A stretch of 48,392 bases of DNA, from assembly GCA_938022935.1 (NCBI GenBank), contig CALIHL010000102.1, positions 1-48,392 on the forward strand. Reading direction: 5' to 3'. How positions within the stretch are numbered: position 1 is the first letter of the stretch; each line of letters starts with the position of its first letter. Both the position numbers and the translations under genes were made by a program. The notes below the pieces were generated by a model, which was not told the DNA's origin, did no database searches, and saw only the letters and a program-made list of their open reading frames with translations. The stretch comes from an uncultured Saprospiraceae bacterium. Lineage in GTDB: Bacteria > Bacteroidota > Bacteroidia > Chitinophagales > Saprospiraceae. Shown here piece by piece: positions 1 through 48,392 of the stretch.

Positions 1-2191
1 TAAATGATGTTTGGCGTCCAAGAATCACTCTTCTAAGTTCCACTAGATCAGAAGCTGTTATCGTTCCAGATGCATTGATATCCGCAGCTATATATTGATT
101 TGAAGCATCGAAACGGCTTAATCCTAATATGTGACGTTGTATCAAAACTAAGTCAAATGTTGACAAGCCATTCATGATATCATCAGACATTGTTGGTCTG
201 ATCATATAGTCTTTATTAGCTTCTAAGTTGTTTAGTTCAAAACGACCTTCTTCGTTTGTAGTAATCGTCTGGTTCATAAACTCAGAGCTCACGTTAACAT
301 CTACCTTGGCAAGTCGCTCTTGGAATGAAGAAGAAACATTTCCTCCAATCGCACTTGTTGTTGAATTTATAACATTTCTTCCTTCATCATTTATACAACA
401 GCAGTTGAACACTTCAACTTCTCCAATATTACTTTTAAAGTTTAGGGGATCCGCCGTGAAGCCTGGGTCAAAATCTATGTAAATATCAGTCATGCTATTG
501 GTTTCAACTACATTTCCATCTTTAGATACACCTTGTAGTCCATAAATGTCGCAACGATCAGGGTCCGCAGCAATATCACCGCAATTGGTAGTGACCCAGA
601 TGATACTATCACATGAACTGTCGACAACTCCGCCAAACTCTCCAGCTCCATAGCTTACTCCACCAGCAGCAGAAGTGCCTCTGATTATTCCATCTTCTTG
701 TGCTGGTGCCGTATCATCAAAAAGTCCAGCGTGGATTCTCTTTGTGAAGATCCAATCCCCAGATCCATTCATTGTATATTCGAAAACTCTTGACTTGTGA
801 TCATCTCCTCTTTCTGCTACTAGCATTCTATTGCACATAGCGTTAAAAGCTATATCGGTTATCTTAAGCTGTCTTCCTAACCCAATGGTTACTTCAAGCT
901 TTTCATCGCCATCATTTCCAATAAATCTACCGTTATCATCAACTGTAATACTCCAGATTTCCTTTGGTCTATTAGTTAGATTATCAACATTACCATCTTT
1001 ATTTTGTCTCGCAAAAAAGACTTTCGCTGGTCGCTCACAAGTTAATGTCTGTATGCCCCAGATTCTATTTAGACTATCAACTAGTCCATCTCCGTCTACT
1101 GCATGATCATAAGGATCAAAAGGATCAAAAACATCAGTTATCGTATTAGTTGCTGAGTTTATACTATAAATCTTTCCATCTTCTAAATTGGTAACAAAGA
1201 GATGGTTAGAAAATCTGTCATATGCTATGTTTCCAAGTCCATTGCCAGTTCTCGGCCTATCTAATAATTCCTCGATTGTTACAACATCGCATTCCCTCGT
1301 GTTTCCACTGTTAGGAATTATGTTGCCACCAATCACTTGATTCTCCTGAAGGTAATTAACAGTGTCTGTGAAAATAATAGGAGTTGCTGTAATCAAAGTT
1401 GGATCTGTATTAAACTGAGACCTGTAGATTCCTGCTGGACCAGCAGGACCTGTACAAGAAGGTGGCGGAAACCCAACAGATACGAACTGCTGAAAATCGT
1501 AAGCATAAACATCACTAGCTGCCAAGAATATCTCGCCAGTTTGTGGCTTAAGTTCGATGCCATATACCGTTCCGATATTGCCTAATGTCCAAGCATCTGG
1601 TCTAATGAAAGGGACACCATCAACACCTGCGGTTCTTGGATTTAACCAATCGTCACCTCGGGGAGCAGATGAGTTTTCTCTCACATCAATTATTGCTGCT
1701 ATGTTTTCATTAGGAACTCCCGCTGAACAAGTAACAACTGCATATCCGCACCATGGATTCACGTTTATTGGGCACTCAGGAGTCGGACATTCTCCTGTAT
1801 TGTCATTGATATCAAGTGTAACAACACATCTAGTCTGTTGTGTTGGATCACATTTACTCGTCACCCATATAGTAACCTCGTAAGTATCTCCGAACATGCT
1901 CTGATAAGCCCGGCTCATCACCTCACTATCCTTCTCAAAGGAAATTATGAAGTCATTAAGATCAGTCTCTGGATTGTTAATCTTACTGATAAAGTCTTTT
2001 GCCCAAACCTCTACCATACATGCATCTGGCATGAATGACGTGTGAAGATCCTGACAGAAAACTGTCAAAGATGGACAATCAGCTTGCGCTTGGGCTGATA
2101 CCCCAAAGCTCGTAACTAATAGGAAAATGGACGCAATCTTCAAGAATGACATCCTAATGTTGAAAAGTGTAGCTTTTCTCATGGTAAACAT
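1..2191 (-). CDS. Large secreted protein with dockerin-like module (3' end beyond window)
   Basis: Reading the minus strand from an ATG at 2191 gives one open frame of 730 codons that leaves the window at base 1, so the C-terminus is missing. The N-terminus is a signal peptide: basic start, hydrophobic stretch SIFLLVTSFGVSAQAQA, then mature DCPSL. In-frame ATGs at 2182 and 2152 are alternative starts. Residues about 310-400 resemble an NHL or beta-propeller segment (NIAYDRFSNHLFVTNLEDG). Near residue 626 a carboxypeptidase-regulatory-like fold begins (ITTNEEGRFELNNLEANKDY). From about residue 673 there is a dockerin-like module with two DxNxSG-type loops (ADINASGTITASDLVELRR). Such tails are common in large extracellular Saprospiria proteins, where a T9SS sorting domain often follows. 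Whether one follows here cannot be seen. Substrate and role are unknown; an extracellular location is likely. Confidence 0.8.
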   Translation of the reverse strand, partial: MFTMRKATLFNIRMSFLKIASIFLLVTSFGVSAQAQADCPSLTVFCQDLHTSFMPDACMVEVWAKDFISKINNPETDLNDFIISFEKDSEVMSRAYQSMFGDTYEVTIWVTSKCDPTQQTRCVVTLDINDNTGECPTPECPINVNPWCGYAVVTCSAGVPNENIAAIIDVRENSSAPRGDDWLNPRTAGVDGVPFIRPDAWTLGNIGTVYGIELKPQTGEIFLAASDVYAYDFQQFVSVGFPPPSCTGPAGPAGIYRSQFNTDPTLITATPIIFTDTVNYLQENQVIGGNIIPNSGNTRECDVVTIEELLDRPRTGNGLGNIAYDRFSNHLFVTNLEDGKIYSINSATNTITDVFDPFDPYDHAVDGDGLVDSLNRIWGIQTLTCERPAKVFFARQNKDGNVDNLTNRPKEIWSITVDDNGRFIGNDGDEKLEVTIGLGRQLKITDIAFNAMCNRMLVAERGDDHKSRVFEYTMNGSGDWIFTKRIHAGLFDDTAPAQEDGIIRGTSAAGGVSYGAGEFGGVVDSSCDSIIWVTTNCGDIAADPDRCDIYGLQGVSKDGNVVETNSMTDIYIDFDPGFTADPLNFKSNIGEVEVFNCCCINDEGRNVINSTTSAIGGNVSSSFQERLAKVDVNVSSEFMNQTITTNEEGRFELNNLEANKDYMIRPTMSDDIMNGLSTFDLVLIQRHILGLSRFDASNQYIAADINASGTITASDLVELRRVILGRQTSF

Positions 2192-2248
2192 ATTTAAACT
2201 GGTATTAAGGTCTGTACCGAAGTACTATTATCTAATTACTTATTAGTG

Positions 2249-2266
2249 GACAGTGCTGACACTGTC
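2249..2266. repeat. Small perfect hairpin in the leader of the secreted protein gene
   Basis: GACAGTG (2249-2255) and CACTGTC (2260-2266) form a perfect 7-bp inverted repeat around a 4-nt loop. It lies between the predicted promoter and the start codon, so it could be a leader hairpin or an operator. No T-run follows on either strand, which argues against a terminator. Confidence 0.4.
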
Positions 2267-2307
2267 ATTAAAACCTTACTGTAGATGGGAATTCTACTAT
2301 TGACAAG

Positions 2308-2339
2308 CAAATATATTATTAAAAATCGTAATACGTAAA
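2308..2339 (-). promoter_or_regulatory. Bacteroidota-type promoter for the secreted protein at 1-2191
   Basis: On the minus strand the -7 box TATATTTG (2315 to 2308) matches TAnnTTTG exactly. A -33 box TTTA (2339 to 2336), one base off TTTG, lies 20 bp upstream. It would give a leader of about 110 nt before the ATG at 2191. Predicted from consensus only. Confidence 0.45.
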
Positions 2340-2385
2340 CATCTGATAATTAAATTATCATATATAATATTTTATTATAATATGT

Positions 2386-3084
2386 TTATTGCAACGTCTT
2401 ACTTATAACCCTATCATTCAAGAGGTTGTGATAGATAAGCTGACTGATATTATTATTAAAGATGAGCTGAGTATGGCTGATGGTCTCTACAACACCGCCC
2501 AGTTTGACATATAATCCTTTAGATAGATCACTTTCGTCTTTAATCAAGTGAGCATACTTGATAGAATCATACTCGTAGTTTGATTGGCCTAAGGCCGATC
2601 TTAGCATTGTCTCCCTTCTTTCTTGACTTACTTCGTCATATAAGGTCGAAGAACTCCATATATAGATATCATTTGGCGAAAGCTCCTTGATGAGCTTCGT
2701 GTTGCCATCCCAGCGAAACTCATATCGATGATCCATATCCTCAACGATAATCATTGTGAAAGGCTCAATATTCCAAAAATCATAGTGCTCAAAAAATGAC
2801 ACTGTATGATCATAACTAAAGAACTCCTTCATCATTACGCCACGACTCAGTCGATAAGGAAGTACTCTTTTATGATTTTGCTTTGCGCCATTGAGTAAGC
2901 AAACTGCTCTGTTATCATCAGCAAGTATGATCCAGCTTCCCCCAGCGATATCCTGCGGGTACATTATTTTAGTACCGTTGATGTCTTCAGATACAACTTC
3001 AGTCGCATCTCGATCCAGAAACTCATCACGATTAGAACTAAGGAGAAAACCGCCTTCAATAGGTATAAGAGAAACTAAGCACAT
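2386..3084 (-). CDS. NRDE/TANGO2 family protein
   Basis: A 232-residue protein that starts MCLVSL and carries the family signature SSNRDEFLDR at residues about 16-25, which gives the NRDE family its name. A second conserved block is AGGSWIILADDNRAVCLLNG. The family, called TANGO2 in eukaryotes, has a Cys at position 2 and is thought to have an Ntn-hydrolase-like fold. Its biochemical activity is not settled, so no reaction is assigned here. There is no signal peptide, so it is probably cytoplasmic. The gene follows the SDR gene on the same strand with a 1-bp gap, so the two are very likely co-transcribed. Length is typical for bacterial members. Confidence 0.85.
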   Translation of the reverse strand: MCLVSLIPIEGGFLLSSNRDEFLDRDATEVVSEDINGTKIMYPQDIAGGSWIILADDNRAVCLLNGAKQNHKRVLPYRLSRGVMMKEFFSYDHTVSFFEHYDFWNIEPFTMIIVEDMDHRYEFRWDGNTKLIKELSPNDIYIWSSSTLYDEVSQERRETMLRSALGQSNYEYDSIKYAHLIKDESDLSKGLYVKLGGVVETISHTQLIFNNNISQLIYHNLLNDRVISKTLQ

Positions 3085-3085
3085 A

Positions 3086-3787
3086 CTAAAGGTCTCCTAA
3101 TTGAGGCCTAACTATGATCTCTTCAACCACTGCCGAAGGAGACATGTTTATAGCGTTGACAACACTGAGGGCGATATCATTAGCCTCCATAAGTCGCTCT
3201 CTTGGCAAATCAACACCCGCCCACGAATTAGACCAAGTAGCCCCTGGTAGTATGGATGTGACTTTAACACCATGAGGTTTTAACTCTTCTCTTAGCACCT
3301 TGGAAAAACCCAGAAGTGCAAACTTCGATATACTATAAGAACCGCCATTCGGATAGGCTTTGATACTTGCCACACTGCACATATTGAAGATGTGGCCACT
3401 TCCTTGCTCCGTCATTAGCGGCGCAATCTTTCGTGTGAGATGATATGCACTATACAGATTAACATTGATCATCTGCTCCAACGCCCCTGCTTCTTCTTTT
3501 AATATTTCGCCTGGAAGAAAGACACCTGCATTGTTAACCAAGACATCTATCTGTTTCATATGATGGATCACGCTTACCGCAAATGACTCCACCTCTTCCT
3601 GAACGCCCATATCACAGACTTCGCCTATAACCATCTGATCTGGGTATGCCTTATTCCATTCTTCAACTAGAGCTTCTACATCATCCTTGCTTCTCGCACA
3701 AAAGGATATGTTATGTCCTTTAGATAGTAACAAATCGCCAATCGCCTTACCAATCCCTTTGGTTCCTCCCGTTATAATTACATTCAA
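3086..3787 (-). CDS. Short-chain dehydrogenase/reductase (SDR)
   Basis: A 233-residue classical SDR with a Rossmann fold. The cofactor loop TGGTKGIG lies at residues 6-13, the NNAG structural motif in the middle, and the catalytic Ser / YSISK (Tyr-x-x-x-Lys) follows. The Arg after the second beta strand (FCARSKDD) suggests NADP(H) preference, but this is inference. The substrate cannot be told from sequence. The protein is shorter than the usual 245-260 residues because the C-terminal region is compact. It is the first gene of a two-gene unit with the NRDE gene downstream, and it is divergent from the transporter operon at 3889. Confidence 0.88.
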   Translation of the reverse strand: MNVIITGGTKGIGKAIGDLLLSKGHNISFCARSKDDVEALVEEWNKAYPDQMVIGEVCDMGVQEEVESFAVSVIHHMKQIDVLVNNAGVFLPGEILKEEAGALEQMINVNLYSAYHLTRKIAPLMTEQGSGHIFNMCSVASIKAYPNGGSYSISKFALLGFSKVLREELKPHGVKVTSILPGATWSNSWAGVDLPRERLMEANDIALSVVNAINMSPSAVVEEIIVRPQLGDL

Positions 3788-3888
3788 ATCTCAAGATTTT
3801 AAGAACCAAAAATAGCCTAATTTCGCAGCCTGAGAGGTACGATTATTAAGTTGTTATGATCGTCTCGATCATATACTAATACTTCATC

Positions 3889-4629
3889 ATGCAATTGATA
3901 AAAGATCTTGGACAGTTTATAGCATGGCTACCAGATATATTCTCCAAGCCGGAGAACTGGGGTATGTACTATAAAGAGACAGTGAGACAGATGTACGACA
4001 TCGGTATCGGATCCATGTCTATAGTTATGTTGATCTCAGGATTTATAGGTGCTGTGACGGCCATCCAGTTTTCATATCAGCTCTCTGGTGGATTTATACC
4101 AGACTACTATATCGGGTATATCGTTAGAGATATCATGATCATCGAGATGGCAGCAACATTGACTTGTATCGTACTTGCAGGAAAAGTTGGATCAACCATG
4201 GCAGCTGAGATCGGTGGTATGAGACAAAAAGAACACATCGACGCTATGGAGATCATGGGTGTCAACACTTCTTCTTATCTGGTCTTACCCAAGCTAATTG
4301 CTTCTGTTATAGTCATACCACTCTTGGTAACTATTGCTTTGATAGTAGGTATCAGTGGTGGATATATCGCTGCAACTTATGTGGCTGGTCTTACACCAGT
4401 AGAATTTGAAAAAGGTCTTAGGTTCTTGTTTGATCCATATAATGTCGTGATGATGTATGTTAAGGCGATTACCTTTTCACTGATCATCACATCAGTAGCT
4501 TGTTTTCAAGGATACTTTGTGTCTGGTGGAAGCATAGAACTGGGACAGGCAAGTACAAGGGCAGTAGTCTTTGGTTCTATCAATATCTTAATTGCTGATT
4601 TGATCATCGCTTTACTTCTTATGGGCTAA
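3889..4629 (+). CDS. MlaE-family ABC transporter permease
   Basis: A 246-residue integral membrane protein of the MlaE/YrbE permease family. About five hydrophobic segments are visible (MLISGFIGAVTAIQFSY, IEMAATLTCIVLAGKVGS, LIASVIVIPLLVTIALIV, AITFSLIITSVACFQGY, ILIADLIIALLLMG). The conserved family block EIGGMRQKEHIDAMEIMGV couples to the ATPase. Family members move phospholipids between outer and inner membranes. The ATPase partner is immediately downstream with a 3-bp gap. No MlaD (MCE) substrate-binding gene follows in the window, so the periplasmic component would have to be elsewhere or absent. Confidence 0.9.
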   Translation: MQLIKDLGQFIAWLPDIFSKPENWGMYYKETVRQMYDIGIGSMSIVMLISGFIGAVTAIQFSYQLSGGFIPDYYIGYIVRDIMIIEMAATLTCIVLAGKVGSTMAAEIGGMRQKEHIDAMEIMGVNTSSYLVLPKLIASVIVIPLLVTIALIVGISGGYIAATYVAGLTPVEFEKGLRFLFDPYNVVMMYVKAITFSLIITSVACFQGYFVSGGSIELGQASTRAVVFGSINILIADLIIALLLMG

Positions 4630-4632
4630 CTT

Positions 4633-5394
4633 ATGATTAAAGCAGAAAACATAGTTAAGTCTTTTGGCAAGCAAGAAGTCCTCAAGGACATCAGCTTTAC
4701 TTTTGATGATGGTAAGACCAATCTCATCATCGGTAAGAGTGGTGCTGGTAAGACTGTCTTTCTAAAGATCCTCGTGGGACTATTACAACCTACAAGTGGA
4801 GCGGTTTGGTTTGATGATATAGATGTATGCTGCATCAGTAAAGAACAGCACCGGGAGCTTAGAATGAAGATAGGTATGCTTTTTCAAGGCAATGCTCTAT
4901 TTGATTCATTGACCGTCGAGGAGAACATCCGCTTTCCGATGGATATGTTCACAACAAGAACACCCAAAGAAAAACGTACACAAGTAGACTACTGCTTAGA
5001 AAGAGTTAGTCTTGAAGGCATCAACGATAAGTATCCGTCTGAGATCAGTGGTGGCATGCAAAAAAGAGTAGGTATCGCAAGAGCTATCGTGCTCAATCCA
5101 AAATATCTCTTTTGTGATGAGCCCAACTCCGGTCTTGACCCAAAGACTGCGATTACAATAGACGACTTGATCAGTGGGATCACAAAAGATAACGGCATCA
5201 CAACGATCATCAACACGCACGACATGAATAGTGTCATGGAAATCGGTGACAATATCTGTCTTCTATCCGATGGAAAACTTGCTTGGCAAGGTCGCAAAGA
5301 AGAAGTTCTGGATAATGATAATGAGGTATTGATAGACTTTATATTCGCTTCTCCATTCTTACAACGACTTCGTTCTCAAGCGCTATCACAATAA
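4633..5394 (+). CDS. MlaF-type ABC transporter ATP-binding protein
   Basis: A 253-residue ABC ATPase. The Walker A motif GKSGAGKT lies at residues 34-41, the Q-loop in GMLFQGNALFDSLTV, the signature SEISGGMQKRVGIARA, Walker B YLFCDEPNSGLDP, and the H-loop in INTHDMNS. The sequence GNALFDSLTVEENI and the ISGGMQKRV signature are typical of MlaF-like ATPases of lipid transporters. It pairs with the permease just upstream, and the two probably form the cytoplasmic and membrane core of a lipid transporter. The MutS-like gene begins 12 bp downstream, so transcription probably continues into it. Confidence 0.92.
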   Translation: MIKAENIVKSFGKQEVLKDISFTFDDGKTNLIIGKSGAGKTVFLKILVGLLQPTSGAVWFDDIDVCCISKEQHRELRMKIGMLFQGNALFDSLTVEENIRFPMDMFTTRTPKEKRTQVDYCLERVSLEGINDKYPSEISGGMQKRVGIARAIVLNPKYLFCDEPNSGLDPKTAITIDDLISGITKDNGITTIINTHDMNSVMEIGDNICLLSDGKLAWQGRKEEVLDNDNEVLIDFIFASPFLQRLRSQALSQ

Positions 5395-5406
5395 TCAATT
5401 ACTATA

Positions 5407-7239
5407 ATGTCTGAGGCTCAAGTTGTTTCTAATTATAAAGACACCTTTCAAAGTCTTGGCACCTTAGGACAACAATTAACGAGCACCAGTAATCGATTGT
5501 CTATCTTGAGGCTGATCGTTTTTATTGCAACCATAGCACTTACGATTCTGCTTGCTTCTTATCAACCGCTTATTGCAGTAATAACATGCATTATTGGTCT
5601 TGGATTATTCTTGTTCGTTGTTAAAACCCATCATCGAAAAGATAGAGAGCGGCAAGTAGTTGGCTATAAAAAGAATATAGTGTCTAATGAGTTAAATGCC
5701 ATCACTAAATTAGAAAACGATAACTATGATGGCTTAGGCTTCAGTGATCAAGACCATAACTACTCCAGTGATTTGGATGTTTTTGGACCATTCTCAGTGT
5801 ATGCCCTTGTCAATCGGTGTAGAACTTTCAAAGGCATCAATATGCTTGCAGGATTTATGTCCAAAAAGCCAACACTGACTGATATACATGACAGAAGCCT
5901 TGCCGTCCAAGAATTAGAAAATGATACTCGGTGGCGAACTAACTTCTACTCTTCACTTTTTGAGATAAAGGATGGAGAAAACATCAATACTTCCAAAATT
6001 GTGGGCGAGATCCTGGATACAGATTTATCATTTGCCACAGGGCAGAAGTTGTCTTCTTACAGAAAGGTTATTCCGTTTTTGTGGATGGCTTTGGGAGTGC
6101 TTTATTTTTTCTATCCTGACATTAGTTACATTTTTGCCATTGTCTTAGGCCTTATAAACTTTAGGATAACAATGAAGCATGCTGAGCAAGTATCTGATAT
6201 ACAAAATCGACTTTCCAAAGCAGGCAACCAACTCGACAAGTACGCTGAAGCTTTAATCAACATCACGAATAGACAATGGACCGCGCCAATAATAAAAGAT
6301 AAAATAAGCGGTGGCAGTGAAAATGAAAATCAAGTTAAAGCGCTTCGCAAATTAAAAAGAATATCGGATCTTCTTGATTATAGATTACATATGATCCCAT
6401 CTTTCATGCTCAATATTGGATTGCTTTGGGACACAAGAATCACTGCAAGACTTTCTAATTGGCATGACAATCATGGACATCAGATAGATGAAACATTTGA
6501 CTTGATCGGACTTGTAGAAAGCCTATCTTCGCTTGCAACATGGAGTTATAATCATCCTACCTTTTCTTATCCTTCGATCACCGAAGAGTACTTCCATCTT
6601 GAGGGAGTAGATCTAAGACATCCACTTCTGAGATATGAAGCATGCGTGCCCAATGATTATAATTTGAAGAAAGGGGACTACATGAGTGTGATCACTGGCT
6701 CTAATATGTCAGGGAAGAGCACCTTCTTAAGAACCATCGGGCTCAATATGATACTGGGCTATTGTGGCACCAAAGTAGCGGCATCTTCGCTTAGTTATGG
6801 ATTAGTAGAGCTCATCACTTATATGCGTATCAAAGACAATCTTGAAGAAAGTGTCTCTACCTTTAAATCAGAGCTTAATCGTGTCGTTAAAATCCTGGAC
6901 TTGCTCAAAAGTGATAAACAGTGCTTCATCATCGCAGATGAGATGCTCAGAGGTACCAACTCACATGACAAGCTAAAAGGCTCTAAAGCTATTGTGTTGG
7001 AAGTTATAGAGCATCAAGCTTATGGGATGGTAGCTACTCATGACATAGCACTGGCAGAGATGGCTGAAGATCACGAAGGGCTTTCCAATTATTACTTTGA
7101 TATAGACTATGCAGATGGAGGTCTTTTGTTCGACTACAAGATCAAGCCTGGCATCTGCAAAAACTTCAATGCTTCCTTTCTCTTAGGACAGCTTGGACTG
7201 AAGGTCACACAAGACCATCAACCCAAGTCAACACATTAA
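5407..7239 (+). CDS. Membrane-anchored MutS-type ATPase
   Basis: A 610-residue protein whose C-terminal third is a MutS domain V ATPase: Walker A GSNMSGKST at residues 431-439, Walker B CFIIADEM at 506-513 followed by LRGTNSHDK, and the switch ATHDIALAEM. The central part resembles the lever/clamp region. The mismatch-reading domains I and II of true MutS are absent. Instead the N-terminal half has hydrophobic segments at about 28-64 (a hairpin of two helices) and about 219-256, which suggests membrane anchoring. Proteins of this type are common in Bacteroidota and annotated as MutS-related; their function is not known, and mismatch repair should not be assumed. It starts 12 bp after the MlaF-type gene, so it is probably the third gene of that operon. 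Confidence 0.82.
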   Translation: MSEAQVVSNYKDTFQSLGTLGQQLTSTSNRLSILRLIVFIATIALTILLASYQPLIAVITCIIGLGLFLFVVKTHHRKDRERQVVGYKKNIVSNELNAITKLENDNYDGLGFSDQDHNYSSDLDVFGPFSVYALVNRCRTFKGINMLAGFMSKKPTLTDIHDRSLAVQELENDTRWRTNFYSSLFEIKDGENINTSKIVGEILDTDLSFATGQKLSSYRKVIPFLWMALGVLYFFYPDISYIFAIVLGLINFRITMKHAEQVSDIQNRLSKAGNQLDKYAEALINITNRQWTAPIIKDKISGGSENENQVKALRKLKRISDLLDYRLHMIPSFMLNIGLLWDTRITARLSNWHDNHGHQIDETFDLIGLVESLSSLATWSYNHPTFSYPSITEEYFHLEGVDLRHPLLRYEACVPNDYNLKKGDYMSVITGSNMSGKSTFLRTIGLNMILGYCGTKVAASSLSYGLVELITYMRIKDNLEESVSTFKSELNRVVKILDLLKSDKQCFIIADEMLRGTNSHDKLKGSKAIVLEVIEHQAYGMVATHDIALAEMAEDHEGLSNYYFDIDYADGGLLFDYKIKPGICKNFNASFLLGQLGLKVTQDHQPKSTH

Positions 7240-7314
7240 AGAAAATCATAATTTAACGTTCAAAACAAGTACCGTTTGCGGGGTATTTTAGATATTGTGA
7301 TTATTATCAATTGT

Positions 7315-7350
7315 TCTGATTGAAACCCCAATTTTGTCAGAGCAATCAGA
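7315..7350. repeat. Inverted repeat in the leader of the vWA/HYR protein gene
   Basis: TCTGATTG (7315-7322) and CAATCAGA (7343-7350) are perfect 8-bp inverted arms separated by 20 bp, ending 15 bp before the start codon at 7366. It may be a leader hairpin or an operator. Nothing else supports either reading. Confidence 0.3.
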
Positions 7351-7365
7351 GTTGATTTTAACAAT

Positions 7366-10300
7366 ATGAAGACAGCAATACTATCACGCGTATCGCGTGT
7401 GACACTCCGTACACTTATCGCATCATTATCTGTCCTGATTCTATCAGTATGCAGCTTAGCAAGTTTATCTGCTCAAGATGTGTGTAGTGCTGATACCAGC
7501 TTTACGGATATACTCTTTGTGATAGATAACTCAGGGAGTATAGACGATCAAGAGTATGATGAGTTTTCAGATATCATCATGGCGACCATTCGCAATGTCC
7601 AAGCGAAGTGTCAATCGTCACAGATTGGAGTGCTTCACTATGGTGGTGCTTTTGGTACAGAATCTTTCTTAGAGTATGATTTCAGTAGGTTCAACACTAT
7701 ACCCGATGTTGAAAGACAGTACTGTACGACACGTAACCAATTTGGTAATTGCTCAGAAGGTGGAGGAGATGATCTCAACGCTGCCATGGGTAGTGTTGTA
7801 GAAGGCATACAAAACGGGACGCTCAATAGACGACAGATCAATAAGTTGGCCATCGTGATCTTCACAGATGCATTTGGATTTGATGAGACGTGTAATTTTA
7901 TCAATTGCTCTGTCATTCGGCCATATACCAATATCGATATTCTTAAGTCTCAATATGACGCCAATGTCACTGTGATAGGTGCATCTTCTCAAGCAGAAGC
8001 TACCCTCTTGGGTTTATATGCATCTCCGGGTGGTTCTTTTGACAGAGTCAGATTATTTCCTCAGGATTGTGAAAGCACTTTTGATGGGTGTCAGTTGCCC
8101 CGTAAGTACGTACCTATAGAGTTCGATAGCCCCGTAGGTCCAACTTCTGATAGCATCGCGGTGTGTGTCGATTGTACAATTGAGATCATAGGTGGCGTCG
8201 TCGCAGTAGCAAGTGATGACCAGACTATATGTGAAGAAGAAGATGGAACAGTTACGCTTACCGCAAATCTTTTAAATGCGACCCAACCAGTAACATATGC
8301 ATGGGATCAAGGCATAGGAACAGGGAATAGTGTTCAAGTCAGCCCTCTATCCACAACCACTTATACGGTGACAGCGACAGATGCTAATGGCTGCTCTTCT
8401 ACTGATGAAGTAACTATAACTGTTGACAATTGTATCCCAGACTGTGTAGCTCCGATCATTAACTGTCCGCCTGATTATCAATCGTGCCCAGAAGGCACCA
8501 CCGATCCATCTACGACAGGCATGGCAACTGCTTCTAATCCCAACGGCAACAATGAGTTTTGCGGAAGCATTATCATAACATACTCTGATGAGATGGTCAA
8601 CATGGGTGATTGTACCAATCAAATTATAAGAAGAACTTTCACGGCTACCGATAGTTTAAATACATCGCTAAGCGCTACATGTGTTCAAACCATCACTCTA
8701 ACAGATGTAGTCCCACCAGTTATACTTTCATGTCCTGAGGATGTAACATTAGATCCAGATAACCCAGTTCATGTTTGGCGGGACCCTACCGTTCAAGAAA
8801 ATTGCAGCTTTACATTGACTTATAATATACCCAGTGGTAGCACATTTGCTCCCGGAGCAACAACTGTCATTGTAACAGCTACTGATCAATGCGGAAACTT
8901 TGATACGTGTTCATTTATCGTAACTGTCCCAGCGGAAGTCATGATCGTTTGTCCCGCTGATATCACTTTAGGATGCGTGGAGATGTTGTCTTCCACAGAT
9001 CTTCCAGTTGCTCAAGCCACTTCTAATTGTCCTTTGTGCCAGAGCAATCCCAATAATTGCACGACCGTACAATCTTCAATAACTGACACGATAGTGGATG
9101 GTGATCTAATCTTATATGAAGTGACGCATCTAGCTACTGATCTTTGCGATAACTCAATCTCGTGTACTTCAAGGATCATCATTGATCAAGTTGTTGCAGA
9201 TGCTGGAGAAGACCAGACTATATGTGAAGAAGATAACGCAACAATTACGCTTACCGCAAATCTCTCTAATGCATCTCAACCAATTACATATGAATGGGAT
9301 CAAGGCTTAGGTACTGGTAATAATATCCAAGTTACTCCTCTAACCACAACTACATATTCAGTGACAGCAACAGATGTAAATGGTTGCTCTTCTACGGATG
9401 AAATAACTATCACTGTCGACAACTGTATCCCTGACTGCGTTGCTCCGATCATCACCTGTCCACCTGATTATCAATCATGCCCAGGAGGCTCCACGGATCC
9501 ATCCATGACAGGTATGGCAACAACTTCTAATCCTAATGGGAATAATGAATTTTGTGGCAACATCATAGTCACATTTTCAGATGAGATGGTCAACATGGGC
9601 GACTGTGCCAATCAGATGATCATAAGAAGAACTTTCACCGCAAGAGATAGTCTCAATCCTTCTTTAGCTACAACTTGTGTTCAGGTCATCTCGCTGACTG
9701 ATACGATTGCACCTATGATTATAACATGTCCTGGAGATGTGATCCTTGATCCAGACAATCCAATACATGAATGGCAGGACCCAACGGTGGAGGAAAATTG
9801 TAGTTTCACTATAACTTATAACATACCTAACGGTAGCTCTTTTGCAATCGGATCAACAACTGTGATCGCAACTGCAACTGATCAGTGTGGTAATTTTGAT
9901 ACTTGTTCATTTGTAGTAACGGTACCAGAAGATGTCATGATTATATGTCCTGAAGATGTGATCATCAGATGTGATGAGTCTATGTCTATTGCGGATATAC
10001 CAGATGCAGAAGTAAATTCTAATTGTCCACTTTGCATCGACAATCCAGCTAACTGTACAGAAGTTCAGTCTTCGATAACTGATACCATCATAGACGGAGA
10101 ACGTACGATATATGAGATTACATATATTGCTACTGATCTGTGCAATACTTCAAGTTCATGCACATCAAGAATTATAATTGATAACTCAGCATATATAGAG
10201 TGTCCAGCAGATATAGTTGTGGAAGCACCACCATTTGGATTTACAGATGTGTCGTGGGAGAAGCCAGTCTTTCAGACATGTTGTACGCTCTGTAAAGTGC

Positions 10301-11100
10301 GCCAGATACCTGGATTTCTTTATATGGGACAGTTAGGAGATTCTTTCTACTACTGCTCTTATGCTCGCGTTAACTGGGCAAAAGCACAGCGTACTGCAGA
10401 AGCTAACGAAGGGCATCTCGTCGCTATTAACTCGGCATTAGAAAACGAATTTATAGCAAGTCGCTTAATTGAAAGAAACGCTTACATCGGTCTTACGGAT
10501 AGTGGTACAGAAGGATCATTTGAATGGGTGAACGGAGACCCGCTTGGTTATGAAAATTGGAAAACAGGACAACCTGATAACGACAACAATGAAGATGTCG
10601 TCGAGATGAACGCACAGGGGTATTGGTATGACGTAGATGGCAAAGTGAAGCGCGAGTTTGTGATGGAGATAGAGGGTTGTCAACATATCACTCAGATCGG
10701 TGGGCCAAGTCCAGGTTCTAAGTTCAGACTTGGAAGAACACCAATCACATATGTAGCAGAAGATGGTTGTGGGAATACAGACACTTGTACTTTTGATGTA
10801 ATCTTGACACCTTTCTTGCCTGATGAGACGGCAGCCTTAATCAGCGAAGCAAGATCATCACTTGATATCGAGATCAACCCCAATCCAGCATCTTCTAATC
10901 TCTACATATCAAATAGTACAGGTGATCAGATCTTATCTATCGATGTCTACCAAGTCAATGGTCAGCTCATAGATCAAAAGGTCAATATCAATCGATCAGA
11001 AGTAAATATGGATGTATCAGGTTATCAATCTGGGTTACACCTGATAAGATTTACAACGCAAAGTGGAGAAGTACTAATTAGAAAGGTAGTAATCGACTAA
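7366..11100 (+). CDS. Surface protein: vWA, HYR repeats, C-type lectin inserted in HYR, T9SS sorting domain
   Basis: A 1244-residue modular exoprotein. The signal peptide ends near LASLSAQ (residues 1-36). A von Willebrand A domain starts at about residue 46 with a MIDAS motif D54-N-S56-G-S58. Residues 278-608 and 609-940 are two copies of a 331-332-residue block: a PKD/Ig-like part (DQTICEE ... TTTYTVTATDANGCS), then HYR-type modules rich in paired Cys. A last HYR module runs from about 944 to 1148 but is interrupted by a C-type lectin-like domain at about 983-1105 with a QPD motif (Q1069-P-D), a galactose-type signature in this family. Residues 1167-1244 are a T9SS type A sorting domain (EINPNPASSNLYI ... 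GLHLIRF ... VLIRKVVID). It probably reaches the cell surface and takes part in adhesion or glycan binding; the ligand is unknown. Confidence 0.9.
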   Translation: MKTAILSRVSRVTLRTLIASLSVLILSVCSLASLSAQDVCSADTSFTDILFVIDNSGSIDDQEYDEFSDIIMATIRNVQAKCQSSQIGVLHYGGAFGTESFLEYDFSRFNTIPDVERQYCTTRNQFGNCSEGGGDDLNAAMGSVVEGIQNGTLNRRQINKLAIVIFTDAFGFDETCNFINCSVIRPYTNIDILKSQYDANVTVIGASSQAEATLLGLYASPGGSFDRVRLFPQDCESTFDGCQLPRKYVPIEFDSPVGPTSDSIAVCVDCTIEIIGGVVAVASDDQTICEEEDGTVTLTANLLNATQPVTYAWDQGIGTGNSVQVSPLSTTTYTVTATDANGCSSTDEVTITVDNCIPDCVAPIINCPPDYQSCPEGTTDPSTTGMATASNPNGNNEFCGSIIITYSDEMVNMGDCTNQIIRRTFTATDSLNTSLSATCVQTITLTDVVPPVILSCPEDVTLDPDNPVHVWRDPTVQENCSFTLTYNIPSGSTFAPGATTVIVTATDQCGNFDTCSFIVTVPAEVMIVCPADITLGCVEMLSSTDLPVAQATSNCPLCQSNPNNCTTVQSSITDTIVDGDLILYEVTHLATDLCDNSISCTSRIIIDQVVADAGEDQTICEEDNATITLTANLSNASQPITYEWDQGLGTGNNIQVTPLTTTTYSVTATDVNGCSSTDEITITVDNCIPDCVAPIITCPPDYQSCPGGSTDPSMTGMATTSNPNGNNEFCGNIIVTFSDEMVNMGDCANQMIIRRTFTARDSLNPSLATTCVQVISLTDTIAPMIITCPGDVILDPDNPIHEWQDPTVEENCSFTITYNIPNGSSFAIGSTTVIATATDQCGNFDTCSFVVTVPEDVMIICPEDVIIRCDESMSIADIPDAEVNSNCPLCIDNPANCTEVQSSITDTIIDGERTIYEITYIATDLCNTSSSCTSRIIIDNSAYIECPADIVVEAPPFGFTDVSWEKPVFQTCCTLCKVRQIPGFLYMGQLGDSFYYCSYARVNWAKAQRTAEANEGHLVAINSALENEFIASRLIERNAYIGLTDSGTEGSFEWVNGDPLGYENWKTGQPDNDNNEDVVEMNAQGYWYDVDGKVKREFVMEIEGCQHITQIGGPSPGSKFRLGRTPITYVAEDGCGNTDTCTFDVILTPFLPDETAALISEARSSLDIEINPNPASSNLYISNSTGDQILSIDVYQVNGQLIDQKVNINRSEVNMDVSGYQSGLHLIRFTTQSGEVLIRKVVID
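8197..10185 (+). repeat. Tandem internal duplication of a 331-codon block
   Basis: Codons 278-608 (8197-9189) and 609-940 (9190-10185) of the vWA/HYR gene encode the same module order. Matches are high at the protein level (for example NPNGNNEFCG and DEMVNMGDC in both). Many synonymous sites differ, and copy 2 has one extra codon (NQMIIRRT against NQIIRRT). The duplication is therefore not recent. Confidence 0.85.
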
Positions 11101-11137
11101 AGCCGTTATTTATCGAATGATGGTTTTAAGCGAGTGA

Positions 11138-11884
11138 TTACTGAGCAAGGGCAGTATTTGCGCTTGACGCGTCTACTTGATCATCTGCTTCTAAGAAAAC
11201 AAGTACGTGGGATAACACTTCTTGGTTCATGCCCAGACCTATATGACTACCCTGAACTTCTATATTTTTGTGGTCTGTAGGGTCTTCTTCATCCATACAA
11301 GCTTGCCATGGTACGATGCCATCAGTCTTAGAGTAGATAGCAATCGAAGGAACGGATATAGGAAGTTTTAACTCCTCTACCCACTTGGGTTCTTGCCTCT
11401 TGTCTTTGCTCCTAGTCTGTTGAAATAACTGATACAACCAATTAGCATAGTTAGGCGCTTCAAGATGTCTATAAGGCGATCCCAAAGTAATCACGCGTCG
11501 CGTTTTCTCAGGATGCAGTGTAGCTAACCTTCTCGCATATATACCGCCTAAGCTCCAACCTATGATGGTCAACTTTTGATCATACTCCTTATGTATCCTT
11601 TCGATCTTATCTGACAATATATCAATCTCTTCAAGTCTTGCATAATTACGTCCAAGACCCCAATCTATCGTATGATAACCGAGTCGATCCAACAGTTCTC
11701 TCATCGGAGCTGTGGAAGTCTGACTAGCCATAAACCCCGGTATGACTAATATAGGATAGCCATGGATCTTCTTTAGTGATTGATGAGTCCTGAGAAACTT
11801 GCCAGCCCGCATTCTTTCACGGACCGCTCTAAAAAACTCGGACAAATGCAACCAAAGCGCTGGTCGTTTAATCTCTGCTGACAT
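11138..11884 (-). CDS. Alpha/beta hydrolase (lipase/esterase-like)
   Basis: A 248-residue alpha/beta hydrolase. The strand and oxyanion region reads ILVIPGFMASQTST, and the nucleophile elbow GWSLGG contains the catalytic Ser. The probable acid is the Asp in YSKTDGIVPW and the probable His is in GSHIGLG, so the triad is complete. The N-terminal PGF block and the GWSLGGIYAR elbow resemble PGAP1-like and triacylglycerol-lipase-like cytoplasmic enzymes. There is no signal peptide. The substrate is unknown. It is convergent with the vWA/HYR gene (38-bp gap) and divergent from the DUF1080 lipoprotein gene. The start MSAEIKRPALW has no clear ribosome binding site, as usual in this phylum. Confidence 0.82.
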   Translation of the reverse strand: MSAEIKRPALWLHLSEFFRAVRERMRAGKFLRTHQSLKKIHGYPILVIPGFMASQTSTAPMRELLDRLGYHTIDWGLGRNYARLEEIDILSDKIERIHKEYDQKLTIIGWSLGGIYARRLATLHPEKTRRVITLGSPYRHLEAPNYANWLYQLFQQTRSKDKRQEPKWVEELKLPISVPSIAIYSKTDGIVPWQACMDEEDPTDHKNIEVQGSHIGLGMNQEVLSHVLVFLEADDQVDASSANTALAQ

Positions 11885-11985
11885 ATCACAAAGCTATGGA
11901 GAAATAGAATAGAATATGTGATAGACCCGCTCTCAAAACTCCCAGTGTAATTGTTATATTGAGCTATAATCCACAACTCAACATC

Positions 11986-12699
11986 ATGAAGCACATATCG
12001 CTAATCCTTATCATCTGCATCGCAATACTGATGAGCCAATCATGTCAATCATCTAAAGCTGAAAAAGCTTCTAGTGTCGATGATTCAGCAGTTGCAAAGG
12101 CCTCAACAGTTTCAACGAGTAGCGTACCTGGTTGGCACACCTTCAACAAAGAAGGACTTGATCCATCATGGCAGATGGAAGATGGTGTACTGTCTTTCGA
12201 CAAAAGCAGAGGTGAAGGTGGCGACATCGTAACAGACAAAGAGTACGAAAACTTTGAACTCAGCTTAGAGTGGAAAATCTCTGATTGTGGTAATAGCGGG
12301 CTCTTTTGGAACATAGTAGAATCTGAAAAATATAGATGGCCTTGGCAGACTGGTCCTGAGATGCAGATCTTAGATAACAAATGTCATCCTGACGCAAAAA
12401 TTGTTACACACAGAGCAGGTGATCTATATGATATGATCGAAACATCAGTGGTCAATGTTAAGCCTGCTGGAGAGTGGAATAGCATCAAGGTCAGATCTGA
12501 TCATGGCAAGATGTCTTTCTCGCAAAACGGAACAGAAGTGGTGACATTTACGATGCATGATGAAAGCTGGGACACAATGGTGGCCAATAGTAAGTTTAAA
12601 GGAATGGAAGACTTTGGCAAGGCTAAAAAAGGTCGAATCGGGCTTCAAGATCACAATGACAAGGTCTGGTTTAGGAATATTAACATAACTGAGCTCTAG
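11986..12699 (+). CDS. DUF1080 (3-keto-disaccharide hydrolase family) lipoprotein
   Basis: A lipoprotein of 237 residues when started at the ATG at 11986. That start puts the lipoprotein signal MKHISLILIICIAILMSQSC at the N-terminus; an upstream in-frame ATG at 11959 would add nine residues and is less likely. The mature part is a DUF1080 fold, a concanavalin-like beta sandwich: WKISDCGNSGLFWNI, WQTGPEMQILDN, AGEWNSIKVRSDHG, and the C-terminal GRIGLQDHNDKVWFRNI. Family members include 3-keto-glycoside hydrolases that act on oxidised disaccharides in the periplasm. The exact substrate is unknown. A second, diverged family member is at 42786-43514. Confidence 0.88.
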   Translation: MKHISLILIICIAILMSQSCQSSKAEKASSVDDSAVAKASTVSTSSVPGWHTFNKEGLDPSWQMEDGVLSFDKSRGEGGDIVTDKEYENFELSLEWKISDCGNSGLFWNIVESEKYRWPWQTGPEMQILDNKCHPDAKIVTHRAGDLYDMIETSVVNVKPAGEWNSIKVRSDHGKMSFSQNGTEVVTFTMHDESWDTMVANSKFKGMEDFGKAKKGRIGLQDHNDKVWFRNINITEL

Positions 12700-12711
12700 T
12701 TAATCACAGTC

Positions 12712-12732
12712 ATCAATCAGCAGATTGATTTT
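12712..12732 (+). terminator. Weak terminator-like hairpin after the DUF1080 gene
   Basis: ATCAATC (12712-12718) and GATTGAT (12723-12729) form a perfect 7-bp stem with a 4-nt loop, followed by TTT. It begins 13 bp after the stop codon at 12699. The stem is AT-rich, so termination would be weak. Confidence 0.35.
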
Positions 12733-12766
12733 GTCAATCACTTTGATTTGACGACATTTACCCACA

Positions 12767-13207
12767 GTGAAGGCGTTCAAATCCAATCTGACTACTCAAA
12801 AGGTAATAACATTGCTTAATCGATTTCTCGATATACGCATGGGGATTCTTGGTGCGATCAGCATGGGTCTCATAGTATATTATATCAATAGTGATCATGG
12901 TGTTGTGCCAGCAATTATCGCAGCGTCGAAACAAGCAGCATATACTTTCTTTTTTGGGGCATTATTTGTCAGGATGGCGGAAAACATCGCACTCAACCTT
13001 GAAGAAAGAGCACTTGCGGTACTGTGCGGTGGGCTAGCTCCTTCCCTACTCACAAGTGCACTTACTTACGTACTGCATGCTATCAAAGGAACTCCAGAAC
13101 CATTTTACTCTACGGTTCCTACTATGGTTTTGGGCACTATGAGCTTTAGCATCTGGGCCTATCTAAAGCATCGATCTGCTTATAGAGCGGAACAAAAGGA
13201 AGCCTAA
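12767..13207 (+). CDS. Small integral membrane protein of unknown function
   Basis: A 146-residue protein with hydrophobic segments at about 25-42 (MGILGAISMGLIVYYIN), 50-68 (IIAASKQAAYTFFFGALFV), 83-105 and 115-133, so about four membrane helices. I do not recognise the family. The start used is GTG at 12767 (VKAFKSN); the next in-frame ATG is at codon 25, at the beginning of the first helix, and would shorten the N-terminus. It follows the DUF1080 gene on the same strand after 67 bp and overlaps the 3' end of the convergent sulfatase gene by 4 bp. The sequence shows no catalytic motif. Confidence 0.6.
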   Translation: MKAFKSNLTTQKVITLLNRFLDIRMGILGAISMGLIVYYINSDHGVVPAIIAASKQAAYTFFFGALFVRMAENIALNLEERALAVLCGGLAPSLLTSALTYVLHAIKGTPEPFYSTVPTMVLGTMSFSIWAYLKHRSAYRAEQKEA

Positions 13208-14703
13208 ACTTTCAGTTTTACAAAGTTGCAACCTACACCAGTGGACTCTTGGTTCAAATAAGTTTTTGCTCTATTTACTATGCTGATGTATGTAGGATCA
13301 GAAGAAAGATCTACTAGCTCGCTTGGGTCATTTACGATGTCATATAGTTCGACGCTATCCATTTCGCTATTGTTTTGCTTCCTGACAACTTTCCAATTAT
13401 CAAATCTTACAGCTTGTTTGTTTCGCCACTCCCAGTATAAAAATTCATGTTGTTTAGGATTCTCTTGTTGAAGTAATTGAGGCAAAAAACTAACGCCATC
13501 CGTATCTTTCAAATCTTCTGAGTCCGACAGTTCCAGTATAGTCGGGCCAATATCATAGTTTGCATAATATTGATCAACCTTTAATCCACTCTCTATTCTT
13601 CCTGGCCACCACGCAATCATCGGCACTCTAATGCCACCATCATGTAAGCTCCGCTTAAATCCTCGAAGACCTCCAGAGCTATTGAAGGGGCTTTCAAGCT
13701 TTCCATCTATTTGTTGCTCATCTATGCCTCCTTCATCAGATGGGCCATTATCACTTGTTAAGATAACCAGAGTGTTCTTTTCTAATTGCAGTTCTTTTAA
13801 CAATTGTAATAACTCACCGATGTCTCTATCAAGGTGACTAATCATTGCAGCAAAAGTTGCCCTTGTTTTGTAAGGATTGGGTCGAGCATAAATCTTGTCT
13901 CCTTGATAATCAAATTCTGGAAAGATACTCTTCCCGTCTTCATCAAGGTACTGCTCTAAGAGACCATTATACTTTTTATCATTATAATCAGGCTCTCCTG
14001 CTTTTGGTATAGCAACCTCTGCATGACCGATTGTAAAAGGTAGATAAAGGAAAAAAGAGGTGTCTTGATTTTCTTTTATAAATTCTAAGCCATGATCAAG
14101 AAACTCGTTTTGCACAAAGCGATCTGGTGCGATATAATGAGGGATGATACCTCCATCCTCCATTGATTTGAACATATAGTCCCTTCTGCTCCAACCATTA
14201 GTCTTGCCATCGACGAAATGCTGATGAGCATCTTCTGCATTAAGCCACCCAACAAATTCATCAAATCCACGATCAAGTGGACTATCTCCTAAGACTTCAG
14301 ATCCATCTAATAAGGCAAGATGCTGTTTACCAAACATACCCGTCCGATAACCATTGTCTTGCATCAAGTTAGGCCACGTTTCAAATAAAAGTGAGAGACT
14401 GTCCTGCCCATTGCCACAACTTCTAAGATGACCCGTGTGCAATCCTGTAAGCAAGGCAGCTCGAGAAGGGCCACAAACGGTAGATCCAGCATAAAAATTA
14501 GTGAAGTGAGCTCCTTCATCAAACATCCGAGAGATATGAGGAGTCTTGATCAGCTCTTGACCATAAGGCTCAAAGTCTCCGTATCCTATGTCGTCAACAT
14601 TGATAAGAATAATATTAGGCTTTACTGGCCTCGACTCTTCTTCTTTACAACCAAAGGCGACAATGAATACCGATAGCAATAAGTAATAGTGTTTCTTAGA
14701 CAT
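13204..14703 (-). CDS. Sulfatase (arylsulfatase family) lipoprotein
   Basis: A 499-residue sulfatase of the alkaline-phosphatase superfamily. The N-terminus is a lipoprotein signal with the modified Cys at residue 19 (VAFGC) followed by KEEE. Metal ligands D37 and D38 lie in INVDDIGYGD. The formylglycine site is C77 in CGPSRAALLTG, matching CxPSR, so it needs an anaerobic or FGE-type maturase encoded elsewhere. The downstream metal site is TSDNGPSDEGG. The protein would desulfate a sulfated glycan or related ester at the cell envelope, which fits a marine Bacteroidota. The specific substrate is unknown. There is no SusC/SusD pair or polysaccharide-utilisation locus around it. Confidence 0.93.
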   Translation of the reverse strand: MSKKHYYLLLSVFIVAFGCKEEESRPVKPNIILINVDDIGYGDFEPYGQELIKTPHISRMFDEGAHFTNFYAGSTVCGPSRAALLTGLHTGHLRSCGNGQDSLSLLFETWPNLMQDNGYRTGMFGKQHLALLDGSEVLGDSPLDRGFDEFVGWLNAEDAHQHFVDGKTNGWSRRDYMFKSMEDGGIIPHYIAPDRFVQNEFLDHGLEFIKENQDTSFFLYLPFTIGHAEVAIPKAGEPDYNDKKYNGLLEQYLDEDGKSIFPEFDYQGDKIYARPNPYKTRATFAAMISHLDRDIGELLQLLKELQLEKNTLVILTSDNGPSDEGGIDEQQIDGKLESPFNSSGGLRGFKRSLHDGGIRVPMIAWWPGRIESGLKVDQYYANYDIGPTILELSDSEDLKDTDGVSFLPQLLQQENPKQHEFLYWEWRNKQAVRFDNWKVVRKQNNSEMDSVELYDIVNDPSELVDLSSDPTYISIVNRAKTYLNQESTGVGCNFVKLKV

Positions 14704-14815
14704 CTTTAAAAGTAAAAAAAAGCAACGTAGGTACTGCCCTAATGAAAAGCTCTTCGTGCTAAAAAAAGTAACAAGATCAAAGGAATTGTCGTCACAATAG
14801 CCATCTTTATGACCT

Positions 14816-15778
14816 ATGGAAGATAGATCGTTGATACATCTGATCCCTGTCCTGTGGAAGAATAAAAACCTTATACTGGGTAGCGCGATTTTGGCAGGAG
14901 TGGTTACAGCAGCTGTTATGCTTCTTCAACCGAACTATTACCAGTCTAGTACAACGTTCTACCCTGTCAACAACGCACTCTTAAAACCGGGACTACAAGT
15001 TGACAACCAAAATTACTACGGTGATGATCGAGATGTAGATCGCTTACTGAGTATGGCAGCCTCCTCGGAACTAGCACAAGAGCTAATTGACCAACATCAA
15101 CTTGCAGCTCACTACGGCATAGAAGTAAATGATAATAAGGGTCGAGTAAAACTCATGAAAAGATTTCACAAGCTCTACAAAATCCAAAAAACGCCTTACG
15201 ATGCTATCAACCTATCTATAGAAGACGAAGACCCTGAGATGGCCCAAAAACTTACAAAGTCTGCGCTTGATAAGATTGATAAGAAAGCACATGATGTTGT
15301 CGCAAGCTCCCAACGTCGGATGTACGATCAGCTCAAGATGAGCCTTACGGCAAATACCAATCGACTCTCTTCTACCACCGATAGCCTACAAAGAGTTAAA
15401 AACAAGTTTGGCATATATAGCACTGAGACACAAGCCGAAGCACTGACCACTTTAGAAATCAAATCACCAAGTAGTAAAATTCTAAAAAACAAAATAGAAA
15501 ACTACTCTGCAGGTATAGCCCTTGTCACCAATCTCGAATCGATACAATCAAAGTTGAATGATGAGATAGCCGACATAGCGATTAAGATGCAGCAATTAGA
15601 AACTTCTATAGGCACATCGACTCCTTCAGTGCATATCATCGAAGCTGCTGATTTGCCTATAGAAAAGTCAAGACCAAGAAGGTCTCTATACGTCCTTGGC
15701 TCTATGGTCCTTGTGGGGCTGCTTGCTCTATCACTTGTTCTAATTAGAGAAACCCTAAGTTCACTCAAGGACAAGTAA
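14816..15778 (+). CDS. Wzz/chain-length-determinant-like membrane protein
   Basis: A 320-residue protein with the Wzz-type layout. A first transmembrane helix lies at about 20-38 (LILGSAILAGVVTAAVMLL). A long periplasmic, partly coiled-coil part follows (residues about 40-285; QLKMSLTANTNRLSSTTDSLQ). The proline-containing block AADLPIEKSRPRRS then leads into a second helix at about 292-311 (LYVLGSMVLVGLLALSLVLI). There is no C-terminal tyrosine kinase domain. Such proteins control the length of exported polysaccharide. The stop codon overlaps the next start by 1 bp (TAATG at 15776-15780), so the two are translationally coupled. Confidence 0.8.
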   Translation: MEDRSLIHLIPVLWKNKNLILGSAILAGVVTAAVMLLQPNYYQSSTTFYPVNNALLKPGLQVDNQNYYGDDRDVDRLLSMAASSELAQELIDQHQLAAHYGIEVNDNKGRVKLMKRFHKLYKIQKTPYDAINLSIEDEDPEMAQKLTKSALDKIDKKAHDVVASSQRRMYDQLKMSLTANTNRLSSTTDSLQRVKNKFGIYSTETQAEALTTLEIKSPSSKILKNKIENYSAGIALVTNLESIQSKLNDEIADIAIKMQQLETSIGTSTPSVHIIEAADLPIEKSRPRRSLYVLGSMVLVGLLALSLVLIRETLSSLKDK

Positions 15779-17214
15779 TGTCTAAAGTGCAGACGCAGCA
15801 TATCGGTATACATCCTTTGTTGACAAGTGACAAGTCTATTATCTCTATTGTTCTTGCAGCTATATTCATTACTGCAAGTGCTATTGTTATTGATAATTAC
15901 TGGATTTCATTTATACTCCCAGCTGTTGTAATAGCAGGATACTTTGCTATTTTTCAGTTGAAGCTTTTGTATCGGCTACTATTCTTTTTCGTTCCTATTT
16001 CCGCAGAAGTCCAACTGTCCGGCGGATTATCTACTGACCTCATTGGTGAACCCATATTGTGGTTACTATTTATTGTAACATTCTTATTTATCCTATGGCA
16101 AGGAGTTCCTAAAAAAGTATTCTCAGTTTTATCATTGATAATTCTTTTACACTTTGGATGGATACTATACACTTCTATATTCTCACATCATCCCACCATC
16201 TCTTTAAAGTATGCGCTTGCTAAATCATGGTACATACTTCCATTCTATCTCTTGCCTTATTATCTCGTCGATAATAAAAAAGATCTTAGATCCATTTTCA
16301 AATATTTCATTGTAGGAACACTCATAGCCGCATTATACTTTTTTGTCCAGCACTATCAACTTGGGCTTTCCTATCTGACCAGAACTAATGCTGGGCAACC
16401 CATCTGGCGCAATCATGTGAACTATGCAGCAACATTAGTTATAACACTTCCACTCTATTGGTATTTATACAAATCTTCATATTCTCCTAACAGATTCCTC
16501 TATTTCATAGGCGCTATTATTGCTTTAGTCTTTATGCACTTTGCGTATGCTCGAATCACATACCTATGTATGGCTGCATCAGTTATCTATGCAGTGATTT
16601 TAAAATTAAAGTTAACACGTCTGTCCATTGTCATAGTGTTGATCTCTGTGATTAGCGGCACGCTTTGGCTTCATCACAACAACCACTATCTCGAGCTAGC
16701 CCCAGATTATAATAAAGCCATTATGCAAATGGACTTTGAAAACAAAATATCTGCTACGACAAGCGGTCAAGATATATCAACCATGGAACGGGTCCATCGC
16801 TGGGTAGCTGGTGCTAATATGATTGCCGATAAGCCATTGACTGGAGTCGGGCCCTCTAACTTTTATGAGACATACAAACCATATACTATATTTAGTTTTG
16901 AGACCTACGTCAGTGACAATCCCGAGCGGTCAGGCATCCACAATTACTATCTGATGGTGCTTGTAGAACAAGGATGGATAGGCTTAGGCATATTCATAAT
17001 ACTTATCATTGTAGCTTTTATAAAATTAGAAGAGAGATATCACAACTGCAATGATAAAAGAGACAAGCTCCTCTTGCTGTGCTTAGGCACAACACTGATG
17101 ATGATCATCACCATCAATACTGTCAATGATATGATCGAAGTCATAAAGATCGGAGGTATCTTCTTCTTTGTGCTATCTATGATATCCATTATTCCTGATA
17201 GTAGTAGATCGTAA
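15778..17214 (+). CDS. O-antigen ligase / Wzy-like polymerase
   Basis: A 478-residue multi-spanning protein with about eleven to twelve hydrophobic segments. The large soluble loop with the ligase/polymerase signature is at about residues 330-385: MERVHRWVAGANMIADKPLTGVG, then NPERSGIHNYYLMVLVEQGWIGLG. This matches the Wzy_C domain pattern (an H-N-xx-L box after a loop). It would join or polymerise polysaccharide repeat units at the periplasmic face of the inner membrane. It is coupled to the Wzz-like gene. No glycosyltransferase or flippase genes sit next to it, so the rest of the pathway must be elsewhere. Confidence 0.85.
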   Translation: MSKVQTQHIGIHPLLTSDKSIISIVLAAIFITASAIVIDNYWISFILPAVVIAGYFAIFQLKLLYRLLFFFVPISAEVQLSGGLSTDLIGEPILWLLFIVTFLFILWQGVPKKVFSVLSLIILLHFGWILYTSIFSHHPTISLKYALAKSWYILPFYLLPYYLVDNKKDLRSIFKYFIVGTLIAALYFFVQHYQLGLSYLTRTNAGQPIWRNHVNYAATLVITLPLYWYLYKSSYSPNRFLYFIGAIIALVFMHFAYARITYLCMAASVIYAVILKLKLTRLSIVIVLISVISGTLWLHHNNHYLELAPDYNKAIMQMDFENKISATTSGQDISTMERVHRWVAGANMIADKPLTGVGPSNFYETYKPYTIFSFETYVSDNPERSGIHNYYLMVLVEQGWIGLGIFIILIIVAFIKLEERYHNCNDKRDKLLLLCLGTTLMMIITINTVNDMIEVIKIGGIFFFVLSMISIIPDSSRS

Positions 17215-17252
17215 ATTCTATTTACATTGTAAGGACTAAATAAGATTACGTT

Positions 17253-18722
17253 ATGAGTAGCACCTTATCTATCAGTCCAATAACTAAAAATTTTATCAAT
17301 GGCGTTTTGTCCAATGGTCAAGCAACCACAATAGACGTCTTGAGTCCCAGCGATGGTAAAGTTATATCTAAGGTAGTTTTATCATCTACAGATGATCTAT
17401 CAGATGCAGTTGCCGCTGCTCATAAAGCACTGCCTGGATGGTCTGGCATGACCCTAAAGGAAAGGGTGCAAGTATTCTATAAGTTCAGACAACTATTAGA
17501 AAGAGATATTGAGGAGCTGACAGAGTTAGTACATCTGGAAAATGGAAAGATCCATAGCGAGGCAAGAGCTGAGGTAATGAAGGGTATTGAGCTAACAGAA
17601 TTCGCTTGTTCGCTTCCGCAAATGATCAGCGACGAAATCCAAGAAGTGAGCCAAGGGGTTGAATGCAGAACGAGCCATGTACCCGTTGGTGTTGTGGCAT
17701 CCATTACACCATTTAACTTTCCAGCCATGGTGCCACTTTGGACCATCCCCAATGCTATCGCTCTGGGGAACTGTATGATCATAAAGCCATCAGAACAAAC
17801 ACCAATCAGTGCTATGAAGATTGCAGAGCTGCTAAAAGAAGCAGGACTGCCAGATGGCATACTCAATGTTATCAACGGTGACAAACAAATAGTTGAAGCC
17901 ATCTGTGATCATCCTGATATAGAAGCTGTGTCATTTGTTGGGTCAACACATGTAGCCAAGATTGTATACCAACGAGCTACCTCCAATCTCAAGAGATGTG
18001 TTGCTCTAGGCGGCGCAAAAAATCACTTGATTGTACTACCAGATGCACACGTCGACATGACTGCAACTAATGTTGCTGCCTCAATGGCAGGTTGTGCTGG
18101 ACAGCGTTGCATGGCTGCATCAGCAATGGTAGCAGTAGGCCAGATAGACCATATCGTAGATCGCATATGCGAAGAAGCACGAAACATCAAGGTAGGAGAA
18201 AACTTAGGCACCGTAATCTCTCAAGCCGCTAAGGATCGGATAGAAAGATATATCACAGAAGCAGAAGAACAAGGCGCTAAAGTTTTAGTCGATGGAAGAA
18301 ACGTCACCGTGCCGGGCAAAGAAGATGGGTTCTATGTCGGAACTACAGTTATAGACCATGTTCGCCCCGATATGAAGATCGCCCAAGAAGAAGTCTTCGG
18401 ACCCGTGCTATCTATTATGAGAACAGACAATATAGACGATGCTATCAAAATAGAAAACGCATCCAACTATGGTAACGCATCATCCGTCTTTACACAAAAT
18501 GGATCTATGGCCAATTACGTTATGGACAGAGTAAGTGCTGGGATGGTAGGTGTTAATATCGGTGTGCCTGTTCCAAGAGAACCATTTTCATTTGGCGGTT
18601 GGAATGAATCTCGCTTTGGCGTCAACGATATAACTGGCAAAAGTTCGATCAGCTTCTGGACAAAATTGAAAAAACGAACAACAAAGTGGAATCCCGAAGA
18701 TCGTACCAATTGGATGTCATAG
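17253..18722 (+). CDS. mmsA: Methylmalonate/malonate semialdehyde dehydrogenase (CoA-acylating)
   Basis: A 489-residue aldehyde dehydrogenase. The catalytic Cys is C286 in AGQRCMAAS. Family-specific signs of the CoA-acylating MmsA/IolA branch are GGAKNHLIVLPDA in place of the usual active-site Glu region, TPFNFPAMVPLW, and GVNIGVPVPREPFSFGGWN. The enzyme turns malonate semialdehyde or methylmalonate semialdehyde into acetyl-CoA or propionyl-CoA with NAD and CoA. It heads the pyrimidine catabolic cluster, where it would take the product of the aminotransferase, so a malonate semialdehyde role is the better inference here. Valine or inositol catabolism is the alternative. The next gene on the strand is the S23 cassette at 18725-19211. 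Confidence 0.92.
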   Translation: MSSTLSISPITKNFINGVLSNGQATTIDVLSPSDGKVISKVVLSSTDDLSDAVAAAHKALPGWSGMTLKERVQVFYKFRQLLERDIEELTELVHLENGKIHSEARAEVMKGIELTEFACSLPQMISDEIQEVSQGVECRTSHVPVGVVASITPFNFPAMVPLWTIPNAIALGNCMIIKPSEQTPISAMKIAELLKEAGLPDGILNVINGDKQIVEAICDHPDIEAVSFVGSTHVAKIVYQRATSNLKRCVALGGAKNHLIVLPDAHVDMTATNVAASMAGCAGQRCMAASAMVAVGQIDHIVDRICEEARNIKVGENLGTVISQAAKDRIERYITEAEEQGAKVLVDGRNVTVPGKEDGFYVGTTVIDHVRPDMKIAQEEVFGPVLSIMRTDNIDDAIKIENASNYGNASSVFTQNGSMANYVMDRVSAGMVGVNIGVPVPREPFSFGGWNESRFGVNDITGKSSISFWTKLKKRTTKWNPEDRTNWMS

Positions 18723-18724
18723 AC

Positions 18725-19211
18725 AATCAAAATGTCAATATCAATGACAATCAAAAAAGAATAAACAATTGAAATATCAAACTTGGAATTAGGTGATAAA
18801 ATATATGATTTTGAAGAACGGTTAGTTCGGTTGGCAGGTAGGGTCATTTTCTTTTGTAAAAAGCTTGAGAATAATTTTGAAAGTGATTACTATAAAAAGC
18901 AGTTAATAAGATCTTCTGGTAGTGCTGCATTGAATTATGGTGAAGCTCAAGGAACAATAACCAACAAAGACTTCATTCATAAGTTAGCACTACTATGTAA
19001 AGAGTTAAAAGAGTCTCGATCTTCTCTAAAAATACTGAAATATATAAAAGCAGGAGACGCGTTGAAAAGAGATTGGCTCTTGGAAGAATTAGATGAAGTC
19101 ATCGCAATATCATCTAAGATGATAATAAACAAGCAAAAATGATCCATTCATTGTCAACTGATCTTCAAGTGAAAGAAATTTGACTTTTTAATTTTGATTG
19201 ATATTTTGATT
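18725..19211. repeat. Imperfect inverted repeats flanking the four-helix-bundle gene
   Basis: AATCAAAATGTCAAT (18725-18739) is matched by the reverse complement of 19197-19211, AATCAAAATATCAAT, in 14 of 15 positions. The two arms bracket the S23-family gene with 43 and 54 bp to spare, making a 487-bp unit that sits between mmsA and the aminotransferase gene. The upstream arm region also contains GACAATCAAAA twice (18722-18732 and 18745-18755). The sequence is AT-rich, which raises the chance of a fortuitous match. Confidence 0.5.
18783..19142 (+). CDS. Four-helix-bundle protein (S23 / 23S rRNA intervening-sequence family)
   Basis: A 119-residue all-helical protein. The family motifs LIRSSGSAALNYGEAQG and KELKESRSSLKILKYI are plain, and the pattern of four amphipathic helices fits. 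The family is best known from open reading frames inside 23S rRNA intervening sequences, and also as the Avd protein of diversity-generating retroelements. Here it stands alone in a protein operon, with no reverse transcriptase and no rRNA nearby. No ATG lies at the right place; the frame opens with TTG at 18783 (upstream stop at 18762), so translation would use TTG or another non-ATG start, or be weak. Function is unknown; these proteins are basic and thought to bind nucleic acid. Confidence 0.85.
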   Translation: MELGDKIYDFEERLVRLAGRVIFFCKKLENNFESDYYKKQLIRSSGSAALNYGEAQGTITNKDFIHKLALLCKELKESRSSLKILKYIKAGDALKRDWLLEELDEVIAISSKMIINKQK

Positions 19212-19222
19212 TAAATCGTGAC

Positions 19223-20560
19223 ATGATACAAGCACCAAATATAAAAGATAGTCTGGACTATACATTATTCTCCTGGTCATCCCAAGGAGCACTAAGCCCT
19301 ATACACGCAGACCATGCAAAAGGCGTTTATCTTTTTGACTCCGATGGCAAGAAGTATATTGACTTTTCTTCTCAATTGATGAATGTCAATATCGGTCACG
19401 GGCGACAAGAAGTCACAGAAGCAGTAGCAAGGCAAATGGAAAGACTGAGCTATGTCGCTCCAAGCTTCACTACTGATGTACGAGGTGAGTTAGGAAAGAG
19501 ACTCGAAGCAATCAGCCCTGCTGGACTCACTAAGACTTTCTTTACACTAGGCGGTGCAGAAGCAATAGAAAATGCCATCAAGCTTGCAAGACTACATACG
19601 GGCAGACATAAGATCATGACTCAGTATCGCGCCTATCATGGTGCGACGATTGGTGCTATGACAGCAGGAGGAGATCCCAGAAAGCTGAAAGTTGATGCAC
19701 AGCAAGCACCTAACTTTGTGCATGTCGAAAATCCTTATGCATACCGTTGCCCATGGTATTCTGATAGCATCGAAGAATGTGGGAAAAGAGGTATCGCTAG
19801 CTTAGAAAATATCTTAAAGTACGAGGGTCCTGAGAACTTTGCTGCCATACTCATGGAAGGGGAATCAGGTTCATCAGGATGCATAAAGTATCCACCTTAT
19901 TATCTCAAAGAAGTTAAACGCTTGTGCGACAAGTATGGCATCTTATTGATCATAGATGAAGTGATGAGTGGTTTTGGTAGAACTGGAAAATGGTTTGGTA
20001 TTGATCACCATGATGTAAGTCCTGATATGATGTGTATCGCAAAAGGGCTTACTGCTGGATATTTGCCTTTAGGCGGATTGATGGTATCAGAGACTATTGC
20101 AAAAGCATATGATGACAATTATCTTCCGTTAGGTCTTACCTACTCTGCTCACCCAGTGGCTTGTGCTTCCGCTCTTGCTGTCCTAGACATATATGAGAAA
20201 GATAACTTAATCGAGCTGGCAGTTGATAATGGAAGGTATATTGATTATAAAATGACTGAGCTGATGGATCGGCATCCTTCTATTGGTGATTGGCGTAACA
20301 CCGGTATGCTCGGTTGTATAGAGCTTGTGAAAAATAGAAAAAGCAAAGAACCCATGGCACCTTGGAATGCCTCAGCTTCCGAGATGAAAACAATGAAAAA
20401 GGTAGCAGCCAAAGTTAGAGAACTTGGGATGTTCACTTTTGTAAAGTGGAACTTTATATTCGTTGCGCCACCACTTAATATTACTCAAAGTCAGATTGGC
20501 GAAGGACTGAACATTATCTCACAAGCGATCACTATCGCCGATCAAGAAGTTCATGCCTAG
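19223..20560 (+). CDS. Class III omega-aminotransferase (probable beta-alanine aminotransferase)
   Basis: A 445-residue PLP enzyme of the class III aminotransferase family. The PLP lysine is K274 in CIAKGLTAGYLPLGG. The PLP-binding Asp lies in LLIIDEVMSGFGRTGKWF, and the phosphate-binding part is LGGAEAIENAIKLAR. The length is typical. The context, between MmsA and dihydropyrimidinase, suggests transfer of the amino group of beta-alanine (or 3-aminoisobutyrate from thymine) to pyruvate or 2-oxoglutarate, giving malonate semialdehyde (or methylmalonate semialdehyde). The exact donor and acceptor cannot be read from sequence. ATG at 19223 is used; it follows an 80-bp spacer that holds the downstream arm of the S23 cassette. 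Confidence 0.88.
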   Translation: MIQAPNIKDSLDYTLFSWSSQGALSPIHADHAKGVYLFDSDGKKYIDFSSQLMNVNIGHGRQEVTEAVARQMERLSYVAPSFTTDVRGELGKRLEAISPAGLTKTFFTLGGAEAIENAIKLARLHTGRHKIMTQYRAYHGATIGAMTAGGDPRKLKVDAQQAPNFVHVENPYAYRCPWYSDSIEECGKRGIASLENILKYEGPENFAAILMEGESGSSGCIKYPPYYLKEVKRLCDKYGILLIIDEVMSGFGRTGKWFGIDHHDVSPDMMCIAKGLTAGYLPLGGLMVSETIAKAYDDNYLPLGLTYSAHPVACASALAVLDIYEKDNLIELAVDNGRYIDYKMTELMDRHPSIGDWRNTGMLGCIELVKNRKSKEPMAPWNASASEMKTMKKVAAKVRELGMFTFVKWNFIFVAPPLNITQSQIGEGLNIISQAITIADQEVHA

Positions 20561-20602
20561 TCAAGCACAATTGAAACAAACATTACTAATTGAAATTATA
20601 AA

Positions 20603-21985
20603 ATGTCACTACTTATAAAAAACGGACGCATCATCACTGCCTCAGATGACTATCAAGCAGACATCTATATCCAAGGCGAGTCGATACATACCATTGGTGA
20701 AGATCTTAACATGGATGCTGACAAAGTAATTGATGCTGCTGGACATGTTATATTTCCAGGTGGGATAGATCCTCATGTACACTTGGAGATGCCTTTTATG
20801 GGAACATATTCAAGTGACAGCTACAGCTCTGGGACACTTGCAGCTCTTCATGGTGGTACAACGATGGTGATTGACTTCATACTTCAGACGCAAGGCAAGT
20901 CGCTACATCATGCGCTTGCTGCTTGGAAAGGAAGAGCTAATAACAACTGCTATGGTGATTACTCATTTCATATGGCGGTGACGGACTTCAATGAAGAAAC
21001 ATCGAAGGAAATAGTACAACTCATCGAAGGAGAAGGCATCACTTCGTTCAAGACATTTATGGCCTATAAAGGTGCTTTGATGATTGATGATGGCCAGATG
21101 GTTAATCTCATGAAGGAAGTAAAGGATAAGGGCGGCATGGTCACCGTCCATGCGACCAATGGAGACATGATTGATCAGTTGATCGCTAAGCACAGAGCGG
21201 AAGGAAAACTATCTCCACTCTACCATTATCTATCACAACCGGAAATCACAGAAGCAGAAGCATCTGGAAGATTCTGCGATATGGCAGACTATACAGGTGT
21301 TCCTGCGTACATCGTCCATTTAACTTGCGAAGGAGCACTCAACGCAACAAGAAGAGCCAACCAGCGCAATCAAAATGTATATGTAGAAACTTGCATCCAA
21401 TATCTCTTGCTGGATGCATCACTATATGAAAAAGACTTTGATGGCGCAAAGTACGTCATGAGCCCACCACTCCGAGAAAAGAAAGACCAAGCAGCTCTTT
21501 GGGCGGGCCTTAATCATAACAAAGTACAAGTCGTTGGAACGGATCACTGTCCATTTATGTGGGAGCAAAAGTTAATGGGTAAAGATGATTTTTCCAAAAT
21601 CCCTAATGGTCATCCTGCCATAGAACATCGCATGGAGTTGCTCTACTCAGAAGGGGTCAACAAAGGACGGATCACACCACAGAAGTTTGTAGAGGTAACG
21701 TCTACTAATGCGGCAAAGATCTTTGGTATGCACCCCAAGAAAGGTTGTATCGCAGTAGGCTCAGATGCCGACTTGGTCATATTTGACCCTAATGAAAAGC
21801 ACACTTTATCAGTTGAGACACATCATATGAATGTTGATTACTCCGCCTACGAAGGTTGGGAAGTAACGGGCAAGTGCAAGCATGTTATATTAAGAGGCCA
21901 GCATGCTATAGACCAAGGCGAAGTAAAGATAAACAAGGGCTTTGGGACGTTCGTTAAGAGAGGGAAAGCTAAAGCTGCTATTTGA
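20603..21985 (+). CDS. hydA: Dihydropyrimidinase (hydantoinase)
   Basis: A 460-residue cyclic amidohydrolase. It carries the metal-binding H58-x-H60 in GGIDPHVHLEMPF and the carboxylated bridging lysine K150 in SFKTFMAYKG, with the nearby Tyr that binds substrate (Y155). The later metal histidine lies in MVTVHATNGD and the Asp in VVGTDHCPF. The enzyme opens dihydrouracil or dihydrothymine to N-carbamoyl-beta-alanine or its methyl homologue. It sits 42 bp after the aminotransferase and before the nitrilase/PreT/PreA unit. With those neighbours a pyrimidine role is favoured over a general D-hydantoinase or an allantoinase. Confidence 0.93.
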   Translation: MSLLIKNGRIITASDDYQADIYIQGESIHTIGEDLNMDADKVIDAAGHVIFPGGIDPHVHLEMPFMGTYSSDSYSSGTLAALHGGTTMVIDFILQTQGKSLHHALAAWKGRANNNCYGDYSFHMAVTDFNEETSKEIVQLIEGEGITSFKTFMAYKGALMIDDGQMVNLMKEVKDKGGMVTVHATNGDMIDQLIAKHRAEGKLSPLYHYLSQPEITEAEASGRFCDMADYTGVPAYIVHLTCEGALNATRRANQRNQNVYVETCIQYLLLDASLYEKDFDGAKYVMSPPLREKKDQAALWAGLNHNKVQVVGTDHCPFMWEQKLMGKDDFSKIPNGHPAIEHRMELLYSEGVNKGRITPQKFVEVTSTNAAKIFGMHPKKGCIAVGSDADLVIFDPNEKHTLSVETHHMNVDYSAYEGWEVTGKCKHVILRGQHAIDQGEVKINKGFGTFVKRGKAKAAI

Positions 21986-22032
21986 CGAAAGTCGAATTGC
22001 CAATCAAAGTCTGGCTCAAGACTCAATAAAGC

Positions 22033-22070
22033 TGTTCATAACTCTTACGATTCCTTAACTTTGGCGTAAG
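22033..22070 (+). promoter_or_regulatory. Promoter with flanking 6-bp palindrome for the nitrilase-preT-preA unit
   Basis: The -7 box TAACTTTG (22056-22063) matches TAnnTTTG exactly and lies 41 bp upstream of the ATG at 22105. A poor -33 box TGTT (22033-22036) is 19 bp upstream. The arms CTTACG (22044-22049) and CGTAAG (22065-22070) form a perfect inverted repeat with 21 bp between half-site centres that encloses the -7 box, as expected of a repressor operator. Confidence 0.42.
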
Positions 22071-22104
22071 CCTGCTCATCAAGGACAGGTGGACAACATA
22101 GCTT

Positions 22105-22974
22105 ATGAGTAGAAAAATAAAATCGGGTCTTATCCAGCTTGGCTTGCCGATGACTGAGGGCGAAGGATCCATAGACGAAATCGTGAAGGCGATGACTGAG
22201 AAGCACATCCCTTACATCGAAGAGGCAGGAAAGAAGGGCGTTCAGATACTTTGTCTTCAAGAGATATTTACGACACCATACTTCTGCCCCAGCCAAGATG
22301 CCAAGTGGTACGCTACTGCCGAAGCGATTCCTGATGGGCCAACAACACAGCTTATGTGTGAGTATGCCAAGAAGTATAATATGGTGATCATCGTGCCGAT
22401 CTACGAAAGAGAGAGCGCTGGTATATTCTACAACACTGCGGCGGTTATAGACGCCGATGGCACATACTTAGGCAAATACAGAAAAAATCATATCCCTCAG
22501 ATCGCTGGGTTTTGGGAGAAGTTCTTCTTCCGTCCAGGCAACTTGGGTTATCCAGTATTTCAAACAGCATACGCCAAAGTTGGAGTTTATATCTGCTATG
22601 ATCGTCACTTTCCAGATGGTGCTCGCTGCTTAGGGCTCAATGGTGCTGAGATTGTTTATAATCCTTCTGCTACTGTGAAGGGCTTATCTCAATATCTCTG
22701 GGAGTTAGAGCAACCTGCTCACGCTGCCGCAAATGGTTACTTCATGGGCTGCATCAATAGAGTGGGTTCTGAGGCGCCATGGAATATCGGTGAGTTCTAT
22801 GGAAGCTCATATTTTGTTAATCCTAAGGGACAGATATTCGCTCAAGCATCACAAGACAAAGATGAGTTACTCATATCAGAATTTGATCTTGATGAGATAG
22901 ACGAGGTGCGCAGCACTTGGCAGTTCTATAGGGACAGACGTCCTGAGACTTATGGAAGAATCGTTGACCTATAA
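22105..22974 (+). CDS. Nitrilase-superfamily beta-ureidopropionase
   Basis: A 289-residue carbon-nitrogen hydrolase. The Glu-Lys-Cys triad reads E53 (CLQEIF), K127 (YRKNHIP) and C164 (YICYDRHFPDGAR), with the additional conserved Glu in LWELEQPAHA. The sequence resembles the UPB1-like branch (FWEKFFFRPGN and PETYGRIVDL at the C-terminus). It would hydrolyse N-carbamoyl-beta-alanine to beta-alanine, CO2 and ammonia. N-carbamoylputrescine amidase is the nearest alternative family, but the position between dihydropyrimidinase and PreT favours pyrimidine catabolism. The next gene begins 7 bp downstream, so the three genes to 25643 form one transcript. Confidence 0.92.
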   Translation: MSRKIKSGLIQLGLPMTEGEGSIDEIVKAMTEKHIPYIEEAGKKGVQILCLQEIFTTPYFCPSQDAKWYATAEAIPDGPTTQLMCEYAKKYNMVIIVPIYERESAGIFYNTAAVIDADGTYLGKYRKNHIPQIAGFWEKFFFRPGNLGYPVFQTAYAKVGVYICYDRHFPDGARCLGLNGAEIVYNPSATVKGLSQYLWELEQPAHAAANGYFMGCINRVGSEAPWNIGEFYGSSYFVNPKGQIFAQASQDKDELLISEFDLDEIDEVRSTWQFYRDRRPETYGRIVDL

Positions 22975-22981
22975 TTAGAAA

Positions 22982-24304
22982 ATGAGCGACTTTAAAAAAC
23001 CCCAAACAACAGCAGAGTACGAAGCTAACTTTCCTCAGCTCAAGCCACTCATGGATGCTAACATGGCCTACTATGAGAGTTCGAGATGTCTCTTCTGTTA
23101 TGATGCTCCTTGCATCAAGGCTTGTCCTACAAGCATAGACATCCCATTGTTTATAAAGCAGATCAATACTGAGAATCTTACTGGTGCAGCTAAGACAATA
23201 TATAGTGCTAACTTCTTTGGTCACACTTGTGGTAAGGTCTGCCCTACTGAAGTACTTTGCGAAGGAGCTTGTGTTTATAACGAACAAGATGTCAAACCAA
23301 TAGAGATCGGCAGATTACAAAGTCATGCAACTACTGATGCCATTAGAAAAGATAAAAGCATATTTAAAAAAGCTGACGCAAATGGAAAAAGTGTGGCCGT
23401 AGTTGGCGCAGGGCCAGGTGGCATCGCTTGTGCAAGTGAGTTGGCGACTTTGGGTTATCAAGTGGATATCTTTGAAGCGAAGGCCAAGCCATCAGGATTG
23501 GCGATGCACGGTACAGCACCCTATAAAATTGCCAACCAAGATGTCATGGACGAAGTAGCATATCTACAAAGACAGCTTGGCTTCAAAGTTATATACAATA
23601 AAAACATAGACACAAGAAGAGAGCTCAATACTTTAGAAAGCAAATACGATGCGATCTTTTTAGGCATCGGACTTGGTGATACACGATCTACAGGAACACC
23701 TGGCGAGCAATTAGAAAATTGTATCGGAGCAACAGAATTCATCGAACAACTAAAGTTAGATCCGCTCTCTGTAACTGTAGGAAAGAAAGTCGTTGTCATC
23801 GGTGGTGGCAATACTGCTATGGATGCTGCATCAGAATCAGCGCGACTGGGTGCAGATGTAACATTGGTCTATAGAAGATCAAAAGAAGCAAAGGGTGCCT
23901 ATGAGTTTGAATATGATCTTGCAAAGTCAGTAGGCGTAAAGGCACTCTTCAGCACCAACGTAACTGAAATCATAGGCGACCAAAAAGTCGCTCAACTCAA
24001 GTGCATCAAAACTCAATCAACTGATGGAAAGTTAGAAAATGTCGACGGATCAGAATTTACAATAGAATGTGATTTTCTAATTAGAGCAACCGGCCAAATA
24101 AAGCAAAAAGATTTTTTAGATCTGGCTGGCCTTCAGTATGACAACAGAGGCAAAGTTAAAGTTGATAGCGAATCAGGTCAATGTAGTAATCCAATATACT
24201 TCGCTGGAGGCGATGCCGTAAATGGCGGCGCAGAAGTTGTCAATGCATGTGCAGAAGGCAAAAGCGCTGCACAAGGCATACACTCTTACATAATTAATAA
24301 ATAA
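22982..24304 (+). CDS. preT: Dihydropyrimidine dehydrogenase subunit PreT
   Basis: A 440-residue flavoprotein subunit. The N-terminus holds two Cys-rich blocks for iron-sulfur clusters: CLFCYDAPCIKACP (from about residue 37) and TCGKVCPTEVLCEGAC. A FAD-binding dinucleotide fold follows (VVGAGPGGIACASELA near 140) and then the NAD(P)H-binding fold (VVIGGGNTAMDAASESARLGA, YRRS). This is the GltD-like architecture of PreT, matching the N-terminal half of eukaryotic dihydropyrimidine dehydrogenase. It passes electrons from NAD(P)H to PreA, which carries the pyrimidine site. It is 7 bp from both neighbours. The overall role is uracil/thymine reduction; the reverse direction is also known for bacterial PreTA. 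Confidence 0.93.
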   Translation: MSDFKKPQTTAEYEANFPQLKPLMDANMAYYESSRCLFCYDAPCIKACPTSIDIPLFIKQINTENLTGAAKTIYSANFFGHTCGKVCPTEVLCEGACVYNEQDVKPIEIGRLQSHATTDAIRKDKSIFKKADANGKSVAVVGAGPGGIACASELATLGYQVDIFEAKAKPSGLAMHGTAPYKIANQDVMDEVAYLQRQLGFKVIYNKNIDTRRELNTLESKYDAIFLGIGLGDTRSTGTPGEQLENCIGATEFIEQLKLDPLSVTVGKKVVVIGGGNTAMDAASESARLGADVTLVYRRSKEAKGAYEFEYDLAKSVGVKALFSTNVTEIIGDQKVAQLKCIKTQSTDGKLENVDGSEFTIECDFLIRATGQIKQKDFLDLAGLQYDNRGKVKVDSESGQCSNPIYFAGGDAVNGGAEVVNACAEGKSAAQGIHSYIINK

Positions 24305-24311
24305 ACAAGCC

Positions 24312-25643
24312 ATGGCCGACTTAAGAGCGAACCTTGCAGGTATAACTTCTCCCAATCCTTTTTGGCTGGCTTCAGCGCCTCCAACCAATAGTGGATATCA
24401 GATCATGAAGGCATTTGATGCGGGATGGGGCGGAGCCGTCTGGAAGACAATGGGTGTACCGGTAGTCAATGTATCCAGTCGTTATGGTGCTGTCAACTAT
24501 CGCGATACTCGGATGATGGGTTTCAACAACATAGAGTTGATCACAGACCGACCACTATCTGATAACCTCAGAGAAATTGAAGAAGTCAAGAAGTACTTTC
24601 CAGATCATGCAGTTATCGCTTCTCTCATGGTACAGACCAGAGAAGAATGGCATCAGATTATAAAAGATGTTGAGAACGCAGGAGCCGACGGCATAGAACT
24701 CAACTTCGGATGTCCACATGGTATGTGCGAGCGTGGCATGGGCTCTGCAGTAGGTCAAGAACCTAATGTTCTGAAGACCATCACAATGTGGGCTAAAGAA
24801 GTAGCTCAAGTCCCTGTAATTGTAAAACTAACACCTAATATCACAGACATCACAGAACCTGCAAGAGCTGCTGCCGCTGGTGGCGCCGATGCTATATCTC
24901 TAATCAATACGGTACAAAGCATCGTCAATGTAGACCTCGACACATTCGCACCAAATCCGTCCGTAGATGGAAAGAGCACACATGGTGGATATTGCGGACC
25001 CGCTGTAAAGCCGATTGCACTCAACATGGTCAAGTCCTGCGCACAGGATCGCGATGTCAATATCCCAATCTCTGGTATCGGCGGTATAGAAACTTGGAGA
25101 GATGCTACAGAACACATGTTACTCGGAGCATCCAATGTACAAGTTTGTACTGCGGCGATGCACTATGGCTTTGGTATCGTGCGCGAGATGAAAGCTGGGC
25201 TTGAAGACTACATGGATAGCAAAGGTTTTGAAACACTTTATGACTTAATTGGAAAATCTGTACCGAAAGTAGAATCTTGGGAACACCTCAATCTCAATTA
25301 TAAAATCATAGCAGAGATCGACAACACCAAGTGTATCGGTTGTCAACTTTGTTATATCGCTTGTGAAGATGGTGCACACCAAGCTATCGGATTAAGTGAG
25401 ATTAACGGAGAGCGAACGCCACACATCATAGAAGAAAACTGTGTAGGTTGTAATCTTTGTTCGCTCGTATGCCCAGTAGAAGAATGCATCACAATGGTAG
25501 ACGTTACAAAAAACAAAACGCATGAAAGCTGGTCAGACTATATGAATAATGGCAAGGCACCAACAACCTTTGACGATGATCGTGCCGGAGGAAAACATCA
25601 TTGGGTACCAGAACCAAAGGATGCGTTGAAAAAAAGGAAGTAG
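24312..25643 (+). CDS. preA: Dihydropyrimidine dehydrogenase subunit PreA
   Basis: A 443-residue protein with a dihydroorotate-dehydrogenase-like FMN barrel (residues about 1-320) and a ferredoxin domain. The active-site loop is LNFGCPHGMCERGMG, where C134 corresponds to the catalytic Cys of mammalian dihydropyrimidine dehydrogenase. The C-terminus carries two 4Fe-4S motifs, CIGCQLCYIAC and CVGCNLCSLVC, so the electron path runs from PreT through PreA to the pyrimidine. It forms the enzyme together with PreT. The small PH-domain-like membrane protein follows, with its best start 8 bp after this stop codon. Confidence 0.94.
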   Translation: MADLRANLAGITSPNPFWLASAPPTNSGYQIMKAFDAGWGGAVWKTMGVPVVNVSSRYGAVNYRDTRMMGFNNIELITDRPLSDNLREIEEVKKYFPDHAVIASLMVQTREEWHQIIKDVENAGADGIELNFGCPHGMCERGMGSAVGQEPNVLKTITMWAKEVAQVPVIVKLTPNITDITEPARAAAAGGADAISLINTVQSIVNVDLDTFAPNPSVDGKSTHGGYCGPAVKPIALNMVKSCAQDRDVNIPISGIGGIETWRDATEHMLLGASNVQVCTAAMHYGFGIVREMKAGLEDYMDSKGFETLYDLIGKSVPKVESWEHLNLNYKIIAEIDNTKCIGCQLCYIACEDGAHQAIGLSEINGERTPHIIEENCVGCNLCSLVCPVEECITMVDVTKNKTHESWSDYMNNGKAPTTFDDDRAGGKHHWVPEPKDALKKRK

Positions 25644-25651
25644 CACATTCT

Positions 25652-26059
25652 ATGGCTAATAAGCGCCACTATCTTGATTCTTCTTATATGAACGTGCTAA
25701 TAGGTTTACTCTTAGTGCCCGTAATATACTCTTTCGTCTTTCTAACTTTAGAAACTTCGTTACATATAACGATAGTCATGTTAACTTTTCTATCGCTTCC
25801 TTTTCTTATAAAGACTTATGTCATTGTAAAAAATGGGAAGATATATAGATATACGCTTGGTGGAAAGAACAAAGACCCTAACCTATCTATGAACATAAAT
25901 GATATAATGAGTATTGAGAGAATCATAAAAAACAAGAAAGTGATAGGACTTTCAATTACAATTAGTTATCATCATGATCCAACGATATTAAAATCTAAAA
26001 CTGTACCTGAGCTGTTAAAGGAAATTCTTATCGTAAACAATGACATCCCAGTGTCTTAG
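25652..26059 (+). CDS. Small membrane protein with PH-like soluble part, unknown function
   Basis: A 135-residue protein when started at the ATG at 25652, 8 bp after preA stops. An open frame upstream to 25601 would overlap preA and is not needed. Two hydrophobic stretches are visible (NVLIGLLLVPVIYSFVFLTL and ITIVMLTFLSLPFLIKTYVI), followed by a beta-rich part that resembles bacterial PH-like domains (VIVKNGKIYRYTLGG ... INDIMSIERIIKNKK). The family assignment is tentative. It is last in the catabolic cluster and may simply be co-transcribed. The sequence gives no sign of a transport or catalytic role. Confidence 0.55.
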   Translation: MANKRHYLDSSYMNVLIGLLLVPVIYSFVFLTLETSLHITIVMLTFLSLPFLIKTYVIVKNGKIYRYTLGGKNKDPNLSMNINDIMSIERIIKNKKVIGLSITISYHHDPTILKSKTVPELLKEILIVNNDIPVS

Positions 26060-26140
26060 GTTTTATCAATATAATGTTAATATCACGAGCACGACATCCT
26101 TTTACATTTTAGAAGTGTTTTATAAATAACACATTGTAGC

Positions 26141-26505
26141 ATGAAAACTTGGCACTTCTGGTTAAAGTCATCTAGACCCGGCCTTTGGTTTGCAACGCTA
26201 TGGTTGTACTTGTTACCAACCAGTCAGATGAGCGAGATATGTCGGTATGAAAAAAAAACACTGATTATAGTTTTGGTTACCATAGAGGTACTCCTTTTGG
26301 TATTGATATTTAAAGACTACTTCTTCGCAAGCATATTAGGTACAGGCCTGGTTTGGTTGCTTGTGGATTTATTAATCATCTATAAAATAAAACGTATACC
26401 CTATTTGAGATGAAGCTCTTTGCTTACATATCCAATATAGTAGCTGCCATTAGTATGGCGTATGTCTGGTGGTCTGGTTGCTTATCAGCTAACCTAATTC
26501 TATAA
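26141..26505 (+). pseudogene. Decayed UbiA-type prenyltransferase remnant
   Basis: Two pieces remain. At 26141-26413 a 90-codon frame begins WHFWLKSSRPGLWFATLWLY, like the N-terminus of UbiA-superfamily prenyltransferases of Bacteroidota. After about residue 32 it jumps to sequence like the family's C-terminal membrane part (KKTLIIVLVTIEVLLLVLIF ... LVWLLVDLLI), so the middle with the Asp-rich NDxxD active sites is missing. The frame breaks near 26405, and the C-terminal tail continues in another frame from ATG 26410 (MKLFAYISNIVAAISMAYVW) to the stop at 26503-26505. About two-thirds of the gene has gone. Family assignment is from memory of conserved blocks. The alternative is one or two small membrane proteins. 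Confidence 0.55.
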
Positions 26506-26516
26506 GTCTTACCTTT

Positions 26517-27626
26517 TTATAACTGAGGATTAACCAGATACTTCAATCCACTACCTGCTTTTACATATGCGGCTATGTTGTCTGGCTCACATGCTTCACT
26601 CAATGAGATCGTCTTATGAAACTCACTTTTGAAAGTAGTCTTGATCTCGTCTGCCACTCTCTTTTTCATCTTAGCAAACCCTTCTGGACCGACTCTTTGG
26701 ATGATCGGTGTTACGAGCCAACCTCCTACATTCCAGTACATGCCATATGATCGATTAAGCACAGTGGGTTGTTGACTCAGTCCACCGTAGATGTATACTT
26801 GCTTCTTAGTGACAGATCCATAGACACTGTAAGCTTCTTGTTTGCTTAAAATGGACTTCTCCATGGCATCCAATATATCGTTAGTCATAGAACCGCCTCC
26901 GATACATTCGAAAGCAAGCGTAGCTCCAGTTTCACCTATGGCTTTTATCAGATCATCTTTAAAACTTTCTTCGCTACTATTTACAACATACGATGCCCCA
27001 ATAGACTTAAGCAGATCAACTTGTTCTTTTCTTCTTACGATATTGATCAATGCGATGCCATCAGACTTACAGACCTTGACTAACATCTGACCGAGATTAG
27101 AAGCAGCTGCTGTATTTATGATAGCTTTATGGCCTTCTAACTTCATAGTCTCTACCATCGCAAGGACCGTATAAGGATTCACACAACTAGCTGCGGCATC
27201 AAGTGCTGTTGTTCCTTCATTCATAACGATACAAGCTTGAGCAGGTACGCATCTATACTTAGCAAAACAGTTTGCTCCAAAGAGTGCCACCACTTTTCCT
27301 TTCAAATGTTCTGCACCCTCACCTGCATCTATCACTGTGCCTGATCCTTCATTTCCAGAAGGGAGAGACTTACCTACTCTCCTTTTAAAATGTCCAAGGA
27401 TAGCTGGAGGATAAACAAGCGGTTTTGGATCAGCAGTTGTCCCAATAAGCGCCGGTGTTATCATATTGGACATGCCAAATAAAACAGCTACATCAGAAGG
27501 ATTGATAGGTGCCGCTTCTATCTGGACAACTACTTCACCCTTACCGGGTTTTGGAATATCAGAAGAATGAACCGATAGTTCAAGCAATCCTTTCTCATCT
27601 AATTTTGATCTTAACTCCTGATTCAT
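26517..27626 (-). CDS. Zinc-type (MDR) quinone-oxidoreductase-like dehydrogenase
   Basis: A 369-residue medium-chain dehydrogenase/reductase. The start at 27626 (MNQELRSKL) gives a normal N-terminus; an upstream frame to 27695 adds 23 unlikely residues. The GroES-like part is VVVQIEAAPINPSDVAVLFG, and the nucleotide-binding domain starts near NTAAASNLGQMLVKVCKSDG. The usual zinc Cys cluster is not seen, so a zinc-free quinone-reductase-like or enoyl-reductase-like enzyme using NAD(P)H is more likely. The ECIGGGSMTNDIL segment fits that family. The substrate is unknown. It is adjacent to, and opposite in strand from, the decayed prenyltransferase. Confidence 0.8.
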   Translation of the reverse strand: MNQELRSKLDEKGLLELSVHSSDIPKPGKGEVVVQIEAAPINPSDVAVLFGMSNMITPALIGTTADPKPLVYPPAILGHFKRRVGKSLPSGNEGSGTVIDAGEGAEHLKGKVVALFGANCFAKYRCVPAQACIVMNEGTTALDAAASCVNPYTVLAMVETMKLEGHKAIINTAAASNLGQMLVKVCKSDGIALINIVRRKEQVDLLKSIGASYVVNSSEESFKDDLIKAIGETGATLAFECIGGGSMTNDILDAMEKSILSKQEAYSVYGSVTKKQVYIYGGLSQQPTVLNRSYGMYWNVGGWLVTPIIQRVGPEGFAKMKKRVADEIKTTFKSEFHKTISLSEACEPDNIAAYVKAGSGLKYLVNPQL

Positions 27627-27758
27627 ACTTCTTGTCTTAATGGTTTTACTATTCTTTGATTTCAAAAAATGCAAAATACTTAATTGTGAGAGCAATGCTT
27701 GTCTAAAAAATTGGCTTACACAGATTTTACTCTCATAGTCTTAGCATCACTGATACGT

Positions 27759-29612
27759 TCACCGGTCTTTACTTTTTCCCTTTATTAAGAAAAGAACAGC
27801 TTCTACTTCAGTATCTACTTCATTGATGAGGTCATGAACTGAGCGCTTAACAAACACATCAGGTTGCACACCTCTATCTGGTTGCCCCAACCTTGGGCCC
27901 TCTCCCCAAAGCGGAATATCTACCTCTACTTTTGAATTAGGCAGTTCTAAGAAGAACATCTGCCCTCCGTTAATCCCTCTTAAGTTACCGCCAGTTTGTT
28001 GTCCGACCAATGTTGCCACTTTGTTGGCCTTTATAGTCTTAGAGAGGATGTACGTTGCCGAGCTATTAGACGCATCAGCAAGTACATATGTCTCACCTTT
28101 AAATCCATCTTTAGTAGGAGAAAGAGTAAACTCGAAGTCTGCACTATTGCTTTTATAAAGCCCATTGTCAGAGAGACTCACTTGATTTGTTATATCAAAC
28201 CCTTTGTTACCCCAAGTCTTTAAATAAGGCTTTAGCTCATCAGAAACTTTGATGTATTTGGCATACGGTTGATTAGCTTTTATAGAAAACGACTTCTTAA
28301 TAATGTTTCTCATCAAGACTGCACTTGGTTCATCTAAGCCACCACCATTTCCTCTGATGTCTACGATGAGATATTTTATACCTTTCTCATTTATTTCTTT
28401 GAAAGCATCATTCATGAACTTCTTCCAATCCATATCCATCTTCCAAACCACAAAGGTCCCTAAACGAAGGAGAGCAACATTTTCAGATGGATAAGTCAAC
28501 GACCATAGATCATCATAAGATTTTGGAATATTAGAGAATGATGCAAACATCAATTGTTCTCTTCTAACAAAGGTTAGTGACTTTACTGAAGCTTTATAAT
28601 GACTTTTAGTTTTAGGGTCTTGAAGTGATAACTCAAACACATCATCAATCATGGGATAAAAAAGAGTGTAATACAAATCAAAGGTCGAGTGTTCTCCATA
28701 ACCCAATATTTGCATCTTGTCGTAGCGCATCGCATCATTAGAACCATCCGCATTGGTAACAGCCAAAAGGGTCTTTAGTATATTTCTTACTTCTACCCCA
28801 TTGATGCTTATAACCTCAGTCCCACGAACCAATCTATCATTTTCAGAAACGTTACGATGGATATACATTCGTCCATCGATGATCTTAGTAGAGAAAGGGA
28901 GCTTATCTCTTTGATTCAAAATGACTTGTTCTATTTCTTCACTTTGATTAAACGCTCCAGTCATTGTATGACCACATTCTATTTTAGCGACTAACTGGGA
29001 GATAGTTTTATATGCTTCTCTCAGGGTTCGTGGTGACTCAAATACCTGACTGACCTTTTCAAACTCTGAAGCTAAGTCCTCAGGGTTAATGTGTTTTGTA
29101 AGTCCTGGATGAAGCTCATGAAGCGCCTTCTTTAAAATCTTCAGGTCCTCTTGAAGTCCTTTTGGTGAAACTTTGTACGACACGAGATCTGACTTACTCA
29201 TTCTCAAGTTACTATCCCATAAAGAGAAAGCCGTCAAACTCGATTTGCCCTTTTGATCTTGCAGCTTTCTATTGTTAACAGACTCCCACTCAATCTGATC
29301 CCCACTTCCCAAGACAAACTTATACTCTAATGATTCAGGATTGTCAATCATCACAGTAGCTTCATAAATCCCATCTTTATCGATATCTGAAAGAGTATAG
29401 TTTTCTTCCCAACTAAGAGGCAGGGTGCTTCCTCTTAAGCCTACCTTATTTATCTGTCTTCCATTTTCCATCGCTTGGGTTAAGTCAACTTGAAAAGTGA
29501 CCGAGATCTCATCTTGACTCATCACAGGTGTTTTCAAGAAGAGTATGCTTACGCTAAATATTAAAGTGATAAGGTATCCTTTGACGTCGAGCAACAATGT
29601 GTTCATTTCCAT
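27759..29612 (-). CDS. S41-family peptidase with N-terminal carbohydrate-binding-like domain
   Basis: A 617-residue protein with a hydrophobic export signal (residues about 10-32, LITLIFSVSILFLKTPVMSQ). Residues about 34-115 form an immunoglobulin/CBM20-like fold (VTFQVDLTQAM ... DGIYEATVMIDNPESLEYKFVLG). The C-terminal half is a C-terminal-processing-type peptidase: a PDZ-like region (residues about 255-300, RLVRGTEVISINGVEV), YLIVDIRGNGGG, and the nucleophile S518 in NSSATYILSK with LVGQQTGG behind it. S41 enzymes cleave peptides in the cell envelope. An in-frame second ATG (MNTLLL) is two codons in. The gene is monocistronic; the nearest genes are divergent (29866) or separate (27626). Confidence 0.82.
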   Translation of the reverse strand: MEMNTLLLDVKGYLITLIFSVSILFLKTPVMSQDEISVTFQVDLTQAMENGRQINKVGLRGSTLPLSWEENYTLSDIDKDGIYEATVMIDNPESLEYKFVLGSGDQIEWESVNNRKLQDQKGKSSLTAFSLWDSNLRMSKSDLVSYKVSPKGLQEDLKILKKALHELHPGLTKHINPEDLASEFEKVSQVFESPRTLREAYKTISQLVAKIECGHTMTGAFNQSEEIEQVILNQRDKLPFSTKIIDGRMYIHRNVSENDRLVRGTEVISINGVEVRNILKTLLAVTNADGSNDAMRYDKMQILGYGEHSTFDLYYTLFYPMIDDVFELSLQDPKTKSHYKASVKSLTFVRREQLMFASFSNIPKSYDDLWSLTYPSENVALLRLGTFVVWKMDMDWKKFMNDAFKEINEKGIKYLIVDIRGNGGGLDEPSAVLMRNIIKKSFSIKANQPYAKYIKVSDELKPYLKTWGNKGFDITNQVSLSDNGLYKSNSADFEFTLSPTKDGFKGETYVLADASNSSATYILSKTIKANKVATLVGQQTGGNLRGINGGQMFFLELPNSKVEVDIPLWGEGPRLGQPDRGVQPDVFVKRSVHDLINEVDTEVEAVLFLIKGKSKDR

Positions 29613-29865
29613 ATTTGTTTGTTTTCTTCAAAACTGCAGAACATATAAAGTCAAATCGCCTCATAAAAGAATATGGCGTCTCATATCATCTTTTGAGTCG
29701 TATCAGAAACCAAGAAACACACGCTAGAGCGGCCGGAACCTTTATGTATTAAGGAAAGAAGGCTTCTGCTCTTCCAAAGAGAAGGTCCCTCTTTGAGGTT
29801 TCAACTTTTTCGTACTTTGATAAGGATAATTTGATTTTTTACTCCATTCTTTTGAATATCGGGAT

Positions 29866-31518
29866 ATGTTCCAGCTTAATCGTCGCAAGTTTGTAGGCCT
29901 ACTTGGGCCGTTAGCAGCTTCCACTCTTTTTAAAACAGGGCCTGATCTCATCCTACACAATGCCAATATCATAACTGTAGATCCCAATCAACCAAGGGCA
30001 CAAGCCATTGCCATCTTTGGGGATCGTATACTTCATGTAGGTTCTAATCAGGAAGTTTTGAAGTTGGCGACTTCATTTACCAAGAGTGTCAACATGGATG
30101 GTCGAACCATTACACCCGGTTTTATAGATGCACACTCACATCCTGCTTCTTCAGGACGACGACACTTAATCGACTTAGACTGTTCTTTGGATTCTATTGA
30201 TAAAATTAAAACACTGGTCAGAGCGAAAGCAAAAACACTTGGTAAAAACGAATGGATCTTTGGATTCAAATACGACGATACAAAGACATCTGAAGGTCGG
30301 TATATCAATATTAGTGATCTCGACGAAGCAGCACCGGACCATCCTGTGATCATCAATCATAGAGGAGGCCATACTGCATTTGTAAATTCTAAAGCCTTAG
30401 AAATATCTGGTATCAACTCCTCTACACCAGACCCTAATGGTGGTCATATAGATCGTGATTTAACAACTGGTCAACTTACAGGTAGGTTTTTAGAAACTGC
30501 AACCGACTTGATAAAAGCTGATCGTCCCAGCTTAACAGATCAGATGTATATCGATGGTGTAGAACTGATCTCTAATATACTTGCAAAATCAGGCATCACT
30601 TCTATCCACGATGCAAGTGGAGGCATCAAAGATCTCGATGCATATCAACAAGCCAACAAGAACGGTGTGCTTAAAACAAGAATCTATAATCACATCCGCG
30701 GTTTCCAGATTTATAAAATGATCGAAGCTGGCGTACGAACTGGACTCGGAGATAAGTGGGTGAAAGTTGGGCCATTGAAAAGTGTGATTGATGGATCTAT
30801 ATCCGAAAGGACAGCCCGGCTATCAGAACCATATATAGGCAGTAAGGATGACTACGGCTTACTAGTGACAGATCCTGACGATCTGTATGAATTATGTAGA
30901 GATGCGCACAGTGCTGGTTGGCAAATTGGAGTGCATTCTAATGGAGATGTGGGTATAGACATTACACTTGGGATATTTGAAAGATTACAAAAAGAAAATC
31001 CAAAAAAAGATCCGCGATTCAGATTAGAACATTGTACTGTGATCAACGATAGTCTTGTAAAAAGGATAGCGGCTATCGGAGCGATCCCTTGTCCATTTTC
31101 CACTTATGTCTATTGGCATAGTGAGAAGATGAAATTTTATGGAGCAGATAGATTACACAACATGTTTGCATTAAGAAGCTTCTTAGATGCTGGGATTAAA
31201 GTGACACAAACTTCTGACTATCCTCCTGGCCCATACGAACCTATGATGGCGCTTCAGTCAAGTGTAACACGGGTCGGATATGATGGACGGCTGTGGGGTG
31301 CTAGTCAAAAGATAACTGTCGAAGAAGCCATAAAAATTGGAACCATCCATGGCGCTTATGCTTCCTACGAAGAACACGACAAAGGCTCTCTCGAAGCTGG
31401 AAAGTTAGCAGATCTTGTGGTCCTCGGAGTGGATCCAACACAAGTAGACCCAATGACTATCATTGATATCCCCGTGATGAAAACTATGGTGGGTGGTCAG
31501 TGGGTTTACGAGATGTAA
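29866..31518 (+). CDS. Amidohydrolase family 3 (YtcJ-like), Tat-exported
   Basis: A 550-residue amidohydrolase. A twin-arginine signal NRRKFVGLL is at residues 5-13, so it is probably folded in the cytoplasm and exported. The metal-site HxH is DAHSHP in GFIDAHSHP, and the composite domain starts DLILHNANIITVDPN. Further family blocks are LVVLGVDPTQVDPM at the C-terminus and the HCTVINDSLVKRI and TQTSDYPPGPYEPM segments. The family includes N-substituted formamide deformylases and other amide hydrolases; the substrate here is unknown. It is divergent from the S41 peptidase, with 253 bp between. That spacer shows no gene and no convincing -7 box. Confidence 0.85.
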   Translation: MFQLNRRKFVGLLGPLAASTLFKTGPDLILHNANIITVDPNQPRAQAIAIFGDRILHVGSNQEVLKLATSFTKSVNMDGRTITPGFIDAHSHPASSGRRHLIDLDCSLDSIDKIKTLVRAKAKTLGKNEWIFGFKYDDTKTSEGRYINISDLDEAAPDHPVIINHRGGHTAFVNSKALEISGINSSTPDPNGGHIDRDLTTGQLTGRFLETATDLIKADRPSLTDQMYIDGVELISNILAKSGITSIHDASGGIKDLDAYQQANKNGVLKTRIYNHIRGFQIYKMIEAGVRTGLGDKWVKVGPLKSVIDGSISERTARLSEPYIGSKDDYGLLVTDPDDLYELCRDAHSAGWQIGVHSNGDVGIDITLGIFERLQKENPKKDPRFRLEHCTVINDSLVKRIAAIGAIPCPFSTYVYWHSEKMKFYGADRLHNMFALRSFLDAGIKVTQTSDYPPGPYEPMMALQSSVTRVGYDGRLWGASQKITVEEAIKIGTIHGAYASYEEHDKGSLEAGKLADLVVLGVDPTQVDPMTIIDIPVMKTMVGGQWVYEM

Positions 31519-31563
31519 ATCCCGACTAACAATTAGAATATTTGCCGAAAGGCGACTTACGAT

Positions 31564-32325
31564 CTAGTCACTCTGAATCTTGCTAATCAACCTCAAGAAT
31601 TCTACATACAACCATACGATTGTAAAGACTAAGCCCATACCGTAATACCACTCCATATACTTTGGAGCATTAGATGCTTCACCTTTTTCAAAGTTGTCAA
31701 AGTCCAATAGAAGGTTAAGCGCTGCCACCCCGATGATGACCACTGTGATACCGATGCCGAGCCAAGTACTTTCGTGAATGAAAGGAACAGTGAATCCTGC
31801 AAAACTACCGATCCAGCTAATCAAATAAACAATCATGATGGCACCGACTGCCATGGATACGCCCATGCGAAATTTCTGCGTGACAGGTATAAGGCCTGAT
31901 CTATGGATCATCAACATGGAAGCCAACGTCGCCAATGTCGCACTGACAGCCTGAAAGACGATACCTTCAAACGATGCTGCATAAATAGCTGACACAGTAC
32001 CAACAAACAGTCCTTCTAATAAGGCAAATATCGGTGCTGTGATAGGCGCCAGATGTGGCTTAAAGCTTGTCAACATAAACACACCTGCCGCTCCTAAAGC
32101 ACCAACAGGCATAAATATTTGCATAGGCGTGCCATAACTCCAGATCGTTGTGATCATTAAGATACCAAGGAGCATAAATGTTTTATTGACCGCTCCGCTG
32201 ACCGTCATGTCTTCCGCACTCTCCATGTTGCCCCCTGTAGTACTCCTTCTTTCCAGCTCAAGTGCTTTAGCCTTGGCGATGGATTTCTCAGTAAACATTG
32301 GGTTATTAGACTTTCCTAGATTCAT
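31564..32325 (-). CDS. Bax inhibitor-1/YccA family membrane protein
   Basis: A 253-residue protein when started at the ATG at 32325 (MNLGKSNNPM). An upstream in-frame extension to 32391 adds 22 residues that look unlike the family. Seven hydrophobic segments are visible (TFMLLGILMITTIWSYG, QIFMPVGALGAAGVFML, ITAPIFALLEGLFVGTVSAIY, VFQAVSATLATLASMLMI, MAVGAIMIVYLISWIG, TWLGIGITVVIIGVAALNLLLDF and YYGMGLVFTIVWLYVEFLRLI). The arrangement and the EGLFVGTVSA motif match bacterial BI-1-like proteins (YccA/YbhL). These inner-membrane proteins include FtsH modulators and calcium leak channels. Its specific role here is unknown. Confidence 0.88.
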   Translation of the reverse strand: MNLGKSNNPMFTEKSIAKAKALELERRSTTGGNMESAEDMTVSGAVNKTFMLLGILMITTIWSYGTPMQIFMPVGALGAAGVFMLTSFKPHLAPITAPIFALLEGLFVGTVSAIYAASFEGIVFQAVSATLATLASMLMIHRSGLIPVTQKFRMGVSMAVGAIMIVYLISWIGSFAGFTVPFIHESTWLGIGITVVIIGVAALNLLLDFDNFEKGEASNAPKYMEWYYGMGLVFTIVWLYVEFLRLISKIQSD

Positions 32326-32410
32326 AGTTTGAGTGTATATAGTATTATAACGGAGATTGCTGGATATAATGTTCCCACATCCGAGTTTCACGGGTTTTAT
32401 TAATGATTAA

Positions 32411-34774
32411 TTAAGGTTTTATCTCCTTTTTCATAGCCTTCTGCATTGGATTGAGCGGCTTGATACTCTTGTTCTTCTTAAACACTTGGAATCGAGTCGG
32501 CACCTCTTTGACTGGCCAATTGTTATTGGACTCATCGATATCGCCTGTTTCCTTCATTGGATCTATCCTGATCGCTGTAACTACCTTATCCTTGGTAAAC
32601 ACTTTAGTAAACTCGTTTTCATTCTTACGCCAGATCTGCACTGGGATCGTCTCCATCTCTTTAGTACCGTCCTCATATGTCCACTCTATGATCACGGGCA
32701 TAATAAGACCGCCCTTGTTACTGAAGTGTAATTCGTAGTAGTTGTTACCGCCAAATTTCTCTTGCTTTTCCTCCTCTGTATACGTCTCATCATACATCTT
32801 AGTGACATAACTGACTGTTGAGTCATCTGTCTTCCAAGGCTCGTAGTAAGTATAGAAGTCTTGCAGTTCAGGATCTTCGTCCACAGTGAATTTTTTCCCC
32901 TCTTCTTTGTTTCTAATCTGAGATATACTTCTAAATGGTTCTTCTAATTTATAAACGAAAGTATCTACAAACTGCTCCGGATCAGATTCTAAGTCCACTT
33001 TATACCACTTGATGCTATCCAAGGATATGTCTGTTGCATCGATACTATAAAACCATCCGCGCCAGAACCAATCCAAGTCCATACCACTGGCATCTTCCAT
33101 ACTTCTAAAAAAGTCAGCCGGCGCTGGAGACTTAAAGGCCCACCGATTACAATATTCTTTAAATGCATAATCAAACAACTCTCTGCCCATCACTGTCTCT
33201 CTTAGAACATTTAATGCTGCTGCAGGTTTTGTATAAGCATTGGCGCCAAAGTTGACAAGGTTCTCCCCATTGGTCATAATCGGTTCTAAGTACTCTTTAG
33301 GTAGCGCCATATAATCTGTAATGGTAGTAGTAGCACCAAATCCATAATCAAAGTTGTTATCAAAGTCCGACTCTGCTAAAAACTCAACAAAGCTATTGAG
33401 TCCTTCATCCATCCAAGTCCATTTGCGCTCGTCACTATTGACAATCATCGGAAACCAGTTGTGCCCTACTTCATGTATGATGACTCCTATAGCAGCATTC
33501 TTGGCTCCTTCAGTATACGTGCCGTCTTCTTCTGCTCGTCCAGGATTAAATGAGATCATCGGATACTCCATTCCATTGCTCGCTTCTACAGATATGGCCA
33601 CTGGATATGGATATGGAAAGGCATACTTGCCATAACTTATCAATGTCTGCTTCACCGCTTTTGTAGAATATCTGTTGTAGATAGGATATGCTTCCTTACC
33701 ATAGTAGCTCATACACATCACTTTCTTGTCATCTGTCGTTGTATAAGGCATAGCATCCCAAACAAACTTTCTGCTGGCCGTCCAAGCAAAGTCCCTAACA
33801 TTCTTAGCACTATAATTCCATGTCTTCGTATCTGTCGACTTCTTTCTTGCCTCCATTCTCTTGGCTTCATCAAGTGTTACGATCTCCACTGGTTCTGTAG
33901 CCGTTTGTGCTTGCGTCCATCTTTGCAATTGTGTTGGAGATAAGACCTCATTATAATTTTGGCATTCTCCCGTAGCACCAACCACCATGTCTGCTGGCAC
34001 AGTCATCTCAACATTGAAGTCACCAAATGTAAGTGCAAACTCTGCCTGTCCTGTAAACTGATTAGTCTGCCAACCTCTATTGTCTGTATATGCACAAAGT
34101 CGCGGATACCACTGTGTGATCGTATAGAGGTAGTTACCATCTTTTGGAAAATATTCATAACCACCTCTTGGATAGTTAGCAAAGTCTTTGTTGAGCTCCA
34201 TCAATGCAACCCTATCTACGATATTATAATACCACTTGACGTGAAATGAAAACTGGCCACCAGACTCAATCGGTGTCTTTAAGTTGATGCGCATCAAGGT
34301 ACCATTGATCATATATTCTAACGATTGACCATTGTCGTCTTTCACCTCTTGGATGACCACTCCGTAATCTTTGACTTCATTAGCGGGATCTAAACTTCTG
34401 AGATCAGCCTCACTCATGATATCACTGATAGAGCTGGGATCAAAGTATTGATTGGTGTTGGATGTCGAATGCTGATTTTCATCCAGTTGAAGCCAGAGGT
34501 ATTTTAAAGTGTTGGGAGAGTTGTTGGTATAGGTGATCTTTTCTCTCCCGATCAATCTTTGACGTTCTGCATCCAGAGTGCTGTATATGTTATAATCACA
34601 TTGCTGCTGCCAGTACTTGTGACCTGGAGAGCCATCGATATTGCGATACTCATTGGGACTCGGTAACAGTGGGTCTATCTGCTCAAACTTATTACCATGA
34701 TTAGAGGTGTTTTGCGCTTTCGCAAATGATATCATCAGTAAGCAGGATAGAATAACAAATGAGGTTCTTAACAT
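32411..34774 (-). CDS. M1-family aminopeptidase-like metallopeptidase (gluzincin)
   Basis: A 787-residue secreted zinc peptidase. Signal peptide FVILSCLLMISFAKAQ (residues 5-20). The N-terminal beta domain (residues about 55-300) carries the M1 fold. The exopeptidase-type motif is NGMEYPM (a GAMEN-like box) and the zinc site is H434-E-V-G-H438 with the third ligand E457 in WMDEGLNSF, exactly the HExxH-x18-E spacing. The C-terminal third has a lower-conservation helical/beta region. This arrangement is common in Bacteroidota M1 enzymes exported to the periplasm or beyond, where they trim peptides. The substrate is unknown. Confidence 0.92.
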   Translation of the reverse strand: MLRTSFVILSCLLMISFAKAQNTSNHGNKFEQIDPLLPSPNEYRNIDGSPGHKYWQQQCDYNIYSTLDAERQRLIGREKITYTNNSPNTLKYLWLQLDENQHSTSNTNQYFDPSSISDIMSEADLRSLDPANEVKDYGVVIQEVKDDNGQSLEYMINGTLMRINLKTPIESGGQFSFHVKWYYNIVDRVALMELNKDFANYPRGGYEYFPKDGNYLYTITQWYPRLCAYTDNRGWQTNQFTGQAEFALTFGDFNVEMTVPADMVVGATGECQNYNEVLSPTQLQRWTQAQTATEPVEIVTLDEAKRMEARKKSTDTKTWNYSAKNVRDFAWTASRKFVWDAMPYTTTDDKKVMCMSYYGKEAYPIYNRYSTKAVKQTLISYGKYAFPYPYPVAISVEASNGMEYPMISFNPGRAEEDGTYTEGAKNAAIGVIIHEVGHNWFPMIVNSDERKWTWMDEGLNSFVEFLAESDFDNNFDYGFGATTTITDYMALPKEYLEPIMTNGENLVNFGANAYTKPAAALNVLRETVMGRELFDYAFKEYCNRWAFKSPAPADFFRSMEDASGMDLDWFWRGWFYSIDATDISLDSIKWYKVDLESDPEQFVDTFVYKLEEPFRSISQIRNKEEGKKFTVDEDPELQDFYTYYEPWKTDDSTVSYVTKMYDETYTEEEKQEKFGGNNYYELHFSNKGGLIMPVIIEWTYEDGTKEMETIPVQIWRKNENEFTKVFTKDKVVTAIRIDPMKETGDIDESNNNWPVKEVPTRFQVFKKNKSIKPLNPMQKAMKKEIKP

Positions 34775-34929
34775 GACTCTTTCTCTTTTAGATCAATTAT
34801 ATGTGAAAGGTATAAAAACAATCTACTATTGTGATTTAGCCACTATGCCAATTGTCATAATAGATACAGTCCACATCCACTCGTCTAACTAGACTACGAT
34901 TATTATATTTATCCAAATATCAACATCGT

Positions 34930-35772
34930 ATGGAAGCTTTTCTTGACTTTTTTGAGACGATGCCATCATGGCAAAAACTGCTTTGGGTATTCACTTGCTT
35001 GTCTTTTAACTGGATCATCGAGGCGATATCTCCGCTTTTCAGATTTGGTTATAAAAAGGTGAAGCACGTAGGTGTCAATATGTTTTTCTTAGCTTCTGAT
35101 CTTGGACTCAACTTGCTCTTTACGTTTTTGACTGTAGGTATCTACACATGGGCAACCACTAATAACTTTGGATTGCTCTACTTGATAGACTTACCGATTT
35201 GGTTAGAGTTGATCATCGCAGTGATGGTGCTTGATTTGGTGGCTCAGTATGCAGTCCACTATCTGTTACATAGAGTGCCTTGGATGTGGCGATTTCATAT
35301 GATACATCACAGTGATACACATGTTGACGCTACTACAGGTACAAGACATCATCCAGGTGACTATATCACAAGGGAGATATTTGCATTAGCGGCTATCTTG
35401 GTTACAGGTATACCACTCGCTTACTACCTCTTCTATAGGATCTGTACGATCTTCTTCGCTTACTTCACACATGCTAACATCAGTCTGCCAAGAGCACTCG
35501 ATAAGACATTAAGCTATGTGTTTGTCACTCCAGACATGCATAAGTTTCATCATCACTTTGAACGTCCTTGGACGGATACCAACTTCGGTAACATCTTCTC
35601 ATTCTGGGATCGCATATTTGGTACGATGGTATATGATGATCCTAAGAAGGTTAAGTTTGGCTTAGACATACTCGACGATTCTAAAGACGAGAATATCGGT
35701 TATCAACTGATGGTACCATTTAGCAAAGATGTCAAGACAGACCCTGATAAAGGGTTCTGGGGGTTTGGGTAA
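34930..35772 (+). CDS. Sterol desaturase / fatty acid hydroxylase family protein
   Basis: A 280-residue membrane di-iron protein. The hydrophobic start (residues about 13-33) and three further membrane segments surround histidine clusters HYLLH, HMIHHSDTHVDATTGTRHH and HKFHHHFERPWTD. These eight-or-so histidines build the di-iron centre of the superfamily. Related enzymes hydroxylate or desaturate fatty acids, carotenoids or sterol-like lipids using O2. The substrate cannot be told. The toxin-antitoxin pair begins on the opposite strand 30 bp beyond its stop. Confidence 0.9.
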   Translation: MEAFLDFFETMPSWQKLLWVFTCLSFNWIIEAISPLFRFGYKKVKHVGVNMFFLASDLGLNLLFTFLTVGIYTWATTNNFGLLYLIDLPIWLELIIAVMVLDLVAQYAVHYLLHRVPWMWRFHMIHHSDTHVDATTGTRHHPGDYITREIFALAAILVTGIPLAYYLFYRICTIFFAYFTHANISLPRALDKTLSYVFVTPDMHKFHHHFERPWTDTNFGNIFSFWDRIFGTMVYDDPKKVKFGLDILDDSKDENIGYQLMVPFSKDVKTDPDKGFWGFG

Positions 35773-35802
35773 TCGAAAGGATAATACTAGTAGAAGACAG
35801 CT

Positions 35803-36060
35803 TTAATCATAATGAAATCTGCACTTGGCGATTAATATTGCATCTTCCTTATATTGATAAATCAATCTGTGTTCGCTATCAATTCGTCTTGACCAAAACC
35901 CTGCGTATTTATGTTTTAAAGGTTCAGGTTTTCCAATTCCGTCAAAAGGGCTTCGTGCTATATCCTTTAGAAGTTCATTTATCTTTCTCAATTTCTTCTT
36001 GTCCGTTTTCTGCCAATACAGATAATCTTCCCATGACTCGTCGACAAAGACATACTTCAT
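35803..36060 (-). CDS. Txe/YoeB family toxin (ribosome-dependent mRNA interferase)
   Basis: An 85-residue toxin. The C-terminal block ILIAKCRFHYD matches the YoeB/Txe family ending, with the catalytic His near the C-terminus. The central KYAGFWSRRIDSEHRLIYQY contains the family's basic and catalytic residues. YoeB-type toxins cut translated mRNA at the ribosomal A site. The gene lies 1 bp after the antitoxin stop codon on the minus strand, in the standard antitoxin-first order. It should be neutralised by the protein from 36062-36316. Confidence 0.93.
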   Translation of the reverse strand: MKYVFVDESWEDYLYWQKTDKKKLRKINELLKDIARSPFDGIGKPEPLKHKYAGFWSRRIDSEHRLIYQYKEDAILIAKCRFHYD

Positions 36061-36061
36061 G

Positions 36062-36316
36062 TTAGTCTTCCATTAGGTCTTTACTTTGAACTTGTCCACT
36101 CTTGAGTTTTTTGATTGCAGCATCTAATCTCAATTCATTATTGCGAGAAGACAATTCATGATTAGTTGCCATCAATGAATTGTACTCTTGAAGCGACATA
36201 ACCACAATACCAGAGTCTTTCCCTCGATTTATAATCAAGGTTTCAAAGTCTTTTACGACTCTATCTAAGTATGATTTAATATCCTTTCTAAAGTCTGAAA
36301 CTGTTGTGATTTGCAT
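36062..36316 (-). CDS. Phd/YefM family antitoxin
   Basis: An 84-residue antitoxin. The N-terminal MQITTVSDFRKDIKSYLDRV and the segment SGIVVMSLQEYNSLMAT are the family's DNA-binding and dimer elements. The C-terminal tail (LDAAIKKLKSGQ...SKDLMED) would cover the toxin. It is promoter-proximal, as usual for this family, and its start codon follows a promoter/operator with two 10-bp repeats at 36330-36351. The complex of antitoxin and toxin normally represses its own promoter there. Confidence 0.92.
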   Translation of the reverse strand: MQITTVSDFRKDIKSYLDRVVKDFETLIINRGKDSGIVVMSLQEYNSLMATNHELSSRNNELRLDAAIKKLKSGQVQSKDLMED

Positions 36317-36329
36317 AATAGCGAGTCTT

Positions 36330-36368
36330 TATACGTACAAATATACGTACAGTATATTGCACATGCAA
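36330..36368 (-). promoter_or_regulatory. Toxin-antitoxin promoter with two YefM-like operator repeats
   Basis: On the minus strand a perfect -7 box TATATTTG (36345 to 36338) has a TTG -33 box (36368 to 36366) 20 bp upstream. The direct repeat TATACGTACA occurs at 36330-36339 and 36342-36351, each with a TACGTA/CGTACA palindromic core 12 bp apart centre to centre. The known E. coli yefM-yoeB operator has paired TGTACA palindromes at that distance. The repeats overlap the -7 box, so binding would block RNA polymerase. Confidence 0.65.
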
Positions 36369-36483
36369 TTTTCATCATTCTTTGGCTTAATCTCAATATC
36401 AAGCCATTAGGTTCAATTGAACAAAATTGTCCCTAAATCCTATTTTACGAAATATGTAGTAAAACAGATATTATAGCCGTGTG

Positions 36484-36531
36484 CAAACGGATACAAACGA
36501 TTACAAACGGCACTACTCGTTTATTAAACGA
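36484..36531. repeat. CAAACG direct repeats at 10-bp spacing plus TCGTTTA palindrome
   Basis: CAAACG occurs at 36484, 36494 and 36504, an exact 10-bp period. It is followed by the perfect palindrome TCGTTTA-T-TAAACGA (36517-36531), whose arms contain the same AAACG core. Five AAACG copies thus lie in 48 bp, phased for one face of the helix. Confidence 0.7.
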
Positions 36532-36674
36532 CTACGGCTTGCGACCTAGCTCATATTTGCATTGTCGATCTGATCAACGGATGTATCACACATCTTAAGT
36601 CAGATAAATTTTTTCAATTATTCATCCCGAGCACATCAAAACATAAGTGCAGAGGATCAAAAAAATTATCAATT

Positions 36675-37037
36675 ATGAATGCATTAAGAAATCAAGTAAC
36701 GCTTATCGGAAACCTTGGCAGTGACGTAGAATTAAGAACTTTTGGCGATGACAAGAAGCTAGGCAAAGTATCTATCGCTACAAACCAATATTATAAGAAC
36801 CGCGCTGGTGAACTAGTACAAGAGACACACTGGCACAACATCATAGCATGGGGCAAGCTTGCAGAGAACATGGATAAGGTCGCAAAGAAAGGAGATCAAA
36901 TCATGGTACAAGGAAAACTTACTTATCGCAACTATGAAGACAGCGACGGACGCAAGCACTACGTAACAGAGATCGTCATCAATGACTTTTCTAAGATGCA
37001 CAAGGCACCTAAAGCAGAAGATGCTATTGCGGCTTAA
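36675..37037 (+). CDS. ssb: Single-stranded DNA-binding protein, short form
   Basis: A 120-residue OB-fold protein. It begins MNALRNQVTLIGNLGSDVEL, and the family blocks GKVSIATNQYY, QETHWHNIIAWGKLAENM, KKGDQIMVQGKLTYRNY and HYVTEIVINDFSKM are intact. The usual acidic C-terminal tip (like DDDIPF) that recruits repair and replication partners is absent; the protein ends HKAPKAEDAIAA. It binds single-stranded DNA, but partner recruitment may be lost, so it may be a second SSB paralogue and not the replicative one. A terminator hairpin lies 25 bp after the stop codon. Confidence 0.93.
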   Translation: MNALRNQVTLIGNLGSDVELRTFGDDKKLGKVSIATNQYYKNRAGELVQETHWHNIIAWGKLAENMDKVAKKGDQIMVQGKLTYRNYEDSDGRKHYVTEIVINDFSKMHKAPKAEDAIAA

Positions 37038-37061
37038 ACAAGACAGATGTACTTAAATAAG

Positions 37062-37092
37062 AAAGGCCTTGTCATAAAGACAAGGCCTTTTC
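37062..37092. terminator. Bidirectional rho-independent terminator between ssb and tRNA-Val
   Basis: AAGGCCTTGTC (37063-37073) and GACAAGGCCTT (37079-37089) form a perfect 11-bp stem with a 5-nt loop (ATAAA). A T-run follows on the plus strand, and an A-run precedes it, so it can stop transcripts from ssb (plus) and from the tRNA gene (minus). Confidence 0.85.
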
Positions 37093-37094
37093 TG

Positions 37095-37169
37095 TGGGCG
37101 ATGAGAGACTCGAACTCCCGACCCCCTGGGTGTAAACCAGGTGCTCTGAACCAACTGAGCTAATCGCCC
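37095..37169 (-). tRNA. tRNA-Val (anticodon UAC)
   Basis: On the minus strand the acceptor stem GGGCGAT pairs with ATCGCCC (7 bp). The D-arm GCTCAGTTGGTTCAGAGC, the anticodon stem CCTGG/CCAGG with loop TTTACAC, and a T-arm with TTCGAGT are all present. The anticodon is TAC, reading GTA and probably other Val codons. The 3' CCA is not encoded: the discriminator A is followed by CAGA. The variable loop and overall length (75 nt with discriminator) are normal. Confidence 0.95.
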
Positions 37170-37313
37170 TCTATATTTATCCCCTTAGCTATCTAAGGGA
37201 GCGCAAATATATACTCATCACTCATTAGGGACAAGTATCTGGCTATATATTTATTTTACTCTCTATCTAAATCATACATGTCCATCATCAAGAGAATGGC
37301 TATGCAAGGATTA

Positions 37314-37372
37314 GCGGCGAGGACGCCGCCAAAAGCCGCTCCTCTTCTGGTGCTTGACGGCGTCCCCGCCGC
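37314..37372. repeat. GC-rich inverted repeat (REP-like) after the PfkB gene
   Basis: GCGGCGAGGACGCCG (37314-37328) matches the reverse complement of 37358-37372 (GCGGCGGGGACGCCG) in 14 of 15 bases, around a 29-nt spacer. A shorter alternative pairing AGCGGC (37313-37318) with GCCGCT (37335-37340) is possible. It is much richer in GC than its AT-rich surroundings. No T-run follows the minus-strand stem, so it is not an obvious terminator for the kinase gene. Confidence 0.7.
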
Positions 37373-37380
37373 AAGAACTT

Positions 37381-38295
37381 CTATATCGTAAACTGACTCA
37401 ACTGCACAAACCTCACGATTCTTTCCTTTATATCCGACTGTGATACTGTCTTTATCTTATGGTTACTAAAGTCTTCAACTACAAATGATGCCATAGCCGC
37501 TCCATATACAAGTGCTCTTTTCATGTTATCAAAAGAGATATCACCCGTCTTGGCTACATAGCCCAAGAAACCACCTGCAAAGCAATCACCAGCACCTGTT
37601 GGGTCTGTTACTCTCTGTAGTGGCATTGCTGGTGCAAAAAACACATTATCCTTATCGAAGAGTAGGGCTCCATGCTCTCCCTTCTTAATGATCAAGTACT
37701 TAGGACCAAACTCAAGGATCTTAGCAGCTGCTTGTACAATCGAGTGCTCTCCACTCAACATACGTGCCTCTTCATCATTGATGCTAAGCACATCACACAT
37801 ACTGATTGCCTTAAGAAGTGGCTCTCTTGCTATATCTATCCACAGATTCATAGTATCCAGCATCACGAGCTTTGGTTTAACCTCAAGCTGATTAATAACG
37901 CTGATTTGTATATCAGGAGTTAGGTTACCCAACATGATGTATTCACTCTGCTTATAGTCAGCAGGTAGTACTGGATCAAAGTCGGCAAGGACATTGAGGT
38001 CCGTTACCAGCGTATCCCGATCATTCATATTGTCGTGATACTTGCCTGCCCAATAGAAAGACTTTCCTCCTTCAACCACTTTTACTCCATCAGTCTTCAC
38101 ACCTCTTTCGTTCAGTTCTGCAAGTTCTGCATCCGGAAAGTCATCGCCCACTATACTGACCAGGTTGATGTCATTAGTGAAATAGCTTGCCGCATAAGCT
38201 GCATATTGCCCTGACCCCCCAACTACCATGTCAGCTTTGCCAAATGGCGTCTCTATTGTATCAAAAGCAACTGTACCAACTATCAATAAGCTCAT
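37381..38295 (-). CDS. PfkB family sugar/nucleoside kinase
   Basis: A 304-residue ribokinase-like kinase. The N-terminal MSLLIVGTVAFDTIETPFG and the glycine-rich VVGGSGQYAAYAAS bind substrate. The C-terminal PfkB signature DPTGAGDCFAGGFLGY contains the catalytic base Asp, and KYLIIKKGEHGALLF is the ATP-proximal strand. The substrate is unknown: adenosine, ribose and other sugars are all possible. The gene is monocistronic on the minus strand, followed by the GC-rich inverted repeat and the tRNA gene. Confidence 0.9.
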   Translation of the reverse strand: MSLLIVGTVAFDTIETPFGKADMVVGGSGQYAAYAASYFTNDINLVSIVGDDFPDAELAELNERGVKTDGVKVVEGGKSFYWAGKYHDNMNDRDTLVTDLNVLADFDPVLPADYKQSEYIMLGNLTPDIQISVINQLEVKPKLVMLDTMNLWIDIAREPLLKAISMCDVLSINDEEARMLSGEHSIVQAAAKILEFGPKYLIIKKGEHGALLFDKDNVFFAPAMPLQRVTDPTGAGDCFAGGFLGYVAKTGDISFDNMKRALVYGAAMASFVVEDFSNHKIKTVSQSDIKERIVRFVQLSQFTI

Positions 38296-38413
38296 ATATC
38301 GTTATTTAAGGCGCAAATGTAGTGATTAGTGCCTTGATTAAATAGTTAGGCCGATAATTGTACTTGTCAGTAGATTAAGCGTAATTTGCTTATCTAATGA
38401 TAAACAGAGCGCT

Positions 38414-38617
38414 ATGAATTTCTCCATGTTACTTGCATTTTTAGGTGGATACGAATTGATCGCAGTTGGGATGATCATCCTTCTTCTTTTTGGTGGTAAA
38501 AAACTACCAGAACTTATGAAAGGTCTTGGCAAAGGCATCAAAGAATTTAACAATGCAAAAGCCAATATCGAAGGAGAACTCAAAGAAAGCATGAAAGACA
38601 TCGATACGAAGAGCTAA
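38414..38617 (+). CDS. tatA: Sec-independent protein translocase TatA
   Basis: A 67-residue protein: a transmembrane segment (YELIAVGMIILLLFGG) followed by the amphipathic helix KKLPELMKGLGKGIKEFNNA, with the FGGKKLPEL hinge typical of TatA/TatE. It builds the pore for folded twin-arginine substrates, such as the candidate amidohydrolase at 29866. tatC is not in the window. The stop codon is 1 bp before the next start, so the lipoprotein hydrolase is co-transcribed. Confidence 0.93.
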   Translation: MNFSMLLAFLGGYELIAVGMIILLLFGGKKLPELMKGLGKGIKEFNNAKANIEGELKESMKDIDTKS

Positions 38618-38618
38618 A

Positions 38619-40061
38619 ATGGCTCGCTTCGTATTACTACTCTTTCTCTTTTGTCTTTACTCTTGTTCAACCTCTTCTACTCTTATTGACGATACTCAGT
38701 CGTCAGCTCATACTTCTACAACACAAAACATAGAATCAACAACCGTTATTGACTCACTTTACTTTTTAGGTAAGTGGTCAGGCGATCTGAAGTTTGATGG
38801 ATATCACCTTCCTATGAGCATTGATTGGCAACAAGAAGCCATCTACTTAAGCAATCCTGCGCAAGGCACTAAGAACTTAAAAGCGGACACCTTTTATATC
38901 GCTGAAGATGGGTTTACAGCTCTCTTTAATAAGCAGACCTTCCAGTTCAAGGAGATAGACAAGAATAAGATGTCTATGGATTTTGAGGATGTCACAGACA
39001 CAAAGCATGTTGTACTCTACAGAGACAAACCTTTGGCAGCACAAGAACGACCTCAGACACCTCAACCTACAGATGACTACCTTCTCGATAGTATCACTTT
39101 CGTAAATGCAGTAGAAGATGTAACACTTGCAGGTTCCTTAACAATGCCTAACGGTAAAGCCCCGTCTACTTTTGCTATCATGCTCACAGGTTCAGGGCCT
39201 CAAGATCGAGATGAAACCATCTTCCATCATAAGCCCTTTGCTGTTGTTGCGGATAAGCTCACGAGATCAGGGTTTGGCGTTTTGAGATATGACGATCGCG
39301 GGATGGGTCTATCTAAAGGAAGCCAACATAACTCAACCTCCTTTGATTTTGCCCAAGATGCTGCAGCAGCTTATCAATTTATAGAATCAAAATATCCAGA
39401 CGTTAAGATTGGTTTCATTGGCCATAGTGAAGGCGGTATGATCGCTCAGATAGCAGATAGCCTTGTCCATGGAGCAGCCTTTCATATTTACCTCGCAGGA
39501 CCAGGGATTGGAACCGTAGATCTTATGGTCAAGCAAAACGAATTCTATTTAAAAGACATAATGAGTAAAGAAGGTGTCCAGACCTATATCACTCAACTAA
39601 GACCCATCTTTGAAATGGTAGGAAGCTCTGAGGAGCTTTCCAAAAAACAAGATGCTATAAACAAACAAGCAAAGCTTCTATACAACTCACTCGATTCTAT
39701 AGATGCTGTAAAAGTTGCACCTTCTGATATGGCGTATGCGATGAGTATGTCTTCGTTGATATACAACAAATGGATGACTTTCTTCTTCAGCTATGAACCT
39801 CAACGATATCTTTCTCATATCACTTGTCCTATACTCGCGCTCAATGGCTCTGAAGACTTTCAAGTCGTACCCGCCAACCTTCCAGCTATAAAACGAGATG
39901 CCGTCCTGGCCGATGTGACAACGATAGAATTAGAAGGATTAAATCACTTATTTCAAAATTGTAAGCTCTGCACACTTCCAGAATACAATATGCTCACTGA
40001 GACATTCTCTGAAGAAGCATTAGAAACCATGGTTGAATGGTTGACCACCAAAGGATTTTAA
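38619..40061 (+). CDS. Lipoprotein alpha/beta hydrolase
   Basis: A 480-residue lipoprotein. The signal MARFVLLLFLFCLYSC ends in a lipobox Cys (residue 16). Residues about 40-130 form a beta-rich region that precedes the hydrolase domain. The hydrolase part begins TFAIMLTGSGPQDRDE, with the nucleophile elbow GFIGHSEGGMIAQ. The later acid and His sites lie in LNGSEDFQVV and GLNHLFQNC. A dipeptidyl-peptidase-like or esterase role in the periplasm is possible. It is co-transcribed with tatA and ends at a strong bidirectional terminator. Confidence 0.82.
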   Translation: MARFVLLLFLFCLYSCSTSSTLIDDTQSSAHTSTTQNIESTTVIDSLYFLGKWSGDLKFDGYHLPMSIDWQQEAIYLSNPAQGTKNLKADTFYIAEDGFTALFNKQTFQFKEIDKNKMSMDFEDVTDTKHVVLYRDKPLAAQERPQTPQPTDDYLLDSITFVNAVEDVTLAGSLTMPNGKAPSTFAIMLTGSGPQDRDETIFHHKPFAVVADKLTRSGFGVLRYDDRGMGLSKGSQHNSTSFDFAQDAAAAYQFIESKYPDVKIGFIGHSEGGMIAQIADSLVHGAAFHIYLAGPGIGTVDLMVKQNEFYLKDIMSKEGVQTYITQLRPIFEMVGSSEELSKKQDAINKQAKLLYNSLDSIDAVKVAPSDMAYAMSMSSLIYNKWMTFFFSYEPQRYLSHITCPILALNGSEDFQVVPANLPAIKRDAVLADVTTIELEGLNHLFQNCKLCTLPEYNMLTETFSEEALETMVEWLTTKGF

Positions 40062-40063
40062 AC

Positions 40064-40100
40064 TAGAAAAGGCCAAGAAGAATCTTCTTGGCCTTTTCTA
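40064..40100. terminator. Bidirectional terminator between the lipoprotein hydrolase and htpG
   Basis: TAGAAAAGGCCAAGAAG (40064-40080) and CTTCTTGGCCTTTTCTA (40084-40100) are a perfect 17-bp inverted repeat with a 3-nt loop. The A-tract and T-tract inside the outer stem serve both strands, so it ends the plus-strand tatA operon and the minus-strand htpG transcript. Confidence 0.88.
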
Positions 40101-40121
40101 ATTATAACTCTATGTCTGCGA

Positions 40122-41981
40122 TTAGCTCACAAACTCTAAGCTCTTCTTGATGAAAGCGGACATCTCCTCCCCTTTCAACATATTCTGATTTAATCTTGCA
40201 AGGTCATATAGATAACTCGCGAACTTCTCTTTCCGCTCCTGCCCTTTCATCTTTGTCAACTTCTCAGCGATCATCGGATGATTAGTATTGACTACTACAT
40301 TGAAAAATTCTGGCATCGGTCCAGCTCCCATATTTTGAAACTGCTGCATCTCCTGCATCCTTCTCATGAACTCTGGTTTGGTCACAATCACTGGATAATC
40401 AGTTGGTGCCAAAGCTTTCATATCAAGGTGTGGACCTCCTGATTCAGGCAAGATAGAAGTAAAGATGCTCTTTACTTTTTCTTGCTCTTTTTCACTAAGT
40501 ACTGACTCTCTGGTCTCATCTTTTTGCACTAAGTTATCAACCGTATCACTATCTACCCTTACGAAAGTCACGTTGTCCAACTTCTGCTCCATGTGTTGCA
40601 TGAAGTGAGTATCGATCATCGTATCCATATCCAAGACATCATAACCTGAAGCCTCAGCAGACTCTATAAAGCTATGGTGCTCCTTCTTAGCATTAGTATA
40701 AAGGTGGATGACTTTGTCATGCTTATCCTTCTGCGCTACTTTGATCTTCTCGCCATACTCTTCAAAAGTGTAGTGCTCGCCTTTGATGTTCTTTACCAAT
40801 GCAAACTTCTCCGCTTTATCATGAAACTTAGTTTCTGATAACATACCATACTTCACAAATACATTGATCTCGCTCCACTTCTCTTCGTAGGCCTTTCTAT
40901 CTTCTTTGAAAAGATCATTCAATTTTTCAGCTACCTTCTTTGTGATGTAGCTGGTGATCTTTCTGACATTACTATCACTCTGTAGGTAACTTCTTGAGAC
41001 ATTCAAAGGAATGTCTGGGCTGTCTATAACACCGTGCAACAGAGTTAAAAACTCCGGTACGATCTCACTCACATCATCAGTCACATAGACTTGATTAGAA
41101 TAAAGCTGGATCTTATTTTTCTGTACTTCTATCGAGTTATTAACCTTTGGAAAGTATAAAATACCTGTTAGGTTAAAAGGATAATCAATATTTAAGTGTA
41201 TCCAAAACAAAGGTGGCATAGACATCGGATACAAGTGCGTATAGAACGCTTTATAATCCTCATCTGTCAACTCACTTGGAGACTTCTTCCAAAGTGGTTC
41301 TTTGTGATTGATGACATTGTCAGAGACTGTTTTGATCTCTTTACGATCATCACCTTCTCCTTCCCAATTAGATTCTTCTTTCTCGCCAAATCTTACTGGA
41401 AATGGTAAAAACTTACAATACTTCTGAAGCAACTCTTCTATACGGCTCTTCTGTAAGAACTCCTTACTATCTTCTGAGATGTAAAGTTTGATATCAGTAC
41501 CTCTTTCTTCTTTCTCCGCTGGTTCCATGTCATACTCTGGATCTCCAGTACATGTCCACATCACCGCTGGCGTATCTTTGTATGATTTGGTAGTCACTTC
41601 CACCTTGTCCGCTACCATAAATGCAGAGTAAAATCCAAGACCGAAGTGCCCTATGATATTGGCATCGTCTTTATATTTTTCTAAGAACTCTTCAGCTTAA
41701 GAGAAAGCTACTTGATTCAAGTACTTCATCACTTCTTCTTCGCTCATCCCGATACCACGATCTCTTATGATCAGCGCATCATCTTCTAGGATAATATCTA
41801 TCGTTAAATCTCCGATGTCTCCCTTAGCTTCTCCTTTAAGAGAAAGCGTTCTGAGTTTAGTGGTTGCGTCCATTGCATTGGATACAAGTTCTCTTAAGAA
41901 GATCTCTTGATCAGAGTATAAAAACTTCTTGATGATCGGGAAGATGTTTTCCGTCTGTACTGATATCTGTCCTTTTGCCAT
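40122..41981 (-). pseudogene. htpG: htpG (Hsp90 chaperone) interrupted by one in-frame TAA
   Basis: The minus strand encodes a complete 619-codon HtpG in one frame, except codon 95, TAA at 41697-41699. The first part (94 residues) starts [20 protein letters not shown] and carries ELVSNAMDA and DRGIGM of the GHKL ATP site. After TAA the frame continues AEEFLEKYKDDANIIGHFGLGFYSAF, then MVADKV, and the middle and C-terminal dimer domains follow intact. The normal residue at this point in HtpG is Gly (AFSGAEEF). The stop falls just before the ATP lid, so neither separate piece could be an active chaperone. Options are a true nonsense mutation, a sequencing or assembly error, or readthrough. The second open piece is 40122-41618 (498 residues). 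Confidence 0.9.
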
Positions 41982-42014
41982 TGATATTATTACTTGTTAT
42001 GAATTGAACCAATG

Positions 42015-42057
42015 TTCAAACCGTGTGCCACCCCTATTTATGTGACAAAATGTCGCA
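42015..42057 (-). promoter_or_regulatory. Possible sigma-54-like promoter and palindrome upstream of htpG
   Basis: On the minus strand TGGCAC (42030 to 42025), a 5-nt spacer and TTGAA (42019 to 42015) resemble the sigma-54 -24/-12 layout (TGGCAC-N5-TTGCA), with the last bases off consensus. The palindrome TGTGACA-AAA-TGTCGCA (42041-42057; 6 of 7 arm pairs match) lies 11 bp upstream and could be the site of its regulator. The start codon is about 34 nt downstream of the -12 box. Confidence 0.4.
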
Positions 42058-42072
42058 TGTATGCTGCCAATC

Positions 42073-42789
42073 CTAAAAGGAGGCTGACAGTTCTACACCC
42101 GTGGCTGACATACCTAGTCTGACATTTACGGAAGTGCTTGCCCGATCGACCTTATCTGTCTTACTATGCCAGATATCCATATGATAAGATAAGTGACTCA
42201 TCACGATACCAAGACCTGCTCCAACGACCACATCAGACACCCAGTGCTTATCCTTGATCATCCGGTAAGCACCGACGACCACAGCAGGTACATATCCACT
42301 ATACGCCAACCAAAGATTATCATCCTTGAAGCTCTGATACATGACGCCCGCTGACGCAAATGCATATGCCGTGTGCCCTGACGGAAATGTATGTGAACCT
42401 CCATTAGGTCTTGGGCTATTGGTGATCTCCTTAGTGATTAACATCGTACCCAGCGTAAGGGCCTGAGTGACGATCATATGTCTGGTATGTCTTCCGATCT
42501 CTTTCTTGTCATTGCCTAGAGCCAGATCTGTAGCATATACCATAACGATAGGCATGTGCTGAAGGATGTCATCAAAATTGGTCTTTGGTATCTCATACCT
42601 TTCTCTTACCCAATCTCTAAAGCTTGTCTTTATACTTTGCTTTTCAAGAAAAAGACCGGTTGCAATTAGTCCGCCCCCAACGATGTAACCAGTTTTCACT
42701 TTTGATGACGAGACAGCAGTAGTGTCCTGTCCACATAACTGACCAAATTGAAATATTATAATTAGAAATAATACTAAAAGACGTATCAC
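42073..42789 (-). CDS. PAP2-superfamily phosphatase
   Basis: A 238-residue membrane phosphatase. The PAP2 motifs are NSPRPNGG, then FPSGHTAYAFA with the conserved SGH, then RMIKDKHWVSDVVVGA with the conserved HxxxD. The N-terminus is a signal or membrane anchor (LLVLFLIIIFQFGQLCG). Such enzymes dephosphorylate lipid phosphates such as undecaprenyl or phosphatidylglycerol phosphate. Its start codon overlaps the stop of the upstream DUF1080 gene by 4 bp (42786-42789, ATGA), so the two are translationally coupled. Confidence 0.88.
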   Translation of the reverse strand: MIRLLVLFLIIIFQFGQLCGQDTTAVSSSKVKTGYIVGGGLIATGLFLEKQSIKTSFRDWVRERYEIPKTNFDDILQHMPIVMVYATDLALGNDKKEIGRHTRHMIVTQALTLGTMLITKEITNSPRPNGGSHTFPSGHTAYAFASAGVMYQSFKDDNLWLAYSGYVPAVVVGAYRMIKDKHWVSDVVVGAGLGIVMSHLSYHMDIWHSKTDKVDRASTSVNVRLGMSATGVELSASF

Positions 42790-43514
42790 AGCTTTCTAAT
42801 CTTTATATTTCTAAAACTGATCTCGTTGCCATGATCTTGTAGAGCGATATGTCCAGACTTGAAAATCCCATATGATGGATATTCTTTCCACTTGCTTGCT
42901 TCACGCAGCTCATTCCATTCATCAGTCCAGAGTTCATATCGTATGATAAGTCGATCGTTTAACCAGTGTTGTACCTTCCCTTCATCCACGATGATTCTAC
43001 TGGTATTCCAAGTGCCTTGAGGATTATGAGCTTTGATCTTAGGAGGATGCATCGCATAGTTGGCAGCTGTATGTTGCCAATCTTCTAACGGATAACCAAA
43101 GCCGTCATCATCTATCAGTTGATACTCTGGACCAGACTGATAGACACCTGTCAAACCTTCTCCTTCTCTCACATTATAAAAGATGCCACTATTGCCGCCT
43201 TTGGAAATGTTCCATTCTAATCGAAGAACAAAGTTTCTAAATGTATCCACAGTTATAGCATCAGCAGACTTACCTTCTAAACCCAAGGCTACCATCGCAC
43301 CATCTCTTACTTCCCAACCTTCCATGCCCTGTCCATTATAGACGCGCCATTGGTCCATGCTCTTACCATCAAATAGAGTCGTCCATCCTAAGGCTTTTTC
43401 CACCCCTGATAAGTCATTAGGGCCAGCAGGTATAGATTCTGTGTGTTTAGTCTTACACGAGAAGATCAGTAAACATAGCATCGATAAGATGCCTACACTT
43501 CTTCTATATGGCAT
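42786..43514 (-). CDS. DUF1080 (3-keto-disaccharide hydrolase family) lipoprotein
   Basis: A 242-residue lipoprotein with signal MPYRRSVGILSMLCLLIFSC. The mature part has WNISKGGNSGIFYNV, YQSGPEYQLIDDDGF, GTWNTSRIIVDEGK and the ending HIALQDHGNEISFRNIKI, all seen also in the gene at 11986. The copies are clearly related but well diverged. Known members act on 3-keto-glycosides in the periplasm, and the WRVYNGQGMEGWEVRDGAM block is typical. It is coupled to the PAP2 gene. The role of this pair is unknown. Confidence 0.88.
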   Translation of the reverse strand: MPYRRSVGILSMLCLLIFSCKTKHTESIPAGPNDLSGVEKALGWTTLFDGKSMDQWRVYNGQGMEGWEVRDGAMVALGLEGKSADAITVDTFRNFVLRLEWNISKGGNSGIFYNVREGEGLTGVYQSGPEYQLIDDDGFGYPLEDWQHTAANYAMHPPKIKAHNPQGTWNTSRIIVDEGKVQHWLNDRLIIRYELWTDEWNELREASKWKEYPSYGIFKSGHIALQDHGNEISFRNIKIRKL

Positions 43515-43542
43515 AGTGTTTTGTTTAAAACTCCAATATATG

Positions 43543-43580
43543 CAAAAGGCGACGCCTCAATAAAGAGACGTCGCCTTTTG
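43543..43580 (-). terminator. Terminator hairpin after the M43 metalloprotease gene
   Basis: CAAAAGGCGACG (43543-43554) and CGTCGCCTTTTG (43569-43580) form a perfect 12-bp inverted repeat, with a further CTC/GAG pairing nearer the loop. It lies 21 bp after the stop of the M43 gene on the minus strand, and the minus-strand arm ends in TTTTG. Confidence 0.8.
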
Positions 43581-43601
43581 TTACGTACTAAAGTAATCAG
43601 G

Positions 43602-45389
43602 TTACTTCTTCTTACCTCTCGCAACTTTTTTGTTATCGCGCTCTCTTTTTGTGATGCGTGCTTGTCCATTTTCAACACAGAACTGAACTAACTCGTATGT
43701 GCCGAAATATCCATCTGAACTCACGATGCTTTGACCACTGGGGTTAATCACTTTCAATCCTCCATTGCCATAGTCACAGCACATACCATCGCCATATGCA
43801 TCATAGAGGTCTATGTCGTAGCAGCCATCTGCAAGCACAACGTCTTTCGTTTTTACTTTACCTGCTTGGCCATCTGCATATGGTCCTCCTGAAGCAATCA
43901 ATTTGTTAGAGTCATCATATAAAGCCCATGATGTCTCTGATCCATAATCGTCTAAAGTGACTTTTACTTTATATGTTCCAGAGCCAGTACCACCGTTTCC
44001 TTCATCAGTATTAAGGTCAAATGTCTTTATAGAAGACCATGGTTGCCACCCGCTACTACATCTCGTTCTTATACGATATTGATATAAAGAAGCAGACAAA
44101 TTAGTCAAGGTTTTTTGAGAATTAGTAGCTACTTTTTTAGTCCATGATGAAGTTCCCTTAACTCTGTAAGCAACTTGGTATCTACTAGCATCTGTAATGT
44201 CCGCCCAATTAACTCTTACCTTTGTTGCATTCAATACTTTTACTGTCGAGGTGCTTGGTGAAGAGCAATTATCACTAGAGTCGTTATCTCCCCCTGTATC
44301 AATGTCGCCACTATTGTCTCCTCCAGTAGTATCTCCACCTCCTGTATTCCCACCCCCTGTGTTTACAGAGCCACTATATATATTGCTAACATTGGAAGTG
44401 AGTGAGCCGAGAGAAGCAGATACATAGTTAGTCATACGTGAAGCTTGACCAGCAGAGAACATATACATGCACTCATCATTGGTATAGTCCATATAGTTCA
44501 TATGCATATCCGTAGATCCACATGATGATGTACTTAAGCTTGGGCAGCCGGAATGATCTTGTGCTTGATCTGGAGTGTCGCTCACTTCATCATCTACACC
44601 ACATCCGTCTCCCCATATGTGATCTAATAATAAGTAGTGGCCCATCTCATGAGTTAGCGTACGACCAAGATTAAATGGTGATTCTGGAGCGATGTTACTA
44701 CATCCCTGACCTGAGCCAAAAGCTGAAGCGTCAATAACAACACCATCGCCATTACCTTGTCCACCCAATGGTGAGTATCCTAAAGCGCCAGTGTTGGGTT
44801 GTACATAGATGTTGACGTAGCCAGACCAGTTATCAACTTGATCTCCTTGGGTTCTGTTGACTGTTACTGCTAAGTCACCATTGTTCAAACCATAGCCACT
44901 TGGGTGATTCTGATCTGCTATAACAAACTTGAGGCATGCCTCACCATTGCTTACACCTGGGAAAGCAGAAGCAGCTTGTCCTGTCCACTTATTGATATCA
45001 CTGTTAGTACCAGCATAATCATCATTAAGTGTGTTAATCTGAGTGATTGCCAGTTGTCTTAAACAAGAGGCATCAGGGTTATTAACACCTTGGTAATGGA
45101 TCGCAACAGGTATCAAAGTTGGAGATGCACACTGTGCTTTGAAGTTTCCTCTCTCAAGATTAACTTTTTCAAATGCATCCAACATCTTCTGTTTCTTATC
45201 ACGATAAGCCGGGTCTTGCATGAGATGTTGTGTATGGTCGTGCGAAAGACAAGTACGTGTTCTCTGAGAGAATTCTTCAGATGTAATTTCGCTGACATCC
45301 AAAGGTTCAAAGTCATCATCTTGACATGAAGAAATAAGAAGAACAAAAACTAAGGCAAGTAATACTGGGAAAAGATTTTTCAATTTCAT
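43602..45389 (-). CDS. M43-like (pappalysin-type) zinc metalloprotease lipoprotein
   Basis: A 595-residue protein. The lipoprotein signal ends LLISSC with QDDD after it, the LES pattern for surface export in Bacteroidota. The peptidase domain (residues about 110-335) carries the zinc site H247-E-M-G-H251-YLLLD-H257 and the Met-turn region NYMDYTND. Next is a Gly/Asp-rich linker of TGGG-type repeats (residues about 350-375), then a fibronectin-III-like domain (about 380-465). A C-terminal domain follows (about 475-578, DDYGSETSWALYD and YGDGMCCDYG). The end is a basic tail (RERDNKKVARGKKK) instead of a T9SS sorting domain. The metzincin Gly after the second His is Leu here. It is divergent from the LytS gene at 45597. 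Confidence 0.88.
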   Translation of the reverse strand: MKLKNLFPVLLALVFVLLISSCQDDDFEPLDVSEITSEEFSQRTRTCLSHDHTQHLMQDPAYRDKKQKMLDAFEKVNLERGNFKAQCASPTLIPVAIHYQGVNNPDASCLRQLAITQINTLNDDYAGTNSDINKWTGQAASAFPGVSNGEACLKFVIADQNHPSGYGLNNGDLAVTVNRTQGDQVDNWSGYVNIYVQPNTGALGYSPLGGQGNGDGVVIDASAFGSGQGCSNIAPESPFNLGRTLTHEMGHYLLLDHIWGDGCGVDDEVSDTPDQAQDHSGCPSLSTSSCGSTDMHMNYMDYTNDECMYMFSAGQASRMTNYVSASLGSLTSNVSNIYSGSVNTGGGNTGGGDTTGGDNSGDIDTGGDNDSSDNCSSPSTSTVKVLNATKVRVNWADITDASRYQVAYRVKGTSSWTKKVATNSQKTLTNLSASLYQYRIRTRCSSGWQPWSSIKTFDLNTDEGNGGTGSGTYKVKVTLDDYGSETSWALYDDSNKLIASGGPYADGQAGKVKTKDVVLADGCYDIDLYDAYGDGMCCDYGNGGLKVINPSGQSIVSSDGYFGTYELVQFCVENGQARITKRERDNKKVARGKKK

Positions 45390-45490
45390 AACTGATAATA
45401 ATTTAGTTGTTTAACAAAAGGTAGAAAGGTGATCATCCACTCTAATTATGCCTCGAAGTAAAGGCAACTTGGACTAGTATTTCATCGGGT

Positions 45491-45576
45491 TTATACATTG
45501 AATACCCTATTTTATACTTCTTGGGGTTTTTATTATACTTCTTGATTTGACCGATGGGCATATGGATATAACTTGC
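45491..45576 (+). promoter_or_regulatory. Three 21-bp-phased repeats and a promoter upstream of the LytS/LytTR operon
   Basis: TTATACATTGAA (45491), TTATACTTCTTG (45512-45523) and the identical TTATACTTCTTG (45533-45544) recur at exactly 21 bp, the spacing of LytTR-regulator direct repeats. The last ends at 45544, one base before a -33 box TTTG (45546-45549). A -7-like TAACTTGC (45569-45576) follows after 19 bp. The start codon of the sensor gene is 21 bp further on. This is the layout of a site bound by an activator next to RNA polymerase. Confidence 0.65.
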
Positions 45577-45596
45577 AGCCATAATTACTTGGCGAC

Positions 45597-46613
45597 ATGA
45601 ACAAAAGCATAGAGGCTTTCATATTTGGTAGTGGAAAGTGGTACTGGCTTAGACACATTCTTTTTTGGACAGCGATGTACCTTGATGAAATTATGTACAT
45701 CATTTTGGCAGAGCTTGATAAAGTTGATATTGGGTTTTCTGTTCTCGGGTTCTCTCTTGATGTTATCAGTGTCTATATCATACTCACTTTCTTCTTTAAG
45801 TGGTTTTTTCTTAAGAAGCGTTACTTCACCTTTATTATAGCCATCTTCATATTAGTGTTCATCAACGTTGGTATTGGTGTCATGACCGATTACTATTTTA
45901 CAAAGGAGTTACCATACATTGAAGACTGGCTATCCGCACTCATTAACACGTTTACATTAATCTCTACTGCCGTTGGTCTTAAGATTGGCAAGCACTACTA
46001 CAAGCAACTCCAACTGACCCAAGAGTTACAATCATCACAATCAAAGCTAGAGTTGAACTCTCTGAAAGAACAGATTAATCCGCACTTCTTATTCAATGTG
46101 CTGAACACTATCAATGTCCAGTCGATGAATGACCCCGCTTCTGTATCAGATACTGTCATCAACCTTTCTGACTTGCTGAGATATCAGATATATGAAGCTG
46201 GAGCTTCAGATCTGGTGCCATTGACAAAAGAGGTCAACTTCTTAAAGAACTATCTGAACTTGGAGCAGATGAGAAGGAGTAATCTCACCATCAACTGGAA
46301 AGAGGAAGCTTCTCTTCCTAAAATGAAGATCACCCCTTTCCTATTTCTACCTCTGGTAGAGAACGCCATCAAGCACTCTATCTCTTTAGAAGAAAAAGAT
46401 TCTAATATTGATATCTCATGGCATTTTGAAAATGAGCAATTAACTTTGGAAGTGTCCAATACCATAGGGAATGGAAGCAATGGTAAAGAAGGTGGCTTTG
46501 GGATAGCAAATCTTAAAAAGCGTCTTGACCTTTTATATCCTAACAATTATAAATTGGACATGGGCTCTAACAATGGGACATTCAAAGCATCTCTTCAAAT
46601 CAATACTCAATGA
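45597..46613 (+). CDS. LytS/YehU-type sensor histidine kinase
   Basis: A 338-residue membrane histidine kinase. Four hydrophobic segments are at about 18-38, 47-75, 80-105 and 118-135, then a short coiled-coil-like link. The kinase phosphoacceptor is H163 in QINPHFLFNVLNTIN. The ATPase part has LVENAIKHSI and GGFGIANLKKRLDLLY. The usual sensory extracytoplasmic domain is missing, so the signal is perceived within or near the membrane. The gene overlaps the response regulator by 4 bp (ATGA at 46610-46613), so they form a coupled pair. Confidence 0.93.
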   Translation: MNKSIEAFIFGSGKWYWLRHILFWTAMYLDEIMYIILAELDKVDIGFSVLGFSLDVISVYIILTFFFKWFFLKKRYFTFIIAIFILVFINVGIGVMTDYYFTKELPYIEDWLSALINTFTLISTAVGLKIGKHYYKQLQLTQELQSSQSKLELNSLKEQINPHFLFNVLNTINVQSMNDPASVSDTVINLSDLLRYQIYEAGASDLVPLTKEVNFLKNYLNLEQMRRSNLTINWKEEASLPKMKITPFLFLPLVENAIKHSISLEEKDSNIDISWHFENEQLTLEVSNTIGNGSNGKEGGFGIANLKKRLDLLYPNNYKLDMGSNNGTFKASLQINTQ

Positions 46614-47323
46614 AAGCGATTATAATAGATGATGAACCAATAGCGAGACAGGGCATATCGATACTCGCCAAGCAAGTCCCCTTTCTTGAGATCTGTGGAG
46701 AGTTTGGTAATCCCTTGTTAGCACAAGAGTATATCGTAACACATCCTGACTTAGATCTAATCTTTTTAGACGTTGAGATGCCCGGCATAACAGGGATAGA
46801 TTACCTGAAAGCGATGCCTCCACATTGTCATGTGATCCTTACAACTGCTTATCAACAGTATGCACTTGATGCGTTTGAGCTGGACGTAGTGGACTATCTA
46901 TTAAAGCCTATTAGAATTGATAGATTTGCGAAAGCGGTCAGCAAAGTAAAAGAGTTACTAGCGCTACAAAAGCATGACCTCGAGATCAATGATCAAGACG
47001 ACTTCATATACATCAAGTCAGATAGGAAGTATATAAAGCTCTCCTTGAGTGATATACTTTTTATAAAAGGCTTAAAGGACTACGTCATCATCCACACGGC
47101 TAAGGAGAAGTACATGACTGCTATGAATGTTGGTACCATCAACAGACAGTTAGACGAAGCCATATTTGCAAGAGTCAGCAAGTCATACATCATCAATGTC
47201 AACTACATCAAGAATATAGATACGGATACCATCGACATAGAAAGTCATGAGATCCCATTGGGTAATACTTATAAAGACGGCTTTCTAAAAAAGTACGTCA
47301 AGAGCAACTTGTTGAAGAGATAG
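46610..47323 (+). CDS. LytTR-family response regulator
   Basis: A 237-residue response regulator. The receiver domain (residues about 1-118) has acidic residues D7-D8, the phosphoacceptor D54 in FLDVEMPG, the Thr in TTAYQQYA, and the Lys in YLLKPI. The LytTR DNA-binding domain (about 135-235) has DDFIYIKSDRKYIKLSLSDI, the TAMNVGTINRQLDE block and VSKSYIINVNYIKNID. It should bind direct repeats spaced about two helical turns; such repeats occur just upstream of its own operon at 45491-45544. The neighbouring M43 protease gene is divergent and could be a second target. Confidence 0.93.
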   Translation: MKAIIIDDEPIARQGISILAKQVPFLEICGEFGNPLLAQEYIVTHPDLDLIFLDVEMPGITGIDYLKAMPPHCHVILTTAYQQYALDAFELDVVDYLLKPIRIDRFAKAVSKVKELLALQKHDLEINDQDDFIYIKSDRKYIKLSLSDILFIKGLKDYVIIHTAKEKYMTAMNVGTINRQLDEAIFARVSKSYIINVNYIKNIDTDTIDIESHEIPLGNTYKDGFLKKYVKSNLLKR

Positions 47324-47334
47324 TATCAGTGTAA

Positions 47335-48392
47335 TTATCCTTCACTTATATCCTCAGAGTCAGTCGATGTCTCAGAAGAAACGCCATTATTCGACTCTTC
47401 TACAACTTCGGCAACTTCTGTTACTGAACTTTCTACACTTACAAATGGTCCTTGCTCAGGCCATGGTCTTGGTCCAATCAATGTATCTAGATCAGACTTC
47501 ACAAGTACCTCTTTAGAAAGAAGTTCCTTGGCAAGTATATGCAACTCTTTGTTGTGCTTAGTAAGTAGCTCTTGTGCTCTTTGGTATTGTTCTTCAACGA
47601 GGTTACGCACCTCGTCATCGATCAACGTTGCCGTATCATCAGAGTAAGGTTTGCTAAACTGATCTTGAGACATGCCATAGAAAGATACATTACCCACTTT
47701 CTTATTCATGCCGTAGACTGCAATCATACTGTAAGCCATCTTGGTTACTTGATCTAAGTCATTCTGAGCGCCTGTAGATATCTTATCGAAGATAATCTTC
47801 TCTGCAGCTCGACCACCGAAGGTCATGCAGATACGATCGAGCATCTGCTCAGTCCTTGTTATGTATTCATCTTTAGGAAGATACTGTGCGTATCCTAAAG
47901 TGCCAATTCCTCTTGGCACGATAGTCACCTTCACCAGTGGAGAGGCATGCTCTAAGTACCAACCACAGATCGCATGTCCTGCTTCGTGATATGCTATAAT
48001 CTCTTTTTCTCTTGGTGAGATAAACTTGTTCTTCTTTTCAAGACCTCCGATCACTCTATCCAATGCATAGTTGAAGTCATCCATTTCGACAGACTTCTTA
48101 TCTCTTCGGGCAGCTACAAGTGCTGCTTCATTACAAACATTAGCGATATCCGCTCCTGCAAATCCAGGCGTCATCTCAGCCAATACATCAGGCTTAAGAT
48201 CATCATTGACCTTGATATTCTTCAAGTGTACTTTGAATATTGCTTCTCTCTCTTTGAGATCGGGCCTATCGATTCCAATCTGTCTATCAAATCTTCCCGG
48301 ACGCATCAAAGCACTATCCAAGACATCCGCACGATTCGTCGCTGCCATCAAGATGACACCTTTGTCCGTACTAAAGCCATCCATCTCAACTA
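47335..48392 (-). CDS. ftsH: FtsH ATP-dependent zinc metalloprotease, C-terminal part (5' end beyond window)
   Basis: The minus-strand frame enters at 48392 as VEMDGFSTDKGVILMAATNR and runs 352 residues to its stop codon, so the N-terminal membrane part and Walker motifs lie outside. Visible are the second region of homology with its Arg fingers (DSALMRPGRFDRQ), the helical lid, and the peptidase domain. The zinc motif is HEAGH in AYHEAGHAICGW. The C-terminal end is acidic and Ser-rich (SSETSTDSEDISEG). FtsH degrades membrane and short-lived soluble proteins. It is convergent with the LytTR regulator, with 11 bp between the stop codons. Confidence 0.95.
   Translation of the reverse strand, partial: VEMDGFSTDKGVILMAATNRADVLDSALMRPGRFDRQIGIDRPDLKEREAIFKVHLKNIKVNDDLKPDVLAEMTPGFAGADIANVCNEAALVAARRDKKSVEMDDFNYALDRVIGGLEKKNKFISPREKEIIAYHEAGHAICGWYLEHASPLVKVTIVPRGIGTLGYAQYLPKDEYITRTEQMLDRICMTFGGRAAEKIIFDKISTGAQNDLDQVTKMAYSMIAVYGMNKKVGNVSFYGMSQDQFSKPYSDDTATLIDDEVRNLVEEQYQRAQELLTKHNKELHILAKELLSKEVLVKSDLDTLIGPRPWPEQGPFVSVESSVTEVAEVVEESNNGVSSETSTDSEDISEG

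Follow-up and report, generated by a model that had tools for sequence, protein, structure and literature searches.

The window (the whole stretch of 48,392 nucleotides that was analysed) comes from an uncultured Saprospiraceae bacterium and encodes a LytS/LytTR two-component system, in which a PF06580 sensor and a receiver/LytTR regulator are found in one operon (Table 1). The two open reading frames, lytS and lytTR, overlap by 4 nt, and the regulator shows 74-76% identity within the genus. Start codons and operon ends were taken from the open reading frames. Divergent to this operon is a gene whose product can be assigned to peptidase family M43, based on its PF05572 match and HExxH zinc motif. 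The M43 peptidases of units of this kind share the sequence HExGHYxxL[DE]H, and Leu, Phe or Asn replaces the usual metzincin Gly of HExxHxxGxxH (Leu in the window).

Table 1. Features of the lytS-lytTR locus and the divergent protease gene
Feature	Position	Strand	Sequence or matches	Basis or remarks
M43 (pappalysin-type) zinc metallopeptidase	43602..45389	-	Pfam PF05572 (2.2e-13); HEMGHYLLLDH	Lipoprotein signal (..LLISSC-QDDD)
Protease promoter, 19-nt core and start region	45443..45461	-	TTACTTCGAGGCATAATTA	Inverted repeat; 15/19 identical to lytS core
Candidate -7 box, divergent protease promoter	45454..45461	-	TTACTTCG	Offset 35 from reverse complement of repeat 1
Repeat 1	45491..45498	+	TTATACAT	Nearest protease gene; sequence and kept position in orthologues
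Repeat 2	45512..45523	+	TTATACTTCTTG	Sequence
Repeat 3	45533..45544	+	TTATACTTCTTG	Nearest lytS; about -48 to -37 from predicted start
Candidate -33 box, lytS operon	45546..45549	+	TTTG	Sequence; weakly conserved
-7 box of lytS-lytTR promoter, TAnnTTGY type	45569..45576	+	TAACTTGC	Place and sequence conserved in orthologues; Flavobacterium boxes
lytS promoter core	45569..45587	+	TAACTTGCAGCCATAATTA	Compared with protease core TTACTTCGAGGCATAATTA
LytS-type sensor histidine kinase	45597..46613	+	Pfam PF06580 (2.6e-24)	Orthologues
LytTR response regulator, proposed array binder	46610..47323	+	PF00072 (2e-16), PF04397 (1.3e-16)	

The 207-bp gap between the M43 gene and lytS contains three direct repeats, each beginning with TTATAC, at steps of 21 bp (two helix turns). 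An earlier note made from the letters of this DNA had described these repeats and the 12 bp common to copies 2 and 3, and re-reading of the sequence shows this description to be correct. For triple repeats, no other spacing in the intergenic segment scores as well as 21 bp, and none of 400 dinucleotide shuffles of the segment attains the same score, whether the motif is named or unnamed. Described LytTR sites have two repeats of 9-11 nt with 11-13 nt between them and no common consensus (PMC4847170). The repeats in the window are direct, lie upstream of a promoter and fall within the range of 20-24 bp start-to-start seen for LytTR-regulated promoters. Their word is unlike the LytTR words described, in a family that lacks a common consensus.

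The array is conserved in orthologous units. A first set of 12 LytS/LytTR units of the Saprospiraceae was found by protein search only; three are from the same genus (LytS 49-52% identity; one of these, G083, has the public copy L085) and the rest range down to 32% identity. A divergent M43-type gene is present in all 12, and the downstream gene varies among genera. The triplet is found in 12/12 intergenic regions, the triplet of G042 being degraded. Scored by motif, 11 of the 12 regions have 21 bp as their sole best spacing (shuffles attaining the score: 0/400 in those 11, 3/400 in G042), and motif-free scoring gives 21 bp as the single best spacing in the identical 11. In the G083 genome, the top two matches to the pair pattern fall at the orthologous site.

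A profile search of 298 family genomes gave approximately 63 matches above a score gap (approximately 348 bits and up versus 324 and below). At 40 further orthologous loci, the exact TTATA[CG] pair occurs at 21 bp in 30 and at 22 bp in 10, with nearly no other pair spacing beyond the step sums of 41-43. If steps of 20-22 bp are permitted, 35 of the 40 have three copies scoring at least 16/18, spaced 22/21 (n=19), 21/21 (n=14) or 21/20 (n=2). A few orthologues have a degraded triplet or are missing a box. Because the orthologues are related, these counts do not represent independent events; the intergenic DNA is nonetheless far diverged. In the 20 paralogous (lower-scoring) LytS operons, no TTATA[CG] pair was found when all spacings between 10 and 45 bp were considered. 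The repeats are thus conserved upstream of orthologous operons, both in the same genus and family-wide, whereas the earlier note had named absence of the 21-bp pattern in relatives as evidence against its proposal. Chance repetition in A+T-rich intergenic DNA would agree with the abundance of TTATAC-like words in the genome and with the lack of overall enrichment of relaxed pair patterns, but the shuffles, the conservation across genera and the paralogue control leave this explanation with a negligible probability.

Repeats with other words were also observed. The top member of the lower-scoring group (L402, G158:C341) is a divergent M43/LytS unit with three copies of TTACAC at 21 bp; with its word altered and its spacing retained, it may be useful for the study of LytTR specificity. 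A distant LytS operon of Mucilaginibacter gossypiicola (L098) has TTATACCAA-type copies at 21 bp, and LytS operons of Draconibacterium and Prolixibacteraceae (L119 and L129) have ATCTGCAAA repeats at 21 bp.

The position of the array relative to the lytS promoter is also fixed. In Flavobacterium psychrophilum, both TAnnTTTG and TAnnTTGY boxes have been mapped, the box spanning -12 to -5 (PMC9723704). Setting the boxes in the window at this position predicts starts at approximately 45581 (+) and 45449 (-). The lytS-side -7 box (TAnnTTTG, or TAnnTTGY in the genus) is found 36-37 bp from the start of repeat 3 in 27/28 units, and matches are rare at the remaining offsets, save offset 3, which is within the repeat itself. 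This fixed distance and the conservation in orthologues support the earlier proposal that the repeats are a LytTR autoactivation site, to which binding is predicted. This genus and two further genomes (L085, L078, L079, L082, L088) have a lytS-side box of the TAnnTTGY type, and most others have the TAnnTTTG type. TAnnTTGY corresponds to the SM5 motif of F. psychrophilum, which has been attributed to an alternative sigma factor and sits at amino-acid scavenging genes (PMC9723704). Canonical sigma-70 promoters were also considered and rejected, as the hexamers found by scanning overlap the repeats without clear enrichment.

The proposed -33 box of the lytS promoter, TTTG, was placed correctly in the earlier note: it lies 1 bp past the third 12-mer and is followed, after 19 bp, by TAACTTGC. 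It does not hold up as a defining element, with TTTG found anywhere in the -33 window in 10/27 units. Because this element is weakly conserved, the lytS promoter is probably activator-dependent, and the promoter geometry is compatible with an activating site that ends near -37. A repressor that blocks RNA polymerase at both promoters until a signal arrives would be consistent with the 1-bp distance between the end of repeat 3 and the candidate -33 box, and geometry alone is compatible with either sign of regulation. However, the proximal copy is positioned upstream of the core promoter and not over it, the -33 element is poor (as activator-dependent promoters would have), and repeats of this kind mediate activation by both AgrA and HdrR (PMC4227749, PMC6193735), making repression very unlikely.

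A second box is found on the protease side of the array. In 22/35 arrays, a TAnnTTTG-like box occurs on the opposite strand 34-35 bp from repeat 1, and any other offset is represented by at most 2. The window box at this place, TTACTTCG, is off-consensus (4/6 positions); the same-genus orthologues have TTCTTTTG, TTGATTTG and TTCATTTG (TTnnTTTG). The assignment of the protease promoter is supported because the two cores in the window are identical at 15 of 19 positions. Both divergent cores end in CATAATTA at the predicted start, and this sequence is also found at an about equivalent place upstream of two array-linked peptidases (L213 and L250). The suggestion that the site could also serve the divergent M43 gene is therefore strengthened by the conserved second -7 box.

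Alternatively, the LytTR site could control nothing but the lytS operon (pure autoregulation), with the divergent protease gene being coincidental. The lytS-side box is the better conserved of the two and the protease-side box of the window is weak; in addition, a few orthologues (L197, L251) retain the array and LytS but have no divergent peptidase. In contrast, where the neighbouring gene could be read in further orthologues, it is a divergent HExxH gene in 25 of 32 cases, the second -7 box is kept, and arrays that stand alone adjoin peptidase genes, always on the identical side. Pure autoregulation is accordingly improbable. Among the 25 divergent HExxH genes, 21 have a lipobox, often with acidic residues after it, which suggests, in view of lipoprotein export in the Bacteroidota, that these peptidases are surface-exposed lipoproteins.

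Genome-wide searches identified further arrays. The organism's own genome is a draft of 4.06 Mb (84% complete), in which exact TTATAC-N15-TTATAC occurs in only four places: the window array, which contributes two overlapping pairs, the triplet at C18:6431-6478 and two intragenic positions. Exact triplets are found in two places, both intergenic and upstream of peptidase genes, the C18 array preceding a reprolysin (M12B) gene. The search for pairs at 21 bp that the earlier note had recommended for defining the regulon thus revealed a second array, while the remaining exact pairs (C34:5044 and C68:2845) are inside genes and were rejected as regulon sites. A mismatch-tolerant pair pattern was discarded as a regulon finder, as it shows no genome-wide excess over a reversed control. 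Most of the one-mismatch pairs examined in this genome are intragenic, which suggests a small regulon in this organism. The gene truly orthologous to the C18 reprolysin gene (82% identical) is truncated by a contig edge ahead of the region in which an array would lie. Reprolysin paralogues in the genus have no array.

Family genomes were also searched for the triplet pattern using DNA only, and the matches read in detail were picked by sequence, blind to their neighbours. Among the matches listed, 14/18 exact non-tandem triplets flank a LytS/LytTR operon. Where an array has no adjacent lytS, HExxH is found in 9/18 genes diverging within 400 bp on the side opposite the TTATAC strand (one of the nine, L263, probably belongs to a unit truncated at a contig edge) and in 0/11 genes on the other side. 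The array-linked genes encode M12B reprolysins (C18 of the organism's own genome and L275, by Pfam), an M43 peptidase (L213, by Pfam), Peptidase_Mx/Mx1 proteins with sub-threshold Pfam scores (L209, L210, L246, L250 and L253), a trypsin-like peptidase without HExxH (L252, by Pfam) and a DUF1800 protein, which is not a known peptidase (L245). In one LytS unit (L241), the divergent gene is itself trypsin-like with a T9SS tail. This association of lone arrays with peptidases involves modest numbers and partly weak Pfam scores. Because lone arrays adjoin peptidase genes without LytS, the protease side carries at least as much evidential weight as the lytS side. Matches to the 21-bp pattern in G056, G137 and G150 were rejected as arrays because they are ordinary tandem minisatellites. 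The G056 example (L205, G056:C110:12059-12400) lies between convergent genes and has approximately 16 tandem 21-bp units of TTATACTTTTGATAGTCCGCA; those in G150 and G137 are similar.

The organism's own genome encodes 22 LytTR domains, and no TTATA[CG] pairs were found at its other LytTR operons with a readable start. Upstream of one further LytS/LytTR operon in this genome (L328, G000:C122:22500-29500), a 10-bp direct repeat without mismatches, ATTCAACGAC, recurs at 21 bp and may be the operator of that operon. The TTATAC array therefore appears to combine a regulator-specific word with a family-wide spacing. The array could instead be bound by a different regulator, or the repeats could be tandem sigma-factor boxes, given that TATACTTTTG resembles TAnnTTTG and that some repeats contain a -7 consensus match at offset 3. 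However, the array tracks the LytS/LytTR clade (triplet in 35/40 orthologues, pair in 0/20 paralogues), distinct and well-conserved -7 boxes lie outside it, and LytTR sites share its period of 21-22 bp. Such explanations are highly unlikely, and the regulator encoded beside the array is the preferred candidate for its binding.

The arrangement resembles several known LytTR systems. In the agr P2/P3 region of Staphylococcus aureus, a LytTR regulator, AgrA, activates the divergent promoters P2 and P3 from direct repeats lying between them, with its own operon on one side and an effector on the other (PMC4227749). The present unit likewise has repeats between divergent promoters, each with a sigma box at a fixed distance (the protease-side box of the window being weak). 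It differs from agr in having a single triplet common to both promoters where agr has separate pairs of repeats, a surface peptidase as effector instead of a regulatory RNA, a LytS-type kinase and Bacteroidota-type sigma boxes. Among genes of 60 codons or more, no autoinducer peptide gene or processing/export protein was found in or beside the two-gene operon, where only the protease gene and ftsH occur, and no constant extra gene was found beside the operon in relatives. Given the shared triplet and the lack of recognisable signal-peptide machinery, the unit is not classed as agr, though it would work like agr P2/P3.

LytTR autoactivation via such repeats has been shown experimentally for HdrR of Streptococcus mutans (PMC6193735). 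HdrRM belongs to the LytTR Regulatory Systems, along with BrsRM and the LRS-like operons of Bacteroides, and the Bacteroides examples carry a TATCTTTG -7 box (PMC6193735). These systems differ in that they pair a membrane inhibitor with a LytTR regulator, not a kinase with a response regulator, and have two repeats, not three, with other words. YpdA/YpdB of Escherichia coli is similar in having a LytS-type kinase and a LytTR response regulator, and in the yhjX promoter YpdB binds cooperatively to the direct repeat GGCATTTCAT (PMC4847170). It differs in having two sites at one promoter and no divergent protease gene.

The proposed model for the locus is as follows. The three TTATAC copies would form the binding array of the adjacent LytTR response regulator. 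In response to a presumed signal, LytS would phosphorylate the regulator, which would then bind the in-phase repeats on one helix face and recruit RNA polymerase to the two divergent promoters. Activation of the first promoter would drive lytS-lytTR (autoactivation), and activation of the second would drive the M43 surface lipoprotein metallopeptidase. The C18 array would let the same regulator turn on a secreted reprolysin-like (M12B) peptidase. Taken together, the array is very likely an operator common to divergent promoters that serves both autoactivation and a peptidase regulon, with binding predicted from sequence. In the Saprospiraceae as a whole, the regulon of this regulator appears to be small and to consist of secreted and surface peptidases.

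Members of the Saprospiraceae degrade polymers and are abundant both in activated sludge and in the sea. No mention of LytTR together with Saprospiraceae was found in the literature searched. The locus carries what is probably a LytTR operator, common to two promoters and made of three in-phase copies where two repeats are usual. It is an evenly poised possibility that, family-wide, secreted and surface peptidases from unrelated catalytic families (M43, M12B, Mx and trypsin-like) are governed by a single LytTR regulator through a three-copy array of fixed orientation to the peptidase gene, and that the sensor may sense the products or substrates of extracellular proteolysis, creating positive feedback for protein scavenging. 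As the array is a regulator-specific DNA signature, the operon and its candidate targets can be found from sequence alone, and control of extracellular proteolysis in the Saprospiraceae therefore becomes directly testable. The same arrangement throughout the family indicates a putative binding site from which the regulator would switch on both itself and secreted proteases.
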